This document shows, piece by piece, positions 1 to 64,000 of a stretch of DNA of 64,000 bases (position 1 is its first letter; each line of letters starts with the position of its first letter). Position numbers and translations under genes: made by a program. Below the pieces are notes generated by a model. The model saw only the letters and a list, made by a program, of their open reading frames with translations. It searched no databases and was not told the origin of the DNA. The stretch is taken from positions 124,001 through 188,000 of the forward strand of contig JAQSYP010000005.1 in the NCBI GenBank assembly GCA_029256085.1, read 5' to 3'. This DNA is from Caryophanales bacterium (GTDB lineage Bacteria > Bacillota > Bacilli > CAJFEE01).

Positions 1-28
1 GTCTTGTTTTTTTTAGCCATAATTCGAC

Positions 29-112
29 AAGTGGCAGATAAAATTCAAGAAGTGGAAGATAAATTGAGCCAACTGGAAGATAAATTAATTAAAGTGGAAG
101 ATAAAAAAATTA
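29..112. repeat. 21-bp-period tandem array (four degenerate units)
   Basis: Four consecutive 21-base units start at 29, 50, 71 and 92, each opening with a variant of AAGTGGAAGATAAA and differing mainly in the last seven bases. The array lies beyond the terminator of the minus-strand operon ending at 203. I see no gene in 1-160. Two other arrays in this window share the period but not the sequence. Confidence 0.85.
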
Positions 113-163
113 TAATATGTTTGCTCTCACGCTACTGAATGGATGTTTAATTCGACAATAAAA

Positions 164-193
164 AATCCGATTCAACCACTGTTGAATCGGATT
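164..193 (-). terminator. Intrinsic terminator of the PadR/HAAS/DUF4097 operon
   Basis: A perfect 13-bp stem (164-176 with 181-193, four-base loop) is followed on the minus strand by a T-rich run. It lies ten bases past the stop codon of the gene ending at 203. Confidence 0.85.
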
Positions 194-202
194 CGAAGTA
201 TT

Positions 203-1048
203 TTATTGAACACTAATACTACCTGTGCTTGTTTCTAGAATTAATTGATTTGATCCGTTACCAATCGTTTTTGTGAGTGACCTATTTTCAGATTTTTCAT
301 CTAGACCAGGGATTGAAATATCAATAGAGCCAATATCTGTATTTGCGTCTATTTTCAAGTCACTAGGCAATTTTAGTAAGTGGACTTCTATTTCTCCAAC
401 GTCAGTTTTTAATCTAGTAACCTTCGAAAGTTCTTTTGTACGAAGTTCAATTGCACCAGTATTAGTCGAGGAATTAACGTTCCCACTTAATTCATACAAT
501 TCTATTTTCCCTACGTGAGAAGTAATTACACTATCTTGAGCTGTAACTCTATTAACAGTAATTCTTCCAGTTTCGCTATCTATTTTCAACATATTAACAT
601 TTATATCTTGCACATTAATTCTTCCTACCTGGGACTGGATAGAGAAATCATCAAACACTTTATTAGGGATATAAATATTCATTTTTAAATCACCATTAAT
701 ATTAAACTTAATTTGATTTCTTTTAGAATTAAAAAATGAGATAGGCTCAATAAATAACGTATTATTAAAAACACGAGATTCCAAACTAGATTTTTCTTTT
801 ACCCCTACTGGAATCTTGCCTTCCATTACAACCTTAACTTCATTACTATCAGTTGTAACTATATTTATATCAGCACCATGTTCTTTTGAATTTATAAAAA
901 TGTTATCAAATTCACTACTACTAAAAGTCTCTGTTTTTTTGTAATCTTTAGTGTTTAAAATAGCGTCATTTCCAGTAGCGTAAAGTATAGCATTACCAAC
1001 TAATCCACCAACAAATAGGAATAATCCTAATATTAATAATTTTTTCAT
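203..1048 (-). CDS. DUF4097 family beta-strand repeat protein
   Basis: This 281-residue protein has one N-terminal hydrophobic segment (about residues 3-25) followed by a soluble region rich in short beta repeats, with recurring patterns such as VGRINV, TGRITV, VGKIEL, TGAIEL, VGEIEV and IGSIDI. This is the layout of DUF4097 (putative adhesin / LiaG-like) proteins, which fold as a right-handed beta helix. The segment is probably a membrane anchor with the repeat domain outside the membrane. The start codon overlaps the end of the upstream HAAS gene by four bases, so the two are probably translationally coupled. PadR-HAAS-DUF4097 operons are common in Bacillales and are thought to respond to envelope stress. 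No enzymatic role can be read from the sequence. Confidence 0.85.
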   Translation of the reverse strand: MKKLLILGLFLFVGGLVGNAILYATGNDAILNTKDYKKTETFSSSEFDNIFINSKEHGADINIVTTDSNEVKVVMEGKIPVGVKEKSSLESRVFNNTLFIEPISFFNSKRNQIKFNINGDLKMNIYIPNKVFDDFSIQSQVGRINVQDINVNMLKIDSETGRITVNRVTAQDSVITSHVGKIELYELSGNVNSSTNTGAIELRTKELSKVTRLKTDVGEIEVHLLKLPSDLKIDANTDIGSIDISIPGLDEKSENRSLTKTIGNGSNQLILETSTGSISVQ

Positions 1049-1605
1049 TTGCTACTCTCCCCCTTTATTACTCTGAGGTTATATTTCAAGTATTTAATAA
1101 CTATGATAATAAAATATTTAGTCACATAAGTTGCAATGAAAATTAAAATTAAGCCAGCGCCACATGCAACTATTGATTTTAGCAAAAGAGACAAGTAAAT
1201 AGCATCAAATGCATATAAAAACCCAGGTATTAGGGTAAGTAATGGGCTTATTGTCATTGTTATTGCAGCAACCCAAATGCCGATTAAACCACCAACGATT
1301 GCCATAAAAGGTGGGAAAAGGATCATTAAATTTAGAAAACCGAGTCCAATAAATGCTAGTACAGCCCTTGACACCGTGACAATATTAGAATCTTTCTCAG
1401 CTTGTTGCACTCTATAATCAAGAAGTAGTTCTTTTGCAATAGTTTTCGGATTCCCTAATGAATTACTTATTTCCTCTTCAGACTTTCCTTCAGATATTCC
1501 AATATCAAAATGTTCTTCGTAGTCATATATAATTTCTTTACGATCTTCTAATGGAATCTTTTCCAAATGTTGATTAAGCTCGTTTATAAACATCTCTTTA
1601 TTCAT
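1045..1605 (-). CDS. HAAS domain (DUF1700) membrane protein
   Basis: This 186-residue protein has an N-terminal helical HAAS/DUF1700 domain (about residues 1-70, with the acidic FINELNQHLEKIP start and an EEISNSLGNPKTIAKE segment). Several hydrophobic membrane helices follow (about residues 80-175). HAAS proteins are usually encoded beside PadR regulators and are thought to transmit a signal between the membrane and the regulator. The gene overlaps the padR 3' end by eight bases and the downstream DUF4097 gene by four, which indicates a tight three-gene operon. The start ATG is preceded by a GGGAGGAG-like site inside padR. The family call is secure; the mechanism is inferred from neighbours. 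Confidence 0.85.
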   Translation of the reverse strand: MNKEMFINELNQHLEKIPLEDRKEIIYDYEEHFDIGISEGKSEEEISNSLGNPKTIAKELLLDYRVQQAEKDSNIVTVSRAVLAFIGLGFLNLMILFPPFMAIVGGLIGIWVAAITMTISPLLTLIPGFLYAFDAIYLSLLLKSIVACGAGLILIFIATYVTKYFIIIVIKYLKYNLRVIKGESSK

Positions 1606-1921
1606 TTTTGTTCTCCTCCCAAATTATTTGGTCGACACTTTCAGAAAACTCTTTCCATTGTGACCTCAATTCCTCAAAGAACGTACGCCCTTTGTATGTT
1701 AACTTGTAATATTTTCGCGGAGGACCTTCATTGGATTCCTTTAAATATGTTGTAAAATAATCTTCTTTTGTAAGTCTTCTTAGGAGTGGATAAACTGTAC
1801 CCTCAGCTACCTCAAACTTTTCAGATATTCTCTGAACTAGTTCATAACCATAACAGTCTTTCTTATCTACAAGTGCTAAAACGCATAGCTCCAATACTCC
1901 CTTTTTAAATTGCGCATTCAT
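1598..1921 (-). CDS. PadR family transcriptional regulator
   Basis: This short PadR protein of 107 residues has the typical opening (FKKGVLELCVLALV), the CYGYELVQRI helix, the wing region EGTVYPLLRRL and the conserved tail SNEGPPRKYYKLT. PadR proteins are dimeric winged-helix repressors, and the short subfamily lacks the long C-terminal coiled coil. It is the first gene of an operon with HAAS and DUF4097 genes, so it probably represses its own transcription and responds to an envelope or drug signal. The roughly 80-base upstream gap contains short repeats of the type ACTAC/GTAGT on the minus strand that could be an operator. I could not define one with certainty. Confidence 0.9.
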   Translation of the reverse strand: MNAQFKKGVLELCVLALVDKKDCYGYELVQRISEKFEVAEGTVYPLLRRLTKEDYFTTYLKESNEGPPRKYYKLTYKGRTFFEELRSQWKEFSESVDQIIWEENKNE

Positions 1922-1975
1922 TTTCGAAAGTCACCTCTTTTTTACAGTATCTTGCATTACTAGGTAGTGTAGTTC

Positions 1976-1996
1976 AAAAAAACGGGGTAAAACCCC
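1976..1996 (-). terminator. Intrinsic terminator after the small PLDc_N-like gene
   Basis: On the minus strand a GGGGT/ACCCC stem (1992-1996 with 1984-1988, AAA loop) is followed by G and a run of seven or more T. It starts eight bases past the stop at 2004 and separates this gene from the padR promoter. Confidence 0.7.
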
Positions 1997-2003
1997 CAAT
2001 AAA

Positions 2004-2207
2004 CTAATTATTTCTTATTAAAAGATATACGATAATACCTAGCACCGGGAAGAAGACTAACATCAATGCGATACCAAGAGCATAAACGTCAGAACGTCCC
2101 TTTTTTCTAGCATCTTTGTATCCCCATACAACTATTAAAATATGAACTGCAAAAATTGCAATACCGAACAAAAAGATAAACGGGGCAAAAATCCATGATA
2201 AATCCAT
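2004..2207 (-). CDS. Small membrane protein with PLDc_N-like hairpin
   Basis: This 67-residue protein has two membrane helices (about residues 6-28 and 42-63) joined by a short basic loop with the pattern YKDARKKGRSD. The second helix ends in FPVLGIIVYLLIRNN. The W.YKDA..RG......ALG......P.LG.I.YLL.R pattern matches the PLDc_N domain (the non-catalytic N-terminal hairpin of cardiolipin synthases), which also occurs as stand-alone small proteins in Firmicutes. No catalytic HKD motif is present, so it is not itself a phospholipase or synthase. It stands alone, with its own terminator, and is transcribed away from the TetR operon. Function is unknown; it may modulate another membrane protein. 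Confidence 0.75.
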   Translation of the reverse strand: MDLSWIFAPFIFLFGIAIFAVHILIVVWGYKDARKKGRSDVYALGIALMLVFFPVLGIIVYLLIRNN

Positions 2208-2381
2208 TATAAATCACCTCTCACAAGTAGATTATGCAAATTACTACTGTGTGTTACAAAGTACTAACTATAATTTATCATAAGGTACTGTGTTTTGCAA
2301 GGTAGTTATTAATTTTACATATTTTAATTTATTATTACATTTCTAAAAAAAGACATATTATCCAAAATATGTTAATATTTC

Positions 2382-2398
2382 ATTGAACAGCGTTCAAT
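2382..2398. promoter_or_regulatory. Palindromic operator upstream of the TetR gene
   Basis: ATTGAAC-AGC-GTTCAAT is a perfect 7+3+7 inverted repeat 42 bases before the tetR start. Dyads of this size just before a tetR gene are usually autoregulatory sites. Binding is inferred. Confidence 0.65.
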
Positions 2399-2439
2399 AA
2401 ATTTAACTATGTTTAATATAATGTATCTAGAGGTGCACA

Positions 2440-3048
2440 ATGAGTAAAGAAAATTTAAAAGAACGGGAAATAGCGGAAAGAAAACAAATGATTTTAGATG
2501 CCGCTAAAGAAATCATCTCTTTGAACGGATTAGAGGATGTTTCAATACGAAAAATTGCTAAAAAGATAGGCTACTCACCAGCGATTGTTTATCACTATTT
2601 TCAAAGTAAGGAAGAGATTATTGGCATCTTAATGCAAGAAGGATATAGGAAAATAGTTCAAGGAGTCAGCTCAGTAGAAAATAAAAACCTAGAGCCTGTA
2701 GAAAAAATTAGAGGAAGTTTAGCTAATTATATAAGGATTGCCCTAGATAACCCAGAATACTATAAATATATAATGTTAAATAACTCTGAGAATATTCTTA
2801 AACACACATCAGTACTATTTAAAGGTGCGTCACTTGAACGAGAGGCTATATCGAAGTTATGCATACTGTTACAGAGTGCTACTAATATTAGTTTGCAAGA
2901 TGTAGAAATCAAGGCACAGATTATATGGACATCTACGTACGGATTAATTATCAGACTTATAATCGAAAGTGAATTGCCAATTTCACAAAAGGATGAACTT
3001 ATTGAGCAACATTTGACTTTAATAACGAAATTAATAAAAAATTTATAA
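2440..3048 (+). CDS. TetR/AcrR family transcriptional regulator
   Basis: A TetR N-terminal HTH spans about residues 12-60: RKQMILDAAKEIISLNG, then EDVSIRKIAKKIGYSPAIVYHYFQSKEEI, the canonical recognition-helix region. The remaining 140 or so residues form the helical ligand-binding and dimer domain. Length (202 aa) is normal. It heads a probable operon with a membrane protein (3063) and a flavodoxin-like protein (3947). A perfect palindrome at 2382-2398 is a good candidate for its operator. It probably represses its own operon and is released by a ligand I cannot identify. Confidence 0.92.
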   Translation: MSKENLKEREIAERKQMILDAAKEIISLNGLEDVSIRKIAKKIGYSPAIVYHYFQSKEEIIGILMQEGYRKIVQGVSSVENKNLEPVEKIRGSLANYIRIALDNPEYYKYIMLNNSENILKHTSVLFKGASLEREAISKLCILLQSATNISLQDVEIKAQIIWTSTYGLIIRLIIESELPISQKDELIEQHLTLITKLIKNL

Positions 3049-3062
3049 AGGGAGTGTAAGTA

Positions 3063-3950
3063 ATGGATAGGTACGGAAAATCAATAACTATTCTTACGAT
3101 TATGATTCTTTTACTATCGCTAGTAGCAGCATCTTATGGAATATTTTCAAAAGGTGGCCCAGGGGAACACGAGGTAAAGGCGCTAACAGGTGAAACTGTC
3201 AAAATCTATGGTGAAGGTATTTACAAAAACGACTCAGTATCTGCAGCAGCACAAGAAGTTGCTCAAGACTATGTAACGTTAATATTAGGAATACCTTTAT
3301 TATTGGGTTCTCTTTTTTATGCAAGTCGAGGGCTGTTTAGAGGCCAAATTTTGCTCGCAGGTACTTTAGGATATTTTCTTTATACTTACACTTCTTATAC
3401 GTTTTTATCAATGTATAATCCATTTTTTCTTATTTATGTAGCTTTAATGTCGTCTAGTTTTTTTGCATTTACTTTAACAATGATGTCATTCGATTGGAAA
3501 AACATTGATAGCTACTTTAATAAGAAGATGCCAGTAAAATTTCTTGGTAGTTTCTTAATTTTTCTAGGAATAGTTATAGGATTAATGTGGCTTGGGAGAC
3601 TAATACCTTCATTAATGAATGGAGAAACACCATACGGTTTGGAACATTATACAACTCTAGTAATACAAGCACTAGATTTAGGATTCATAATTCCTGTTGC
3701 GATTTTAACAGGTATTCTTGTCCTAAAAAGAAACCCATTTGGTTATTTATTAGCGTCAGTTATTACTATAAAAGGCTTTACAATGTTAACGGCTATTACC
3801 GCGATGATAATTGGTATGATAAATAATGGTGTGAAGGTTAGTAGTAACGAAATAATAGCCTTTTCAACCTTTAATATTGTTATATTGTATTGTCTATTTA
3901 TTATTTTGAAAAATATAATTGAGAGACCGAATGGGGTTAGGAAAATATGA
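3063..3950 (+). CDS. Multi-pass membrane protein of unknown function
   Basis: This 295-residue protein has about seven hydrophobic segments: one near residues 7-27, an extracellular stretch of about 40 residues, then clusters around 72-90, 97-140, 158-180, 205-225, 230-255 and 262-285. I recognise no catalytic or transport signature. The gene lies 15 bases after tetR and its stop overlaps the ATG of the flavodoxin gene (ATGA), so the three are one transcription unit. The pairing with a flavodoxin-like protein suggests a redox or stress function, but that is only context. The start at 3063 has a GGAGTG Shine-Dalgarno site seven bases upstream. Confidence 0.7.
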   Translation: MDRYGKSITILTIMILLLSLVAASYGIFSKGGPGEHEVKALTGETVKIYGEGIYKNDSVSAAAQEVAQDYVTLILGIPLLLGSLFYASRGLFRGQILLAGTLGYFLYTYTSYTFLSMYNPFFLIYVALMSSSFFAFTLTMMSFDWKNIDSYFNKKMPVKFLGSFLIFLGIVIGLMWLGRLIPSLMNGETPYGLEHYTTLVIQALDLGFIIPVAILTGILVLKRNPFGYLLASVITIKGFTMLTAITAMIIGMINNGVKVSSNEIIAFSTFNIVILYCLFIILKNIIERPNGVRKI

Positions 3951-4435
3951 AAACGATAATTATTTACGCAACAAAACAAGGTAGCTCAGAGGAAGCTGCA
4001 CAGTTTTTGAAAAACAAGTTAAATGGTGAAGTAAGTTTAGTGAATTTGTTAAAAGGAAAAGTTCCTCCGATAAAAGAATTTGATACAGTCATTATCGGTG
4101 GTTCAATATATGCAGGGAAAATTCAAAAAAAATTATCAGCATATGTTAAAGAAAATCTGCCAAAGATATTAACTAAGCATGTGGGATTATTTATATGTGC
4201 GGCCCATTTTGATCCTGAGGTCATAAAAAAAGAATTAGTTGCGTCTTTTCCAGAAGAATTATTTAATCATGCAATCGCTAAGGATGCCTTCGGTTATAAA
4301 ATCCAGAGAGAGAAGCTAAATTTTATAGAAAAAGCGATAGTCAAAAAGATAATGGGGATTGCCGAAAATACTAATAAACTTTCTGTGGAGAGAATAGAAG
4401 ACTTTGCCCGAAAAATCCAATCAGAAACGACCTAA
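3947..4435 (+). CDS. Flavodoxin domain protein
   Basis: This 162-residue protein begins with MKTIIIYATKQGSSEEAA, the flavodoxin phosphate-binding loop (TKQGSSEE fits the T/S-x-T-G-x-S/T pattern loosely). It continues with VIIGGSIYAGKIQKKLSAYV and LFICAAHFD, the typical flavin-contact segments of the Flavodoxin_5 / HemG-like group. FMN is the expected cofactor. HemG-type members are menaquinone-linked protoporphyrinogen oxidases, but I see no heme genes here, so a general flavodoxin is the safer call. The ATG overlaps the stop of the preceding membrane-protein gene. The stop lies within a terminator hairpin that closes the TetR operon. Confidence 0.85.
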   Translation: MKTIIIYATKQGSSEEAAQFLKNKLNGEVSLVNLLKGKVPPIKEFDTVIIGGSIYAGKIQKKLSAYVKENLPKILTKHVGLFICAAHFDPEVIKKELVASFPEELFNHAIAKDAFGYKIQREKLNFIEKAIVKKIMGIAENTNKLSVERIEDFARKIQSETT

Positions 4436-4450
4436 TCACTTAGGTCGTTT
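4425..4450. terminator. Terminator between convergent genes
   Basis: AAACGACCTAA pairs with TTAGGTCGTTT (4425-4435 with 4440-4450, four-base loop). It overlaps the flavodoxin stop codon and sits just beyond the convergent GNAT gene. A and T runs on both sides suit a bidirectional terminator. Confidence 0.75.
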
Positions 4451-4452
4451 AA

Positions 4453-5250
4453 TTATTTATACATATTCCATTTGGATATGTCTCTAAATCCTAGTTTTTT
4501 ATAAATACTACCAGCAACAGGGTTATAATAGAACAGGCCTACCTTCTTACCTTCATTATCTAATTCTGTAATTAACTTAGTCATTAAAGCTGACGCATAA
4601 CCACGATTACGATAATTCTTATTTGTCTGCACCCCGACAATAGTTGCACCATACTTGTTTTCTGCCGATGTACTAACAGAGGCAACTATTTTATCATTAT
4701 CCTCTATATAGAAATGCCTTGCAGTACCTGATTTGAAATTTAATTCCATAGATGCAAGCATGCCATCATGGATATCAAAACACTCAATCGTTTTCCGTAA
4801 TTCTAAAATTCTTGGAATATCCGCTAATCCACCCTTTTTTATTACAATTCCTTCAAAATTAATAGGTTCAGAGATTTTTTCTGTATATTCACAAAGATAG
4901 GATTCTATTTTTTCATTCCCAGGAACTGCATCGAATTTCTCAAATTGCTCAGTAATTTCTGGCTTGCCAATCATGTACATGTTTTCTAAGTTTGGCTTTA
5001 ACTCCAATATAATCTTCGCAAAACCCTCAATGTCAAAATCACCTTTAGCATAAGGAATAAAATTACTATGATATTTGAGCAATAAACCTCTTAAACTATT
5101 ATCATCATCAAAATCTCCCCAAAGTTCTTGAAACTCCTCATCGTAACCGAAAGCTAATATATCCCCAATAATAAATAAATTAGCTATTGTTTCATCTAGT
5201 AAAAAATTGAGAGTCTGTTCATGGTCATTTTTTGAAAGTTTTCTAATCAC
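4453..5250 (-). CDS. GNAT family N-acetyltransferase
   Basis: The C-terminal half (about residues 135-265) has the GNAT acetyl-CoA fold: VGVQTNKNYRNRGYASALMTKL is motif A with the Q/RxxGxG/A loop (here NRGYAS), followed by VGLFYYNPVAGSIYKKLGF (motif B). The N-terminal half resembles the divergent GNAT-like domain of two-domain acetyltransferases in Bacillus. I place the start at a GTG at 5250 because GGGGAG lies eight bases upstream; an in-frame ATG at 5271 would lie upstream of that site and has none of its own. Length is 265 residues. The substrate is unknown. It converges on the flavodoxin operon and is transcribed away from the cupredoxin gene at 5374. Confidence 0.88.
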   Translation of the reverse strand: MIRKLSKNDHEQTLNFLLDETIANLFIIGDILAFGYDEEFQELWGDFDDDNSLRGLLLKYHSNFIPYAKGDFDIEGFAKIILELKPNLENMYMIGKPEITEQFEKFDAVPGNEKIESYLCEYTEKISEPINFEGIVIKKGGLADIPRILELRKTIECFDIHDGMLASMELNFKSGTARHFYIEDNDKIVASVSTSAENKYGATIVGVQTNKNYRNRGYASALMTKLITELDNEGKKVGLFYYNPVAGSIYKKLGFRDISKWNMYK

Positions 5251-5373
5251 AAATGTCACTCCCCAAAACATTTTTTTATTTAACTATATTATATTATATA
5301 ATTCTTAATATGTAGTATGTTTATCTCTTATTTGCTAGTATTAAAGAAGACTGATCTTCTTTGGGAGGAAATA

Positions 5374-6279
5374 ATGAATTACGAAAACATGATATATATG
5401 TTAAGTATTTTAATAGTAGTTGCATTTACAACATATACGATATTACTCACTTACCAACAGAAAAAAAGAATTACATGTATGAATGGCATGATGATTGCCA
5501 TGACAAATTCAATGATGGGAAGTCTAACATATGGAACAATCTTCGGAATTATGTATCAACCCAACATCGCGACTCCTACAGTAATCTCTATAATCTTAGG
5601 AATGATGATAGGATACATTAACGGAAAACCTATTACATTAATGGCATCAATGGATGGGCTCATGGCAGGAATAATGGGTGGTATGATGGGTGCAATGCTT
5701 GGTGTTATGCTGCAACCAACTGGAGCAAAACTAGTGATTACTTTTATCACAATTATTTACACTATAATGATGGCGTTACTAATAAAAATGGTTTCAGATG
5801 AAACTGATAGATTTCAAAATAAAAAAGGCCAAAAAAATCTTACCATTACATCGGTAATTCTAACCACTGCTATTTCATTCATTCTTGTTGGCATTGTCTT
5901 ATTAGGTAATAATGTTTTTCCAGATAATAAAGTTTCTGCATTATTTATTGAGCCAGAGCATAAAGAAGGAGACATATGTTGTCCATTAGATGATAATGTG
6001 GAGATAGTTAATGGCAGGCAAATTGCAATCATTACTATAGACAAAAATAAAATTAGTCCTGAGAAATTTGAACTTAAGTCTAGTCTCCCAACAACATTGA
6101 AATTTGTAATAGACAGTGCTAACGGAGATGAAATTAACATTTCATCTGATGATTTAAATATAAACGGGATATTAAAGCAAGGAGAGAAAAATTCGTTTGA
6201 TGTTGGTATTTTAAAAACAGGGTTAGTGCAATATAGTTGTAGTATTTGTACAAAATCGGGTAATATAGTTGTTGAATAA
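5374..6279 (+). CDS. Met-rich membrane protein with C-terminal cupredoxin-like domain
   Basis: The first 175 or so residues are membrane-embedded and very rich in Met and Gly (for example MNGMMIAMTNSMMGS and GIMGGMMGAMLGVML). After another hydrophobic helix (about 178-197) comes an outward-facing domain of about 100 residues. It has a CC pair (DICCPL), a beta-rich stretch (IAIITIDKNKISPEKFEL) and the ending YSCSICTKSGNIVVE, which resembles the copper-loop end of Cupredoxin_1 domains. The CopZ-like gene follows after 19 bases. Met clusters, Cys pairs and a copper chaperone together point to copper handling, but the transport direction is not visible. The start at 5374 is chosen because GGGAGG lies five bases upstream; an upstream in-frame ATG at 5317 has no such site. 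Confidence 0.72.
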   Translation: MNYENMIYMLSILIVVAFTTYTILLTYQQKKRITCMNGMMIAMTNSMMGSLTYGTIFGIMYQPNIATPTVISIILGMMIGYINGKPITLMASMDGLMAGIMGGMMGAMLGVMLQPTGAKLVITFITIIYTIMMALLIKMVSDETDRFQNKKGQKNLTITSVILTTAISFILVGIVLLGNNVFPDNKVSALFIEPEHKEGDICCPLDDNVEIVNGRQIAIITIDKNKISPEKFELKSSLPTTLKFVIDSANGDEINISSDDLNINGILKQGEKNSFDVGILKTGLVQYSCSICTKSGNIVVE

Positions 6280-6298
6280 AAATTTTGGAGGTTTCCTT

Positions 6299-6511
6299 AT
6301 GAAAAAGAAAATGGTAATCGAAGGAATGTCATGTAAGAAATGTGTTGCACACGTAACGGAAGCTTTAGAAGAAGTTGGTTCAACTGAAATTGAAATAGAT
6401 CTAGTAGGAAAAACAGCAACATTTGTTGCAACACAAACTGTGACAGATGCGGAGCTTAAAGAAGCAGTTGAAGACTTTGGATATGATGTAGTTAGTGTAG
6501 AAAACGCATAA
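6299..6511 (+). CDS. copZ: CopZ-like heavy-metal-associated (HMA) chaperone
   Basis: This 70-residue single HMA domain has the metal-binding loop GMSCKKC (Cys12 and Cys15) after a first beta strand (KMVIE), and ends with a strand carrying FGYDVVSV. Size and motif match CopZ-type Cu(I) chaperones, which deliver copper to CopA ATPases or to the CsoR regulator. No copA or csoR is adjacent. The partner here would be the cupredoxin-like membrane protein encoded just upstream, which I infer shares its transcript. The start at 6299 has GGAGG eight bases before it. The Met-x-Cys-x-x-Cys loop is complete. Confidence 0.85.
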   Translation: MKKKMVIEGMSCKKCVAHVTEALEEVGSTEIEIDLVGKTATFVATQTVTDAELKEAVEDFGYDVVSVENA

Positions 6512-6525
6512 TTTATTTAAAAAAT

Positions 6526-6564
6526 AAAACTACTGTTAATTGGAAAAATTGACAGTAGTTTTTT
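6526..6564 (+). terminator. Terminator after copZ-like gene
   Basis: AAAACTACTGT pairs with ACAGTAGTTTT across a short AT loop and runs into T's, about 15 bases after the stop. Confidence 0.8.
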
Positions 6565-6606
6565 AAATACTACTTTTCTTGTCCTAATTTTTGCTAAAAA
6601 TAATTT

Positions 6607-6636
6607 GGTGCAGAGTATAGTCTCTGCGCCTTTTTT
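6607..6636 (+). terminator. Second intrinsic terminator
   Basis: GGTGCAGAG pairs with CTCTGCGCC (one G-T pair; 6607-6615 with 6622-6630) and is followed by six T's. It may back up the previous terminator or end an unrecognised short transcript starting between the two. Confidence 0.75.
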
Positions 6637-6675
6637 CGTGCATAATGATATTAACATAAAGAAAAGGTGAGAGTT

Positions 6676-6870
6676 ATGCATATATTAATACTGCTACTAA
6701 TAGCAGGTTATTTCATATATAAATTTGGTAGAAGAGCATTAAGAACTATAATGACGCTAATTGGTATTTTTGTCCTTTGGAAATCAGGTATACTAATTGC
6801 GATTGCTAGAATTCTAGGGTCATTTATTTCTATAAGTATACTAAAGCTGAAAGAACTAATAGGACTTTAA
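6676..6870 (+). CDS. Small hydrophobic protein, unknown
   Basis: This is a predicted 64-residue membrane protein with two or three hydrophobic stretches (about residues 2-17, 27-45 and 46-55) and a basic patch KFGRRALR between them. The ATG at 6676 has AAAGGTGA five bases upstream; an in-frame GTG lies inside that site and is unlikely to be used. It stands alone between a terminator and the c-di-GMP genes. I do not recognise a family. Confidence 0.55.
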   Translation: MHILILLLIAGYFIYKFGRRALRTIMTLIGIFVLWKSGILIAIARILGSFISISILKLKELIGL

Positions 6871-7006
6871 AAAGTTATACAGTTAATAGACAAGTTCTGA
6901 TATAATTCATACAATGTAGTAGTTTCATATTTATGCTATTTTTCGATTAAATATTCAATACTTTCTGGCGACATTAAATGTATTAATATAATAAGGGGTT
7001 ATCTTT

Positions 7007-7990
7007 ATGAAGCTTATAACAACTGATGAATACAACCACATAACGATGCAAGTTGCTAGACCAATACTTGATAAATACCAACGCATACTCCTAGGAGCAG
7101 GTAGGAAAATCCATCCAAAATATATGGAGAAATTAAATGAACTAGATATTAGGTATATATTTGTTGAAGATGCAGAATCATGGGACGTTTCACTTGAGGA
7201 AGTAGCTGATATGCCAACTTGGATTGATGCTGTTAATGAAGTTAAAGAAGTTTTTGAGAGTGCTGACATAAAAGGTAGTCTAGATATTAGAAGGCTTTCA
7301 TCGACAATATCAAAAATTGAAGATGAGATTAAAAAAAGAAAAATACTAATTCCAATACCAACTACAGCTTTGCCTAGTACAATCAGAAGATATGCTCATG
7401 CAGTTAACGTTACTATGATTGCCTTAATGATTGCAAAGAAAAAAAAGCTAAACGGTATTCAAACCCATGAACTTGCAATGGGATGTGTCTTACACGATAT
7501 TGGTAAAAATTTTACAAATATACATGATGATCATGCTTTATTTGGGTTTGATTTTCTAAGAAAAATACGAGAAGTAAGTGTTGTTTCTGCACATATAGCG
7601 TACCAACACCATGAGCGATTTGATGGACAAGGAGTTCCTAGAGGGCTTAAGGGCAAAGAAGTGCATGAATATGCACAAATTTGTGGTATTGCAAATCTCT
7701 ATGACAACCTAATATCTGTAGAAGGTACAGCCCCTCATGATGCACTTGAGGTAATTATGACAACTAGTGGAACAATTTTTTCACAAGAAACAGTTCAAAT
7801 TTTTGTTGAGACAATTCCAACATATTACCCTGGGACGAGAGTAGAATTAAACAATAAACGAGAAGGTATAATTACTAAAATTAATTCAAACCTACATAGG
7901 CCAATTGTTAGGTATCTTGATACAAATGAGGAATTGTCACTAGTTAATGAGACAACATTATTAATTAGTAAAGTAGTGCCTAATAGTTAA
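7007..7990 (+). CDS. HD-GYP domain protein, predicted c-di-GMP phosphodiesterase
   Basis: This 327-residue protein has a C-terminal HD-GYP domain (about residues 120-290): HDIGK with His163-Asp164, then HHERFDGQGVPRGL at 201-214, which is the HHExxDGxGYPxGL signature with Val replacing Tyr. HD-GYP enzymes use a di- or trinuclear metal centre to hydrolyse c-di-GMP. The N-terminal 100 or so residues are the divergent region common in Bacillaceae members. The last 40 residues form a small beta domain. The next gene, 15 bases downstream, is a PAS-GGDEF-EAL protein, so both sit in one c-di-GMP operon. The GYP-to-GVP change is seen in the sequence; activity is inferred because the metal ligands are kept. 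Confidence 0.9.
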   Translation: MKLITTDEYNHITMQVARPILDKYQRILLGAGRKIHPKYMEKLNELDIRYIFVEDAESWDVSLEEVADMPTWIDAVNEVKEVFESADIKGSLDIRRLSSTISKIEDEIKKRKILIPIPTTALPSTIRRYAHAVNVTMIALMIAKKKKLNGIQTHELAMGCVLHDIGKNFTNIHDDHALFGFDFLRKIREVSVVSAHIAYQHHERFDGQGVPRGLKGKEVHEYAQICGIANLYDNLISVEGTAPHDALEVIMTTSGTIFSQETVQIFVETIPTYYPGTRVELNNKREGIITKINSNLHRPIVRYLDTNEELSLVNETTLLISKVVPNS

Positions 7991-8005
7991 AATGGAGGTG
8001 ATACC

Positions 8006-10204
8006 ATGGGTGATTTTATTAAAAGTATTCAAGAGTTAAATTACGGTGGGTTAGATATAGATAACGTTTTTTCAGATTTATTACAAAAATTAAATACTAT
8101 TGAACAAAAGGACTTATTAGAAACAGCTCTTAAGTCTTTAAAAAGTAAATTAGATTTTTACAAAGTGTTGCTAGATGCTGTGGATGAGTCAACAATAATA
8201 GCAATTACGGATGCAGGTGGGAAAATAATTTATGCTAATGATAAATTCATTGAGCTTTCAAAATACTCACTTGAGGAACTTATCGGCTGCACACATGCAA
8301 TAGTTAAGTCTGAATATCATGATGATGATTTCTTTGAAAGTATGTGGAAGGTTATTACATCTGGAAATATCTGGCAAGGTGAGGTTAAAAACAAGGCCAA
8401 GGACGGTTCATATTACTGGGTTAAATCAACAATATTACCTGTAATGAATTCAGATAATATTATCGAATATTATATTTCCATACGTACCGATATTACTGAA
8501 GGAAAACTACTAAAAGAGCAAATGTTGATTGCTCTAGAAGAAGAATACAAACAAACAATGCAAGTCATGGATAGTCTAGTTTTTAGAGTCTATAAAGATG
8601 AAAAAAATTGTTTTAGATATAAAGTCTTCGAAGGTAAACTAGCTAAAGATCTTGGGTTTAATATTGAAACTGTTAAAAATTCACTAGTTAAAGATGTTAT
8701 AGAACCTAATAGTCTATTATTTATACTACAAAAATACGAAGCTGCATTTCAGGGGCAAAATGTTTCATATAAATATGAACTAAAAGATAGATTTCTTCTA
8801 ACAAGTCTTACGCCACATTTTAGAAATGGTGAAGTATACGAAGTTATTGGAATTACGAAGGATATTACATCTGTTATAAAAGCCAGGGAAAAAGTTTATT
8901 ATATGGCTTATCACGATGACTTAACTAAACTTCCTAATCAACGCAAACTAAACGAAGTATTAAAAGAAATAGTGTTTGAATGTTCTTTGAACAATAGACA
9001 AATGTCACTGATGTATATAGATCTTGATAGATTTAAAGTTATTAACGATACCCTAGGATATTTTATTGGGGACAGTATACTTCAAAATATTTCAAACCGC
9101 TTGCAAGAGGCATTAGACGAAAATATAAATGTTTACCGAGTTGGTGGAGATGATTTTGTAATTGTTTTTAATGAGCAATTAGATAAAAATGAAATTCGGA
9201 ATAAGTGCATACAAATATTAGAAAATCTAGAGTCACCTTTTTATATTGATATGCATGAAGTTTTTATTTCTGCGACAATAGGTGTTTCGATCTTTCCAGA
9301 AGGCGGGAAAACGCCTAACGACTTAGTCAAGAATGCAAGTATAGCATTACAACTTGCTAAGGGTAAGGGACGTAATCAATTCCAGTTCTTTGATGAGTAT
9401 ATGTCTGGTCAATATCATGACTCTTTAAAAATAGAAGGTAGTTTGAAAAAAGCTATCTTGGAAGGTAATTTAGATCTACATTTTCAACCCAAAATATCAT
9501 TAAATGATGATGGGATTGTTGGATTTGAAGCACTTGTTAGATGGAATGATAACGGTAAAAACATCAGTCCAGCGCAGTTTATACCAATTGCAGAAGAATC
9601 AGGGCTAATTACAAAACTAGGTGAATGGGTGTTATTTAACTCTTGTAAACAAATTAAAAAATGGCTAGATGAAGGATTTGACCCGAAACGAGTGAGTGTA
9701 AACGTTTCAGCAGTTGAATTACAACATCCAGATTTTGTAGGGAAAGTTGCTGGTGTACTACACGAAACTGGACTTAACCCTAAATATCTAGAAATTGAGA
9801 TAACTGAGAATAGTTTAATAACGGAATTAGATCAAACAATAACGACTCTAAATAAATTGAGAGATATTGGAGTATCAATTGCGATTGACGATTTTGGTAC
9901 TGGTTACTCATCGTTTAGTTATCTGCAAAAATTCCCGATTAACAGCCTGAAAATAGATCAGTCCTTCATTAAAAGAATGCTTGAAGATGAATCACAAGAG
10001 GCGATTGTAAGAGCCATGATTTACGTAGGACATAGTTTTAAAATGAAGATTGTCGCTGAAGGTGTAGAGGACGCTGAAACATACAATTTCTTAAAGGCTC
10101 TAAAGTGTGATCTAATTCAAGGTTATTATATAAGTAAGCCGATGCCAGCAGATATTATTACAGAAGAATTTCTAAAAAAGTGTTATAAAGCTCCGGGAGT
10201 GTAG
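8006..10204 (+). CDS. PAS-GGDEF-EAL c-di-GMP turnover protein
   Basis: This 732-residue cytoplasmic protein has no obvious membrane segment. A PAS domain with a PAC tail (about residues 50-165, YYISIRTDITEGKL) is followed by a PAS-like region (about 175-290, ending VIGITKDITSV), a GGDEF domain with GGDDF at 380-384 (Asp for Glu at the fourth position), and an EAL domain with Glu508-Ala-Leu. The EAL metal and catalytic segments VNVSAVEL, EITENSL, DDFGTGYSS and AEGVE are all present, so phosphodiesterase activity is likely. The GGDDF variant may be a weak cyclase or a GTP-sensing regulatory domain. It lies 15 bases after the HD-GYP gene. GGAGGTGA precedes the ATG. Confidence 0.93.
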   Translation: MGDFIKSIQELNYGGLDIDNVFSDLLQKLNTIEQKDLLETALKSLKSKLDFYKVLLDAVDESTIIAITDAGGKIIYANDKFIELSKYSLEELIGCTHAIVKSEYHDDDFFESMWKVITSGNIWQGEVKNKAKDGSYYWVKSTILPVMNSDNIIEYYISIRTDITEGKLLKEQMLIALEEEYKQTMQVMDSLVFRVYKDEKNCFRYKVFEGKLAKDLGFNIETVKNSLVKDVIEPNSLLFILQKYEAAFQGQNVSYKYELKDRFLLTSLTPHFRNGEVYEVIGITKDITSVIKAREKVYYMAYHDDLTKLPNQRKLNEVLKEIVFECSLNNRQMSLMYIDLDRFKVINDTLGYFIGDSILQNISNRLQEALDENINVYRVGGDDFVIVFNEQLDKNEIRNKCIQILENLESPFYIDMHEVFISATIGVSIFPEGGKTPNDLVKNASIALQLAKGKGRNQFQFFDEYMSGQYHDSLKIEGSLKKAILEGNLDLHFQPKISLNDDGIVGFEALVRWNDNGKNISPAQFIPIAEESGLITKLGEWVLFNSCKQIKKWLDEGFDPKRVSVNVSAVELQHPDFVGKVAGVLHETGLNPKYLEIEITENSLITELDQTITTLNKLRDIGVSIAIDDFGTGYSSFSYLQKFPINSLKIDQSFIKRMLEDESQEAIVRAMIYVGHSFKMKIVAEGVEDAETYNFLKALKCDLIQGYYISKPMPADIITEEFLKKCYKAPGV

Positions 10205-10221
10205 AAATGCACTCCTTTTTA
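10196..10221 (+). terminator. Terminator overlapping the GGDEF-EAL stop codon
   Basis: GGAGTG (10196-10201) pairs with CACTCC (10210-10215) and is followed by TTTTT. The stop codon is in the loop. Confidence 0.7.
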
Positions 10222-10282
10222 TTATTCATGGAATATTTTAGATGAAATAAATTAAAAATATATATAGTTTGGAGGAGAAAAG

Positions 10283-10756
10283 ATGATAAATGTTTTATTT
10301 GTGTGTTTAGGAAATATATGTAGATCGCCAATGGCAGAGGCAGTTTTTCGTCATTTAATTAAAGAACAAAATCTAATTGGAAAAATTAATGTTGATTCTG
10401 CTGGTACAGGTGATTGGCATATTGGACACCCCCCTCATGAAGGGACCCAGAAGATTTTAAAAGATAAAAAAATTTCCTTTGAAGGCATGAAGGCAAGGCA
10501 AGTTTTACCTTCTGATTTTGTAGATTATCAATACATAATAGCAATGGATAATAGTAATATAAGTAATCTAGAAAAGTGGGAGAAGCAAGGTGAACCACAA
10601 TTTATTGGCAGACTATTAGACTTTGTACCTGAGAGCAAGATTCAGGAAGTACCAGATCCATACTTTACAGGGAACTTCGATGAGACATATGAGCTAATAC
10701 TTAAAGGATGTAAGAACCTCTTAGAAAAAATAAATGAGGATTATAATTTAAATTAA
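10283..10756 (+). CDS. yfkJ: Low-molecular-weight protein-tyrosine phosphatase (YfkJ-like)
   Basis: This 157-residue protein begins with MINVLFVCLGNICRSPMAEAVF, which contains the C-x5-R-S phosphate loop (Cys8, Arg14, Ser15). It also has the general-acid segment DPYFTGNFDETYELI, the LMW-PTP signature. The enzyme hydrolyses phosphotyrosine (possibly phosphoarginine in some paralogues) through a cysteinyl-phosphate intermediate. The next gene, 11 bases downstream, is a YihY/BrkB membrane protein, matching B. subtilis yfkJ followed by yfkH, so I assign YfkJ rather than YwlE or YwqE. The Shine-Dalgarno site GGAGG is strong. Confidence 0.92.
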   Translation: MINVLFVCLGNICRSPMAEAVFRHLIKEQNLIGKINVDSAGTGDWHIGHPPHEGTQKILKDKKISFEGMKARQVLPSDFVDYQYIIAMDNSNISNLEKWEKQGEPQFIGRLLDFVPESKIQEVPDPYFTGNFDETYELILKGCKNLLEKINEDYNLN

Positions 10757-10767
10757 GGAGGAATTAG

Positions 10768-11604
10768 GTGGGAGCTATTGTGAAATCCATTCCTATTTAT
10801 ATAAAACAGTTATTTTCTCGAATAATTGATAATAGGGTTACAAGTATTGCAGCAGAATTAGCATACTACTTCTTTCTTGCGGTTTTTCCATTTTTAATAT
10901 TTGTTATTACATTGATAGGTTACTTTCCACTACAAGTGGAGAGCTTCATACATTATTTTCAGCCTTATATGCCAAAGGAAGCTTTTAAAGTTGTCGACCA
11001 AGGGATAAAGGAACTTTTGGCTAATCAGAATGAAAGTCTCCTTTCTTTCGGACTAATCGCAACGCTATGGGTTTCTTCAAATGGTGTTCAAACAATGATT
11101 TATGCATTTAACATAGCATTTAAGGTAGTAGATGATCGTCCCTTTTTTCGTGAAAGACTTCTGGCAATGTTTTTAACAATAGTAATGATTTCTGTTTTAT
11201 TATTTTCTTTTTTAATACCAGTATTAGGTAAATATGTTGGAGATATGGTCGCAATCAGTCTCGGTTACGAAGAAGAATTCCTGCGATTTTGGCGAATTAT
11301 AAGGTGGTCAACCGCGGTAATAGTTTTGTTTGCAGTTTTTACTGCATTGTATTATTTGGCACCAAATATCAAATTGAAATTTAAACAAGTAGTTGTTGGT
11401 TCTCTCTTTACGACGGTCGGATGGCTACTTGTATCATATTTTTTTGCAATGTATATGGACCGATTCGGAAATTATACAGCAACCTATGGCAGTTTAGGTG
11501 GAATCATGCTTTTATTAGTTTGGTTTTATATGAGTGGATTAATAATAATAATTGGCTGTGAGATTAATGCGATAATATATCATAGAAAAAGCCCTTCAAA
11601 ATAA
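10768..11604 (+). CDS. yfkH: YihY/BrkB family membrane protein (YfkH-like)
   Basis: This 278-residue protein has about six transmembrane helices and the YihY family landmarks: RVTSIAAELAYYFFLAVFPFL near residues 23-43, LWVSSNGVQTMIYAFNIAF, the mid-protein YLAPNIKLKFKQVVVGSLFTTVGW, and the C-terminal GGIMLLLVWFYMSGLIIIIGCEIN. The family was once called ribonuclease BN in error; function is unknown, with transport or envelope roles suggested. The GTG start has AAGGAGG upstream. Its position directly after the phosphatase matches the Bacillus yfkJ-yfkH order. A strong terminator overlaps its 3' end. Confidence 0.9.
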   Translation: MGAIVKSIPIYIKQLFSRIIDNRVTSIAAELAYYFFLAVFPFLIFVITLIGYFPLQVESFIHYFQPYMPKEAFKVVDQGIKELLANQNESLLSFGLIATLWVSSNGVQTMIYAFNIAFKVVDDRPFFRERLLAMFLTIVMISVLLFSFLIPVLGKYVGDMVAISLGYEEEFLRFWRIIRWSTAVIVLFAVFTALYYLAPNIKLKFKQVVVGSLFTTVGWLLVSYFFAMYMDRFGNYTATYGSLGGIMLLLVWFYMSGLIIIIGCEINAIIYHRKSPSK

Positions 11605-11622
11605 TTGAGAGGGCTTTTTTTG
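11586..11622 (+). terminator. Terminator of yfkJ-yfkH
   Basis: AAAAAGCCCT pairs with the AGGGCTTTTTT side across an AT-rich loop, and seven T's follow. The stem begins inside the last codons of yfkH. Confidence 0.85.
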
Positions 11623-11626
11623 CATT

Positions 11627-11745
11627 GGATTAAAAAAATAATTTTTTGGATTAAATATGTATAATTTTGGATTGAAAAATTAAATTATGGATTAAAAATC
11701 AGAGTGTTTGGATTAAAAAACTAAATGTTCGGATCATAAATGAAA
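11627..11745. repeat. 21-bp-period tandem array (six degenerate units)
   Basis: GGATTAAA-like unit starts fall at 11627, 11648, 11669, 11689, 11710 and 11731, a 21-base period with one 20-base step. Only the first 6-8 bases of each unit are well conserved. The array sits between two terminators that face each other, in a gap between convergent genes. Confidence 0.8.
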
Positions 11746-11751
11746 AAATGC

Positions 11752-11787
11752 AAAAAAAATTCTGTGGTTTTCGTATAGTCCACAGAA
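11752..11787 (-). terminator. Terminator of the P1B-type ATPase gene
   Basis: On the minus strand TTCTGTGG pairs with CCACAGAA (11780-11787 with 11760-11767), followed by eight T's. It lies about 90 bases past the stop at 11876; the stretch between holds no gene. Confidence 0.75.
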
Positions 11788-11875
11788 AAAGGTTAGGGTT
11801 TTAAGGGTTGAAAGGTTTTCATGTACTTAATATAAAATATAATTGTGCAGAAAATATGGAATTTCTAAAAATTTG

Positions 11876-13762
11876 TTAAAAATGAATTTCCTTGAGTAAT
11901 CTTAGCCCGTTAAGTATTACTAAAATTGTACTGCCCTCATGACCAATTACACTTAATGGCAAGTTAATTAACTGAAGTAAATTAGCAATAATTAGAATTA
12001 GAATTATAGTAAATGAAAAAATTAAATTTTGGTTTATTATTGTCTTTAATTTACGAGATAGTTTTAGAGCATAAGGTAGTCTAGTTAAATCATTTTTGAC
12101 TAAAATGATATCGGATGTTTCCAAGGCGACATCTGTACTTTGACCTAAAGTAATCCCAATATCGGCTAATGCGAGAGCGGGTGCGTCATTTATGCCATCA
12201 CCTACCATAGCTACATTTTTTGAAGCTGATTTAATAGAATTTATATAATTTACTTTAGTTTGTGGTAAGCATTTTGAATACCATGTCTTTATCCCAAGTT
12301 CAGCTGCGATGCTTGCAGCATTGGACTCGTTATCACCTGTTAACATAATGGTTTCTAACCCTAGATTATTTAAAATAGCAATAGACTTTGGTGCTTCTTT
12401 TCTAATATTGTCTTTAACTTGAAAAGCAGCAACAATTTCACCATCAAACGATACTAACATTACTGAATTATCACTATCTTTAAAATTTATTTCTTCAAAA
12501 AAATATCCCAATTCGCCTTCATCAATTATCCAATTAGGCTTACCAATCTTGAGAAGTAAGCTGTCATAATAACCTGAAATACCATAACCAGCATGATCAT
12601 TTACCTCGATTATATGCTTATTAATTTTAATATTTTGATTTTGGATAAAATCAGTAACAGCTTTAGCGTAAGGATGATTTGATTTATTTTCTAATGAGCC
12701 AATCAAACTTAATATAAAGGCATGATCTTTATTCCCTTTAATATAATAATCGGTCACATACGGCTTTCCATTTGTGAGAGTACCAGTTTTATCAAAAGCA
12801 ATGGCGTCAATTGTAGCTAACTTCTCTAGATGAGTTCCACCTTTAATTAGAATTCCTCTTTTAGCTGCGTTAGTTATCCCAGCAATTACCGCAGGCATTA
12901 TTGAGGAAACTACTGCGCAAGGAGAAGCAACGACCAATAATATTATTGCTCTATATATACTTTCCTGCCAGGTCCATAAGAGTATAAAATGAGCAAATAA
13001 TAAAAATAAACTAACAAAAATTAAAACAGTCCTAACATAGGCGTTTTCAATTTTTTCTATTTGGAGCTGAGTTTGAGGTTTCTCACTATTTGCATTTTGA
13101 ACTAACTCAATTATTTTACCTAATAGTGTTTCATTATTTGTTTTTAAAACTTTTGCCTTAATAAAGCCACTAAGGTTGATTGTACCTGCATAAATATCAT
13201 CGTTTATTTTCTTGTTAATAGGAATAGATTCCCCAGTAACTGTTGATTCATCGATAAAGCTTAACCCTTCTATTATTAAACAGTCTGCAGGAATTCTATC
13301 ACCTGGCTTTACAATTATTATGTCGTTACTTTGCAACTCTCTGGCATAAATAATCTCTTCTTTCCCAGTATCTTTATTAAATCGTATTGCTGTCTCGGGT
13401 TGGAACTTCATAAGTGCAGTTAGTTCCCTCTCGTTTCTATTCAAAGTAAAAGTCTCTAGAGCTCCGCTTAAAGCAAAAATAAAAATAAGAACTGCTCCTT
13501 CATGCCAAGAACCAATAGTTGCCGCACTTATCGCTGATAAAATCATTAAGAATTCAACAGTCAATTTCCTATTCTTTAATAAATCAACAACGCCTTCTTT
13601 TGTTTTAAAATATCCTCCAATAATATAAGTTGTTATATATAAAATAAGTTTAATAGAGTCTGAAAAGTATTCATTGAACAACCATAATATAAAAATTAAA
13701 ACACCTGAAAGTATTGCAAACTTTAATTCTAAAGGAATTTTTAGTTTTTCCAGTTTAATCAT
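11876..13762 (-). CDS. pfeT: P1B-4-type metal efflux ATPase (PfeT/ZosA-like)
   Basis: This 628-residue P-type ATPase has TGES, the phosphorylation motif DKTGT (Asp324) and GDGINDAPAL. The membrane metal motif is SPC (280-282) rather than CPC, and the last membrane helix has HEGS (608-611). SPC plus HEG defines the P1B-4 class, whose best Bacillus match is PfeT (formerly ZosA/YkvW), a PerR-regulated Fe(II) exporter. There is no N-terminal HMA domain, as expected for that class. I choose ATG 13762, since AAGGGTG lies six bases upstream; a GTG at 13771 overlaps that site. The upstream stretch holds a weak Fur/PerR-like dyad and a hairpin. The metal (iron, or possibly zinc or cobalt) is inferred from class. 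Confidence 0.88.
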   Translation of the reverse strand: MIKLEKLKIPLELKFAILSGVLIFILWLFNEYFSDSIKLILYITTYIIGGYFKTKEGVVDLLKNRKLTVEFLMILSAISAATIGSWHEGAVLIFIFALSGALETFTLNRNERELTALMKFQPETAIRFNKDTGKEEIIYARELQSNDIIIVKPGDRIPADCLIIEGLSFIDESTVTGESIPINKKINDDIYAGTINLSGFIKAKVLKTNNETLLGKIIELVQNANSEKPQTQLQIEKIENAYVRTVLIFVSLFLLFAHFILLWTWQESIYRAIILLVVASPCAVVSSIMPAVIAGITNAAKRGILIKGGTHLEKLATIDAIAFDKTGTLTNGKPYVTDYYIKGNKDHAFILSLIGSLENKSNHPYAKAVTDFIQNQNIKINKHIIEVNDHAGYGISGYYDSLLLKIGKPNWIIDEGELGYFFEEINFKDSDNSVMLVSFDGEIVAAFQVKDNIRKEAPKSIAILNNLGLETIMLTGDNESNAASIAAELGIKTWYSKCLPQTKVNYINSIKSASKNVAMVGDGINDAPALALADIGITLGQSTDVALETSDIILVKNDLTRLPYALKLSRKLKTIINQNLIFSFTIILILIIANLLQLINLPLSVIGHEGSTILVILNGLRLLKEIHF

Positions 13763-13783
13763 TGTAAGCACCCTTTTTGAGAA

Positions 13784-13798
13784 AAATTATTGTTATCA
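13784..13798 (-). promoter_or_regulatory. Possible Fur/PerR-type box before pfeT
   Basis: The minus-strand sequence TGATAACAATAATTT matches the 7-1-7 Fur/Per box (TGATAAT-N-ATTATCA) at about 10 of 14 positions, with a good left half and a poor right half. It lies 22 bases before the chosen start. Regulation of pfeT homologues by PerR or Fur is established knowledge; this site is only suggestive. Confidence 0.3.
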
Positions 13799-13819
13799 AT
13801 ACCCTATAAAAATACGAAA

Positions 13820-13844
13820 GCTGCCACTCCAATGGAATGACAGC
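13820..13844. other. Leader or intergenic hairpin
   Basis: GCTGCCACTCC pairs with GGAATGACAGC (two mismatches or wobbles, AAT loop). On the minus strand it is followed by TTTCGTATTTTT and could be a terminator in the leader of the ATPase gene. On the plus strand it lies 90 bases before the EamA gene. Confidence 0.4.
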
Positions 13845-13936
13845 AAAATTTATGTTGTACTTAATCATATGTTTAATTAAGATAGATGATGATAGTGTGA
13901 AGTATAAAAAGGCATGTACAATTTAAGGGGAATAAA

Positions 13937-14878
13937 ATGTCAGCTCAAAAATGGTTTTCAAGTAGCATAGGAATTATTGCAACATTAACGTTTACTACCT
14001 TTTTATGGGGGAGTGCTTTCCCGTTTATAAAATTAAGTTATACTGCTCTCGATATAAATAAACAGGATATATGGGAACAAGTAATATTTGCCTCGTATAG
14101 ATTTTTTATAGCTGCACTAATGTTGCTTGCGTTTTTTGTTTTGAGAAAGAATGATATGAGGCCTAGAACAAAGTTTATAGGAAAACTTTCCATACTTGGC
14201 TTTCACCAAACCTTTTTACAATACTTGTTATTCTATATTGGATTAAGCTATAGTACTGGGGTTCAAGGATCGGTAATTGCAGGTTCTTCATCTTTCTTTC
14301 AAATATTATTAGCTATAATTATGTTTTCAGAGAAAATCGACTACCGAAAGACGCTTGGGCTAATCCTAGGTTTTTTTGGTGTTATTACCGTAAATATTAC
14401 AAAGGATTTTTCAAGTATATCTTTTGGATTCGGTGAATGGCTTCTAGTAGGGTCAATGATTGCAAATGCATATGGAAGTCTTTATGCAAAGAAGTTGTGT
14501 CAAGTGATTGATGTAGGTGTTGTGACTTTTTATCAAATGTTTATAGGGTCAATTGCCTTATTCATATTAGGCTGCTTTGGTAGCAATCCCTTTCCGTTCA
14601 CTTGGGATTTAAATGCTTTATTTATGCTGTTGTATCTAGCAGGGCTTTCTGCTGTAGGGTTTTTACTTTGGAATTATGTGATGAAATATAACACTGTCGG
14701 TAAAGTATCAATGTATTTATTTTTAATACCTGTTTTCGGTGTTCTGTTATCTGGCCTGATTTTAGGAGAAGAATTGAATTTAACAGCGTTACTAGGTCTT
14801 ATACTTGTTGTATCAGGAATAATTACTGTTAATAAAACTAGCACTAGTCAGCAGGTGCAACATTCTCATAAAGTATAA
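13937..14878 (+). CDS. EamA/DMT family transporter
   Basis: This 313-residue protein has ten predicted membrane helices in two EamA repeats. The first repeat begins TLTFTTFLWGSAFPFIKLSY and ends near ILGFFGVITVN. The second repeat begins with FGEWLLVGSMIANAYGSLYAKKL and ends LLGLILVVSGIITVNKT. This is the usual ten-helix drug/metabolite exporter layout (RhaT/YdcZ group). The substrate cannot be read. The Shine-Dalgarno is AAGGGG, ten bases before the ATG. It is transcribed alone; repeat element A1 follows. Confidence 0.88.
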   Translation: MSAQKWFSSSIGIIATLTFTTFLWGSAFPFIKLSYTALDINKQDIWEQVIFASYRFFIAALMLLAFFVLRKNDMRPRTKFIGKLSILGFHQTFLQYLLFYIGLSYSTGVQGSVIAGSSSFFQILLAIIMFSEKIDYRKTLGLILGFFGVITVNITKDFSSISFGFGEWLLVGSMIANAYGSLYAKKLCQVIDVGVVTFYQMFIGSIALFILGCFGSNPFPFTWDLNALFMLLYLAGLSAVGFLLWNYVMKYNTVGKVSMYLFLIPVFGVLLSGLILGEELNLTALLGLILVVSGIITVNKTSTSQQVQHSHKV

Positions 14879-14882
14879 AACG

Positions 14883-15075
14883 CAAATCAAATTTGATTTG
14901 CCGAAACTGCTCGCTTTCCGCGGGCACGGCCTCAACTAATTTTTGCAAGTTTCACACTTGCAAAAATGGATTTTCGGCTCGTGCTGTTCCCGCTGGAGTC
15001 GAGCAGTTTTTCCTTTTTCCCTAATTAAATGTCTTTATTAAAAGGGCTTGGAAAAGCCAAGTTTATTTTATTCAA
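14883..15075 (+). repeat. Family A structured repeat, copy A1
   Basis: The core, 14905-15008, has an outer stem (AACTGCTCG with CGAGCAGTT), inner GC pairs (GCGGG with CCCGC, GCACG with CGTGC) and a central TTTTTGCAAGT/ACTTGCAAAAA hairpin. An 18-base perfect palindrome (14883-14900) precedes it. A tail with GGCTTGGAAAAGCC and AAGTTTATTTTA follows to about 15075. Copies A2 and A3 have nearly the same arms with different loops. The 316-base gap 14879-15194 holds nothing else recognisable. Confidence 0.85.
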
Positions 15076-15194
15076 ACGTTTGATTAAATTATGTCTAGCC
15101 AAAACTCACAAAAAAGATTGACCAAAAAGTTTGTCTGTAAATAAACTAATTAATATTGAGTAGATAGATGTATTTTCAATAGGGAGGTTCACAT

Positions 15195-16010
15195 ATGTAT
15201 GAATGGTTTGCTAATCTTTCTCCCGTAAATCAAGCCCTTATAGGCACTTTATTTACATGGGGAATGACAGCTATTGGTGCAGCCTTAGTATTCACAACTA
15301 AAACCGTTAATCAAAAATTTTTAGATAGCATGCTTGGCTTTGCTGGTGGTGTAATGATAGCAGCAAGTTTCTGGTCATTATTAGCTCCTGCACTTGAAAT
15401 GTCAGAGGGAGGTAACCTACCAGTCTGGTTGCCAGCTGCAATAGGATTTCTTTTAGGAGGAATCTTCTTATCAGTAGTGGATAAACTAATTCCACATCTA
15501 CACCCAGATAAACCTTTAGATCAAGCAGAAGGAATTAATCCATCGAGCAAAAGAAGAAGTACACTACTCGTCTTAGCAATTACTTTGCATAATATCCCTG
15601 AGGGTCTTGCAGTTGGTGTAGCCTTTGGTGCTGTCGCAGCCGGTTTTACAACAGCATCACTATCAGCAGCAATCGCACTCGCTATCGGAATAGGAATACA
15701 GAATTTTCCTGAAGGTGTTGCAGTTTCAATGCCTTTAAGACGGGAGGGAATGTCACGTCTCAAAAGTTTTATGTATGGGCAGTCATCAGGAATGGTAGAA
15801 CCAATTGCTGCAATTATTGGTGCGATTGCGGTTATATATGTTCAACCCCTTCTTCCATTTGCATTAAGCTTTGCAGCAGGTGCAATGATATTTGTAGTCG
15901 CTGAGGAAGTAATACCGGGTTCTCAGGAAAATGGGAACACCGATATTGCCTCAATGTGCCTAATGCTAGGGTTTACGGTAATGATGATATTAGACGTTGC
16001 CTTAGGTTAG
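15195..16010 (+). CDS. ZIP family metal transporter
   Basis: This 271-residue protein has about eight membrane helices. The signature helices are HNIPEGLAVGVAFG and QNFPEGVAVSMPLRREG, in which HNxPEG and xNxPEG hold the binuclear metal site of ZIP proteins. A His-containing loop HLHPDKP lies before the first. This resembles the GufA/ZupT-type bacterial subfamily that imports zinc and sometimes iron or manganese. The start has GGGAGG upstream. It converges on the MFS gene and the two coding ends overlap by nine bases. Another metal transporter (P1B-4 ATPase) lies 1.4 kb away. Confidence 0.92.
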   Translation: MYEWFANLSPVNQALIGTLFTWGMTAIGAALVFTTKTVNQKFLDSMLGFAGGVMIAASFWSLLAPALEMSEGGNLPVWLPAAIGFLLGGIFLSVVDKLIPHLHPDKPLDQAEGINPSSKRRSTLLVLAITLHNIPEGLAVGVAFGAVAAGFTTASLSAAIALAIGIGIQNFPEGVAVSMPLRREGMSRLKSFMYGQSSGMVEPIAAIIGAIAVIYVQPLLPFALSFAAGAMIFVVAEEVIPGSQENGNTDIASMCLMLGFTVMMILDVALG

Positions 16011-17165
16011 AAGTTTCTTCGATTTTGCATTTCGATACTCGAAAGAAATAATTAAAAGAGCACAACTTAAAAATATAAAACCTTGTACCGTGAAAAAACT
16101 AATCCCTTTAAAATTCTCAATTATATTTCCTCCAATTATCGGACCCAATATGCTCCCAACACTAAAGAAAACTCCAAATAACATATTAGATGTAGGTAGA
16201 AGTTCGTACGGTAAAATTTCAGACATATACTTTAGCCCTAGTGAAAAGATTGAACCAATAACCATACCAACTAATAATAAACTTACCCATAATAAATAGT
16301 AATTGTCCTCAAAAAATGATGTAACAAAGAATAATACACTTCCTAGAAGAATAACAGACGGCACAACTTTTTTTCCGCCAATTTTATCAGCTAGAGATCC
16401 TAATGGAAATTGTGTAATTATGCCACCTAAAGAGACAGCAGGTATTAATATTGAAATTTCATCTACAGAATATCCCATGCGAATCGCATATACTGGAAAA
16501 CTACTATTTATGGAAGCCTCTAGAATACCATAACCAAATGGTGCAATTAAACATGCCCAACCTATAATAAATACACTTTTATATCTATTTATTTGAGTAT
16601 TCTCTTTCGTATCTTCTAAAGCTGTTGGGATCTCATTTTTAAGTAGTAGAATTAGAGACCACGCTAATATAGAAATTACACCTGAAACTATAAATGGTAA
16701 CGAGATGTGTATTTCAAGTAAATTTGCTAATAGTGGACCAACCATAAAACCTACACCAAATGATAAGCCGTATATTGAAAGCTTTTTACCTAAATTATGC
16801 GGTTGTTCTGATGAAGTAATCCATGTTTGAGTACCAAAATGTAACATGTGATCCCCAATTCCAACTAATAATCTAAGTACAAACCAAAAATATAAAGACT
16901 TCCATAAAGGAAAACAGAGAAGTGATGCCAATACTATAAATCCGCCAATAACAATAATTGGTTTATATCCGTATTTTCGCATTGGTTTTTCTAGAAAAGG
17001 AGATATAAGTAAAACTCCAAAATAAAGAGCCGTTGCATGCACACCATTTAGGGTTGATGAAATTCCTTCTCCCTCAATAATAATTGCAATCACAGGCAGA
17101 AGCATTCCTTGGGATAGTCCTGAAATACCTACCGAAAAAACTAGTGTCCAAAATTTATAATTCAT
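16002..17165 (-). CDS. MFS transporter (YfkF-like by position)
   Basis: This 387-residue protein has twelve predicted helices. MFS features include GISGLSQGMLLPVIAII in helix 1, the loop after helix 2 (EKPMRKYGYKPIIVIGG) and GSLADKIGGKKV, the G-x-L-a-D-r-x-G-r-k motif in the second half. Small-molecule exporters fit this pattern. In B. subtilis an MFS gene, yfkF, lies between yfkH and yfkD as here, so orthology is plausible but not proved. The stop overlaps that of the convergent ZIP gene by nine bases. Upstream is a terminator that separates it from the PNPOx-like gene. Confidence 0.85.
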   Translation of the reverse strand: MNYKFWTLVFSVGISGLSQGMLLPVIAIIIEGEGISSTLNGVHATALYFGVLLISPFLEKPMRKYGYKPIIVIGGFIVLASLLCFPLWKSLYFWFVLRLLVGIGDHMLHFGTQTWITSSEQPHNLGKKLSIYGLSFGVGFMVGPLLANLLEIHISLPFIVSGVISILAWSLILLLKNEIPTALEDTKENTQINRYKSVFIIGWACLIAPFGYGILEASINSSFPVYAIRMGYSVDEISILIPAVSLGGIITQFPLGSLADKIGGKKVVPSVILLGSVLFFVTSFFEDNYYLLWVSLLLVGMVIGSIFSLGLKYMSEILPYELLPTSNMLFGVFFSVGSILGPIIGGNIIENFKGISFFTVQGFIFLSCALLIISFEYRNAKSKKLLT

Positions 17166-17185
17166 GTGTATTTACCTCAGAATTT

Positions 17186-17216
17186 AAAATAAGCTACCTA
17201 AATGGTAGCTTATTTT
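17186..17216 (-). terminator. Terminator between PNPOx-like and MFS genes
   Basis: A perfect 13-bp stem (17186-17198 with 17204-17216, five-base loop) has a T-rich tail on the minus strand. It overlaps the stop codon of the upstream PNPOx-like gene. Confidence 0.75.
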
Positions 17217-17623
17217 TAGAAATCTGTTAATACCTCTGGCTTATTATTATCAGTACTATAAAGAATAATTTTCTTTGGTTTTACTTTAATCATTACAATA
17301 TTTTCATTATCCATCGAACCTAGCCATTGATTTAGCTGGCTATCCCAAAACTCCCCATTAAACGGTACTATTTCAGCTTCGCCGCTGTACTCAAGTGTTT
17401 CACTTCCGTAAGGCATTCTTCCCTTACCGATTAGTACAAATACATCTTTATTCATATTAATCTTATCTATTTTATCCGCATTTTTAACACTTAAAAAATA
17501 TAAGTCATAACCTTCATGAAATAAAATCATAAAGTACGAAAAAGGTTTATTTTCCACAGCTGTACTTAAAATACACACTGCATGGTCATCTAAAACATCT
17601 AGAATTTTATCTTTTAAATCCAA
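17216..17623 (-). CDS. Pyridoxamine 5'-phosphate oxidase-like FMN-binding protein
   Basis: This 135-residue protein has the split-barrel pattern of the PNPOx-like superfamily: HAVCILSTAVENKPFSYFM, YDLYFLSVKNADKIDKINMN and VFVLIGKGRMP. Strands with EYSGEAEIV and IVMIKVKPKKIILYS follow. Stand-alone members such as the general stress protein 26 group bind flavins and often act in stress, but lack the residues that would prove pyridoxamine oxidase activity. Length is typical for the short form. Monocistronic: its own hairpin terminator overlaps the stop. The substrate is unknown. Confidence 0.8.
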   Translation of the reverse strand: MDLKDKILDVLDDHAVCILSTAVENKPFSYFMILFHEGYDLYFLSVKNADKIDKINMNKDVFVLIGKGRMPYGSETLEYSGEAEIVPFNGEFWDSQLNQWLGSMDNENIVMIKVKPKKIILYSTDNNKPEVLTDF

Positions 17624-17823
17624 CTTTAACCAACCCCCAATTTAACATTTATATAAATAGATTATCACAATATAGGTAAAAGTACTCACGATAATTTAGA
17701 AATTTTTGACATTTATTTTCCAATAATTAGATTACGTAAAATAAATTACATTTATGGATAAAGTTTTATTAAATGAAAAAAATAACATTAAGAATAATAA
17801 GACTTTGAAAGGAGTCCTTCTTA

Positions 17824-18633
17824 ATGAAAACTGTTTTAAAAATACTAACAGTTATTTTAATTTTAAGTACAATACCATCTGTAAGTAATGCAAAACATGA
17901 AACTATATATACAAGTAGTTCGAGAGCTAAGATTCCAGGTCATGTATTAAATATTTCAAAAGACAATACATATCCAAATCCAGTACAAGATCTGCAATCT
18001 TTGGAGCCAAGCAGTTTTACGAGAAAACTTATAAAAACATCAAAGATTAAAATAGAAAACCCAGACTTAATAAAATTACTAAATGAAAGTTCAATAAAAA
18101 ATGCCCCACTAGCAGTTGGTTATAGGGCAAATATTTATTTAGGTTATTGGCCATTAAATTATTCCTCACAAGAAACAACGGTAAATTGGGAATATCATCG
18201 AATCAACATAAATTATATTGATAATCGTGGAGGAAATACCACAAGGCAATTACACTATAGCCAAGACAGCCAGAAAACTGTTAGAGGAGGATTAACTTCA
18301 AAAATTGAATCCTCTGACCAAGTAAAGAAGATGATTCAACTTGAAGCAGTTGAAAACTCTAAGTTGCCCCTCTCATTTGAAACCGTGATAGGTGTGGGAA
18401 CAAAAAAAGATCAAGTTTATAATATTCCTTCAAAAAAGCTAGGATATTTATACACATACGTTCCTGCAGTAAATGAACGTGGCAAAGTGACATTTGGTGA
18501 GGTTTATTTAGTTCTTGAAGGAAATAAAAAGCAAATTAAAATAAGAAACGTAACGTCTCAAGGAATTGGCGCATGGATACCTGTTCAAGAATACGTAAGT
18601 TTTAGTTTTATGCATAGTAATACACCGAGATAA
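17824..18633 (+). CDS. yfkD: YfkD family secreted protein
   Basis: This 269-residue protein has an N-terminal signal peptide (KTVLKILTVILILSTIPSVSNA, cleavage likely near residue 23) and a mature part matching the YfkD-like family: GHVLNISKDNTYPNP, NAPLAVGYRANIYLGYWPLNY and IGAWIPVQEYVSFSF. B. subtilis YfkD is about the same length. The function is unknown. The Shine-Dalgarno AAAGGAG lies 8 bases before the ATG. Its place in the yfkJ-yfkH-(MFS)-yfkD order supports the assignment. Repeat A2 follows directly. Confidence 0.85.
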   Translation: MKTVLKILTVILILSTIPSVSNAKHETIYTSSSRAKIPGHVLNISKDNTYPNPVQDLQSLEPSSFTRKLIKTSKIKIENPDLIKLLNESSIKNAPLAVGYRANIYLGYWPLNYSSQETTVNWEYHRININYIDNRGGNTTRQLHYSQDSQKTVRGGLTSKIESSDQVKKMIQLEAVENSKLPLSFETVIGVGTKKDQVYNIPSKKLGYLYTYVPAVNERGKVTFGEVYLVLEGNKKQIKIRNVTSQGIGAWIPVQEYVSFSFMHSNTPR

Positions 18634-18641
18634 ATTAAATA

Positions 18642-18820
18642 TACACTCGCAAAAACTGCTCGCTTTCCGCGGGCACGGCCTCAACTAATTTTTGCAAGTT
18701 CCACTTGCAAAAATGGATTTTCGGCTCGTGCTGTTCCCGCTGGAGTCGAGCAGTTTTCAGATTCGTGTAATAAAATAATATTCTCTTTTTAAAGGACTTG
18801 GTAAAGCCCATTCTTTTAAT
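18642..18820 (+). repeat. Family A structured repeat, copy A2
   Basis: The long stem starts with ACAC paired to GTGT (18644-18768) and continues through AACTGCTCG/CGAGCAGTT (18654-18662 with 18747-18755) to a TTTTTGCAAGT/ACTTGCAAAAA hairpin with only a TCC loop. A tail like that of A1 follows to about 18820. The rest of the 362-base gap (18634-18995) shows only AT-rich DNA that may contain the promoter of the next operon. Confidence 0.85.
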
Positions 18821-18995
18821 ACATAGCAAGTATTCTATCGTCCATTTTATTGAAAAAAAAGTTCGCTAATGACATAATATTGACCAATATGTTGGAAAAA
18901 CCAAAAAGTATTCAAATCAAATATCTATAGATAAAATTAATAATATAAGATACATTAATAATAAGAAAATTAACAACTTAGAGGAGAAGAAAAAA

Positions 18996-19157
18996 ATGCA
19001 AAATAATAACCAACTTACATACTTAAAGGAAAGACTTAATATGTTTGTAACAAAGCTAGATCAACTAGAACCAGAAAAAGTTGAATTAGATGAAATTGAT
19101 CAACTACTAAGCATCCTAGATGACCTTGAAAAAAAGTGTGAAGAAATTAAAAAATAA
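18996..19157 (+). CDS. SE1561 family small protein
   Basis: This 53-residue highly charged protein has the pattern LTYLKERLNMFVTKLDQLEPE, then DEIDQLLSILDDLEKKCEEIK, which I recognise as the SE1561 family of small conserved Firmicute proteins. It is probably a helical hairpin; the function is unknown. GAGGAG lies eight bases before the ATG, and the stop is 22 bases before the fumarase start, so both are likely on one mRNA. Confidence 0.75.
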   Translation: MQNNNQLTYLKERLNMFVTKLDQLEPEKVELDEIDQLLSILDDLEKKCEEIKK

Positions 19158-19179
19158 ATACTTTTGAGGAGGAACGGTT

Positions 19180-20697
19180 GTGCAGAACTTTAGTGAAAGT
19201 TTGTATAACCTCATTGTAAAGACATCTACAGAGCTCCCTGGTGATGTATTAAAATCACTTGAGCAAGCATTTCGAAAAGAAAATGAGGGTATTCGTTCGA
19301 AAATTGCATTAGACACTATTGAGAGTAATATTGACATGGCAAGAAATAATATTGGGCCAATATGTCAAGACACAGGGATGCCAACATTCAAGATAAAAGT
19401 ACCTGTAGGAACAAACGAGATAACAATTAAAAAGCAAATTTTTGCTTCTATAGAACAAGCAACAAAAAACGGGATTTTAAGACCTAATTCTGTTGATTCA
19501 CTAACTGGAAAAAACTCAGGTAACAACATTGGCCCTGGAGTGCCAGTAATTAAATTTGAACAATGGGAAAAGGATTATATAGAAGTGAGTCTCATTTTAA
19601 AAGGTGGAGGCTGTGAAAATAAAAACATTCAATACAGTTTACCTATTGAATTAGAAGGTTTAGGTAAAGCTGGACGAGATTTAGATGGAATTAGAAAGTG
19701 TATCCTTCACTCTGTTTATCAAGCCCAAGGTCAAGGGTGTAGCGCAGGATTCATCGGAGTCGGGATTGGCGGAGATAGAGCTACTGGCTATGAACTTGCA
19801 AAAACGCAACTTTTCAGAGACATAGACGATGTAAATGAAATTAATGAATTAGCGATACTAGAAGATTATATTTTAGAAAATGTAGATAAATTAGGGATAG
19901 GCACAATGGGTTTTGGTGGTGAAACAACACTTTTAGGATGTAAAATTGGTGTTCAAGACCGTTTGCCAGCGAGCTTCTTTGTTTCAGTTGCATATAATTG
20001 TTGGGCATTTAGGAGACAAGCGATTAAGATATGCCCAGACAGTGGGAATATTATTAGTTGGTATTATGAAAATAAGAACAATTCTTCAAAGTCTACAACC
20101 TCAAAAGAAACGCAACAAAACGTTATAAATCTAACTCCACCATTAAGTGAAGAGAAAGTACGAAGCTTAAAAGTAGGAGACGTTGTAAAAATAACTGGGG
20201 ATATTTTTACTGGACGAGATTCAATACATAAATATTTCTATGAGAATGAAGTTAATAAAGAACTTGACGGACATGTTATATATCATTGTGGACCTGTTAT
20301 GCTTAAAGACGATGAAAATAAATGGCACGTTAAAGCTGCTGGGCCAACAACGAGTATACGTGAAGAACCTTACCAAGCTGAAGTTATGAAAAAGTACGGA
20401 ATAAGAGCAGTTATTGGTAAAGGTGGCATGGGCAAAAAGACACTAGAGGGACTTAAAGACTTTGGCGGTGTTTATTTAAACGCAATTGGTGGTGCAGCTC
20501 AATTTTATTCTGAAGCCGTTACAAGTGTTAAGGGAGTTGACTTCCTAGATTTTGGAATTCCAGAGGCAATGTGGCATTTGGAAGTTAATGAATTTATGGC
20601 AGTTGTAACTATGGACTCCCATGGTAACAGTCTACATGCTGATGTTGAGGCATCCTCACTAGAAAAGTTAAAGCAATTCTCAGGAAAAGTATTTTAA
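19180..20697 (+). CDS. Class I fumarate hydratase (Fe-S, fused alpha-beta)
   Basis: This 505-residue single-chain enzyme has an N-terminal half that is the alpha domain (NIGPICQDTGMPTFKI, SAGFIGVGIGGDRATGYELAK and MGFGGETTLLGCKIG) and a C-terminal half that is the swivelling beta domain (KVGDVVKITGDIFTGRD, HCGPVM, AAGPTTSIRE, GKGGMG and LNAIGGAAQFYSE). Cys residues in CQDTGMP, GGGCENK and LGCKIG fit the [4Fe-4S] ligand positions. It interconverts fumarate and (S)-malate in the TCA cycle or in fumarate respiration. Class I enzymes are oxygen-sensitive, and many aerobic bacilli carry class II FumC instead. GTG start, GAGGAGG upstream. Confidence 0.93.
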   Translation: MQNFSESLYNLIVKTSTELPGDVLKSLEQAFRKENEGIRSKIALDTIESNIDMARNNIGPICQDTGMPTFKIKVPVGTNEITIKKQIFASIEQATKNGILRPNSVDSLTGKNSGNNIGPGVPVIKFEQWEKDYIEVSLILKGGGCENKNIQYSLPIELEGLGKAGRDLDGIRKCILHSVYQAQGQGCSAGFIGVGIGGDRATGYELAKTQLFRDIDDVNEINELAILEDYILENVDKLGIGTMGFGGETTLLGCKIGVQDRLPASFFVSVAYNCWAFRRQAIKICPDSGNIISWYYENKNNSSKSTTSKETQQNVINLTPPLSEEKVRSLKVGDVVKITGDIFTGRDSIHKYFYENEVNKELDGHVIYHCGPVMLKDDENKWHVKAAGPTTSIREEPYQAEVMKKYGIRAVIGKGGMGKKTLEGLKDFGGVYLNAIGGAAQFYSEAVTSVKGVDFLDFGIPEAMWHLEVNEFMAVVTMDSHGNSLHADVEASSLEKLKQFSGKVF

Positions 20698-20779
20698 ATT
20701 TGGAAATGAATACAAGGGATTATTAATAGACATGAGCAAAAACTATTAACAGAGTAAAATCTGAAGGGTGGTTTGCTTT

Positions 20780-21586
20780 ATGTCTATTTTATTTCGGCGA
20801 ATTTCAATTTTAATTACATTAGTATTTTTAAATATAAATCCAATTATTAGTTCAGCTTATTCGAATAACGTTATTCATTGGGGAATCCCTAAAGCGGGAA
20901 ATGAAATGATTCCAGATCCAGGTGCAGAACTAAAAGAAGTAACTAAGAAAAACAAAGCCTTTTATTTAGGTGATGTAAAGAATAAACATATATATTTAAC
21001 ATTTGATTGTGGATATGAAAACGGACAGACAGATAAGATTTTAAAAGTATTAAGAAGTAAAAAGGTGCCAGCAACTTTCTTTGTGACTGGTCAATATTTA
21101 AAAACAGAGCCTGGACTAGTTAAAAGAATGGCAAAAGAAGGCCATATACTTGGAAATCATACTTGGCATCATCCAAACCTAACAACAGTTAATAAGATAA
21201 GGTTCCAAAAGGAATTAGCTCTTGTTAAGTCAGAAATAGGTTCGTTAACTGGGGTAACTCATATAAATTATATGAGACCACCGGAAGGAGTTTTTAGTGA
21301 AAAAACCCTTAAATGGGCAAATGAGTTAGGTTATACTCATGTATTCTGGTCAATGGCTTATAAGGATTGGGAAATAAACTCACAAAAAGGTGCAGATTAT
21401 GCATATCAACAAATAATGTCTAGAGTCCATCCTGGTGCAATAATTTTGCTTCATAGTGTTTCAAGTGACAATGCTGATGCATTAGAAAAGGTTATTGACG
21501 ACTTACGTAAAAAGGGGTATATTTTTAAAAGTCTGGATGACTATGTTATCCAGCAGCATTCTCCAAACCCCTTTTTAATTCAGTAA
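20780..21586 (+). CDS. pdaA: Polysaccharide deacetylase, PdaA type (delta-lactam biosynthesis)
   Basis: A signal sequence (about residues 1-26) is followed by the PdaA opening VIHWGIPKAGNE and a NodB deacetylase domain. Conserved stretches are YLTFDCGYENGQT (Asp76), PATFFVTGQYL, GNHTWHHPNLT (metal His pair), MRPPEGVFSE and GAIILLHSVSSDNADAL. PdaA removes N-acetyl groups from muramic acid to form the muramic delta-lactam of spore cortex, needed for germination. Asp-Cys replaces the Asp-Asp of generic NodB enzymes; PdaA proteins commonly differ there. I choose ATG 20780, with GAAGGGTGG eight bases upstream, over a GTG at 20768. The yfjP-like gene follows, as in B. subtilis. Confidence 0.9.
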   Translation: MSILFRRISILITLVFLNINPIISSAYSNNVIHWGIPKAGNEMIPDPGAELKEVTKKNKAFYLGDVKNKHIYLTFDCGYENGQTDKILKVLRSKKVPATFFVTGQYLKTEPGLVKRMAKEGHILGNHTWHHPNLTTVNKIRFQKELALVKSEIGSLTGVTHINYMRPPEGVFSEKTLKWANELGYTHVFWSMAYKDWEINSQKGADYAYQQIMSRVHPGAIILLHSVSSDNADALEKVIDDLRKKGYIFKSLDDYVIQQHSPNPFLIQ

Positions 21587-21632
21587 AATTCCCTAATATT
21601 AGACCACCGGAGAAGGTCTAAATCCCCAACCT

Positions 21633-21660
21633 GAACCTACGCCTACCCAGCGTAGGTTCT
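21633..21660 (+). terminator. Weak terminator-like hairpin after pdaA
   Basis: GAACCTACGC pairs with GCGTAGGTTC across a seven-base loop. Only a short T/A mix follows, so termination is uncertain. Confidence 0.4.
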
Positions 21661-21726
21661 TAACGTTTTGCTTAAACCGAAATAAAGTTTTATACTTTAG
21701 TTAAAATTAAATAGGAGAATTTTTTT

Positions 21727-22590
21727 ATGTTAATCTATGATAAAATTTCTGCTCCATATGATTTTGCTGAAGTTATAAAACATCATTCATTTTCAACATT
21801 AATTAAAACGGATATTGAAAATGGTATAATGATGATTCCTTATTTTAGTAATTCCCCTCACATAATAACAATTACAAATTTAGGGGAACTAATGAATCCG
21901 AAAGTGAAAATTGAGTATACAGGACAATTGGATGAGGAAACTTTAACTTCATGGTTAGAACACATTTTTCAATGGAATAATGATTTGGGTAAAATCGAAG
22001 AATTTTTTGAGGGATCAGATTTAGAAGTAACCATCAAAGAAAAAAGAGGAATGCCTTTACTTCTTGATTTCGATGAATTTGGTTGCCTTATCGGATGTAT
22101 TATTGGACAACAAATTAGTCGAAAAGCTGCGCTATCAATTACTAAAAGACTGATTGAGAAATTTGGAGTTGTAATTAATGGCATATACTTTCTACCTACA
22201 GCAGAAATGCTAAGTAGTGTTGAAATCAGTGAATTAACAGAAGTAGGTCTTTCAACTAGGAAAGCTGAATACATAAAAAACATATCTGAGAAGATTGTTA
22301 GTAACGAGCTAGATTTAATAAAAATTCGAAGTATGACCGATGAAGAAGCACATGAAACTCTAATACAGATAAAAGGTATAGGACGTTGGACGGTAGAAAA
22401 CTATCTTATGTTTGCGTTAGGTAGACAAGATATGTTTCCGGTTGCTGATATTGGCATTCAAAATGCATTAAAGAAGCTTTTAAAACTTGAAACAAAACCT
22501 TCTAAAGAAATATTGGAGTTACATAAACAAAAATACAGCCCATATGGTAGTTATGCAGCCTTTTACTTATGGAGAAGTATAGAAAATTAA
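21727..22590 (+). CDS. yfjP: HhH-GPD DNA-3-methyladenine glycosylase (YfjP-like)
   Basis: This 287-residue AlkA-type enzyme has IGCIIGQQISRKAALSITKRL (the opening of the HhH-GPD fold), the helix-hairpin-helix IKGIGRWTVENYLMFALGR and the catalytic Asp in FPVADIG (Asp241). It would excise alkylated purines from DNA by flipping the base and attacking C1'. Residues 1-110 form the AlkA-like N-terminal domain. The order pdaA, this gene, then an RNA m5U methyltransferase matches B. subtilis pdaA-yfjP-yfjO. The next gene starts 14 bases after its stop, so cotranscription is likely. Confidence 0.9.
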   Translation: MLIYDKISAPYDFAEVIKHHSFSTLIKTDIENGIMMIPYFSNSPHIITITNLGELMNPKVKIEYTGQLDEETLTSWLEHIFQWNNDLGKIEEFFEGSDLEVTIKEKRGMPLLLDFDEFGCLIGCIIGQQISRKAALSITKRLIEKFGVVINGIYFLPTAEMLSSVEISELTEVGLSTRKAEYIKNISEKIVSNELDLIKIRSMTDEEAHETLIQIKGIGRWTVENYLMFALGRQDMFPVADIGIQNALKKLLKLETKPSKEILELHKQKYSPYGSYAAFYLWRSIEN

Positions 22591-22603
22591 GTGGTGATTA
22601 TAC

Positions 22604-23983
22604 ATGCAAAAACGAGATGAAGTGATTGTAGAAGTTGGTCAAAGATTTCCTTTAACAATCAAGAAACTAGGAATTAATGGTGAAGGTATAGGATACTTCA
22701 AAAGAAAAGCAACCTTTATAGAAGGAGCTCTTCCTGGAGAAGAAGTCGTAGCAGAGGTGACAAAATCTAATACTAATTTTATTGAAGCAAAACTAATTAA
22801 AGTAAGAAAGCCTTCCGAATACAGAGTAAAAGCAGACTGTGATATTTACGATAAATGTGGTGGATGTCAGATTAGGCATATGAGTTATAAAGCACAATTA
22901 GAAGAGAAGAGAAGTATTGTTCTTCAATCGTTGGAGAAGTACATGCCAAATAGTTCAGACAAGATTGAGGTCAGACAAACAATTGGGATGGAAAACCCTA
23001 ATGAATACCGAAACAAAAGTCAACTTCAAGTAGGAAGTATTGGTGGTGAAATTGCGCTTGGACTTTACCAAGCAGGCTCCCATGTACTCCAAGATTTAAC
23101 GGAATGTAATGTTCAAAACCCTGTCCTGAATAGTATAAACAAAACAATAAAGACACTAATTAGAAAATATAAAATACCAGTCTATAACGAAAAACGTGAA
23201 ACTGGAATATTAAGAACTGTTGTAACTAGGGTGAGTACCTCACACAATAAAGCTCAAGTCACTCTAATTGTTACTAAGAATCAAGTGCCGAGCTTAGATT
23301 CTTTTATTAAAGAGTTAGTAAGACGACATCGCGAGGTAGTATCGGTATTTATTAATATTAATCCTGAGAAAACTTCACTTATTTTTGGAAATAAAACAGA
23401 AAAAGTATATGGTAAAGATGTTATTCCTCAAGAATTGGGTGATATTAAGTTCGACTTATCTCCACGATCGTTTTTTCAATTAAATCCTGAACAAACTATA
23501 AAGTTATATCAAGAAGTTGAAAGTGCATGCAAATTGACTGGTAAAGAAAACGTAGTTGATGCCTATTGTGGTGTTGGAACAATTGGACTGTGGTTAAGTA
23601 AAAACGCAAAAGAAGTACGTGGAATGGATACTATTCGTGAAGCGATTGAAGATGCAAAGAAAAACGCTGAATTAAATGGAAAAGAGAATGTTACATTTGA
23701 AGTAGGCACAGCAGAGCACTGGGTACCTCGTTGGATCAGCAAAGGCTGGAATCCAGATGTTGTAGTAATTGATCCTCCGCGAACGGGCTGTGATTCTAAA
23801 TTATTAGATACTTTACTTACCTCAAAAGCTAAACGAATCGTTTACGTATCTTGTAATCCATCTACCTTAGCTAAAGATTTAGCTATTTTAACTAAGAAGT
23901 ACAAAGTTAGCTACATCCAACCAGTTGATATGTTCCCAATGACCGGCCATGTTGAAGCAGTTGTACTACTAGAAAGAATTTAG
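22604..23983 (+). CDS. rlmD: 23S rRNA (uracil-C5)-methyltransferase, RlmD/TrmA family
   Basis: An N-terminal TRAM domain (about residues 5-65) is followed by an Fe-S cluster motif (Cys79, Cys85, Cys88 in CDIYDKCGGC, and Cys168), then a Rossmann methyltransferase domain with VVDAYCGVGTIGLW. The catalytic segment VSCNPSTLAKDL has nucleophile Cys417, and VIDPPRTG precedes it. The enzyme would make m5U in 23S rRNA using SAM. In B. subtilis the neighbour of yfjP is yfjO, a paralogue of RlmCD (YefA), so yfjO is the positional equivalent and the exact uridine target is not certain. Length 459 aa is normal. A strong terminator follows. Confidence 0.9.
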   Translation: MQKRDEVIVEVGQRFPLTIKKLGINGEGIGYFKRKATFIEGALPGEEVVAEVTKSNTNFIEAKLIKVRKPSEYRVKADCDIYDKCGGCQIRHMSYKAQLEEKRSIVLQSLEKYMPNSSDKIEVRQTIGMENPNEYRNKSQLQVGSIGGEIALGLYQAGSHVLQDLTECNVQNPVLNSINKTIKTLIRKYKIPVYNEKRETGILRTVVTRVSTSHNKAQVTLIVTKNQVPSLDSFIKELVRRHREVVSVFININPEKTSLIFGNKTEKVYGKDVIPQELGDIKFDLSPRSFFQLNPEQTIKLYQEVESACKLTGKENVVDAYCGVGTIGLWLSKNAKEVRGMDTIREAIEDAKKNAELNGKENVTFEVGTAEHWVPRWISKGWNPDVVVIDPPRTGCDSKLLDTLLTSKAKRIVYVSCNPSTLAKDLAILTKKYKVSYIQPVDMFPMTGHVEAVVLLERI

Positions 23984-23997
23984 TTTAAATATAAACC

Positions 23998-24029
23998 AAA
24001 CCCCTCTTCCTTATTTGGAGGGGTTTTTT
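23998..24029 (+). terminator. Terminator after rlmD-like gene
   Basis: AAACCCCTC pairs with GAGGGGTTT (23998-24006 with 24018-24026), with more T's after. Confidence 0.85.
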
Positions 24030-24030
24030 G

Positions 24031-24137
24031 GCTAGTAGGAAAGTATAAACTTTGAATAGTTCATACTTTCCTAACGCATAAGTGCAACTACGGCTCTGAC
24101 GTCGCCTTAAAGGCTCGGCAATCGCCGAGTTTTTTTT
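24031..24137 (+). repeat. Family B structured repeat, copy B1
   Basis: An imperfect hairpin AGGAAAGTATAAAC...GTTCATACTTTCCT is followed by the near-constant AACGCATAAGTGCAACTACG, then a second hairpin (GCCTT with AAGGC) and a CTCGGCAATCGCCGAG stem ending in eight T's. Copies B2 and B3 share this layout. It directly follows the terminator of the upstream gene. Confidence 0.85.
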
Positions 24138-24207
24138 ATTTTCATTAATGCATATTATTTATCTAAACCATTAATAAAATGTGAAGTCTGCATAGGGAGG
24201 CAATACA

Positions 24208-24660
24208 TTGAAAAAACTTAATCCAGATAAGTTATATGTTGAATTCAGAAATAGTGTTACATTGACAGATCCAATACTAGGTCGTAAGTACACACTAACA
24301 CATTCGGATATTACATCAAACCTCTTTCTGACTCTAGATCTGCAGTTTGCCTATGACAAAATTAATACTATGAGAGATGAAGTGGTTGCTGAATGGAGAA
24401 TGAATAACGGATGTCTATTTCTTTTGGTCTATGTATATGTAGATAGCCAATCTGATCCAGTGATTTCTATTTCAGCATTGCGTAATGAAATCTTTAGACG
24501 TGAGTTGCCATTAGCTTTGGAAGCCATTATATACGGCGATAGAAATTTTTTTGTATCTCATCCTAATCTAGATTATGCATCAATTTGTATACATTTTGAC
24601 TCAATATACCCTGAATATAACAGTTTCGAAAACTGGGGAACTCCTAGGGATTATAAATAA
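24208..24660 (+). CDS. Staygreen family protein
   Basis: This 150-residue protein matches the bacterial staygreen (SGR) family along its length: LNPDKLYVEFRNSVT near the start, RKYTLTHSDITSNLFLTL, FAYDKINTMRDEVVAEWR, and the C-terminal RRELPLALEAIIYGDRNFF with YPEYNSFENWGTP. In plants SGR is the Mg-dechelatase that starts chlorophyll breakdown. Some bacterial homologues have been reported to remove Mg from chlorophyll derivatives in vitro, but the role in non-photosynthetic Firmicutes is unknown. The start is TTG at 24208 with AGGGAGG seven bases upstream. It stands alone, bracketed by family B repeats B1 and B2. Confidence 0.88.
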   Translation: MKKLNPDKLYVEFRNSVTLTDPILGRKYTLTHSDITSNLFLTLDLQFAYDKINTMRDEVVAEWRMNNGCLFLLVYVYVDSQSDPVISISALRNEIFRRELPLALEAIIYGDRNFFVSHPNLDYASICIHFDSIYPEYNSFENWGTPRDYK

Positions 24661-24686
24661 TTATGTCATTGAAAAATATTGAATAG

Positions 24687-24709
24687 CTCCCTTTCATGGG
24701 AGTTTTTTT
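24687..24709 (+). terminator. Terminator after staygreen gene
   Basis: CTCCC pairs with GGGAG (24687-24691 with 24698-24702), followed by seven T's. Repeat B2 begins immediately after. Confidence 0.75.
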
Positions 24710-24820
24710 AGCTACCAGGAAAGTATAAACTTCAGAGTAGTTCATACTTTCCTAACGCATAAGTGCAACTACGGCTCTGCCGTCGCTTTAAAAGCTCGGT
24801 AATCGTCGAGTTTTCTTTAA
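24709..24820 (+). repeat. Family B structured repeat, copy B2
   Basis: It has the same architecture as B1, with hairpin AGGAAAGTATAAACT/AGTTCATACTTTCCT, the constant GCATAAGTGCAACTACGGCT, and a second stem here CCG-CGCTTT/AAAGC-CGG. After it, 24821-24942 holds only AT-rich DNA with a likely promoter of the kinase gene. Confidence 0.85.
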
Positions 24821-24942
24821 TAACTTAATAATTATATCACTTTGATTCATGTCACAATTTTATAACAATTCAAACAAAATGTTGTCGGAAAATGCTGTAT
24901 AATAACGATTTAAATGTGTCGTTTTATAAAAGGGGGTAGAAC

Positions 24943-27432
24943 ATGGAAAAGAAGATTAAATTTTGGAACGTATTACCATATTTATTTATTTTTATTACTA
25001 TTATTTTAGCAGCTTATCTACAACAAATGCATAGCTCTACAGTACACAATGTTGTTTTTCATTACTATTTTGTGATTTTTAGTGCTGTAATTGCATTTGG
25101 AGTAGGTTGTTTAGCATACATAGAATCAAGTGAGAAAAATGAGCACAACATACTATATATATCAATGGGGTTTATCGGATTATCAATTATTTATTTGTTT
25201 CATGGTTTAGTTACACCTGGCAATGCTTTCTTCACCTTACCCAATAAAATACAACAATTAAACTTGTTTATTTTCTTTGGAGATTTAAGTCGCTTGTGGC
25301 TTGCGTTGATGTTAATGATGCAAGTATTAAGTTCAAAGGCGAATTCGAGTTCGATGAGCAATTATCGTTTATTGAAGTTATGTTTGGTCTCATTAGCAAT
25401 AATTTCAGCATGCTTACTTTTAATAAAGAACCCTGAATATATACCAGTATTAAAAGATGCACTTGGTCGTGATACATATACTTCAATTCTTATTAAAGTT
25501 ATCATTTTAGTATTTTTAGGTATAAGTATAATACATTATTATAGTGCTTATCGAATTGTTGCAAATATTCCTATTTTAACATTTATAGTTTCTATTTTTT
25601 TAGTTCTCGAGTCTGTTGTAATAATGCTTGTATCAAAACCTTGGGGCCCAAATTGGTGGTTAGGTCATAATTTCTTTTTTATGAGCTTTATCAGTTTTGG
25701 TATAGGGCTACTGATTAGCCGACGTAGATCTGAGAAGATACAGTTTTTTGATGTTAATGAGCAAATCGAGGTCTATGTTGATCAAATAAAAAGGTCAAAT
25801 CAGGAGATGGAAATATTAAATCAGGAACTACAGCTAGCAAGAGAATTTGCAGATGAAGCAAACCTATCCAAAAGTATGTTCTTAGCAAACATGAGTCACG
25901 AAATAAGAACTCCAATGAATGGTATGATCGGATTCCTTCAGCTACTAGACAGGACAGAACTTACAAAAATTCAAAGAGAGTATTTGATGGGAAGTATATC
26001 TTCTTCTAAAAATTTAATTAACTTGATTAATGACATTCTAGACTTCTCTAAGATTGAAGCGGGAAAACTATCGATGGAAAATATTAAGTTTAATCTAAGA
26101 AATACAGTAGAAGACACGATAGCAAATTTCAGACCCAAAGTTGAAGAGAAGAACTTGAAGTTATACTCATATATTCATTCAAATGTTCCAGAGGAAATGA
26201 CTGGTGATCCAGCACGATTAAAACAAATATTAATCAATCTAATTGGAAATGCTGTGAAATTTACCACAGAAGGTGGGATATCGGTCAAAATTGGTTTGGT
26301 CGAAGAAGAAAATAATATTGCAAAATTAAAGTTTGAAATTATTGATAGCGGAATAGGAATCAATGAAAAGGAAAGTAGAAAATTATTTAAGAAATTCTCA
26401 CAAGCATCTGCATCAATTTCAAGAGAGTACGGTGGTACTGGACTTGGTCTTGCGATAAGTAAAGAACTGGTGAATATGATGAACGGGAAAATTGGAGTTG
26501 AGAGTACCTTAGGAAATGGTTCAACATTTTACTTTACCGCTAAGTTTGAAATCGTAAGTAGAAATAATAAAAAGATTATAGACAACTCAACTAAACTAAG
26601 TCAGCTTAAGGCGTTAGTTGTGGGCATAAATGAAAATCTAATAACAACAACTAACTATTTAAATGAGATTGATGTGAAAGTAAGTACTACTGAACATTTT
26701 GATGAAGCAATTAATATACTTTCTATGTCTGCACGTAATAATAATATTTTTGATATTGTTATTATTGATAGTGATCAGTCTGGGGCAAGTACACTTGTAC
26801 AACACATAAAGAAATCACCGCTAATAAAAGATTCATTTATTCTAATGTTAAACACAGTTTCTCAAGATATAGATTCATGTAATACTAATTATGGATATTT
26901 ACATAAACCCGTTTGCAAAAATAAATTGCTAGATAATTTGTTTTTAGCATCTGAAAATAAATTTGAGATTATAAACAAGTCGAAAGTAAATGAAATTAGC
27001 TCTTTAGAATTGCTTAATATATTATTAGTAGAAGATAATATAGTTAATCAAAAGATAGTTGTGGAGATGCTTAAAATTAAGGGTTATTCTTGTGATGTAG
27101 CTGGCAACGGTGAAGAGGCATATGAATTATGCCTTATGAAAGACTATGATATTATTTTAATGGATTGCCAGATGCCGGTTATGGATGGGTATGAATGTAC
27201 TTCTAAAATTAGAAAGTTAAATGGTATTAAAAGTCAGGCTACAATTATTGCTTTGACTGCAAATGCGATGGAATCTGATCGGGAAAAGTGTCTAGATGCT
27301 GGTATGGATGAGTATATAAGCAAACCAATTAATTTTGATATTTTTTTTAGTATGATTGAAAAATACTCAAAACCAAGAAAAGGTAAACTGCTTTTGGACG
27401 ATAATGATAAAACACAAATCTATAATAGATAA
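24943..27432 (+). CDS. Membrane hybrid sensor histidine kinase
   Basis: Residues 1-265 hold about seven to eight membrane helices with short loops ([20 protein letters not shown] and [14 protein letters not shown] are typical), similar to MASE-type integral sensor domains. A coiled linker (about 280-305) leads to HisKA with [11 protein letters not shown] (phospho-acceptor His319), then HATPase_c with N box [10 protein letters not shown]1 DSGIGI and G2 [10 protein letters not shown]. Residues about 546-665 form a receiver-like fold without the acidic pocket, followed by a true receiver (about 684-805) with VEDN and phospho-Asp741 in [11 protein letters not shown]. It is a class I hybrid kinase needing an external HPt. 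Orphan, monocistronic; terminator at 27464. Confidence 0.92.
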
Positions 27433-27463
27433 TGAACATTGAAAAAACCATTTAAGAAACTGG

Positions 27464-27492
27464 CTCCCTTTTACTTTTGAGGGAGTTTTTTT
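27464..27492 (+). terminator. Terminator after hybrid kinase
   Basis: CTCCCT pairs with AGGGAG (27464-27469 with 27480-27485), followed by seven T's. The rest of the 284-base gap to 27716 is AT-rich; TATAAT-like hexamers near 27610 and 27645 could be promoter parts. Confidence 0.75.
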
Positions 27493-27716
27493 AATTGTTA
27501 CTTGGTTATCAGTAGTTTATAGTACTAAATAATTCTTGTTATCAAGCATGATATTTGTAGATGCGCTCCCTTCAATAAATATTTTTTAATTTTCTTATTT
27601 AAATTTATTATAATGTAGACAAATAAACATATGTTTATGTTATAGTAATCGTAATAGAAATTGTGACGGAAAATGTAACTTCATGTTGAAATTGTGATGG
27701 TAGGAGGAATCTTGTT

Positions 27717-28616
27717 ATGAACGAATTTATTAATGAAGAAGAGCAGCGGCATATTGATAAACTGAAGGCATTTGAGAATATGTATGACTTCATGAGGTTT
27801 GTTGATCCTGTCAAAAAAAGAATTATAAATTTTACAGGTGATGAAATTAAAATCTCAAGTGATAGATGCTTCGACACATGGGAAAAAGGAAAGGTATGCA
27901 ATAACTGCGTTTCAATTAGAGCCTACAATGACAATCAAACATATGTGAAAATTGAGTATAGCACTAAACGAGTTTACATGGTTACAGCCATGCCTATTGA
28001 ACTTAATGATAGAAACATTGTTCTTGAAATAATGAAAGATGCAACAAAGAGTATTGTTATTGAGAATGTTGTAAGTAATAGTGTTGTTGAAATCCAAACG
28101 TTGATTGACCAGCTAAATGCAATAGCCTTAAGAGATGCTTTAACGGAAGGATATAATCGAAGGTTTATTAATGAAAGACTGCCAATCGATATTTTAGATG
28201 CAGTAATGAACGAAAAAAACTTAACATTAATTATGTGTGATTTAGACCGATTTAAAAATATAAACGATAATTATGGACATTTGGCAGGAGATAACGTCAT
28301 TAAAAGGTTTAATAAAATTATCGAGTTTTGTTTAAGGAAAAATGATGACTGGGTTGCTCGATTTGGAGGAGAAGAGTTTATTGTTTGCCTTAAAAATACT
28401 GATATCGAAAAGGCGTCACAAGTAGCTGAGAGGATTAGAAAAACATTAGAAGAAGAGTGTTTTTTATTTTCAGGCGAGATTATACGTGTAACGGCAAGTT
28501 TTGGAGTAGCTAGTCTTAATGAAGTCAAAGTTCCTAGTTTAGAGGGACTGATTGACTGTGCCGACAAAAAATTATATTTAGCTAAACATAGTGGAAGAAA
28601 TAGAGTGGAGAAGTAG
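27717..28616 (+). CDS. PAS-GGDEF diguanylate cyclase
   Basis: The N-terminal 115 residues look like a PAS-type sensor with a cysteine motif: RCFDTWEKGKVCNNCVSIRA, a Cys followed by CxxC, seen in many Firmicute sensor proteins and possibly a metal, heme or redox site. The GGDEF domain (about residues 130-298) has the catalytic GGEEF, MCDLDRFKNINDNYGHLAGD and the ending YLAKHSGRNRVE, all intact, so c-di-GMP synthesis is expected. An inhibitory RxxD site is not apparent. No membrane segment. AGGAGG lies before the ATG. The second c-di-GMP locus in the window. Confidence 0.92.
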   Translation: MNEFINEEEQRHIDKLKAFENMYDFMRFVDPVKKRIINFTGDEIKISSDRCFDTWEKGKVCNNCVSIRAYNDNQTYVKIEYSTKRVYMVTAMPIELNDRNIVLEIMKDATKSIVIENVVSNSVVEIQTLIDQLNAIALRDALTEGYNRRFINERLPIDILDAVMNEKNLTLIMCDLDRFKNINDNYGHLAGDNVIKRFNKIIEFCLRKNDDWVARFGGEEFIVCLKNTDIEKASQVAERIRKTLEEECFLFSGEIIRVTASFGVASLNEVKVPSLEGLIDCADKKLYLAKHSGRNRVEK

Positions 28617-28715
28617 TAACCTAAAAAAATTAGGTATATTGCCTTATATTGTTGAGATTGAAACAGTATTATTATTAAATGGTAGGTGTTAAACAATCAC
28701 ACAAGGGGTACTGCA

Positions 28716-29099
28716 ATGCTACTAGATGAATTAATTTCTAAGATTAATCAAAGTGTCGAAGAACTCGACTTTGTTACAACTAGAGTGTACATAGAAGAAA
28801 ATGTTAATATATTAAATGAAAATAAGAGTCTTCTTAAGAAAAATGCTAGAGATCTTTTAGAATTTATTAGTAAAAGACTTGATTCTGGCAAAGAACCTTT
28901 TAAAAGGCAAGAGTTAGCTATATTTAACGCTTTGAACAATTATGCCTTAAAGTTTGATTTAAGAGGATTGAAAGTCTGTGTTAGAGATAACGCGAAATTA
29001 TTAATGAGAGACGACGTAATATACTACCTAAATTCTGATGCGAAGATTTTACTCGAAGGAATGGGAGTTATTAAAAGCGAACAAATTATAAAAAGTTAA
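28716..29099 (+). CDS. Hypothetical helical protein
   Basis: This 127-residue all-helical, charged protein (LLDELISKINQSVEELDFVTTRVYIEENVNIL near the start, LKKNARDLLEFISKRL, then NNYALKFDLRGLKVCVRDN) has no signal or membrane segment. I choose the ATG at 28716 because AAGGGG lies seven bases upstream; the longer reading from 28686 has no site. I do not recognise the family, although similar small proteins seem common in Bacillaceae. It follows the diguanylate cyclase by about 100 bases and may share its transcript. A strong terminator ends it. Confidence 0.65.
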   Translation: MLLDELISKINQSVEELDFVTTRVYIEENVNILNENKSLLKKNARDLLEFISKRLDSGKEPFKRQELAIFNALNNYALKFDLRGLKVCVRDNAKLLMRDDVIYYLNSDAKILLEGMGVIKSEQIIKS

Positions 29100-29126
29100 T
29101 TTTAATAAAGCTTTCTTACAGATGTG

Positions 29127-29170
29127 CCCCATAAGTGTTAGGGAACGTACTAACATTTATGGGGTGTTTT
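29127..29170 (+). terminator. Terminator between orphan gene and gerB
   Basis: CCCCATAAGTGTTAG pairs with CTAACATTTATGGGG (29127-29141 with 29150-29164, one G-T), followed by TGTTTTG. It separates convergent genes. Confidence 0.8.
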
Positions 29171-29179
29171 GTATCTAAC

Positions 29180-30277
29180 TTAGGCACTACTACTATTGAG
29201 CTTTTTCTGTTTTAAATTATAAATAGTATAGATTATAAAAGGTAAAATTATAAAGTTAACTAGACATATGTATGTATAAATGTTCAAAAGGAAAAATAAA
29301 TCTAAAATTGTTTTAGATGCATAATAGGATGCTGCATAAACTAATGCGCTTATTAGAAAGACAATTGACTTAAGATATTTAACTCTCACCTCAAGCCCTC
29401 TTAATATTAGAAGTATTCCGTAGAAAGCTACTAGATATTTAATAGTCCATCCTCCAAGTACTTGAATCATTACGTAAAGCTCACCGAACTCTATAAATTC
29501 ATAATACGTTATTAGCTGAGTTTGTATTAGTTTTGGGAACGTTTGTGAAATCAATCGTTCAATTTCAAACGTTGCGATCAGTCCAGTTACACTAACTATT
29601 TGCATTTGTGCTAAAAATAAAAGTGCAATAAATGACCAAATCATCATCTTCTTTTTTGGTACGCCAAATTTATATTGAAATGGGAGTACTATAGATACAC
29701 TTCCGTACAAAGCTATCATTTTAATAACACTCAGAATAAAACCGGCATGTATTCCATCAGGGAAAATTGGAAACAAGTAATCATAATTTTTATACTTGGC
29801 AGTTAGTATAGCAAGATTGGTACCTAAAATAATGATTAATATAATTATTACTTTTGAAACAGATATAATAGCAACTATATCTTTAAGTAGCACGTAAATA
29901 AGTGGAATAATAAAAAATACTAGAAAGAACCATTTAGGTGTCTCAAGCAACATATTCTCGTGCATTGATGCTGCCTCTACAGATGCACATTCAATTAATG
30001 TTAAAAAAAGAGTACCGATAAATAATAATAGAAAAAACTTCCCCCAATTTTTGCCTAACGCAGTCTGATAAACTTCACTAATTTTTGGACGATTATTATT
30101 TTCAGATATATTAATAATATACAAATAAAAAATAGTCATAATAATTGATGCAAGAATTATTCCGACCCAACTCTCACGACCACCGTCCTGCAAATAGATT
30201 CTCGGATATGTTTTCAAAGACACGACAGATACCCCAAGAATAATTATTGCTAAATGCTTTGATGTAAATTTATCCAA
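29180..30277 (-). CDS. Spore germination permease, GerB type
   Basis: This 365-residue protein has ten predicted membrane helices in the pattern of GerB/GerAB proteins of the APC superfamily: an opening FTSKHLAIIILGVSVVS, LQDGGRESWVGIIL after helix 1, and a YLFPIFPDG loop mid-protein. These subunits bind germinants (amino acids, nucleosides or sugars) in the inner spore membrane. It is transcribed away from the gerA-gerC pair at 30400, with about 120 bases between the starts; in most Bacillus tricistronic loci the B gene lies between A and C on one strand. The substrate is not predictable by eye. Confidence 0.88.
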   Translation of the reverse strand: MDKFTSKHLAIIILGVSVVSLKTYPRIYLQDGGRESWVGIILASIIMTIFYLYIINISENNNRPKISEVYQTALGKNWGKFFLLLFIGTLFLTLIECASVEAASMHENMLLETPKWFFLVFFIIPLIYVLLKDIVAIISVSKVIIILIIILGTNLAILTAKYKNYDYLFPIFPDGIHAGFILSVIKMIALYGSVSIVLPFQYKFGVPKKKMMIWSFIALLFLAQMQIVSVTGLIATFEIERLISQTFPKLIQTQLITYYEFIEFGELYVMIQVLGGWTIKYLVAFYGILLILRGLEVRVKYLKSIVFLISALVYAASYYASKTILDLFFLLNIYTYICLVNFIILPFIIYTIYNLKQKKLNSSSA

Positions 30278-30399
30278 TTAAAGCCACTCCCTAAAAAAAT
30301 GAGTTTCCAATATTTGTAAATAAATGCTATGTGACTATTATTAACTGTTGATAGAATATTATTCTTGCCTTTCGCAAAACATAAGCATGGTGATGCTAA

Positions 30400-31815
30400 G
30401 TGAATAAAATTCAAATAGAAGATATTCAAAAAAGTTTAGAAAACAACTTTGATATTATCTACAGAGAAATCGAATGTACTAATGGTAAAATTTACGTTAT
30501 TTACGTAGAAGGTCTTGTTGATAAAAGTTTTGTTAGTGAATATATTGTTACACCACTCATCAGAAACCCTTCAATACTTCAGAGTAAGGATAAGGTTAGA
30601 CAAAGAGTAATAGTATCTTGTACAGCAGATGATGTTGAAAATACTGATGAAGCAATAATACATATTTTAAGCGGAAACACTGTTGTTTACTTTGATTATT
30701 TAAAAGAATCTATTTATTGTGAAACAAAGGGTTTTTCTAGAAGATCAATTGAAACACCGATTACTGAAGCTGTAATTAAAGGTCCTAGAGCTGGATTTAA
30801 TGAGACTTTTCAAGATAATATTGCTTCTCTAAGAAGAAGAATAATTAGTCCAAAACTAAAAATAGAAACTTTTACTGTAGGGAGAGAATCCCATACAACA
30901 ACTGCAATTATATATATTGAAGGGAAGGCACCGGTTGAACTAATAGACTTTGTAAAAAAAGCCATAAAAGATGTAGATAAAAAAGATAAAAGTGGATTCA
31001 TTTTTACAGCAAATTATTTTGAAGAAGAATTAAAAAGTAAAAACACTTTCTTTGATACGATAGGCTATACAGAAAAACCAGACGTATTAGCATCAAAAAT
31101 AGCGGAGGGAAGAGTTGCGATATTGGTAGACGGTGATCCATTTGTGGTTACAGCACCATATTTTTTTATAGAAAACTTTCAGACTAGTGATGATTATAAT
31201 CTGAATAAGATGATGGGGAATATGGGACGAGTGTTAAGGTGGCTTGCATTTATAATTGCAACATTCATGCCAGGAATTTATTTAGCTCTCATTACATATC
31301 ACTTTCGCCTTGTACCGACGATTTATCTATTTAAACTAGCAACATTCAGAGCAGGAGTACCAGTACCCACCGTAGTTGAACTAATATATATGTCTATTTT
31401 TTTTCAGATAATACGTGAGGCAGGAATACGACTTCCACAACCGATAGGACCGACATTAAGTATTGTTGGGGCACTAATTCTCGGAGAAGCAACGGTAGCT
31501 TCGGGAATTGCGTCACAAATAACCGTTGTCGTTGTAGCTATTAGTTCAATAACTTCATATTTATTACCGAAAATTTATTCGGGAGTATTTGTATGGAATA
31601 TGGTACTTATCATATTCGCTAGCTTTTTAGGATTACCAGGATATTTCATGGGTTGCACTCTTTTATTGGCACATTTGGCAGGATTAACTTCGTGTGGATA
31701 TCCATATCTATATCCAGTTGGAACGCGAAAACTACTTAAATACGATGATGCTTTTTTAAGAGGCGATTTAACAAAAATATCATCATCAATATTTGTTGAG
31801 GAGACTCAGAAATGA
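30400..31815 (+). CDS. Spore germination protein, GerA type
   Basis: This 471-residue protein has an N-terminal soluble domain of about 270 residues, which includes PFVVTAPYFFIENFQTSDDY near its end and the cue RVAILVDGDP that marks the end of the GerA N-domain. A C-terminal membrane region of four to five helices contains REAGIRLPQPIGPTLSIVGALILGEA, the family hallmark. GerA subunits oligomerise in the inner spore membrane and release cations on germinant binding. GTG start, with a GGTGAT site six bases upstream. The stop overlaps the gerC-type ATG by four bases. The gerB-type partner is divergent. Confidence 0.92.
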   Translation: MNKIQIEDIQKSLENNFDIIYREIECTNGKIYVIYVEGLVDKSFVSEYIVTPLIRNPSILQSKDKVRQRVIVSCTADDVENTDEAIIHILSGNTVVYFDYLKESIYCETKGFSRRSIETPITEAVIKGPRAGFNETFQDNIASLRRRIISPKLKIETFTVGRESHTTTAIIYIEGKAPVELIDFVKKAIKDVDKKDKSGFIFTANYFEEELKSKNTFFDTIGYTEKPDVLASKIAEGRVAILVDGDPFVVTAPYFFIENFQTSDDYNLNKMMGNMGRVLRWLAFIIATFMPGIYLALITYHFRLVPTIYLFKLATFRAGVPVPTVVELIYMSIFFQIIREAGIRLPQPIGPTLSIVGALILGEATVASGIASQITVVVVAISSITSYLLPKIYSGVFVWNMVLIIFASFLGLPGYFMGCTLLLAHLAGLTSCGYPYLYPVGTRKLLKYDDAFLRGDLTKISSSIFVEETQK

Positions 31816-32942
31816 TAACGCGAAAGATAAGTATAATAATAATTTGTATAATAACTTTACTTTCAGGCTGCTACAATTATAAAGATATTGATGAAGTAAT
31901 TTTCACAACAGCAATTCTGTTAGATGAAAACGAGAAAGGTAACATAGATGCATATCAGGAATTATTCAGAGCTAAAAGAGGATTCGGTCAAGAGTTAGGC
32001 AAAGAAGTAAAATTGTATTATAAAGCAACAGGAAAAACAGCCTTCGAAGCCCTAATGGATACGTCACTTAATGCCTCAGAGGAAATTGATGACTCTCAAA
32101 TAAAAGCGCTAATATTTTCAGAAAAAGCCGCCAAGAACGGTCTAGGAAAATATACGGATTATTTTGTTAGAAGTCAAAAACCAACAGTAAGAATGTATAT
32201 GTTTATCTATGAAGGAGATAATCCGAAAGATTTCATTAATATTAGTACTCCTGAAGAAGAATTTCTAGGATTATTTCTTCACAGCATGATGATTGCAAAT
32301 AATGATTTAATTCATCTTCAATCACTACGTTTAAACGAATTTAGGAATGAAAAGAATCTAGGAAGTAAAATAGCACTTATTCCAATAATTCAAAAGACAG
32401 ATAAAGAATCAAAGAAAATCGAAATTGAAGGTGCTGCTATCATTAAGGGAGATAAGATGGTAGCGAGGATTTCTAAGTCTGATTTAATGTCATATAGATT
32501 GGCTACAGTAAACGGGATTTTTGGACACATAATTGTGGAACGACCTGATGATCATAAAGGCTATGTAACGTTAAGGATAATAGATAGTAAAGTTAGCTTT
32601 TCAATAAAATATGACGGAAAAAATATAATTATAAATAAAAATGTGGAAATAGCTTCATCATTAGTTTCCTCACAATATGACGAGTTCAACTATAATCAGC
32701 AACTTAGAGAAAAAATACAAAATAGAGCAGAAAAGCAAATAGCAAAAAAATGTTCTGATGTTTTCTATAAGTTTCAAAAAAAGGATATTGATTTATATAA
32801 CATCACAAGAAAAGTTGAAACAGAATATCCTCATCTTATTAAGAAAAAGAACCAGGACGAATTGTTAAACATGATGAAAATAGGAAAGGTTAATGTTAGT
32901 GTTAATATTCTAGGAAGTAATAATCATATCGAAAAGAAATAA
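31812..32942 (+). CDS. Ger(x)C family spore germination lipoprotein
   Basis: This 376-residue protein has a lipoprotein signal (ISIIIICIITLLSGC, lipobox LLSGC with Cys20) followed by YNYKDIDE, the conserved GerC start. The three-domain GerC body follows, with YYKATGKTAFEALMD and IKALIFSEKAAKNGLGKYTDYFVR. The protein would be lipid-anchored on the outer face of the inner spore membrane, where GerC is required for receptor assembly. The ATG overlaps the GerA stop (ATGA), so A and C are translationally coupled. A strong terminator follows immediately. Confidence 0.92.
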   Translation: MITRKISIIIICIITLLSGCYNYKDIDEVIFTTAILLDENEKGNIDAYQELFRAKRGFGQELGKEVKLYYKATGKTAFEALMDTSLNASEEIDDSQIKALIFSEKAAKNGLGKYTDYFVRSQKPTVRMYMFIYEGDNPKDFINISTPEEEFLGLFLHSMMIANNDLIHLQSLRLNEFRNEKNLGSKIALIPIIQKTDKESKKIEIEGAAIIKGDKMVARISKSDLMSYRLATVNGIFGHIIVERPDDHKGYVTLRIIDSKVSFSIKYDGKNIIINKNVEIASSLVSSQYDEFNYNQQLREKIQNRAEKQIAKKCSDVFYKFQKKDIDLYNITRKVETEYPHLIKKKNQDELLNMMKIGKVNVSVNILGSNNHIEKK

Positions 32943-32943
32943 A

Positions 32944-32982
32944 AAAATGAGTTCAAAGCTAATCGTTTTGAACTCATTTTTA
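32944..32982 (+). terminator. Terminator of gerA-gerC
   Basis: AAAATGAGTTCAAA pairs with TTTGAACTCATTTT (32944-32957 with 32967-32980, one mismatch or none), with further T-rich sequence after it. Confidence 0.85.
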
Positions 32983-33010
32983 AATTGAAATTATTTTTTA
33001 AAAAACATTA

Positions 33011-33041
33011 TTGACATTAACGCTACGTCAATGTGTATTGT
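33011..33041 (+). promoter_or_regulatory. MerR-type promoter and operator
   Basis: A -35 TTGACA (33011-33016) and a -10 TATTGT (33036-33041) are 19 bases apart, the long spacer typical of MerR-activated promoters. TTGAC (33011) and GTCAA (33027) form a dyad in the spacer. It lies just upstream of the TipAS-type MerR gene, suggesting autoregulation. Confidence 0.7.
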
Positions 33042-33063
33042 TAAGTTATCAGGAGGTGAAATC

Positions 33064-33825
33064 ATGGAGTATACAGTTCAGAAGCTTGGAGAAATCGCTG
33101 GTGTTAGTACTAGAACATTAAGATATTATGATGAGTTTGGAATTCTTAAGCCGGCAAGAATTAACTCGTCAGGATATAGGATATATGGGAAAGCAGAAGT
33201 AGATACGTTACAGCAGATTCTTTTTTATAGGGAGCTTGGGGTAAAGCTAGAAACTATAAAAGAGATTGTCACATCACCAACCTTTGATGGAGCCAATGCT
33301 TTAAAAGAGCATCGTGATAAGCTTCTTGAAAAAAAGCAGCAATTGGATTTGTTAATTGAAAACGTAGACAGAACAATTGCTCAAAAGGAAGGGAGAATTT
33401 CAATGTCAGATAAAGATAAATTCAATGGCTTCAAACAAAAATTAGTTGAAGACAACGAGGCTAAGTACGGTAAGGAAATAAGAGATAAATACGGTGATGA
33501 GACGGTAATTAAGTCTAATCAAAAAGTGCTTAACATGACAGAAGAAGAACACGCTAAAATTACAAAACTAGCAAATGATATTATGGAGACTCTAGCTGAA
33601 GCTATTAAGACTGGGGATCCAGCAGGTGAACTTGCTCAAAAAGCGGCAGATTTACACAGACAATGGCTTTGTTTCTATTGGAATGAATATTCGAAGGAAG
33701 CTCATGCAGGTCTAGCTCAAATGTATGTAGATGATCCTAGATTTACTGCATACTACGACGTGAAACAACCTGGAACTGCTGAGTTTTTAAGAGATGCGAT
33801 TTTTATTTACACTAGAAAAAAATAA
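33064..33825 (+). CDS. MerR family regulator with TipAS effector domain
   Basis: This 253-residue protein has a MerR N-terminal winged helix (YTVQKLGEIAGVSTRTLRYYDEFGIL, then SSGYRIYGKAEVDTLQQILFYRELG) and a coiled-coil linker (about residues 75-120). A C-terminal TipAS domain follows, with AADLHRQWLCFYW and HAGLAQMYVDDPRFTAYYD. Homologues such as Mta and TipA recognise drugs, including thiopeptides, with this domain and activate multidrug transporters. The upstream promoter has a 19-base spacer with an inverted repeat. ATG 33064 has AGGAGGTGA 6 bases before; an in-frame upstream start at 33031 lies within the promoter area. Confidence 0.92.
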   Translation: MEYTVQKLGEIAGVSTRTLRYYDEFGILKPARINSSGYRIYGKAEVDTLQQILFYRELGVKLETIKEIVTSPTFDGANALKEHRDKLLEKKQQLDLLIENVDRTIAQKEGRISMSDKDKFNGFKQKLVEDNEAKYGKEIRDKYGDETVIKSNQKVLNMTEEEHAKITKLANDIMETLAEAIKTGDPAGELAQKAADLHRQWLCFYWNEYSKEAHAGLAQMYVDDPRFTAYYDVKQPGTAEFLRDAIFIYTRKK

Positions 33826-33838
33826 TCAAAAAAGTTTC

Positions 33839-33874
33839 AAAAAGACGATTGGTTTTTAATACAATCGTCTTTTT
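33839..33874 (+). terminator. Terminator of the MerR gene
   Basis: AAAGACGATTG pairs with CAATCGTCTTT (33841-33851 with 33862-33872) and more A/T pairs at the base. T's follow. Confidence 0.85.
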
Positions 33875-33882
33875 ACTTCTTA

Positions 33883-33921
33883 TTTTTAAAAAGACTTGGC
33901 TTTTGTAAAGTTTATTTTTTG
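33883..33921 (+). repeat. Remnant resembling the tail of family A repeats
   Basis: TTTTTAAAAAGACTTGGC and AAAGTTTATTTTTT resemble the conserved tail of copies A1-A3, without the main hairpin. It may be a decayed copy or chance in AT-rich DNA. Confidence 0.35.
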
Positions 33922-33997
33922 TACTATAACAAAAACAATATAATAAATTTGTAGAATTTTGTATAATTAAGATAACTAGCTTTGAGGAGGAAATAAT

Positions 33998-36427
33998 GTG
34001 AAGAAAAGAAACTCGTTAAGAAATAAGATTATAATATTTTATATTATAATAGTTATCTCGATTACTAGTGTTATTGGATACATTGCCTTCTCAAATTGGA
34101 AACAATCAACATACAAAATGGTGCATCTAATGTTAGAAGATGCAAACAACGATATTTTTAGAAGAATTAATAAATTAATAAGAATTCCTCAGTACATAAG
34201 TGGAGTAACAGAAGATCTAATTAAAAGTGGTCAGTTAAATATAGACGATGAAAAGGCAAGAGAAGTATATTTTACATCAGTTATGAAATCTAATCCGCCT
34301 GAAATCTATAGCTTTAGTATTGGAAACGAGAAAGGTGAATATTACGGTACTAGAAGAAATAAAGACTTAAATCTTGAGATAATGAGAAGTAACAAGTCTA
34401 CTAATGGACATTCATACTATTATTCTATTACAAAAGATTCACGCGCTGGTCAGTTTGTTGGCGATTATGGAAAGTTTGATCCACGCACAAGAGACTGGTA
34501 TATCGTAGGGAAAACACATAAAGATTTAGTTTATTCACCCGTTTATAGGCATTTCGTTATGAATGACCTAGCCTTAACTGTTTCCAACCCGGTATATAAC
34601 AAGTCTGGTGAACTAGAAGCAGTAATCGGTACCCATTTCACATTATCCAAGTTAAATGGCTTCTTAATTGATATTACAAAGGAAAAAAAAGCAACAGCAT
34701 ATATTATAGAAGAGAAATCCGGTAAATTAATAGCAAACTCATTAAATAAGCCAAACTTTATTAGACAAAAAGAAAATGATTTGAAGCAACTTAGTGTAGA
34801 GGATATAGAAGACCCCCAGATTAAAAAAGTTTTCGAATTATATGAAAAAACATCAAAGGATAACTTTTTACTAAAATCTGAGATTGGAAATTCACATATC
34901 AAGATTGATAAGTATAAACAAAATGGTTTGAATTGGATTGTTATAACAGCAATACCTGATAAACAGTTTACATCGGTTATAACTGAAAATATACATAAGT
35001 TTGGTTATTCAATATTAATCCTTGTTTTTTTTGTGATTTTAATATGGATAAAAGGAACACAGTATTTTCTAAAACCCGTATATGGACTTATTGATACTAC
35101 TAAAAAATATGCTAGGGGAGAACTATTACTAAGATCCGAAGTAATTAGAGATGATGAAATAGGCGAATTATCTAAAGCCTTTAATACAATGGCGGATGAA
35201 CTGTTTTCCGTAATTGAGAGTTTGACAGAAAGAACTTTCCAATTAGAACAAGCAAATAAAGATTTAGACGAAGCTAAGGTAATAGCAGAAAAAGCAAATG
35301 AAGCTAAAAGTATTTTTCTTGCAAATATGTCACACGAAATAAGAACGCCGATGAATGGAATAATCGGAATGACAGATTTAACTTTAATGACTAAATTAAC
35401 GGATGCACAAAGAGAAAATCTGAATATTGTTAAGTCTTCATCAAAGGCTTTATTAAGGGTTATAAATGATATACTAGATTATTCTAAGCTTGAGGCAAAT
35501 AAGATGAGCTTCGTCAATGCACCTTTTGATATTGTCGCAACAGTATATGAAGTAAGTCATCTTTTTGAAATTTGCGCTAAACAAAAGGGTCTATATATTT
35601 ATACTACTTTTGAAAGTGATGTTCCAAGTAAAATTATTGGCGACTCTATTAGGTTAAGACAAGTACTTTCTAACCTAGTTGGCAATGCAGTTAAGTTTAC
35701 TCGCCAAGGTGGAATTATTACCAAGGTGGAAAATCTTGAACAAAATGAAAGTAGTGTGAAACTCAAATTTACTATATCTGATACAGGTATTGGAATTCCT
35801 GAGGAGAAGCTTGAGAAACTATTTAAAAGGTTTAGTCAAGTAGATGATTCAAATACTAAAGAGTTTAGTGGTACAGGTCTCGGGCTAGCAATCTCAAAGA
35901 AACTTGTTGAAAATATGGGCGGTGAGATTGGAGTAATTAGCACGGTTGGTCTTGGTAGTAGTTTTTATTTTACTGCAAGGTTTGATATTTCTAGGGATCA
36001 ACAAGACGAGGTAATTAATAATAATAAAGAGATATCGATTAGTCAAAATGAAAAAAAGATAAAAATATTAATTGCAGAAGATGATGCAGTTAGTAGACAA
36101 ATGCTTACGAAGCTTTTAAAAAGAAGGGATTATGATGTTGTTGAGGTAGAAAATGGTACAAAGGCAATCGAATTATCTACTAGAGAAAAATTTAATATCA
36201 TACTAATGGATATTTATATGCCAACTTTGGATGGACTCACTGCTACCACTACTATTCGTAGTGATGAAAACAATCCTAACTCTAACACCCCAATAATTGC
36301 CATAACAGCATTTGCTCTTGCTGAAGATAAAGAAAAGTGTCTCGCAGCTGGTATGTCAGATTATATTTCAAAACCACTTGATATCGTTGCATTTTATAAA
36401 CTTATTGACAAATGGCTAAACAAATAG
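33998..36427 (+). CDS. dCache hybrid sensor histidine kinase
   Basis: This 809-residue protein has an N-terminal helix (about 10-30), an extracellular double-Cache domain (about 35-325) with [20 protein letters not shown]-like features (the DxRxRxWY pattern is visible as DPRTRDWY), a second helix (about 331-350), HAMP (about 352-405), a coiled coil, HisKA ([11 protein letters not shown], His446), HATPase_c ([23 protein letters not shown]) and a receiver (EDDAVS, Asp738 in [11 protein letters not shown], Lys in SKPLD). The dCache fold usually binds amino acids or other small ligands. Orphan with no adjacent response regulator. GTG start, GAGGAGG seven bases upstream. Confidence 0.93.
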
Positions 36428-36449
36428 GCATCCAAATGGGTGCCTATTT
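36422..36449 (+). terminator. Terminator overlapping kinase stop codon
   Basis: AAATAGGCA pairs with TGCCTATTT (36422-36430 with 36441-36449); the loop itself contains CCA/TGG pairs. The stop codon TAG is inside the first arm. Confidence 0.7.
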
Positions 36450-36453
36450 ACTT

Positions 36454-36492
36454 TATAACACAAATGTTATATATTTATAACATAATGTTATA
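36454..36492 (+). promoter_or_regulatory. Tandem palindromic operator before the DUF2178-XRE operon
   Basis: Two copies of TATAACA-N3/4-TGTTATA (36454-36471 and 36476-36492) have centres about 21.5 bases apart, two helical turns. The second is a perfect 17-base palindrome. They lie 25-60 bases before the membrane-protein start and are the best candidate for the XRE regulator's binding site. Confidence 0.65.
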
Positions 36493-36517
36493 TATTTCGA
36501 ACAAAGGAGTGGTATAT

Positions 36518-36913
36518 ATGAAAATAAAAATAATATTATTATGGGTTGTTTTATTGGGTATGGTCACAGGAATGGTATTACAAACTTTATCACTAATAAA
36601 AGATAATAATGTTTATCCAGCATTGTTTATTACAATCGGCATGATAAGCTTTATTATATTAATAACCTTACAAATCAAAAAAGCATACTCAGAGTTAAAG
36701 CAGGGTATACCGTTTGATGATGAACGTTCTAGGAAAGTTAAACTATTATCAAGTAGCCGCGCATACTTTTACTCACTATATATTTGGATTATATTACTTG
36801 CGTTTCAGAAGTACATTGAGAAAGATGATATCCTACTTATTGGTTTATTAGGAATGGGATTCAGTCTGCTCATTTCTTGGTTAATAACTAGAAATAAAAA
36901 AGGTTTAGAATAA
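36518..36913 (+). CDS. DUF2178-like membrane protein
   Basis: This 131-residue protein has four hydrophobic helices (about residues 4-22, 29-48, 77-95 and 101-120). Between the second and third is the cytoplasmic [24 protein letters not shown], a pattern seen in DUF2178-type proteins encoded next to short XRE regulators. AAAGGAG lies before the ATG at 36518; the longer reading from 36440 runs through the palindromic operator and is unlikely. Its TAA overlaps the ATG of the XRE gene by one base. Together they resemble small toxin-like or stress-responsive membrane protein and regulator pairs; the function is unknown. Confidence 0.7.
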
Positions 36914-37119
36914 TGAGAACAAATATAAAGGAATATCGAGCAAAAAGTAATTTAACACAAGCTGAATTAGCTAGAAGAGTAGGGGTTAGAAGAGAAACGA
37001 TAAGTTTCTTAGAAAAAGGAGAATATAATCCTTCTTTAAAGCTAGCAGTAAAAATTTCAATTGAATTGAATGCTCCAATAGAGAAGTTATTCATTTTTGA
37101 AGATGGGGATTTAATATAG
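36913..37119 (+). CDS. XRE/Cro family HTH regulator
   Basis: This 68-residue protein is a single HTH_3 domain: [45 protein letters not shown], then an acidic tail ending FEDGDLI. This YozG-like short form occurs throughout Firmicutes beside small membrane proteins. The start overlaps the stop of the DUF2178-like gene. It likely binds the tandem TATAACA/TGTTATA palindromes upstream. Confidence 0.9.
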
Positions 37120-37181
37120 GAAACATTTAAACTAAAAAACTGTAAACAGACTAGAGTGAGTTCAAGTTTGCTTACAGTCAA

Positions 37182-37202
37182 GGCTCCGGATATTCCGGAG
37201 TC
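37182..37202 (+). terminator. Terminator after XRE gene
   Basis: CTCCGGA pairs with TCCGGAG (37184-37190 with 37194-37200, TAT loop), then TCTATTTATTTTA. A second, longer imperfect stem (ACTGTAAAC with GCTTACAGT, about 37138-37178) lies just before. Confidence 0.65.
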
Positions 37203-37214
37203 TATTTATTTTAT

Positions 37215-38420
37215 TTAACTTGATTCTACTGAAAACCTAGTTTTAGTAGATTTACTTTTAATAGTCATGAAACAACTTACTAACAAGACGAAAGAACCTA
37301 ATACGTATGGAAACTCTATATTAATATCAAATAGAATCCCAGCAAATATTGGCCCTGCCATATTACCAATACTAAAATACATATTATTTAGTCCAGCTAC
37401 AAAACCTTGTTCATCTCCAGCCATTATTGACAGCTGAGTATTGAGGGCTGGTCGAACTAGCGACGTTGCAGTAAAAAAAACTAAAGTAATAAGTAGAATG
37501 GTAGTAAAGGAACCAGCAAAAATTAAAGCTAGTAATGAAATTGACGAGATTAGGAAAGTCCAAAAAATAACTCTGATTTCACCAAATTTACTCAATACCT
37601 TGTCCACAACTAGAGATTGAATTATAACTCCAACAAGTGCTCCAAACGTGATAATAATTGAAATATCTTTAGGTGTAAAATCAAATTTTTCAAACACATA
37701 TAAACCAAAGACAGCCTCGAAATTTGCTAATCCAAAAGTCATCATGAAAATTAACAATAAAAAAATAAAGTAAGATTTATTAAATGAAGCATAGATTTGT
37801 ACAAAAATCGTTTCCCTTTTTTTACTATTATGACGAGCCTTTTCTTGTATATCTAAGGAAAGAGTTTCAGGTAATAACAAAAATGAAAGAATAGTAGCGA
37901 CTGTGGCAATTGCTGCTGAACTATAAAAAGGTATCCTTGTGCCGAATTCCGCAAGAAAGCCTCCAATTCCAGGACCGATAACAAATCCTAGTGACATATA
38001 AGCCCCTAAATATCCCATTCCCTTACCACGCTCATCCTCAGTTGTAATATCAGCAACATATGCCATCATCGGAGGAACAAGAAATGCGGCACCAATACCA
38101 CCTATAAATCTAGATGCGTACAGCATCCAAATATCTGTGCCAATCGCAAATATAAACTGTGACAACGTAAAACCCACTAACCCGATTATAATAGGTTTTT
38201 TTCTTCCAAACTTATCAGAAAATTCACCAGCAAAGGGTGAAAACAAAAATTGAGTAAGTGCAAAAATTGCAATAAGATAGCCCATTGCTGTACCATCAAC
38301 ACCAAATTCTTTAACAAATATAGGTAACACAGGAATGATCAAACCGATTCCAAGCATTGCAATAAACATATTGACCATTAAGATAACTAATGGTATTCGA
38401 TTATTCTTTAAAGAGTTCAT
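37215..38420 (-). CDS. MFS drug-efflux-like transporter
   Basis: This 401-residue protein has twelve helices. It shows the DHA1 pattern: MFIAMLGIGLIIPVLPIFV in helix 1, the motif A loop GEFSDKFGRKKPIIIG, and the motif C-like GAYMSLGFVIGPGIGGFLAEFG in helix 5, a mark of drug:H+ antiporters (TetA/Bmr/YqjV-type). I choose ATG 38420, which has GAAAGGACG four to five bases upstream, over an in-frame start at 38435. It stands alone between the XRE gene and the chemosensory island. The substrate is unknown. Confidence 0.88.
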   Translation of the reverse strand: MNSLKNNRIPLVILMVNMFIAMLGIGLIIPVLPIFVKEFGVDGTAMGYLIAIFALTQFLFSPFAGEFSDKFGRKKPIIIGLVGFTLSQFIFAIGTDIWMLYASRFIGGIGAAFLVPPMMAYVADITTEDERGKGMGYLGAYMSLGFVIGPGIGGFLAEFGTRIPFYSSAAIATVATILSFLLLPETLSLDIQEKARHNSKKRETIFVQIYASFNKSYFIFLLLIFMMTFGLANFEAVFGLYVFEKFDFTPKDISIIITFGALVGVIIQSLVVDKVLSKFGEIRVIFWTFLISSISLLALIFAGSFTTILLITLVFFTATSLVRPALNTQLSIMAGDEQGFVAGLNNMYFSIGNMAGPIFAGILFDINIEFPYVLGSFVLLVSCFMTIKSKSTKTRFSVESS

Positions 38421-38695
38421 AGTTCGTCCTTTCAAGATCCTAGTATTCTAACAAATTCCATTATATTAATCTATCACCAAAAGTTATAAAGAGCAAAGGG
38501 AATATTTACATTTTCGATTTTGTTATTTTTGGATGGACCATCTATTTGAATGCTTTTTTTCCATACTTTCAATATTTAGACAAACATTCAAACGCGAAAA
38601 AAATATTAGTTAAATATATTAATAATACAGAACTTCTAAAAAAATATTTTTTAAGAGATTTTGTAACTTATAAAACGCTTTAGGAGGTGACAATT

Positions 38696-40717
38696 TTGTC
38701 AGATTTGAATAATGATCCTATGTTAGAAGCGTATATTTTTGAAACTACACAACAAATTGAACAATTAGAACAAGCAGTAATCAATGCGGAAACAAGTGGC
38801 GAGTACAATACTGAAATAGTAGCTGCAATCTTCCGTATAATGCATACAATAAAAGGTTCCTCAGCAATGATGTTATTTAACAATATTGCGATAGTAGCTC
38901 ATAAAACTGAAGATATATTTTATTTTATAAGAGAGAACAGTCCGAAGAGTGTGGATGTTTCTGAATTATGTGATCTGGTCCTAGAAGGAACTGATTTTAT
39001 TAAATTAGAGCTAGAAAAAATTAAAAGTGGAGATAAGCCAGATGGTGATGAAGAAACACTACTTGGAAGATTAAAAGAATTTCTAGTTGACCTAAAAAAG
39101 ACGAATGGATACGAAAATGATCTAACTACAAAAGATAGTAAAGCTTCATCAAATAAGTTTTATATAAGTCCATCAGCAAACAAAGAATATAGTTATAAGT
39201 ATTCATATAAAATAAAGCTTCAATTCCAAAAAGACTGTGAAATGGAAAATATTAGAGCATACATGATAATTCATAATCTACAAGATATAACTAATGAACT
39301 GCATTTTATCCCAAATGACATAATTGATAATAACGAAAGTTCTGAGCTTATAAAGAAGGAAGGCTTTCTAATTTATTTTAAATCTAATAATACGTATGAA
39401 GAGATGAATGATTTTTTCTCTCATGTGGCTTTTCTAGAAGTGTACGAATTAACAGAATTAAAAGACAGTAGAGAGTTCGAGAAATTAGTTACAGAAAACC
39501 AAACTAAGCAAAAGCTAGAGAAAGTAAATGATAAGAAAGTTAATACACAACATAGCAAAATAATAAGTGTTAATGTTCAAAAGTTGGATGCTTTAATGGA
39601 TTTAGTAGGTGAATTAGTAATATCTGGGGCAATGGTAACGCAAAATCCAGATTTAAAAGGCTTGAATCTAGAGAATTTTTTTAAAGCTGCAAGGCATTTA
39701 GAAAAAATTTCAAGCGAGATACAAGATGTCGTCATGTCCATTAGAATGGTGCCACTAGGACCTACTTTTTTTAAGATGAATCGGATTGTAAGAGATATGT
39801 GTAGAAGTTTAAATAAAGATGTGCATTTAGACATTATTGGAGAAGAAACTGAAGTTGATAAAAATATTATAGACAACCTCGGAGATCCTTTAATGCACCT
39901 AGTAAGAAATTGTTTAGATCATGGAATAGAGACAGTTGAAGAGAGAATTGCTAACGGTAAGTCAAAGGAAGGAACAATAACCCTAGAAGCAAAAAACTCA
40001 GGCAGCGAAGTATTAGTAATCGTGAAAGATAATGGAAAAGGTTTAAATAAAGAAAAAATTCTCAATAAAGCTATTAAAAACAAAATCTTAACAAAATCAC
40101 CTGAGGAAATGACCGATAAAGAAATTTATAATTTGATTTTTTTACCCGGATTTTCTACTAAAGAAAATGTTACTGAATATTCGGGACGTGGTGTAGGAAT
40201 GGACGTCGTAACAAAAAATTTAGAGGCAATCGGTGGTTCTATACAAGTTGAGAGTATTAGCGGTAAAGGAACTACAATTATTTTAAAGATACCATTAACT
40301 TTGGCAATTATAAATGGAATGAATACTAGAGTTGGTAATAGTCACTATACCCTCCCAATAACTTCAATTAAAGAGTCATTTAGACCAACCAAAGAAGAAG
40401 TATTCAAGGACCCTAGTGGAAATGAAATGATATTAATTCGTGGTGGTTGTTATCGAATTTTAAGATTACATGAATTTTATAATGTTAATACGAGTGTAAA
40501 AAGATTAGATGAAGGAATTTTAATAATGATTGAACATGAACAAAAAGCAATCTGTTTATTTGTAGATGAATTACTTGGAGAACAACCAGTTGTTGTTAAA
40601 TCACTGCCGGATTTTATAAAGAAGATAAAAAAAATAAGAGGATTAGCTGGATGCACTTTGCTTGGCGATGGAAGCATAAGCTTGATTCTTGACGCTGAAG
40701 ATCTTATTAAAGATTAA
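38696..40717 (+). CDS. cheA: Chemotaxis histidine kinase CheA (module 1)
   Basis: This 673-residue protein has a P1 HPt domain with His50 in MHTIKGSSAMM, a P2-like region (about 155-265), a P3 dimerisation segment opening SVNVQKLDALMDLVGELV (about 285), a P4 ATPase domain with LMHLVRNCLDHGIE, GKGL and GRGVGMDVV, and a P5 CheW-like C-terminus. All kinase motifs are intact. The acidic DNNESSELIK loop in P2 is shared with module 2. The start is TTG at 38696, with AGGAGG eight bases upstream; the GTG at 38687 overlaps that site. Module 1 lacks a tetR gene. The CheW gene follows after 12 bases. The upstream 275-base gap is AT-rich, with no clear operator. Confidence 0.93.
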   Translation: MSDLNNDPMLEAYIFETTQQIEQLEQAVINAETSGEYNTEIVAAIFRIMHTIKGSSAMMLFNNIAIVAHKTEDIFYFIRENSPKSVDVSELCDLVLEGTDFIKLELEKIKSGDKPDGDEETLLGRLKEFLVDLKKTNGYENDLTTKDSKASSNKFYISPSANKEYSYKYSYKIKLQFQKDCEMENIRAYMIIHNLQDITNELHFIPNDIIDNNESSELIKKEGFLIYFKSNNTYEEMNDFFSHVAFLEVYELTELKDSREFEKLVTENQTKQKLEKVNDKKVNTQHSKIISVNVQKLDALMDLVGELVISGAMVTQNPDLKGLNLENFFKAARHLEKISSEIQDVVMSIRMVPLGPTFFKMNRIVRDMCRSLNKDVHLDIIGEETEVDKNIIDNLGDPLMHLVRNCLDHGIETVEERIANGKSKEGTITLEAKNSGSEVLVIVKDNGKGLNKEKILNKAIKNKILTKSPEEMTDKEIYNLIFLPGFSTKENVTEYSGRGVGMDVVTKNLEAIGGSIQVESISGKGTTIILKIPLTLAIINGMNTRVGNSHYTLPITSIKESFRPTKEEVFKDPSGNEMILIRGGCYRILRLHEFYNVNTSVKRLDEGILIMIEHEQKAICLFVDELLGEQPVVVKSLPDFIKKIKKIRGLAGCTLLGDGSISLILDAEDLIKD

Positions 40718-40729
40718 GGAGGGAGAAAA

Positions 40730-41224
40730 TTGTCTGAAATTGATGATAAAGTTGAATCTAATCATGAAGAAGACACTCAGAAAGGCAAATTTTTAACATT
40801 TTTTCTAGGCAAGGAAAGCTACGGATTAGATATTAAATACGTTACTGAAATAATAGGTATACAAGCTATTACTGAGGTGCCTGAATTACCAATTTATATT
40901 AAAGGAATTATTAATTTAAGAGGTAAAATCATACCTGTTATGGATGTTAGATTACGCTTTAAAAAATGTGAAAAAGAATACAATGACCGTACATGTGTAA
41001 TTGTAATAGATGTGAAAGGCGTATCAATTGGGATGATAGTTGATAGCGTTTCAGAAGTTATAGTCATACCTGATTCAGAGATTGTTTCACCTCCAGAAGT
41101 CAGTCAAAAGACTAATAAATATATAAAAGGTATTGGAAAAGTAGGTAATGAAGTGAAACTTATACTAGATTGCCACAAAATTCTAAGTGATGATGATTCA
41201 GAAAACCTTAATAATTTCCAATGA
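40730..41224 (+). CDS. cheW: Adaptor protein CheW (module 1)
   Basis: This 164-residue CheW domain has KGKFLTFFLGKESYGLDI, the conserved VPELPIYIKGIINLRGKIIPVMDVRLRF, and GMIVDSVSEVIVI. CheW bridges CheA P5 and the chemoreceptor tips. TTG start (40730) with GGAGGGAG upstream. It is flanked by cheA and an mcp, each within 20 bases, so the three genes are an operon. It is a close paralogue of the CheW at 45963 and of the broken copy at 57533. Confidence 0.95.
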   Translation: MSEIDDKVESNHEEDTQKGKFLTFFLGKESYGLDIKYVTEIIGIQAITEVPELPIYIKGIINLRGKIIPVMDVRLRFKKCEKEYNDRTCVIVIDVKGVSIGMIVDSVSEVIVIPDSEIVSPPEVSQKTNKYIKGIGKVGNEVKLILDCHKILSDDDSENLNNFQ

Positions 41225-41239
41225 TAGGAGGAAAAAACA

Positions 41240-42913
41240 ATGTCGTGGTTTCGAAATTTAAAAATTAGATTAAAGCTGATTTCATGTTTTATTGTATTAG
41301 CTATTGTTACTGGTGTAGTTGGATTTATAGGTATTAATTCCATGAGTAACTTAAATGAAAATGGTGACCATTTATATAATAACTATGCTGTCCCTGCTTT
41401 AGATTTAGAGGGAGTTGAAGTTATGTTGCAAAAAATTAGATCTACACATTTATTAGCTGTATATGAACGAAATCCAGAAACTTTACAGTCTAAACTTGAT
41501 GCGATACAAGAGTATGTTAATGCAGATAACAAACTACTTGAAAAATATGAAAAAACAATAACTACAACTGAAGATCGGAATTTATTCAACAAGGTAAAAG
41601 AAAGTTTAAATAATTATAGGACTGAACGAGATAAGAACTTAGAGTTAATCAAAGCAGAGAAATATGATCAAGCTCTTGCTGAATTATCAAAAGTATCAGA
41701 GGCAAGAGATAAAGTCGATTTTGCATTAAGAGAATTAATAGAATTTAATACAAAATCTGCATCAGATCAAGTGAAAATAAACAATGGCGATTTTAATTCA
41801 CAAACTACATTAATGTTAATCGTGATTTCAATTGGTGTAATCACTTCTATAATATTAGGTATCTTAGTGGCTAACATTATAAGTAAACCAATTAATAGTT
41901 TAGTATATGCTGCAAACAAAGTTGCTGATGGTGATTTGAATGTAGACATAAGTATAGACTCTAAAGATGAAATTGGAACACTTGGGAAAGCATTTAAACA
42001 GATGGCAAGTAACATCAATGATGTAATGGTTAATATTAATAGTGCATCTGAACAAGTTGCATCTAGCTCGAAGCAAGTTTCAGATTCTAGTATTGCTCTT
42101 TCTCAAGGAGCAACTGAGCAAGCAAGTTCAATAGAAGAACTAACAGTATCAATAGAAGAAATTTCTTCGCAAACAAACAATAATGCCAAAAATGCTGCTC
42201 AAGCAAATGAATTAGCTGAGAGTGCAAAAAAGGATGCAGTTCAAGGGAATGAACGTATGACTGAAATGTTAAATGCAATGAAAGATATAAATGAATCTTC
42301 AAGCAACATTTCTAGAATAATTAAAGTTATTGATGAAATAGCTTTCCAAACTAATATTTTAGCACTAAATGCAGCTGTAGAGGCGGCACGTGCTGGGCAA
42401 CATGGTAAAGGTTTCGCGGTTGTTGCAGAAGAAGTTCGCAATCTAGCAGCGAGAAGTGCTAATGCTGCTAAAGAAACAACTTCAATGATTGAAGGTTCAA
42501 TTAAGAAAGTAGAGGATGGAACAAAGATTGCAAACGAAACTGCTCAAGCGTTAAATATGATTGTTGAAAGTGTGGCTAAAGCAGCAAATCTTGTAAATGA
42601 TATTGCAGTTGCGTCAAATGAACAGGCAAGTGGCATTTCGCAAATCACCCAAGGCATTTCACAAGTATCTGAGGTCACTCAAACTAACTCGGCAACATCA
42701 GAACAAAGCGCAGCAGCAAGTGAAGAATTGTCAAGTCAAGCTCAACTTCTAAGTGAAATGGTTAGAAAATTCAAGTTGAAAAAATCAAGTAACTACAATG
42801 TTGTTGCTCATGAAGATTTTAACCCTGAAGTATTTAAGATGATTGAGCGAATGGGAGATAAAAAAGACAAGAGTTTAATAAACTTAAGCGACAAAGAATT
42901 TGGTAAATATTAA
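41240..42913 (+). CDS. Methyl-accepting chemotaxis protein (module 1)
   Basis: This 557-residue protein has helix 1 (about residues 13-33), an external four-helix-bundle 4HB_MCP domain (about 34-190), helix 2 (about 193-215), HAMP (about 216-268) and a long signalling hairpin with the tip [36 protein letters not shown]. Methylation-type Q/E-rich heptads are present ([29 protein letters not shown]). It ends in SDKEFGKY, a tail nearly identical to that of the module 2 receptor. The ligand is unknown. Operon with cheA and cheW upstream; a strong terminator follows. Confidence 0.95.
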
Positions 42914-42934
42914 CAAAACTTACTTTGTTTTACC

Positions 42935-42967
42935 AGTCTGTAGAACGTTTTCTACAGGCTTTTTTTT
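42935..42967 (+). terminator. Terminator of module 1
   Basis: AGTCTGTAGAA pairs with TTCTACAGGCT (42935-42945 with 42950-42960, one G-T), followed by seven T's. Confidence 0.9.
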
Positions 42968-43013
42968 ATTTCTTTGCTAGATGAAAATCACCGACTTGCA
43001 ATACTTTAGATCA

Positions 43014-43145
43014 CAATTACAATTCTATCGAGCACAATTTCGATTCTATCGAGCACAATTTCGATTCTATCGAGCACAATTTCGATTCTATCGAGCACAA
43101 TTTCGATTCTATCGAGCACAATTTCGATTCTATCGACCATATTGT
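43014..43145. repeat. 21-bp-period tandem array (six near-identical units)
   Basis: ATTCTATCGAGCACAATTTCG repeats at exact 21-base intervals, with ATTCTATCG starting at 43022, 43043, 43064, 43085, 43106 and 43127; degenerate edges lie on both sides. This is the best conserved of the three arrays. It lies between the module 1 terminator and the module 2 promoter. The remainder of 42968-43226 shows no gene. Confidence 0.95.
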
Positions 43146-43226
43146 CGAAAACCACTTGGTTATGCCAACTTTTTTATTTTCAAAATGATTCCATACACTT
43201 AGTCGATAAATGTCGAAAAAAAAGTA

Positions 43227-43285
43227 TTGAAATAATCTCGATTAGGGCTATTATTATGTTATAAGATGTGAGTAAGTGTTTACTC
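43227..43285 (+). promoter_or_regulatory. Module 2 promoter with TetR-type operator
   Basis: A likely -35 TTGAAA (43227) and -10 TATTAT (43249) have a 16-base spacer. Downstream, GAGTAA-GTGT-TTACTC (43270-43285) is a perfect dyad matching the one before the second tetR gene at 56818-56835, so it is the probable autorepression site. Confidence 0.65.
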
Positions 43286-43307
43286 CTATCAAAAGGATGT
43301 GAGGAAA

Positions 43308-43922
43308 TTGTCTCTATTACATAGAAGAGAAGGAATAATTATTTCAACAATAGAAGCACTGCACGAAGTAGGTATTCAAAATCTATCAACTAAAGAAATT
43401 GCGAAACGTGAAGGTGTTTCTGAAGGAACCCTTTTTCGTCATTTCAAAAATAAAACAGATATTTTATTAGCGGTATTGGAACATTTTAGCCAATACGATG
43501 ATGATATTATTCAAGCGTGTATGAGTAGAAATTTAGATCCTATAGAAACGATAAAAAATTACATGTCGACTTATGCGATATATTATCAAAATTATCCCGA
43601 AATCACCGCGATAATGCAGGCTTATAATAGTTTAATGTCAGATGAAGAATTAGTAGATACTGTAAAAGCGATATTTTGGAAAAGATGGAACTTCTTATCT
43701 AAACTGCTTGAGGATGCAAAAGTTCAAGGAATGATTGATATAAATACGGACTCTTCAGTATTAGCAGATTTAATTGCTGGTGGGTTTAGGGAAACTTGTC
43801 TTAGATGGAGAATCGAGTCATATAGTTTCTCACTCAAAGATCGTGCAACACTTGCTGTTGAGATGATAATGCAAGCATTTACAAATGAAAATTATATTTC
43901 TGGAGGTGGAAAAGTTGTCTGA
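43308..43922 (+). CDS. TetR family regulator (module 2)
   Basis: This 204-residue protein has the HTH at about residues 7-52: GIIISTIEALHEVGIQNLSTKEIA, then EGVSEGTLFRHFKNKTDIL. The ligand domain begins near LEHFSQYDDD. The start is taken as TTG 43308, because AAAGGATG lies eight bases upstream; an upstream in-frame GTG at 43299 lies inside or next to that site. The 3' end overlaps the cheA start by eight bases, so translation is coupled. Having a TetR protein as the first gene of a chemosensory operon is unusual. Its paralogue at 56862 has an almost identical N-terminus. The ligand is unknown. Confidence 0.9.
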   Translation: MSLLHRREGIIISTIEALHEVGIQNLSTKEIAKREGVSEGTLFRHFKNKTDILLAVLEHFSQYDDDIIQACMSRNLDPIETIKNYMSTYAIYYQNYPEITAIMQAYNSLMSDEELVDTVKAIFWKRWNFLSKLLEDAKVQGMIDINTDSSVLADLIAGGFRETCLRWRIESYSFSLKDRATLAVEMIMQAFTNENYISGGGKVV

Positions 43923-45942
43923 GTTTGTTAATGACCCAATGTTAGAAGCATATATTTTTGAAACTTCTCAACAAGTCGAACTACTAGAACAGTCAGTTAT
44001 TAATGCAGAAAATAACGGTTCATATTCTCCAACAATTGTAAACGAAATATTCCGTATTATGCATACAATTAAAGGCTCATCAGCAATGATGCTTTTTAAC
44101 AATATTTCAACAGTTGCGCATCACACCGAAGATCTTTTCTATTTCCTTAGAGAAAATAAACCAGAACAAGTTGATGCCTCGAAACTTTGTGACTTAGTTC
44201 TTGAAGGAATTGACTTTGTAAAGCTAGAACTTGAAAAAATCAAAAACGGTGATCAACCTGATGGTAATGAAGAGCAACTTCTAGTTAAGCTTAAAGAGCA
44301 CTTAGTTGAACTTAAAGAAGTCAATGGGGTTAGTAATGTAAGTGATAAAAATTCCAAAGCGACAAAAAAGCAATTTTATATAAGTCCTAATAAATCAATT
44401 GATAATTCAAATATTAATATTTTTAAAGTAAATGTCCGTTTCCAAAGTGATTGTGAAATGGAAAATATTAGAGCATATATGATAGTGCATAACCTGCAAG
44501 ATATCACGACGGATTTTCACTTCATTCCAAGCGATGTGACTGACAATAACGATAGTGCTGAAATCATAAAAAAAGATGGATTTACAGTTTACTTAAAAAC
44601 TGAAAAAACTGTTGAAGAGATGACCAAGTTTTTCGATCAGGTTGCATTTTTAGATAAATATGAATTAATTCAAATTCAAAATTCTGATGAATACGAGAAT
44701 AATAGAGAAAAAAGTAATTTAGTACAAGAGAAGCAGGAAGAATCAATTGAGAAGGAAGTACATTTTACTAGTTCTCAGCAAAGCAAAATTATAAGTGTAA
44801 ACGTCCAGAAACTAGACACATTAATGGATCTCGTTGGAGAGATGGTTATATCAGAGGCGATGGTAACTCAAAATCCAGATTTACGAGGATTAAATTTAGA
44901 TAATTTTCAAAAGGCGGCAAGGCAACTAAGAAAAATCACTAGTGAAATTCAAGACGTTGTAATGTCAATCCGAATGGTGCCGCTAGGACCAACATTCTTT
45001 AAGATGAACCGTATTGTCAGAGACATGAGTAAAAACTTAAGTAAAGACACGCGACTAGAGATAATCGGTGAAGACACAGAAGTAGACAAGAACATTATTG
45101 ATAACTTAGGTGACCCGTTAATGCACTTAGTTCGAAATTCTCTTGATCACGGTATTGAGTCTGCTGACGAACGTGTGAAAAAAGGAAAGCCAAGAGAAGG
45201 AACGATTACTTTAGAAGCTCGAAATGCTGGAAGCGAAGTTCTTGTGATTATTAAAGATGACGGTAAAGGCTTGAACAAAGAGAAGATCCTTGCGAAGGCT
45301 ATGGAGAATGGGTTGCTTACAAAACCAGCTGAAGAAATGGTTGATCGCGAGATTTTTAATTTAATATTCTTACCAGGTTTTTCTACAAAAGAAGCTGTGA
45401 CTGAGTATTCAGGTCGTGGCGTAGGAATGGATGTTGTAACAAAAAATATTGAGGCTGTTGGTGGCTCAATTCATGTAGAAAGCATAGAAAATGAAGGTTC
45501 TACTTTTACGATTAAAATTCCACTAACACTTGCAATAATAGATGGAATGAATATAAAGGTCGGAGAATCTAGATATACACTTCCGATAACATCAATCAAA
45601 GAATCGTTTAGACCAAAGGAAGACGAAGTATTTAAAGATCCGAGTGGTAATGAAATGATAATGATAAGAGGTGGATGTTATCCGGTTCGTAGGCTGAATG
45701 AGTTTTATAAAGTAAAAACTGACATTACTGACCTACATAAAGGTATTTTAATAATGGTTGAGCATGAACATAGAGCTACTTGTTTGTTCGTTGACGAACT
45801 AATAGGGGAGCAACAAGTAGTGGTAAAGGCATTGCCTGATTATATTAAAAAAATTAAGAAAATCCAAGGGGTTGCAGGATGCACGCTACTTGGAGATGGA
45901 AGTATTAGTTTAATTTTAGATGTTGATGGCTTAACACAGTAA
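43915..45942 (+). CDS. cheA: Chemotaxis histidine kinase CheA (module 2)
   Basis: This 675-residue paralogue of the module 1 CheA has the same order: P1 (His50 in MHTIKGSSAMM), P2-like, P3 (SVNVQKLDTLMDLVGEMV), P4 (LMHLVRNSLDHGIE, GKGL, GRGVGMDVV) and P5. I choose TTG 43915, which has GGAGGTGG upstream and aligns with the module 1 start. A longer reading from 43885 would extend into the tetR 3' end. The shared P2 DNN-S-EIIKK region suggests that both kinases dock the same CheY/CheB. The CheW gene follows after 20 bases. Confidence 0.93.
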   Translation: MSEFVNDPMLEAYIFETSQQVELLEQSVINAENNGSYSPTIVNEIFRIMHTIKGSSAMMLFNNISTVAHHTEDLFYFLRENKPEQVDASKLCDLVLEGIDFVKLELEKIKNGDQPDGNEEQLLVKLKEHLVELKEVNGVSNVSDKNSKATKKQFYISPNKSIDNSNINIFKVNVRFQSDCEMENIRAYMIVHNLQDITTDFHFIPSDVTDNNDSAEIIKKDGFTVYLKTEKTVEEMTKFFDQVAFLDKYELIQIQNSDEYENNREKSNLVQEKQEESIEKEVHFTSSQQSKIISVNVQKLDTLMDLVGEMVISEAMVTQNPDLRGLNLDNFQKAARQLRKITSEIQDVVMSIRMVPLGPTFFKMNRIVRDMSKNLSKDTRLEIIGEDTEVDKNIIDNLGDPLMHLVRNSLDHGIESADERVKKGKPREGTITLEARNAGSEVLVIIKDDGKGLNKEKILAKAMENGLLTKPAEEMVDREIFNLIFLPGFSTKEAVTEYSGRGVGMDVVTKNIEAVGGSIHVESIENEGSTFTIKIPLTLAIIDGMNIKVGESRYTLPITSIKESFRPKEDEVFKDPSGNEMIMIRGGCYPVRRLNEFYKVKTDITDLHKGILIMVEHEHRATCLFVDELIGEQQVVVKALPDYIKKIKKIQGVAGCTLLGDGSISLILDVDGLTQ

Positions 45943-45962
45943 TTTGTAGGAGGAGGAGAAAG

Positions 45963-46457
45963 ATGTCAGAAGTAACTAATGATATATTAGTAGATCAAGA
46001 AGAAGATACGCAAAAAGGTAAGTTTTTGACATTCATACTTGGTAATGAAAGTTATGGACTTGAAATTAAATTTGTAACTGAAATAATTGGCATTCAAGCA
46101 ATAACAGTTGTACCAGAACTTCCAGATTATATAAAAGGAATAATTAATCTGAGAGGCAAAATTATACCTGTAATGGATGTAAGATTAAGATTTAAAAAGC
46201 CTGAAATTGAATACAACGACAGAACATGTGTAATTGTAATTGAAATAAGAGGCGTTTCTATTGGGATGATAGTTGATAGCGTTTCTGAAGTACTAGTGAT
46301 TCCTGATACTGAAATTGTACAACCACCAGAAATGGGTAAGGGAAGCAACAAATACATTAAAGGAATAGGTAAAGTAGATAATGAAGTAAAACTATTACTA
46401 GATTGCGTAAAGTTATTAAATGATGAAGAAACAGAAAATCTAGGAAACTTACAATAA
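45963..46457 (+). CDS. cheW: Adaptor protein CheW (module 2)
   Basis: This 164-residue intact CheW has KGKFLTFILGNESYGLEI, VPELPDYIKGIINLRGKIIPVMDVRLRFKK and GMIVDSVSEVLVI. It differs from the module 1 copy mainly near the ends. ATG start with GGAGGAGGAG upstream. It lies between cheA and mcp in the same order as module 1. It is the template for judging the deletion in the broken cheW at 57533. Confidence 0.95.
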   Translation: MSEVTNDILVDQEEDTQKGKFLTFILGNESYGLEIKFVTEIIGIQAITVVPELPDYIKGIINLRGKIIPVMDVRLRFKKPEIEYNDRTCVIVIEIRGVSIGMIVDSVSEVLVIPDTEIVQPPEMGKGSNKYIKGIGKVDNEVKLLLDCVKLLNDEETENLGNLQ

Positions 46458-46473
46458 TAAGGAGGAAACCTAA

Positions 46474-48192
46474 ATGTCTTGGTTTCGTAATTTAAAAATA
46501 AGAGTAAAATTAATTTCTTGCTTTATCGTACTTGCAATAATAACGGGTGTTGTAGGGTTTATAGGTATAAACTCAATGAGCACTATTAATAAGAATAGTG
46601 ATACTTTGTATAAAGGATATGCTGTACCAGCTTTAAACTTATCAAAAATCCAAACAGGGTTGCAAAATGTTCGTGCCAATCATCTACTTGCACTCTATGA
46701 TAATAGTAATGCAAATCTACAAACAAGAATTGATGAAATACAAAAAAATGTTGATTCAAATAATGAATTATTAAAAAAATATGAGACAACTATTACAGAA
46801 GAAGAAGATCAAGCTTTATATAATAAGGTAATGGAAAGTTTAGATACGTATAGAAATGAGCGTAATAAGAACTTCGATTTAATAAAAGCAGGTAAGAATG
46901 CTCAAGCATTAGCAGAGTTAGCTCCAGTTACTGATGCTCGAGTAAAGCTAGATGAAAATCTTCAAACTTTAATTGAGTATAATAACACGCAGGCTTCAAA
47001 CTATTTAAAAACAAGCAACGAGGATTTCAAGTCTCAAACAACAATAATGATTTCTGTAATTGCAATAGGTATTATTTTAGCTATTGTGCTTGGTTTTATA
47101 GTAGCTAGTATAATTAGTAAACCTATTAATAGTTTAGTAGGTGTTGCAAATAAAATAGCAGATGGTGACCTAGACGTAGAAGTAGACGTCGATTCAAAAG
47201 ATGAGGTAGGAATATTAGGTCAAGCATTCCGTCGTATGACTAATAATATAAATGATGTAATGGTAAACATTAATTCAGCTTCAGAACAAGTAGCTTCAGG
47301 ATCTAAACAAGTTTCAGATTCAAGTATGGCTTTATCTCAAGGAGCAACAGAACAGGCAAGCTCGATTGAACAACTAACAGTATCCATAGAAGAAATTTCA
47401 TCACAAACTAACAATAATGCTAAAAATGCAGCTCAAGCAAATGAATTAGCTGAAATGGCTAAGAAAGATGCAGTTCAAGGTAACGAACGTATGTCACAAA
47501 TGTTAAGTGCTATGGCAGACATTAACGAATCTTCTAGCAACATTTCAAAGATTATTAAAGTAATAGATGAGATTGCCTTCCAAACTAATATTCTAGCATT
47601 AAACGCTGCGGTTGAAGCAGCGCGCGCAGGTCAACACGGGAAAGGTTTCGCAGTAGTTGCTGAGGAAGTTCGTAACCTTGCTGCAAGAAGTGCAAATGCA
47701 GCTAAAGAAACAACTACAATGATTGAAGGATCAATCAAAAAAGTTGAAGATGGGACAAAAATCGCGAACGAAACTGCACAAGCATTGAATATGATAGTAG
47801 ATGGAGTAACAAAAGCAGCGACACTAGTAAACGATATTGCTGTAGCATCTAATGAACAAGCTTCAGGAATCTCGCAAATTACACAAGGAATTGCTCAAGT
47901 TTCAGAAGTAACTCAAACAAACTCAGCGACATCAGAAGAAAGCGCAGCAGCTAGTGAAGAACTTTCAAGTCAAGCTGAACTATTAAGTGAAATGGTTAGA
48001 AAATTTAAGTTAAAGCGTTCAAATAGTTCTTTCTCTAGAAAAGAAGATATAAATCCAGAAGTATTAAGAATGATAGAAAGAATGGGCAGTCAAGAAAAGC
48101 CAGTATCATACGTTGTAGATACTAAAAATCAAGTTGCATCATCAAAGACAATAGACTTAAGCTTAAGCGATAAAGATTTTGGTAAATACTAA
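46474..48192 (+). CDS. Methyl-accepting chemotaxis protein (module 2)
   Basis: This 572-residue receptor has the same build as module 1: helix 1, 4HB external domain ([23 protein letters not shown]), helix 2, HAMP, and a signalling hairpin with the same tip. The external domain diverges from the others, while the signalling domain is nearly the same as in the module 3 receptor. The tail is longer: [10 protein letters not shown] preceded by a linker of about 20 residues. AAGGAGG precedes the ATG. The ligand is unknown. A terminator and repeat B3 follow. Confidence 0.95.
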
Positions 48193-48206
48193 GTATTCAA
48201 TATTGG

Positions 48207-48232
48207 AGAGAGTATCTATGATACTCTCTTTG
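48207..48232 (+). terminator. Terminator of module 2
   Basis: AGAGAGTAT pairs with ATACTCTCT (48207-48215 with 48221-48229, five-base loop), followed by TTTGATTT. The T run is moderate, so read-through into cheR is possible. Confidence 0.65.
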
Positions 48233-48235
48233 ATT

Positions 48236-48350
48236 TAGCTAATAAGAAAGTATAAACTACTGCGCAGTTCATACTTTCTTAACGCATAAGTGCAACTACG
48301 GCTCTGCCATCGCTTTAAAAAGCAATGGCAATCGCCAAGTTTTCTTTAAG
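48236..48350 (+). repeat. Family B structured repeat, copy B3
   Basis: It has the same layout as B1 and B2. The second stem here reads CCAT-CGCTTT/AAAGC-ATGG, where B2 has CCG/CGG. It sits directly before the cheR Shine-Dalgarno site, so in any transcript crossing it the element would form the cheR leader. Confidence 0.85.
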
Positions 48351-48363
48351 GTGAGGTGTTTTT

Positions 48364-49185
48364 GTGGCAGTTATTACGGATAAAGAATTTAAACAGCTAG
48401 CAGAATATATTGAGAAGAATTACGGGATTCATCTAAAGGATGAAAAGAAGACATTAGTTGCCGGAAGGTTACACAATGTTTTAGTTGAAAATAACTTTAA
48501 AACATTTTCGGAGTATTATGAATACCTTATTTCCGACAAGACAAACGAAGCCGTAACGACACTCATAAATAAAATAACAACAAATCACACCTTTTTTATG
48601 CGGGAAGTTGATCATTTCAATTATTTAAAAGATCATGTGCTACCTTATCTTCAAGATACTATCAAAGATAAAGACTTAAGAATCTGGAGTGCAGGATGTT
48701 CATCTGGGCAAGAACCATATACTTTAGCAATGATAGTAAACGACTTCTTTGGAAAAGAAAAAGTGTGGTGGGATACTAAAATACTAGCAACCGATATTTC
48801 TGATAGAGTTCTAGAAATAGCTAAAACTGGTGAATATCCAAATTCTGAAATATCAACAGTTCCTCCTATGTGGAAAACAAATTATTTTAAAAAGTTAAAT
48901 GAAGAAAAGAGTCAAGTGGTTACTAAAATACGTGATGAAGTAATTTTCCGGAAATTTAATTTAATGGAGAGAAGCTTTCCCTTCAAACGCAAATTTCACG
49001 TTATTTTCTGTAGAAACGTTATGATATATTTCGATAATAAAACTAAAGATGAGTTAGTAAACAAGTACTATGATAATTTGGAACCAGGTGGATATTTATT
49101 TATTGGACATTCTGAATCGCTTAATCGTGAGACAACAAAATTTAAATATATTATGCCAGCGGTTTATCGCAAAGAAATAAGATAA
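48364..49185 (+). CDS. cheR: Chemoreceptor methyltransferase CheR
   Basis: This 273-residue protein has an N-terminal helical CheR_N domain (about residues 5-70) and a SAM-dependent methyltransferase domain with IWSAGCSSGQEPYTLAM (SAM loop), LATDISDRVLEIAKTG and IFCRNVMIYFDNKTK. It transfers methyl groups to receptor glutamates. GTG start with AGGTGAGG about eight bases upstream. It is the first gene of the shared block cheR-cheB-cheD-kinase-receiver-cheY. The only CheR in the window, so it presumably serves all three receptors. Confidence 0.95.
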   Translation: MAVITDKEFKQLAEYIEKNYGIHLKDEKKTLVAGRLHNVLVENNFKTFSEYYEYLISDKTNEAVTTLINKITTNHTFFMREVDHFNYLKDHVLPYLQDTIKDKDLRIWSAGCSSGQEPYTLAMIVNDFFGKEKVWWDTKILATDISDRVLEIAKTGEYPNSEISTVPPMWKTNYFKKLNEEKSQVVTKIRDEVIFRKFNLMERSFPFKRKFHVIFCRNVMIYFDNKTKDELVNKYYDNLEPGGYLFIGHSESLNRETTKFKYIMPAVYRKEIR

Positions 49186-49211
49186 TTACTTCAGAAAAAG
49201 AGTTGATTTAC

Positions 49212-50231
49212 ATGGTAACGAAAAAAATTAGAGTACTAGTTGTCGATGACAGTCATGTGTATAGAGAAGTTATTTCGAGGGGTATTTCTTCAAATCCACT
49301 TATCGAAGTTGTAGCTACAGCAAACGATCCTTTCGATGCTAGAGATAAAATTCTAAAATACAACCCAGATGTTATGACGTGCGATATTGAAATGCCAAAA
49401 ATGAATGGAATTGAATTTATTAAGAGGCTTCTACCACAATATCCAATACCAGTAATCATAGTAAGTTCTGTTAGTGAAGCAGTTCTAGATGCAATTAATG
49501 CAGGTGCTGTAGAGTTTGTTTCAAAACCAAATATGCAAAAAACAAAAAGTGTCGAAGATTTTTTACTAGAACTAATAGCGAAAATTAAAATTGCTTCTGA
49601 AGCAAGAATTATAAAAGAAAAAGTATTAAATAGTCATGTTAAACAAGAAACATTTGTTAAAACAAGTGAAAAAATTATTGCAATAGGATCGTCAACAGGT
49701 GGAACTGAAGCCCTAAACAGTATTTTGAAAAATCTTCCTAAAACGGTGCCAGGAATTGTTATAGTTCAACATATACCACCCGAATTCTCAAAAATGTTAG
49801 CAAACAGATTCGATCAGCAAACTCATTTTGAAGTAAAAGAAGCTGTAACAGGTGATATCGTTGAACCAGGAAAAGTGTTTATTGCGCCCGGTGACCAACA
49901 TATGAAGATTATTAAAGATGGGGACGTTTATAAACTTAGATGTTTCAATGGTGAAAAGGTCAATGGACATTGCCCATCTGTCGACGTACTTTTTGAATCG
50001 GTAGCAAAAGAAGTCGGTAATAAGGCAATTGGAGTCATCCTAACTGGAATGGGTTACGATGGGGCAAAAGGTTTATTACAGATGAGACGTAAAGGTGCAA
50101 GGACTATAGGTCAAAATGAAGCATCATCTGTAGTGTATGGCATGCCTAAAGCTGCATTTAATATTGGTGCAGTCGAAAGACAAGGAGCATTAGAAAATAT
50201 TCCTGGTTTAATAATACAATCCTTAAAATAG
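49212..50231 (+). CDS. cheB: Protein-glutamate methylesterase CheB
   Basis: This 339-residue protein has a receiver domain (VDDS near residue 12, Asp58 in CDIEMPKMNG, SSVSE, KP) and a C-terminal esterase domain with GSSTGGTEAL (catalytic Ser161), QHIPPEFS (His) and GMGYDGAKG (Asp). It demethylates and deamidates receptors; phosphorylation by CheA activates it. I choose ATG 49212 over a TTG at 49203; the Shine-Dalgarno is weak (AAAGAG). It follows cheR by 26 bases. Confidence 0.95.
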   Translation: MVTKKIRVLVVDDSHVYREVISRGISSNPLIEVVATANDPFDARDKILKYNPDVMTCDIEMPKMNGIEFIKRLLPQYPIPVIIVSSVSEAVLDAINAGAVEFVSKPNMQKTKSVEDFLLELIAKIKIASEARIIKEKVLNSHVKQETFVKTSEKIIAIGSSTGGTEALNSILKNLPKTVPGIVIVQHIPPEFSKMLANRFDQQTHFEVKEAVTGDIVEPGKVFIAPGDQHMKIIKDGDVYKLRCFNGEKVNGHCPSVDVLFESVAKEVGNKAIGVILTGMGYDGAKGLLQMRRKGARTIGQNEASSVVYGMPKAAFNIGAVERQGALENIPGLIIQSLK

Positions 50232-50244
50232 TTGGGGTAAATAT

Positions 50245-50715
50245 ATGGAAATAGTTATTGGACTAGGAGAAATAGCAACTTCTAATAATACTGAAGATGT
50301 CATAAAAACATATGCTTTGGCGTCTTGTGTTGGTGTTACTGTTTATTCCCCACTGAAAAAAGTAGGTGGAATGATTCATATAGTATTACCTAAACCTTTA
50401 GATAATCAAGTTGTAAACATTAAGCAAGGTTACTATGCTTCAACAGGAATCAGGGAACTTTTAAGGCAGATATCTTCAAAGTACGGATGTCTTAATAGTG
50501 AACTTGTAGTAAATATCTTTGGAGGCTCCTATTCAGAAGGTAGCAAAGATATATTTAAAGTAGGAAAGAGAAATCTAGAAGAAACTTATAAAGTGCTAGA
50601 CAGCATGAACATTAATTATACTTCTGTTGATGTTGGGGATATGTACAGTAGAACAATTCAACTAGAAATTAAAACAGGTAATGTCGAAATTACACGTCAA
50701 CCTATGAAGCTATAA
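50245..50715 (+). CDS. cheD: Chemoreceptor glutamine deamidase CheD
   Basis: This 156-residue protein has the CheD catalytic pair: Cys in [13 protein letters not shown] and His in [11 protein letters not shown], plus the later VNIFGGSY. CheD deamidates receptor glutamines; in B. subtilis it also forms a feedback loop with CheC. No cheC is present in the window. It lies 13 bases after cheB and 13 before the giant kinase. Confidence 0.94.
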
Positions 50716-50728
50716 AGGAGAACTGTTA

Positions 50729-53700
50729 ATGATTAATAATCAGATTAATAATATGATGAATCCGTCTTCATTAACTATGATTCTATCTAGCATTGGTGAT
50801 GGTGTAATAGTTACTGATAATGATGGACGAATTATATTCATAAATCCTAAAGCTGTTGAGCTTACAAATTGGACTTTTGAAGAAGCTATTGGAAAAGAAT
50901 TTAGCAGTATTTTTGCAGTATATAATTTTGAAACAGAAGAAAAATGTTTAGATTCTGTAAAATGGGTGTTAGAGAACGACGTATCGACGGGCTTAGAAGA
51001 TAACTCAATTCTTATTACAAAGAATAATATAAAAAGATTCATTTCCGCTAACATTTCACCAATCAAAGAACTTAATGATCGAACAGCGGGTGTTGTAGTT
51101 GTTTTCCGTGATATTCATAAGATAAAGGAAATGGAAATAGCATTAAAAAATGAAGAGGAAAATTTTAAAAATATTTTTGACTCATCACCAGTGGGTATCA
51201 TAATTGTAGATAAAAATCATGTTATCCAAAAAACAAATGATACTGCATTAGAGTATGTTAATGGTAATAAAGATGAAGTTTTTAATCAGTTGTTTGGAAA
51301 TGGGATCGGATGTCAAAATAGTTTAGATGATGAGCGTGGATGTTCATTTGGTCGAAATTGCAAGGGATGCCAAATTAGGAATGCAATTTCGAAAGCAATT
51401 CATAAAGGGGTTTCGACTAAAAACTTAATCTTTTCAAAACTTATAAAACGCAGAAGTTCATTGAAGGAAATTTGGTTTAAAGCAAGTACAATTCCGAAAA
51501 TAATAGACGGCACAATTCATGTGATTGTTGTTTTAATAGATATAACTGAGAGTAAGATCGCAGAGCTTGAGATAACTCAGTCACGTGATTACTATCTCAG
51601 TATTCTTGAGAATTTTCCAAATATGACTTGGGTAACAGACAAGGCTGGATTGGTAGTGTATCTCGACAAAAGATGGACAAATTTTTCAGGAATACCATTT
51701 GAAGAAAGCCTTGGAAATGGTTGGTTGAATAATGCTCATCCTGATGATCAACGAGAAGTTATCAAAGTACATGAAGCTGCAATAAAAAATCAACAACCAT
51801 ACGAAATTGAAATTAGATTTTTGAATAAGGAAGGAACTTACCGTTGGTTCCATTGTATTAATCGTCCTCTTTACGATAAATCAAACAATTTTAATGGATT
51901 AATTGGTATGGGGTCAGACATTACAGATAAAAAGTTATTTCAAGAAGGATTAAATAGATATCAAATTTTATCTAAACGAACAAATGAATTAATTATTTTC
52001 TTCGATGCTAACGGTAAAATAGTAGATTGCAACGAGGCTGCTCTTCAAAAATACGAGTATACAAGAGAAGAATTCACAAAGCTTTATGCAAAAGATTTAA
52101 GAAAAGATACTACGTTAGTAGAAGACCATATGAGAAAGGCAATAACGGAAGGGTTGTTTGTTGAGACTGAACATATTTCTAAAAGCGGTAAAACCTTTCC
52201 TGTTGAATTAAGTTCACAAGGGGCTGAATTTGAAGGGAAGAAAGGGATTGTCAGTATCATTCGGGACATCACGGAAAGAAAACAAATTCAAAAATCAATT
52301 CAAGAACGTGAAGAAAAATTTAGGCAAATTTTTGAAAACTCAACTGATGGATTAGTGTTAATAGAACCACCTGATGCTGGCAATCTAGGGAAAATTATTG
52401 AAATCAATCAAAGTGCATGCAACATTTTTGGTTATACAAAAGAGGGTATTATTAAAAATAGTCCATACCACTTGGTAGAGATAAGCACCGCTAGTTCTGA
52501 AGAAAGTAATAATGTAGATAGTCAGAACAAATTTGAAACGAAATGTAGAACTAATGATAATAGAATTATAGATGTCGAGATTACTAATCATTTGTTTGAA
52601 TTGAATGGCAAAACAGTTGTATTGAAGATCGTACGAGATGTAACTGAAAAAAGGCAAACAGATGCAGTAATTATGGAAAATAAGTTGAAGTACCAGTCTT
52701 TATTTTTAAACATGAAAGATGGATTTGCATTATTTAAAATTATAAAAGATTTCGATGGAATGCCGGTTAATCTAGAATATTTAGAAGTAAATTCAGCGTA
52801 TGAAAAGATCTTTAACGTCATGTGGATAAACTTAACTGGTATGCTCCTATCAGAACACATTCCAAATGATAAAAAGAGATTACTAGAAATTATAAGAAAT
52901 TTATATAAAAAAGATAAAAAGCTTAGAAATCTAAATATAGGAGAATACTTCTCTGAAGATTTAGGAAAGTGGTTTTCTATATCAGCATATAAACCTGCAA
53001 TTGGGCACCTTGCAATGATAGTAAAAGATATTACGATAGAAAAATTAGCTCAATTTAAATTAAAGCAAAGTGAAGAGAAGTATCATTCACTATTTTTAAA
53101 TATGCATGGTGGCTTTGCATACTGTAAAGCAATAAAGGACTCTGATGGGATTTTAATTGATCTAGAGTTTGTCGAAGTAAATAAACCATTTGAGATGCTT
53201 ACAAAATTGAATAAAAATAAAATTATAGGTAGTACACTATTTGGTTTATTCCCAGATGTAAATGAGGTAAAAATCTATTTAACACTATGTGACGATATTG
53301 CCTCGAACCCAGGGGATAGAACAGAATTTGAAATGTACTTTAAAGAAAGTAAGATTTGGCAATCAGTTTCACTTTATAGTCCTGAGAAAAACTATATTGC
53401 ATTTATAATGCGTGATATAACAGAAAAGAAAATTTCAGAAATTAGTTTAAAACAGGCTAAGGAAGAAGCTGAATATGCTAACCGAGTAAAAAGTGAGTTC
53501 CTTGCAAACATGAGTCATGAGATCAGAACACCGCTAAACGGAATGATGGGTATGATAGATCTCACTCTTTTATCTGACTTAAACCCTGACCAACATGAGA
53601 ACTTGCAAACTGCTAAAACTTGTGCTAGCTCATTATTAAATGTAATTAATGATATATTAGATTTTTCCAAGCTTGAGGCTGGAAAACTTAAGTTCGAAAA

Positions 53701-54952
53701 TCTTGACTTTAATATTAAAAACTTAGTAGAAGAAACGATAAAGCTTCACTCTTATCGCGCACATGAGAAAGATATAGAGCTAAATTACTCACTATCATCA
53801 AGCGTTCCAACTTTCTTAAAAGGAGATCCAAATCGACTAGTTCAAATATTAAATAATTTATTAAATAACGCGATTAAGTTTACTGAGAAAGGCGAAGTTT
53901 CCTTTAAGGTTAGAAGGATACTTGAAACCAAGCAGAAAGACATCACCTTAGAATTTTCGATAACTGATACAGGTATTGGTATCTCTAAGAGTGATATGGA
54001 AAAATTATTCAAGAGCTTTAGTCAAGTAGATGGAACCTTTACAAGAAAAGTAGGGGGTACAGGATTAGGCCTAGCTATTTCTCGACAACTAACAGAAGCG
54101 ATGGGTGGAATTATAACAGTAGAAAGTAATGAAGGTATTGGAAGTACTTTTACTGTTGAAATTAGCTTTGATTTTGGAGAAGAATTAAGAATAGAAAATA
54201 GTAAAAATGAAATCATTCATAAAACAAACAACACAACAAGACCATATTCTATTTTAGTAGCAGAAGATGACCCGGTAAATCAACTAGTTATTAAGAGAAT
54301 GCTAGAGGAAAAGGGACATTATGTAATCATTGCTAATAATGGACTAGACGCATTAGAGTTATTTAAAATTGGCAACTTCGATCTAATATTAATGGATATC
54401 AACATGCCAGAAATGAATGGAATAGAGGCCACAAAAAAGATTCGTGATTTAGGTGGGAAAGGGCTGGAAATTCCAATCATCGCATTAACTGCATATGCTT
54501 TACTTGGAGATCGGGAGAAGTTTCTAGATAACTCAATGAACGAATATATTACTAAGCCGATAGATATGAATGAAATGTTTAGGATTATAAAAAAAGTAAT
54601 GAATCCAATAGATAAGAGCTTAAGTTTTAAAATTGGGGCGAATGGAGATATAGAACTAGTTAAAGTTAAGACTCACAATGTTGATAATCAATTTGATCCT
54701 AATAATATTAATGAACTTAATCTAATAATACTTGAACTAATGAGCATAATCCAATTTAGTCAACTAGAGGCAATTGAGATGTTAGTAAATAAAATTAAGA
54801 TTTTGGCAAATTCAATGGGTCTTGATGAAATAAAAAGTGCTGCGTTTAAAGCGGAGTTAGCAAGTAGAAGAGGGAATATAGATGAAACTATTAAATACTC
54901 CGTCAAAATTTATGAAGAATATAAGATATTAGAAAAAACAATTAATTTTTAA
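50729..54952 (+). CDS. Seven-PAS soluble hybrid histidine kinase (HK1)
   Basis: This 1407-residue protein has no membrane helix. Seven PAS/PAC units lie at roughly 15-135, 145-275, 285-405, 408-525, 530-650, 655-775 and 780-905. PAS2 holds a cysteine cluster (GIGCQNS...[14 protein letters not shown]). HisKA follows with [11 protein letters not shown] (His930), HATPase_c ([27 protein letters not shown]) and a receiver (AEDDPVNQ at 1178-1185, Asp1223 in [16 protein letters not shown]). The last 85 or so residues are helical and HPt-like but lack the His. It lies inside the cheR-cheB-cheD-cheY run. Phosphotransfer to the lone receiver at 54965 is plausible but needs an HPt. Paralogue at 59815. 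Confidence 0.93.
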
Positions 54953-54964
54953 AGGAGAATTGCT

Positions 54965-55360
54965 ATGAGAATTTTGATTGCTGAAGATGATTTAGTAAGT
55001 AGAAAGTTTTTGCAGAAGTTTTTTGCAGAGTATGGAGAATGTGATGTTGTTGTTGACGGTTTAGAGGCATTAGATGCATATCTCATGTCAATGAAAGATA
55101 AGGAACCCTATGACCTGATTTGCCTCGACATAATGATGCCAAAAGTTGACGGAGTAAAAGCATTAAAGGCGATTAGGGACTATGAGCGTCAACAAAAAAT
55201 TCATGCAGATGATAAGGCTAAAATTATTATGATAACGGCCCTTGCTGATACTCAATACGTACATAATGCGTTTGATGCCGGTTGTGAGGCGTATGCAGCC
55301 AAGCCAGTAGATATTAACAAATTAACTGATGTCATGAAAAAGTTAGAACTAATAAAATAA
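54965..55360 (+). CDS. Stand-alone receiver (CheY-like) protein
   Basis: This 131-residue single receiver has AEDDLVSRKF, LICLDIMMPKVDGVKAL (phospho-Asp near 57), MITALAD and AAKPVD. The type is the short two-component receiver often found beside HPt or hybrid kinase genes, different from the classical CheY downstream. It lies 12 bases after HK1, and the giant kinase HK2 ends with the same AAAGGAG spacing to the window edge, so a paralogue probably follows there. No output domain. Confidence 0.92.
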   Translation: MRILIAEDDLVSRKFLQKFFAEYGECDVVVDGLEALDAYLMSMKDKEPYDLICLDIMMPKVDGVKALKAIRDYERQQKIHADDKAKIIMITALADTQYVHNAFDAGCEAYAAKPVDINKLTDVMKKLELIK

Positions 55361-55409
55361 TAGTAGGTAGATAATTATTGATTAGGGTTACTGAGGGGAG
55401 ACAAATATA

Positions 55410-55775
55410 GTGGGGACAGTATTAATAACTGATGATTCACTTGTTATGCGAATGCAATTAAAAAGTATGGTTACAAAGCTTGGACATGAGGTTGTTGGAG
55501 AGGCTGAAAATGGTTTAGTAGCTATAAGAAAATATAAAGAGCTAAAGCCCGATCTTGTAACAATGGATATTACTATGCCAGAAATGAGTGGAATTGAAGC
55601 TGTAAAAGAAATAATTAATATTAATCCAAATGCTAAGATTGTTATGTGTTCTGCTATGGGACAACAATCAATGATCTTAGATGCAATACAAGCTGGCGCT
55701 AAGGACTTCATCGTGAAGCCGTTTGACCCACCTAGAGTTCAACAATCGTTGTTAAAAATATTCGACAGTAAATAA
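55410..55775 (+). CDS. cheY: Chemotaxis response regulator CheY
   Basis: This 121-residue classical CheY has ITDDSLVMR, VTMDITMPEMSGIEAV (phospho-Asp), IVMCSAMGQQSM with the B. subtilis-type CSAMGQQ switch, and IVKPFDPPRV with the Lys. All acidic-pocket and switch residues are present. In B. subtilis CheY-P binds the motor switch; no flagellar genes are in this window, so the partner is unknown. GTG start with GAGGGGAG upstream. Only 27 bases to the DNA-binding gene. Confidence 0.93.
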   Translation: MGTVLITDDSLVMRMQLKSMVTKLGHEVVGEAENGLVAIRKYKELKPDLVTMDITMPEMSGIEAVKEIININPNAKIVMCSAMGQQSMILDAIQAGAKDFIVKPFDPPRVQQSLLKIFDSK

Positions 55776-55802
55776 ATTATTAGATTGTAAAGGGTAGTTA
55801 GG

Positions 55803-56363
55803 ATGAAATACGTTTCATATGAACTTCAAATTATAAAAGAATATCTTGGTAAAGAAAGTATTGCATCAATTGCTAGGAGAATAAATCGATCACCTGTTGG
55901 CCTTGAGATGAAAATAAACCGTCTCGGTCTTTCTAACACAAAATCTTTTACCGGAATGATGACTGCTGGTGAATTAGCAAAGGTCTTAAAAGTTGAGCGC
56001 AATACTGTAATTGGGTGGATTAATAGACATGGTCTTCAAGCGAAGCAAAAAATAACTCGCCATAAACGTAAATTTACATTTATTGATATTGAAACGTTTT
56101 GGGTTTGGGCAAATCTTCATAGAGAAAAAATTGACTTCTCTAAATTAGTGCAAAATTCCCTTCCCCCAGAACCAAGCTGGGTTAATGACGAAAGGAATGT
56201 TAATAGAACTATGAAGGTTTATAAAAATTGGACTACAAATGAGGTCAAAATTTTAATCGAGTTAGCAGAGAAGAAAACGTTCAAAGAAATCGCGAATCTA
56301 CTTGATAGAACACCATATTCCGTAGAAAAAAAGTATAGTAGAATCAAGGCAGATATTAAATAA
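55803..56363 (+). CDS. DNA-binding protein with Myb/SANT-like and HTH helices
   Basis: This 186-residue protein has at its N-terminus (about 5-42) and C-terminus (about 142-182) similar SANT/Myb-type repeats: SIASIARRINRSPVGLEMKINRL and NWTTNEVKILIELAEKK...IANLLDRTPYSVEKKYSRI. The middle (about 52-110) looks like a MerR/excisionase HTH: MTAGELAKVLKVERNTVIGWINRHG, then KFTFIDIETFW. The type is common in Firmicute phages and plasmids but here is the last gene of the che block. It could be the transcriptional output of the system, or an unrelated gene at the operon end. The Shine-Dalgarno is weak. Confidence 0.72.
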   Translation: MKYVSYELQIIKEYLGKESIASIARRINRSPVGLEMKINRLGLSNTKSFTGMMTAGELAKVLKVERNTVIGWINRHGLQAKQKITRHKRKFTFIDIETFWVWANLHREKIDFSKLVQNSLPPEPSWVNDERNVNRTMKVYKNWTTNEVKILIELAEKKTFKEIANLLDRTPYSVEKKYSRIKADIK

Positions 56364-56378
56364 TAAATTTTAAAAAAG

Positions 56379-56409
56379 CAAAGTGAAATTACGCACTTTG
56401 TTTTTTTTT
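56379..56409 (+). terminator. Terminator of the cheR-to-DNA-binding block
   Basis: CAAAGTG pairs with CACTTTG (56379-56385 with 56394-56400), followed by nine T's. Confidence 0.85.
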
Positions 56410-56412
56410 ATA

Positions 56413-56440
56413 AAAGGAAAGTATAAAATTCTAAATAATT
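56413..56440 (+). repeat. Family B remnant (first arm only)
   Basis: AAAGGAAAGTATAAAATTCTAAATAATT matches the opening arm of family B elements, but the rest is missing; a family A copy starts where B would continue. This suggests replacement or insertion. Confidence 0.5.
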
Positions 56441-56642
56441 ACACTCGCAGAAACTGCTCGCTTTCCGCGGGCACGGCCTCAACTAATTTTTGCAAGTTTA
56501 TTTAAAACCTTGCAAAAATGGATTTTCGGCTCGTGCTGTTCCCGCTGGGGAAATGTATACATTTCCTGCAGTTTTCTGCTTCGTGTAATAAATTAATTTT
56601 TCCTTTTTAAAGGACTTGGCAAAGCCAAGTTTATTTTATTTT
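56439..56642 (+). repeat. Family A structured repeat, copy A3
   Basis: The outer stem TTACAC/GTGTAA encloses GCAGAAACTGC/GCAGTTTTCTGC, then the same inner arms as A1 and A2 with a TTTTTGCAAG/CTTGCAAAAA hairpin and a longer loop. In place of the usual GAGTCGA a second palindrome GGAAATGTATACATTTCC is present. The family tail (GGACTTGGCAAAGCC, AAGTTTATTTTA) follows. The 412-base gap 56364-56772 holds only this, the terminator and B4. Confidence 0.85.
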
Positions 56643-56772
56643 TTTACGGGCGTGGCAAAGTAAATTGAATTTTAATTGCAAATAATATTATTAATTAAAA
56701 ACATTAATAATAAAGTATAATCTTTGGAAACCTAAGGTCTACAATATTTTTACAATTTTCGACAAAAAGTTA

Positions 56773-56835
56773 TTGAAAATATTACATATTTTAATATAAT
56801 TAGTATAACGTAATATGTAAGTAAGTATTTACTTA
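56773..56835 (+). promoter_or_regulatory. Module 3 promoter with TetR-type operator
   Basis: A -35 TTGAAA (56773) and a perfect -10 TATAAT (56795) have a 16-base spacer. TAAGTAA-GTAT-TTACTTA (56818-56835) is a perfect dyad with the same core (AGTAAGTRTTTACT) as the module 2 operator. The surrounding promoter sequence also resembles module 2. Confidence 0.75.
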
Positions 56836-56861
56836 TAAAAAAATAAAAAGGTGTGAAGTAT

Positions 56862-57449
56862 TTGTCCTTATTACATAGAAGAGAAGGAATAATTATATCA
56901 ACAATTGAAGCACTTCATGAGGTTGGTATTCAAAACCTTTCTACTAAAGAAATTGCTAGACGACAAGGTGTAACGGAAGGTGCACTATTCAGACACTTTA
57001 AGAATAAAACAGAAATCTTAATAGGAGTATTGGAGCATTTTAGTCAATATGACGAGCATATTTTCAAAGTGTTCCTAAATAAAGAGCTAGATCCGTTATA
57101 TATAATTACAAACTTTATTAGCACTTATGCTGTATATTACGAAAATTATCCGGAAATTACATCAGTCCTACATGCTCATAATAGTCTATTAGTTGACGCT
57201 GAATTAGAAGAGAAAGCTAATAGTATTTTCAATAAAAGAAAAGAATTCGTCTATAACACACTAGAGCAATCTAAAAAGTTAGGCCAAATAAAGCAAAGTA
57301 CAGATTGCAAGATATTAACTGACATAATTTTAGGAGGATTTAAAGAGCTATGCCTATCGTGGAAAATTGGTAATTATAAGTTTTCCTTAAAAAAACACGC
57401 CGTTAACATGGTTGGAATGATCATGAAGTCACACGTAGTGTTTGAATAA
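56862..57449 (+). CDS. TetR family regulator (module 3)
   Basis: This 195-residue paralogue of the module 2 TetR has a nearly identical N-terminal HTH (LLHRREGIIISTIEALHEVG, then RRQGVTEGALFRHFKNKTEIL), while the C-terminal ligand domain has diverged. TTG 56862 is preferred, eight bases after AAAGGTG; the in-frame GTG at 56853 lies inside that site. It is the first gene of module 3, but no cheA follows; the next gene is a broken cheW. The shared operator type suggests that both TetR proteins may bind both promoters. Confidence 0.9.
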   Translation: MSLLHRREGIIISTIEALHEVGIQNLSTKEIARRQGVTEGALFRHFKNKTEILIGVLEHFSQYDEHIFKVFLNKELDPLYIITNFISTYAVYYENYPEITSVLHAHNSLLVDAELEEKANSIFNKRKEFVYNTLEQSKKLGQIKQSTDCKILTDIILGGFKELCLSWKIGNYKFSLKKHAVNMVGMIMKSHVVFE

Positions 57450-57532
57450 ATTGAGTTGTCCGTAAGTTTCAACAGACAGGCGAGGTGGCGGTTATTATTT
57501 TGCATCTAAGAAATTACGAAAGGAGAAGTTAA

Positions 57533-57995
57533 ATGTCGGAAATAAATTTATTAGTTGAACAGGAAGAAGATACACAGAAAGGTAAGTTTTTAACTTTTAT
57601 TCTCGAAAACGAAGATTATGGAATAGAAATTAAATACGTAACAGAAATAATTGGTATTCAGGCAATTACTGCAATACTAGAAATGCCTATTTATATTAAA
57701 GGAATTATTAATTTAAGAGGAAAGATAATCCCAGTAATGGATGTAAGACTCAGATTTAAAAAACAATGATAGAACTTGTGTAGTTGTTATCGATGTTAGA
57801 GGAGTATCTATTGGTTTAATAGTTGATAGTGTTTCTGAGGTAATTGTAATACCTGATGTAAATATCGTTCAACCACCTGAAATAGGTGGTGGCAATAACG
57901 AGTATATAAAAGGCATTGGTAAAGTAGGAACTGAAGTGAAACTATTATTAGACAGTTCAAAACTACTAAACACTCAAAATCTAGCAAATTTTTAA
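57533..57995 (+). pseudogene. cheW: Frameshifted cheW (module 3)
   Basis: The first part (57533-57769) encodes a normal CheW N-terminal half ending at VMDVRLRFKK, then one Gln and a stop. The second part resumes in another frame at 57765 (NDRTCVVVIDVRGVSIGLIVDSVSEV) and runs intact to a stop at 57993-57995. Compared with the module 2 copy, five codons (PEIEY) are replaced by one base: a net 14-base deletion. Both halves remain well conserved, so the event looks recent. ATG start with AAAGGAGAAG upstream. Unless it is read through a frameshift, only a 78-residue half domain can be made. Confidence 0.9.
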
Positions 57996-58014
57996 TAGAA
58001 GAGGAGAATAACAA

Positions 58015-59673
58015 ATGGCTTGGTTTCGCAACTTAAAGATAAAAGTAAAATTGGTTTTATGTTTTGCACTAATAGCTCTAGTAACTGCAGTTGTTGGAAT
58101 TATTGGAATTAATTCAATGGGTAATTTAAATAAAAATGGTGACTATCTTTATAATAACTATGCAGCTCCTGCGCTAAAGCTGTCAATATTACAAACTAAT
58201 TTGACAGATATAAAAGCAAATCATATTGCTGCATTATATGAAAAGAACCCTATAACTTTACAAGAAAAACTTGATAATATCGCAGAAGATGTAGAAGAAG
58301 ATAATAAATTATTAAAAAGTTATGAGACAACGATTACTGATGAAGAAGATCGAAATTTGTATAACAAGTTAAAAGAGAGTTTAGATAAATACCGTGAAGT
58401 GCGTAACGCAAGCTTTGAGCTTATAAAGGCCGAGCAGTATGAAAAAGCACTTTCAGAATATCCGAAGGTTTCTGAAGCTAGGGATAAAATAGATATAAAT
58501 TTAGCTAATTTAATAGAATTTAATACAAATGAAGCATCATCCCAAATAAAGAAAAATGATAGTAATTTCAACTCTCAAACAACCTTAATGATAGTTGTAA
58601 TCGTTGGAGGGATTTTACTAGCGATTATTATAGGATTGCTAGTAGCTAATATTATTAGCAAGCCAATTATTAGTTTAGTAGGTATTGCAAACAAGATTGC
58701 AGATGGAGATTTAGACGTTGAAATTGAAATTGATTCAAAAGATGAAATTGGCACACTTGGACAAGCATTCAACCATATGACAAGGAACATTAATGACGTA
58801 ATGGTAAATATTAATTCAGCTTCAGAACAAGTGGCTTCTGGATCTAAACAAGTTTCAGATTCGAGTATGGCGTTATCACAAGGAGCGACAGAACAGGCAA
58901 GTTCGATTGAACAACTAACAGTATCAATTGAGGAAATTTCTTCGCAAACTAACAACAATGCTAAAAATGCTTCCCAAGCAAATGAGTTAGCAGAAATGGC
59001 GAAAAAAGATGCGGTTCAAGGTAATGACCGTATGGGAGAAATGCTTAGAGCGATGTCAGAGATTAATGAGTCATCTAGCAACATTTCAAAGATTATTAAA
59101 GTAATAGATGAAATTGCCTTCCAAACTAATATTCTAGCATTAAACGCTGCTGTTGAAGCTGCGCGCGCAGGTCAACACGGGAAAGGTTTCGCAGTAGTAG
59201 CTGAAGAAGTTCGTAATTTAGCTGCGAGAAGCGCAAATGCAGCTAAAGAAACAACTACAATGATTGAAGGATCAATTAAAAAAGTTGAAGACGGAACGAA
59301 AATCGCGAACGAAACTGCACAAGCATTAAATATGATAGTAGATGGGGTATCAAAAGCTGCGACACTAGTAAATGAAATTGCAGTAGCATCAAATGAACAA
59401 GCTTCAGGAATCTCGCAAATTACACAAGGTATCGCTCAAGTTTCAGAAGTAACACAAACAAACTCTGCGACGTCAGAAGAAAGTGCAGCAGCTAGTGAAG
59501 AACTTTCAAGTCAAGCAGAATTATTAAGTGAAATGGTTCGAAAGTTTAAACTTAAAAGCTCTAATAAATCTTTCTATAGAAATGAAGAACTAAATCCAGA
59601 GGTTTTAAGAATGATAGAAAGAATGGGCGAATCTGAAAAAGTGGTGCCGTACGTAGTTGAAACTAAAAACTAG
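58015..59673 (+). CDS. Methyl-accepting chemotaxis protein with truncated tail (module 3)
   Basis: This 552-residue receptor has the same design as the others: helix 1, divergent 4HB domain ([24 protein letters not shown]), helix 2, HAMP, signalling hairpin and tip. The signalling part is almost the same as in module 2, at the DNA level too. It stops at VPYVVETKN, where module 2 continues with NQVASS and ends [10 protein letters not shown]; a TAG stands at the Gln codon, and the following reading frame (L-A-P-A-K) still resembles the lost linker. So the terminal FGKY tail is lost. GAGGAG precedes the ATG. Confidence 0.94.
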
Positions 59674-59814
59674 TTAGCTCCAGCTAAAAATAAATAAATT
59701 AAGAAAAATCTAAACTTGAGTATATATTTCCCTATGTATATCGAAAATAGAAACTGAGATGGAGTCTCATTTATTACGCAACCCATCTATCAATTTTAAA
59801 AAGGTGGTCTGTTA

Positions 59815-62800
59815 ATGATCCATAAATTTCACAAAAATTCATTAAATACTTCATTAACGAGCGTTCTATCTAGTATCGGTGATGGTGTTATAGTTACTGA
59901 AATAAATGGCGAAATTTCTTTTCTGAACTCAAAAGCAGAAGAACTTACCCAGTGGAAACTTGAAGAAGTTTTTACTAAATACTTTAATGAGATATTTCCA
60001 ATTTTTAATATTGAAACAGATGAAGAGTGTAGTAATTTAATAAACCATGTGGTCAAAACGAAGGAACCTACAATCATTGATAAAAATTATTTAATGATTA
60101 CAAAAAATAGAGAAAAGTTATATATTAATGCAAATATTACTCCCTTAACAAACGAAGAAGGTGTAATTACTGGTGTAATTATTATTTTCCGAGATACAAA
60201 GACAATTAGAGAACTTGAGTTGGCTCTTAAGAACGAGGAACAAAACTTTAAGAATATTTTTGATTCCTCCCCAGTAGGAATTTTTATTGTTAATGAAGAT
60301 TTCGTTATACAAAAAACAAATGACAAAGCTTTAGAGTATATTAACGCAAATAACAATGAAGTTTTCGGGAAAGTATTTGGAAAAGGTATTGGTTGCGGAT
60401 ATAGTAATAATAATGAACGTGGCTGTGGATCTGTATCGAATTGTGAAGAATGTAGTATCTTTTTAGCTATAACAAAAGCTCTAAATGAAGGCGGAAATAC
60501 AAAAGAATTTGTTGTTTCCAAGATACTTACACATGGTAACTTAGATAGGAAAGTCTGGTTCAAAGTAAGTACGATACCTAGAGTGATAGGTGACAGTAAG
60601 CATGTAATCGTAATATTAATTGACATAACAGACATCAAAAAAAGAGAGCAAGAAATTCTAGAATCAAGAGACTATTACTTAAACATACTTGAAAATTTCC
60701 CATATTACTCTTGGAAGATTGATGAGCATGGTAATGTTGTGTATCTAGATAAACGCTGGTCAGAGTACACTGGCATTCCAATAGAGGAAAGTCTTGGTCA
60801 CGGTTGGCTTAGAGTCGTACATCCAAATGACATTAAATTAGCAACAAATATTTTAGAGAAAGCAGTTAAAGAACAAAAACCATATGAAGTTTTTATTAGA
60901 TTTTTAAATAAAGATGGAAACTATAGAACATTTTTATGTATAAATAGAGCTCTATACGATGAATCAAAAAAATTTAATGGCTTTATCGGAATGGCTGAGG
61001 ATATTACAGATAAAATCGCTGCACAAGAAGGAAGTAATAGATATCAAATATTGTCCAAGAGAACAAATGAAATAATATTATTTTACGATGAGTTTGGGTG
61101 GATAATTGATTGTAATGACGCTGCGTTAGATAAATACGGCTACACTCGTGAAGAATTTATAAAACTTAATATAAGAGACTTGAGAATAGATTCAACACTT
61201 GTAGATAGCTATATTCAAAAAGCTATAAAAGAAGGTTTATTTCTCGAAACAGAACATATAAAAAAGAGCGGAGTCACATTTCCAATAGAATTGAGTGCCC
61301 AAGTAGCTGAATTTAATGGTAATAAAGGTATTGTTTGTATTATTAGAGATATAACCGATAGAAAACAATCAGAGAAAACATTAAATGAACGCGAAGAAAA
61401 GTTCAGACTGATTTTTGAAAACACAACAGACGGTCTTCTTCTTATTGAAGTTATTAATAATACCCTTGGTGAAATATTAGAAGTAAACGACAGTGCATGT
61501 AAGATGTTTGGATTTTCAAGAGAAGAGTTTTTAAGTAAAACTATGAATTTAAATGAAGTTGATTTTCAACATAATAGTGTAATTGAGACGAAAATTAATA
61601 AAACATATAACAGTATGATTGATATTGAAACTATTAATCATGTATTTGAGTTGAATGGAAAGCAAGTAATTTTGAAAATAGTCCGAAATATAACTAGTAA
61701 GAAACAAATTGAAGCAGAAATTCTTGAAAGTAAAGCTAAGTACCAGTCATTATTCCTAAATATGAATGATGGATTTGCACTGTTAAAAATATTACGTGAT
61801 GACGTAGGGACACCGAAAGATTTAGAGTACCTTGAAGTAAACTCATCTTATGAAACGATATTCAATGTCGGATCAAAAAATTTAAAACGTATAAAGTTAT
61901 CTGATCATGTTCCTACCGATAGTATAAAAATAATTAATTTGATTAGAAAGTTTTATCAAAAGGATAAGAATTTACAGGACTTAAACATAGGAGAGTTATA
62001 TTCAGAAGATATAGGGAAATGGCTATTAATTTCTGCCTATAAGCCGGCTATGGGAACTATCGCAATGATAGTTAAAGATATTACTGATGAAAAACTAGCA
62101 CAATCTAAGCTGATGAAAAGTGAAGAAAAGTACCACTCTCTATTTCTTAACATGCACGGCGGGTTTGCCTATTGTGAAATAATAAAAAATTCAGAAGGGC
62201 TAACTACTGATTTAAAGTTTATAGAGGTAAATAAGCCATTTTTGAATATAACTAAAAAATCTTCAAGCGAAATTATTGGAAATTCGCTATGCGAATTGTT
62301 TCCTGAATCTATTGTTGATTTAAAAGATCATATTGTTTCTTTTGGCAAGATTGCTGAAAACCCAGGTCAAAAAGAAGAAATGGAATTGTTCTTTAGAAGA
62401 AGTAAAACGTGGCAATCGATATCTATTTATAGTCCTGAAAAAGATTATGTTGCATTTGTAATGAGAGATATTACTGAGCGAAAATTGTCTGAAATTAAAC
62501 TTAAACGCGCAAAAGAAGAAGCTGAGTATGCAAACCGTGTTAAAAGTGAATTTCTAGCAAATATGAGTCATGAAATCCGAACTCCTCTAAATGGGATGAT
62601 GGGGATGATTGATTTAACTTTACTTTCAGATTTAACAGAGGATCAAAAGGAAAACTTGGATACTGCTAAAGTTTGTGCAAATTCTCTTCTTAATGTAATT
62701 AATGACATTCTAGATTTTTCTAAACTTGAGGCAGGAAAGCTGAAAGTCGAATTTATAGATTTCAACATAATGGCTTTAGTTGAAGATACAATCAAATTGC

Positions 62801-63984
62801 ACTCCTACTATGCTCAAGAGAAAAATATTGAACTCAATTATTCAATATCATCATCAATTCCTGCGTTTTTAAAAGGTGATCCGAATAGAATTGCTCAAAT
62901 TATAAATAATTTATTAAGCAATGCTATCAAGTTTACCGAAAAGGGAGAAGTAAACCTTAATATAAGAAAGATTGAAACTAAAGAAAAAGACATCACGTTA
63001 GAATTTTCTGTTATTGATACTGGAATTGGGATATCAGAAGATAATATGGACAAGTTGTTTAAAAGTTTTAGCCAAATTGACGGATCATTTACTAGAAAAG
63101 TTGGTGGCACAGGACTAGGTCTAGCAATATCTAGACAGCTAACGGATGTTATGGGTGGTAATCTTCTAGTTGAAAGTACACAAGGTGTTGGAAGTAAATT
63201 TTCTCTACAAATGAGCTTTAATACTGGACAAGAACCAGTGAGTATAAAAGATGATTTACAGGAAGTTTTTTATAGTTATTCAATTCTCGTAGCTGAAGAT
63301 GATCCAGTTAATCAAATCGTGATCAAGAGGATGCTAGAAGAAAAAGGACATAACATTCAAATGGTTAATAACGGTTTAGAAGCTGTTGAAAAGTTTAAAC
63401 AATTTAATTATGACCTTATATTAATGGATATAAATATGCCAGAGATGAATGGAATTGAAGCTGCAAAAGAGATTAGGTCTCTTGGAGGTAATGGGTTAAA
63501 TATTCCGATAATAGCTATAACTGCAAACGCACTTATAGGAGATAGAGAAAGATTATTAAGCAATTCACTGGATGAATATATAACCAAACCAATTGATATG
63601 CAACATATGTTTAATACAATAAATAAAGTAATGAGTAAACATAATAATAATGTTAATATAGTTTTTAATGTTAAAGAGGATGGTAGTGTTGAGTTAAAAA
63701 ATGATAATAGTGTACCTGCACAACTTGATAATGAAAAATTTAATGATTTAAAACAGTTAGTTTCCTTATTAATGGAACACATCCAATCATACGATCTTGA
63801 GCAACTAGAAAGAATAGTAGGGAAAATAAAAAAGTTATCAGATTTAATGGATCTTGAAGAAATAAAAACTTTGGCCTTTAGAGCTGAATTGTCTCTTAGA
63901 AGAATGAAAATTGATGAGTTTATAAAATACTTAGTTAATATTTACGAGGAATTTAAAATATTAGAAGAGTCACTGGGAATGTAA
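59815..63984 (+). CDS. Seven-PAS soluble hybrid histidine kinase (HK2)
   Basis: This 1389-residue paralogue of HK1 (50729) has the same seven-PAS order, again with a cysteine cluster in PAS2 (GIGCGYS...GCGSVSNCEECSIF). HisKA (His919 in [11 protein letters not shown]), HATPase_c ([27 protein letters not shown]) and a receiver ([24 protein letters not shown]) follow, then a C-terminal helical HPt-like domain without His (LAFRAELSLRR). Most divergence from HK1 lies in PAS4 to PAS7. AAAAAGGTGG lies before the ATG. The stop is followed by AAAGGAG at the window edge, so another gene starts just outside, probably a receiver as after HK1. Confidence 0.93.
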   Translation: MIHKFHKNSLNTSLTSVLSSIGDGVIVTEINGEISFLNSKAEELTQWKLEEVFTKYFNEIFPIFNIETDEECSNLINHVVKTKEPTIIDKNYLMITKNREKLYINANITPLTNEEGVITGVIIIFRDTKTIRELELALKNEEQNFKNIFDSSPVGIFIVNEDFVIQKTNDKALEYINANNNEVFGKVFGKGIGCGYSNNNERGCGSVSNCEECSIFLAITKALNEGGNTKEFVVSKILTHGNLDRKVWFKVSTIPRVIGDSKHVIVILIDITDIKKREQEILESRDYYLNILENFPYYSWKIDEHGNVVYLDKRWSEYTGIPIEESLGHGWLRVVHPNDIKLATNILEKAVKEQKPYEVFIRFLNKDGNYRTFLCINRALYDESKKFNGFIGMAEDITDKIAAQEGSNRYQILSKRTNEIILFYDEFGWIIDCNDAALDKYGYTREEFIKLNIRDLRIDSTLVDSYIQKAIKEGLFLETEHIKKSGVTFPIELSAQVAEFNGNKGIVCIIRDITDRKQSEKTLNEREEKFRLIFENTTDGLLLIEVINNTLGEILEVNDSACKMFGFSREEFLSKTMNLNEVDFQHNSVIETKINKTYNSMIDIETINHVFELNGKQVILKIVRNITSKKQIEAEILESKAKYQSLFLNMNDGFALLKILRDDVGTPKDLEYLEVNSSYETIFNVGSKNLKRIKLSDHVPTDSIKIINLIRKFYQKDKNLQDLNIGELYSEDIGKWLLISAYKPAMGTIAMIVKDITDEKLAQSKLMKSEEKYHSLFLNMHGGFAYCEIIKNSEGLTTDLKFIEVNKPFLNITKKSSSEIIGNSLCELFPESIVDLKDHIVSFGKIAENPGQKEEMELFFRRSKTWQSISIYSPEKDYVAFVMRDITERKLSEIKLKRAKEEAEYANRVKSEFLANMSHEIRTPLNGMMGMIDLTLLSDLTEDQKENLDTAKVCANSLLNVINDILDFSKLEAGKLKVEFIDFNIMALVEDTIKLHSYYAQEKNIELNYSISSSIPAFLKGDPNRIAQIINNLLSNAIKFTEKGEVNLNIRKIETKEKDITLEFSVIDTGIGISEDNMDKLFKSFSQIDGSFTRKVGGTGLGLAISRQLTDVMGGNLLVESTQGVGSKFSLQMSFNTGQEPVSIKDDLQEVFYSYSILVAEDDPVNQIVIKRMLEEKGHNIQMVNNGLEAVEKFKQFNYDLILMDINMPEMNGIEAAKEIRSLGGNGLNIPIIAITANALIGDRERLLSNSLDEYITKPIDMQHMFNTINKVMSKHNNNVNIVFNVKEDGSVELKNDNSVPAQLDNEKFNDLKQLVSLLMEHIQSYDLEQLERIVGKIKKLSDLMDLEEIKTLAFRAELSLRRMKIDEFIKYLVNIYEEFKILEESLGM

Positions 63985-64000
63985 AGGAGTTGTAATAATT

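Follow-up and report, generated by a model that had tools for sequence, protein, structure and literature searches.

A short non-coding repeat of Bacilli lying behind intrinsic transcription terminators is probably a non-autonomous mobile element

The stretch of DNA analysed here, a window of 64,000 nucleotides, carries on its + strand three copies, B1, B2, and B3, of a non-coding repeat of approximately 105–110 bp (Table 1), which is dispersed over the source genome and lies in most cases directly behind the intrinsic terminator of another transcript. Both this position and the terminator-like fold of the element's own 3' half are additions to the preliminary description of the family, which was based on the three window copies. 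The element is probably a non-autonomous mobile repeat that inserts after terminators and is itself able to form a predicted terminator; a mobile repeat favouring intrinsic terminators is the simplest account of its copy number, its patchy spread among genomes, its site, and its independence from the type of the neighbouring gene.

The family itself was confirmed as real, since the core AACGCATAAGTGCAACTACGGCTCTG occurs in the window without a mismatch at positions 24073, 24754, and 48281, the mean in 100 shuffled sequences being 0. The element begins with (A/G)GCTA after a T-run and continues with a 5' hairpin of variable sequence, GGAAAGTATAAACT..AGTTCATACTTTCC, then CATAAGTGCAACTACGGCTCTG; its terminal sequence is CTCGGCAATCGCCGAGTTTTCTTTA. 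A conserved linker, CATAAGNGCAACTA, sits between the 5' hairpin and the 3' half, the T tail is usually interrupted by C (TTTTCTTTA), and the right end, CTTTA, is nearly constant. At the A.C mismatch of the 5' hairpin (columns 21-39) 55 of 63 cells are unpaired. In B1 the terminator fold is predicted to win over the nested hairpin, and a pattern scan called the element's own 3' terminator in this copy and in neither B2 nor B3. The staygreen-family gene lies between B1 and B2.

Table 1. Coordinates in the window of the three copies of the element, their parts, and the adjacent features
Feature	Position	Strand	Basis or remark
tRNA_U5-meth_tr/TRAM methyltransferase gene upstream of B1	22604-23983		Pfam
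Intrinsic terminator, presumed landing site of B1	24003..24029	+	7-bp stem, T6
Copy B1	24031..24138	+	core match; covariance-model match, 103 bits
B1 5' hairpin GGAAAGTATAAACT/AGTTCATACTTTCC	24038..24071	+	A.C mismatch kept in most copies
B1 conserved linker CATAAGTGC	24077..24085	+	predicted mostly unpaired
B1 3' nested hairpin AACTaCGGC...GCCGAGTT	24086..24131	+	predicted fold
Alternative intrinsic-terminator fold of B1, with T tail	24109..24137	+	fold prediction, pattern scan
Staygreen-family gene, 5' of the B2 terminator	24208-24660		Pfam
Intrinsic terminator, presumed landing site of B2	24685..24709	+	pattern scan
Copy B2	24711..24819	+	core and covariance-model match
MCP gene upstream of the B3 landing hairpin	46474-48192		
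Hairpin with T-rich tail, presumed landing site of B3	48206..48230	+	passes the earlier, stricter rule, fails the pattern scan
Copy B3	48238..48348	+	cheR start codon 15 nt downstream

Other repeated sequences were also seen in the window. Another dispersed repeat (AAACTGCTCGCTTTCCGCGGGCACGGCCTCAAC...) is present three times, at 14890-14952, 18639-18701, and 56437-56499, with the latter two copies showing 86 and 92% likeness to the first. A chemotaxis gene cluster at 38687-59673 contains repeated stretches with 67–79% DNA likeness; its five tested genes encode two MCPs, a CheA-like kinase, CheW, and CheR, and a tandem array of the 21-base unit TTCTATCGAGCACAATTTCGA lies between chemotaxis genes at 42975-43148.

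In the source genome 78 sites lie within three mismatches of a 21-base core, compared with none for the reversed control, and the covariance model gives 84 matches at E ≤ 1.7e-7; hits weaker than these include the palindrome read on the reverse strand. Across the class, with scoring limited to nine candidates per genome, the model matched 18 of 398 genomes including the source, i.e., 17 of 397 others from 13 genera; with a second model each of these 17 genomes gave from 2 to 50 matches. In Caldibacillus thermoamylovorans the matches at E ≤ 0.001 number 69 and include many variants of smaller or greater length, and the sister genus (G001) has none at E ≤ 1e-4. Among 102 aligned relatives the linker CATAAGNGCAACTA is exact in 64 and within one mismatch in 82, and the 5' hairpin differs in both arms. 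No curated Rfam family matched at its gathering threshold, the best below it being AbsR28 with 21.4 bits of the 50 needed (E 0.03); text and topical searches of a limited literature collection returned no description of the element or its motif. Copies or pieces of copies follow one another head to tail at four loci (L096, L145, L258, and L183).

Carriage by phages or plasmids was considered and rejected: a phage search gave no match, six viral contigs with the linker motif gave no match to the model, two relatives had no plasmid match, and the single plasmid match, in CP053689.1 (labelled Arthrobacter citreus), is 84% over 62/70 bases at E 1e-8. Directly 3' of the element in seven copies (L097, L105, L111, L115, L124, L130, and L134) there is a second repeat (TCTGTGAAAATAAAAAATTG...) with more palindromes, which in several cases ends again in TTTCTTTA. 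The idea that this extension might hold a transposase gene was also dropped, the stretch shown being a further repeat with palindromes.

A hairpin followed by a T-run lies directly upstream, in the same orientation, of 63 of the 78 copies in the source genome, as against 8/390 shuffled flanks, 1/78 downstream flanks read on the other strand, and 9/390 random places at the same loci; an earlier, stricter rule gave 61/81, including three Caldibacillus copies. In other genomes a crude left edge gave an upstream terminator in 34/102 copies versus 12/510 shuffles and 7/100 downstream flanks, and setting the edge at the 5' hairpin, by which 25 of the 102 copies were dropped, gave 35/77 versus 2/385 and 3/76, respectively. 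By the rules used, 15/78 copies in the source genome and 42/77 elsewhere are without such a terminator. For 70 of 81 copies the nearest upstream ORF of 60 aa or more lies on the strand of the copy, and for 10 on the opposite one. The upstream transcripts are of all sorts, namely mRNAs, T-box leaders, 6S RNA, tmRNA, and tRNA genes: an Rfam scan of the surroundings of 80 own-genome loci placed copies after one 6S RNA, two tRNA clusters, another tRNA, and tmRNA, the last of these copies being 3'-truncated.

Copies also lie behind the T-box attenuators of three genes that we take to be ileS, leuS, and serS from the start of each protein. From the leuS T-box motif to the start codon there are 197 nt in the source genome with the element, and 69 (or 96 if counted to the ATG that follows the ribosome site), 86, and 94 nt in three element-free genomes, the comparison being one between genera. 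Among the comparison loci (L301–L307), none of which holds the element, L303 has a spacer of 239 nt with, by eye, another palindromic insert; an internal start codon was taken by the script for L305 and L306, the L305 spacer being short by eye as well. Rfam recognized the leuS T-box in L300, L302, L303, L304, and L307 and did not in the sister genus (L301), L305, and L306. In total, 13 own copies, those at leuS and serS included, have, starting within the next 60 nt, a same-strand ORF of 100 or more codons with a ribosome site.

The left-flanking tetramer of the 78 own copies is TTTA in 31, TTTG in 11, another in 28, and unread in 8, and the base after the right end CTTTA is T in 56% of 81 aligned copies. 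A simple TTTA target duplication was discarded, as the left base varies and the right end is constant. Converging ORFs of 100 codons or more whose stop falls no further than 150 nt from the right end number 26: 11 stop exactly, on the final three bases of the element, 8 stop within the element, and 7 past it; a narrower window gave 11/15. Since 8 of the 26 run into the element, the exact-stop figure partly reflects the reading frame, which by chance alone would give some exact stops. An antisense stop ends the left flank in all 10 exact-stop copies with a readable edge versus 31/60 others (Fisher p 0.004), and the two patterns together fit insertion just 3' of TTA.

The preliminary description had reported paired changes in both arms of the stems and had read them as support for selection for a folded RNA or DNA hairpin. 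The letters that it cited are present: CCG/CGG and GCTTT/AAAGC in B2, CCAT/ATGG and GCTTT/AAAGC in B3, and GCCTT/AAGGC in B1. In larger alignments the conclusion drawn from them is supported mainly in the 5' hairpin and, under a tree-aware null, does not reach significance for the 3' half. From 81 extracted copies (78 from the source genome and three from Caldibacillus), 64 were aligned (62 and two, respectively), the 17 left out being one identical copy and 16 that were short, truncated, internally duplicated, or misaligned. Double changes preserving the pair were found at 8 of 29 tested pairs, the shuffle mean being 3.1 with none of 500 shuffles as high, and in 23 cells against a shuffle mean of 6.4. 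The 5' hairpin holds six of these eight pairs; when partners were slid by 1–3 columns as a control, double changes also appeared at 2 to 7 pairs and in 2 to 13 cells. The RNAalifold consensus places all of its 12 pairs in the 3' part, omits the 5' hairpin, and has a covariation term of only −0.05. An arm-swap comparison of cross-genus copies, in which the partner was taken from a copy with a different arm, speaks for the 5' hairpin: all 10 bases pair with the own arm in 47/94 cases versus 146/1372 with a swapped arm, and 9/10 bases in 72/94 versus 585/1372. For the 3' half, tree-aware covariation on 133 sequences, drawn from 183 extracted copies after exclusion of 50 that were duplicates, were too short or long, or lacked a motif, gave no column pair below E 0.05 (best E 0.27), and same-branch co-changes were nominal only, among 1190 pairs.

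Two predicted folds compete in this 3' half, which can form either one nested hairpin or an intrinsic terminator; in 124/133 copies neither is more than 9 kcal/mol above the minimum, with median differences of 0.8 and 1.9 kcal/mol in two sets. The nested hairpin consists of the pairs AACT/AGTT, CGGC/GCCG, TGCCG/CGGCA, and GCC/GGC. The block described earlier as nearly constant and unpaired is indeed constant in the three window copies, and about half of it is predicted to be paired: its AACTaCGGC part pairs with GCCGAGTT through AACT/AGTT and CGGC/GCCG at the 3' end, and the remainder, approximately CATAAGTGC, can make a weak GCA/TGC pairing. The nested fold has four doubly changed pairs, reached by 4/500 shuffles, and 16 cells, reached by none of 500; its slid versions attain four pairs and at most seven cells, and 11 of the 16 real cells come from one pair. 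The tandem, attenuator-like fold (arms 1-2 and 3-4), which includes the terminator, was set aside as the sole fold, its two doubly changed pairs not exceeding those of shuffles (217/500 match them). One terminator pair (columns 38-49) is TA in 58 and CG in 56 of the 133 sequences, both sides differing between groups of copies. Variants of the 3' half occur as well. In a Caldibacillus subtype (L202, L203, L204, L205, L206, L207, and L211), GTGCTCTTGCGG replaces the GTGCAACTACGG of the others, the AACT/AGTT pairs are lost, and the terminator stem is kept in most. Eight own copies of 70–92 nt (L074, L106, L109, L120, L128, L130, L138, and L139) have no inner arms of the 3' hairpin and retain the outer arms and the T tail.

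These folds bear on the possibility that the element is a cis-acting regulatory RNA whose 3' half toggles between the terminator and the antiterminating nested hairpin, thereby regulating the gene that follows. The near-equal energies of the two folds, the TA/CG exchange within the terminator stem, and the 13 copies lying within 60 nt of a gene start, T-box-controlled leuS and serS among them, speak for such a switch; for 27 of 81 copies, however, the next ORF (at least 60 aa) is on the opposite strand, the doubly changed pairs of the tandem fold are readily reached by shuffles and those of the nested fold are equalled by its slid versions, with most of its cells contributed by one pair, and the eight shortened copies lack the inner arms. 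As an explanation of the family it is very unlikely. A regulatory function may have arisen at individual sites, because 13 own copies precede a gene start so closely; it does not account for the copies between convergent genes. A domesticated spare terminator or insulator, retained for catching read-through from the first terminator, would agree with the same-orientation position after a terminator and with the element's own terminator-like fold, called by the scan in B1. We regard this as rather unlikely: the own terminators of B2 and B3 escape the scan, the T tail is usually broken by C, the sister genus has no copy, and a strong terminator would block the synthetase genes downstream of T-box leaders. 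That the copies form a family of genes for trans-acting small RNAs is extremely improbable; the conserved linker and the terminator-like 3' end are features that small RNAs have, but the surroundings of B1, B2, and B3 show no promoter-like site on the + strand, most copies start directly 3' of another transcript's terminator, and no Rfam family matches at threshold.

A further proposal is that the repeat was moved by an IS200/IS605-like Y1 transposase since lost from this genome. Hairpins near both ends and TTTR/CTTTA junctions without a clear duplication would suit such an enzyme, and Y1 matches are commoner in genomes hosting the element (15/19) than in others (9/22; Fisher p 0.025, with one genome per species and kinship uncorrected). 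Against it, there is no Y1 match in the source genome or in hosts G055, G073, and G087, only fragments are present in the high-copy hosts G061, G081, and G338, and no match to the model of the element was obtained in the flanks of 30 Y1 loci, of which 20 lie in hosts. The Y1 transposase was therefore rejected as a resident mover; its past action, retained as a reading on account of the excess of Y1 matches in hosts, appears quite improbable.

The reading that we prefer remains a mobile repeat homing to terminators. A copy would be moved in trans by an enzyme recognizing the hairpins of the element and would be inserted behind a terminator, usually downstream of TTTA or TTTG; the terminator-like end carried by the element could limit the harm done and could serve as a further landing site for the next copy. 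The element might even be a bacterial counterpart of SINEs, a short structured RNA exploiting in trans a reverse transcriptase of the group IIC type that homes to terminators, and copied back behind intrinsic terminators; its bistable terminator end would allow it to sit even with a T-box switch on one side and an essential gene on the other. This elaboration is decidedly improbable. Where the element inserts seems to be set by a transcription signal, and it can form such a signal itself. Group IIC introns are known for the safe strategy of landing at transcription stop signals, and a non-coding element of approximately 105 bp that did likewise in many Bacilli, and was able to form a stop signal of its own, would be an independent case. 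Where it alters the spacer between an attenuator and an essential gene, it provides a natural test of tolerated termination.

Several known systems resemble the element in part. REP/RAYT sequences and IS200/IS605 miniatures are, in the portion of PMC3733652 available, likewise small palindromic non-autonomous repeats; the hairpins and the lack of a clear target duplication are further points of likeness, whereas a constant GTAG tag and a Y1 transposase in the own genome are missing. In the Bacillus cereus group, bcr1 (and bcr2-3) is intergenic, non-coding, MITE-like, and folded, with tens of copies per genome (PMC6542083, PMC3446304, both as excerpts), and in one of these excerpts a TTTAT motif is mentioned for bcr1. 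By those descriptions bcr1 is confined to the B. cereus group, whereas the element spans at least 14 genera, its own included; terminator targeting, proposed for the element, is not mentioned in those excerpts for bcr1. Bhal-1 of Bacillus halodurans, a 74-bp family with 36 matches listed in the part of Cozzuto 2008 (PMC2267715) at hand, resembles the element, as described there, in being a structured intergenic family in another Bacillus-like genome. Group IIC introns insert after intrinsic transcription terminators (PMC4424553, in an extract citing Robart 2007); although the element is only approximately 105 bp long, non-coding, and without an Rfam intron match at the gathering threshold, it shares with them the position behind an intrinsic terminator, seen in 63 of its 78 own copies.
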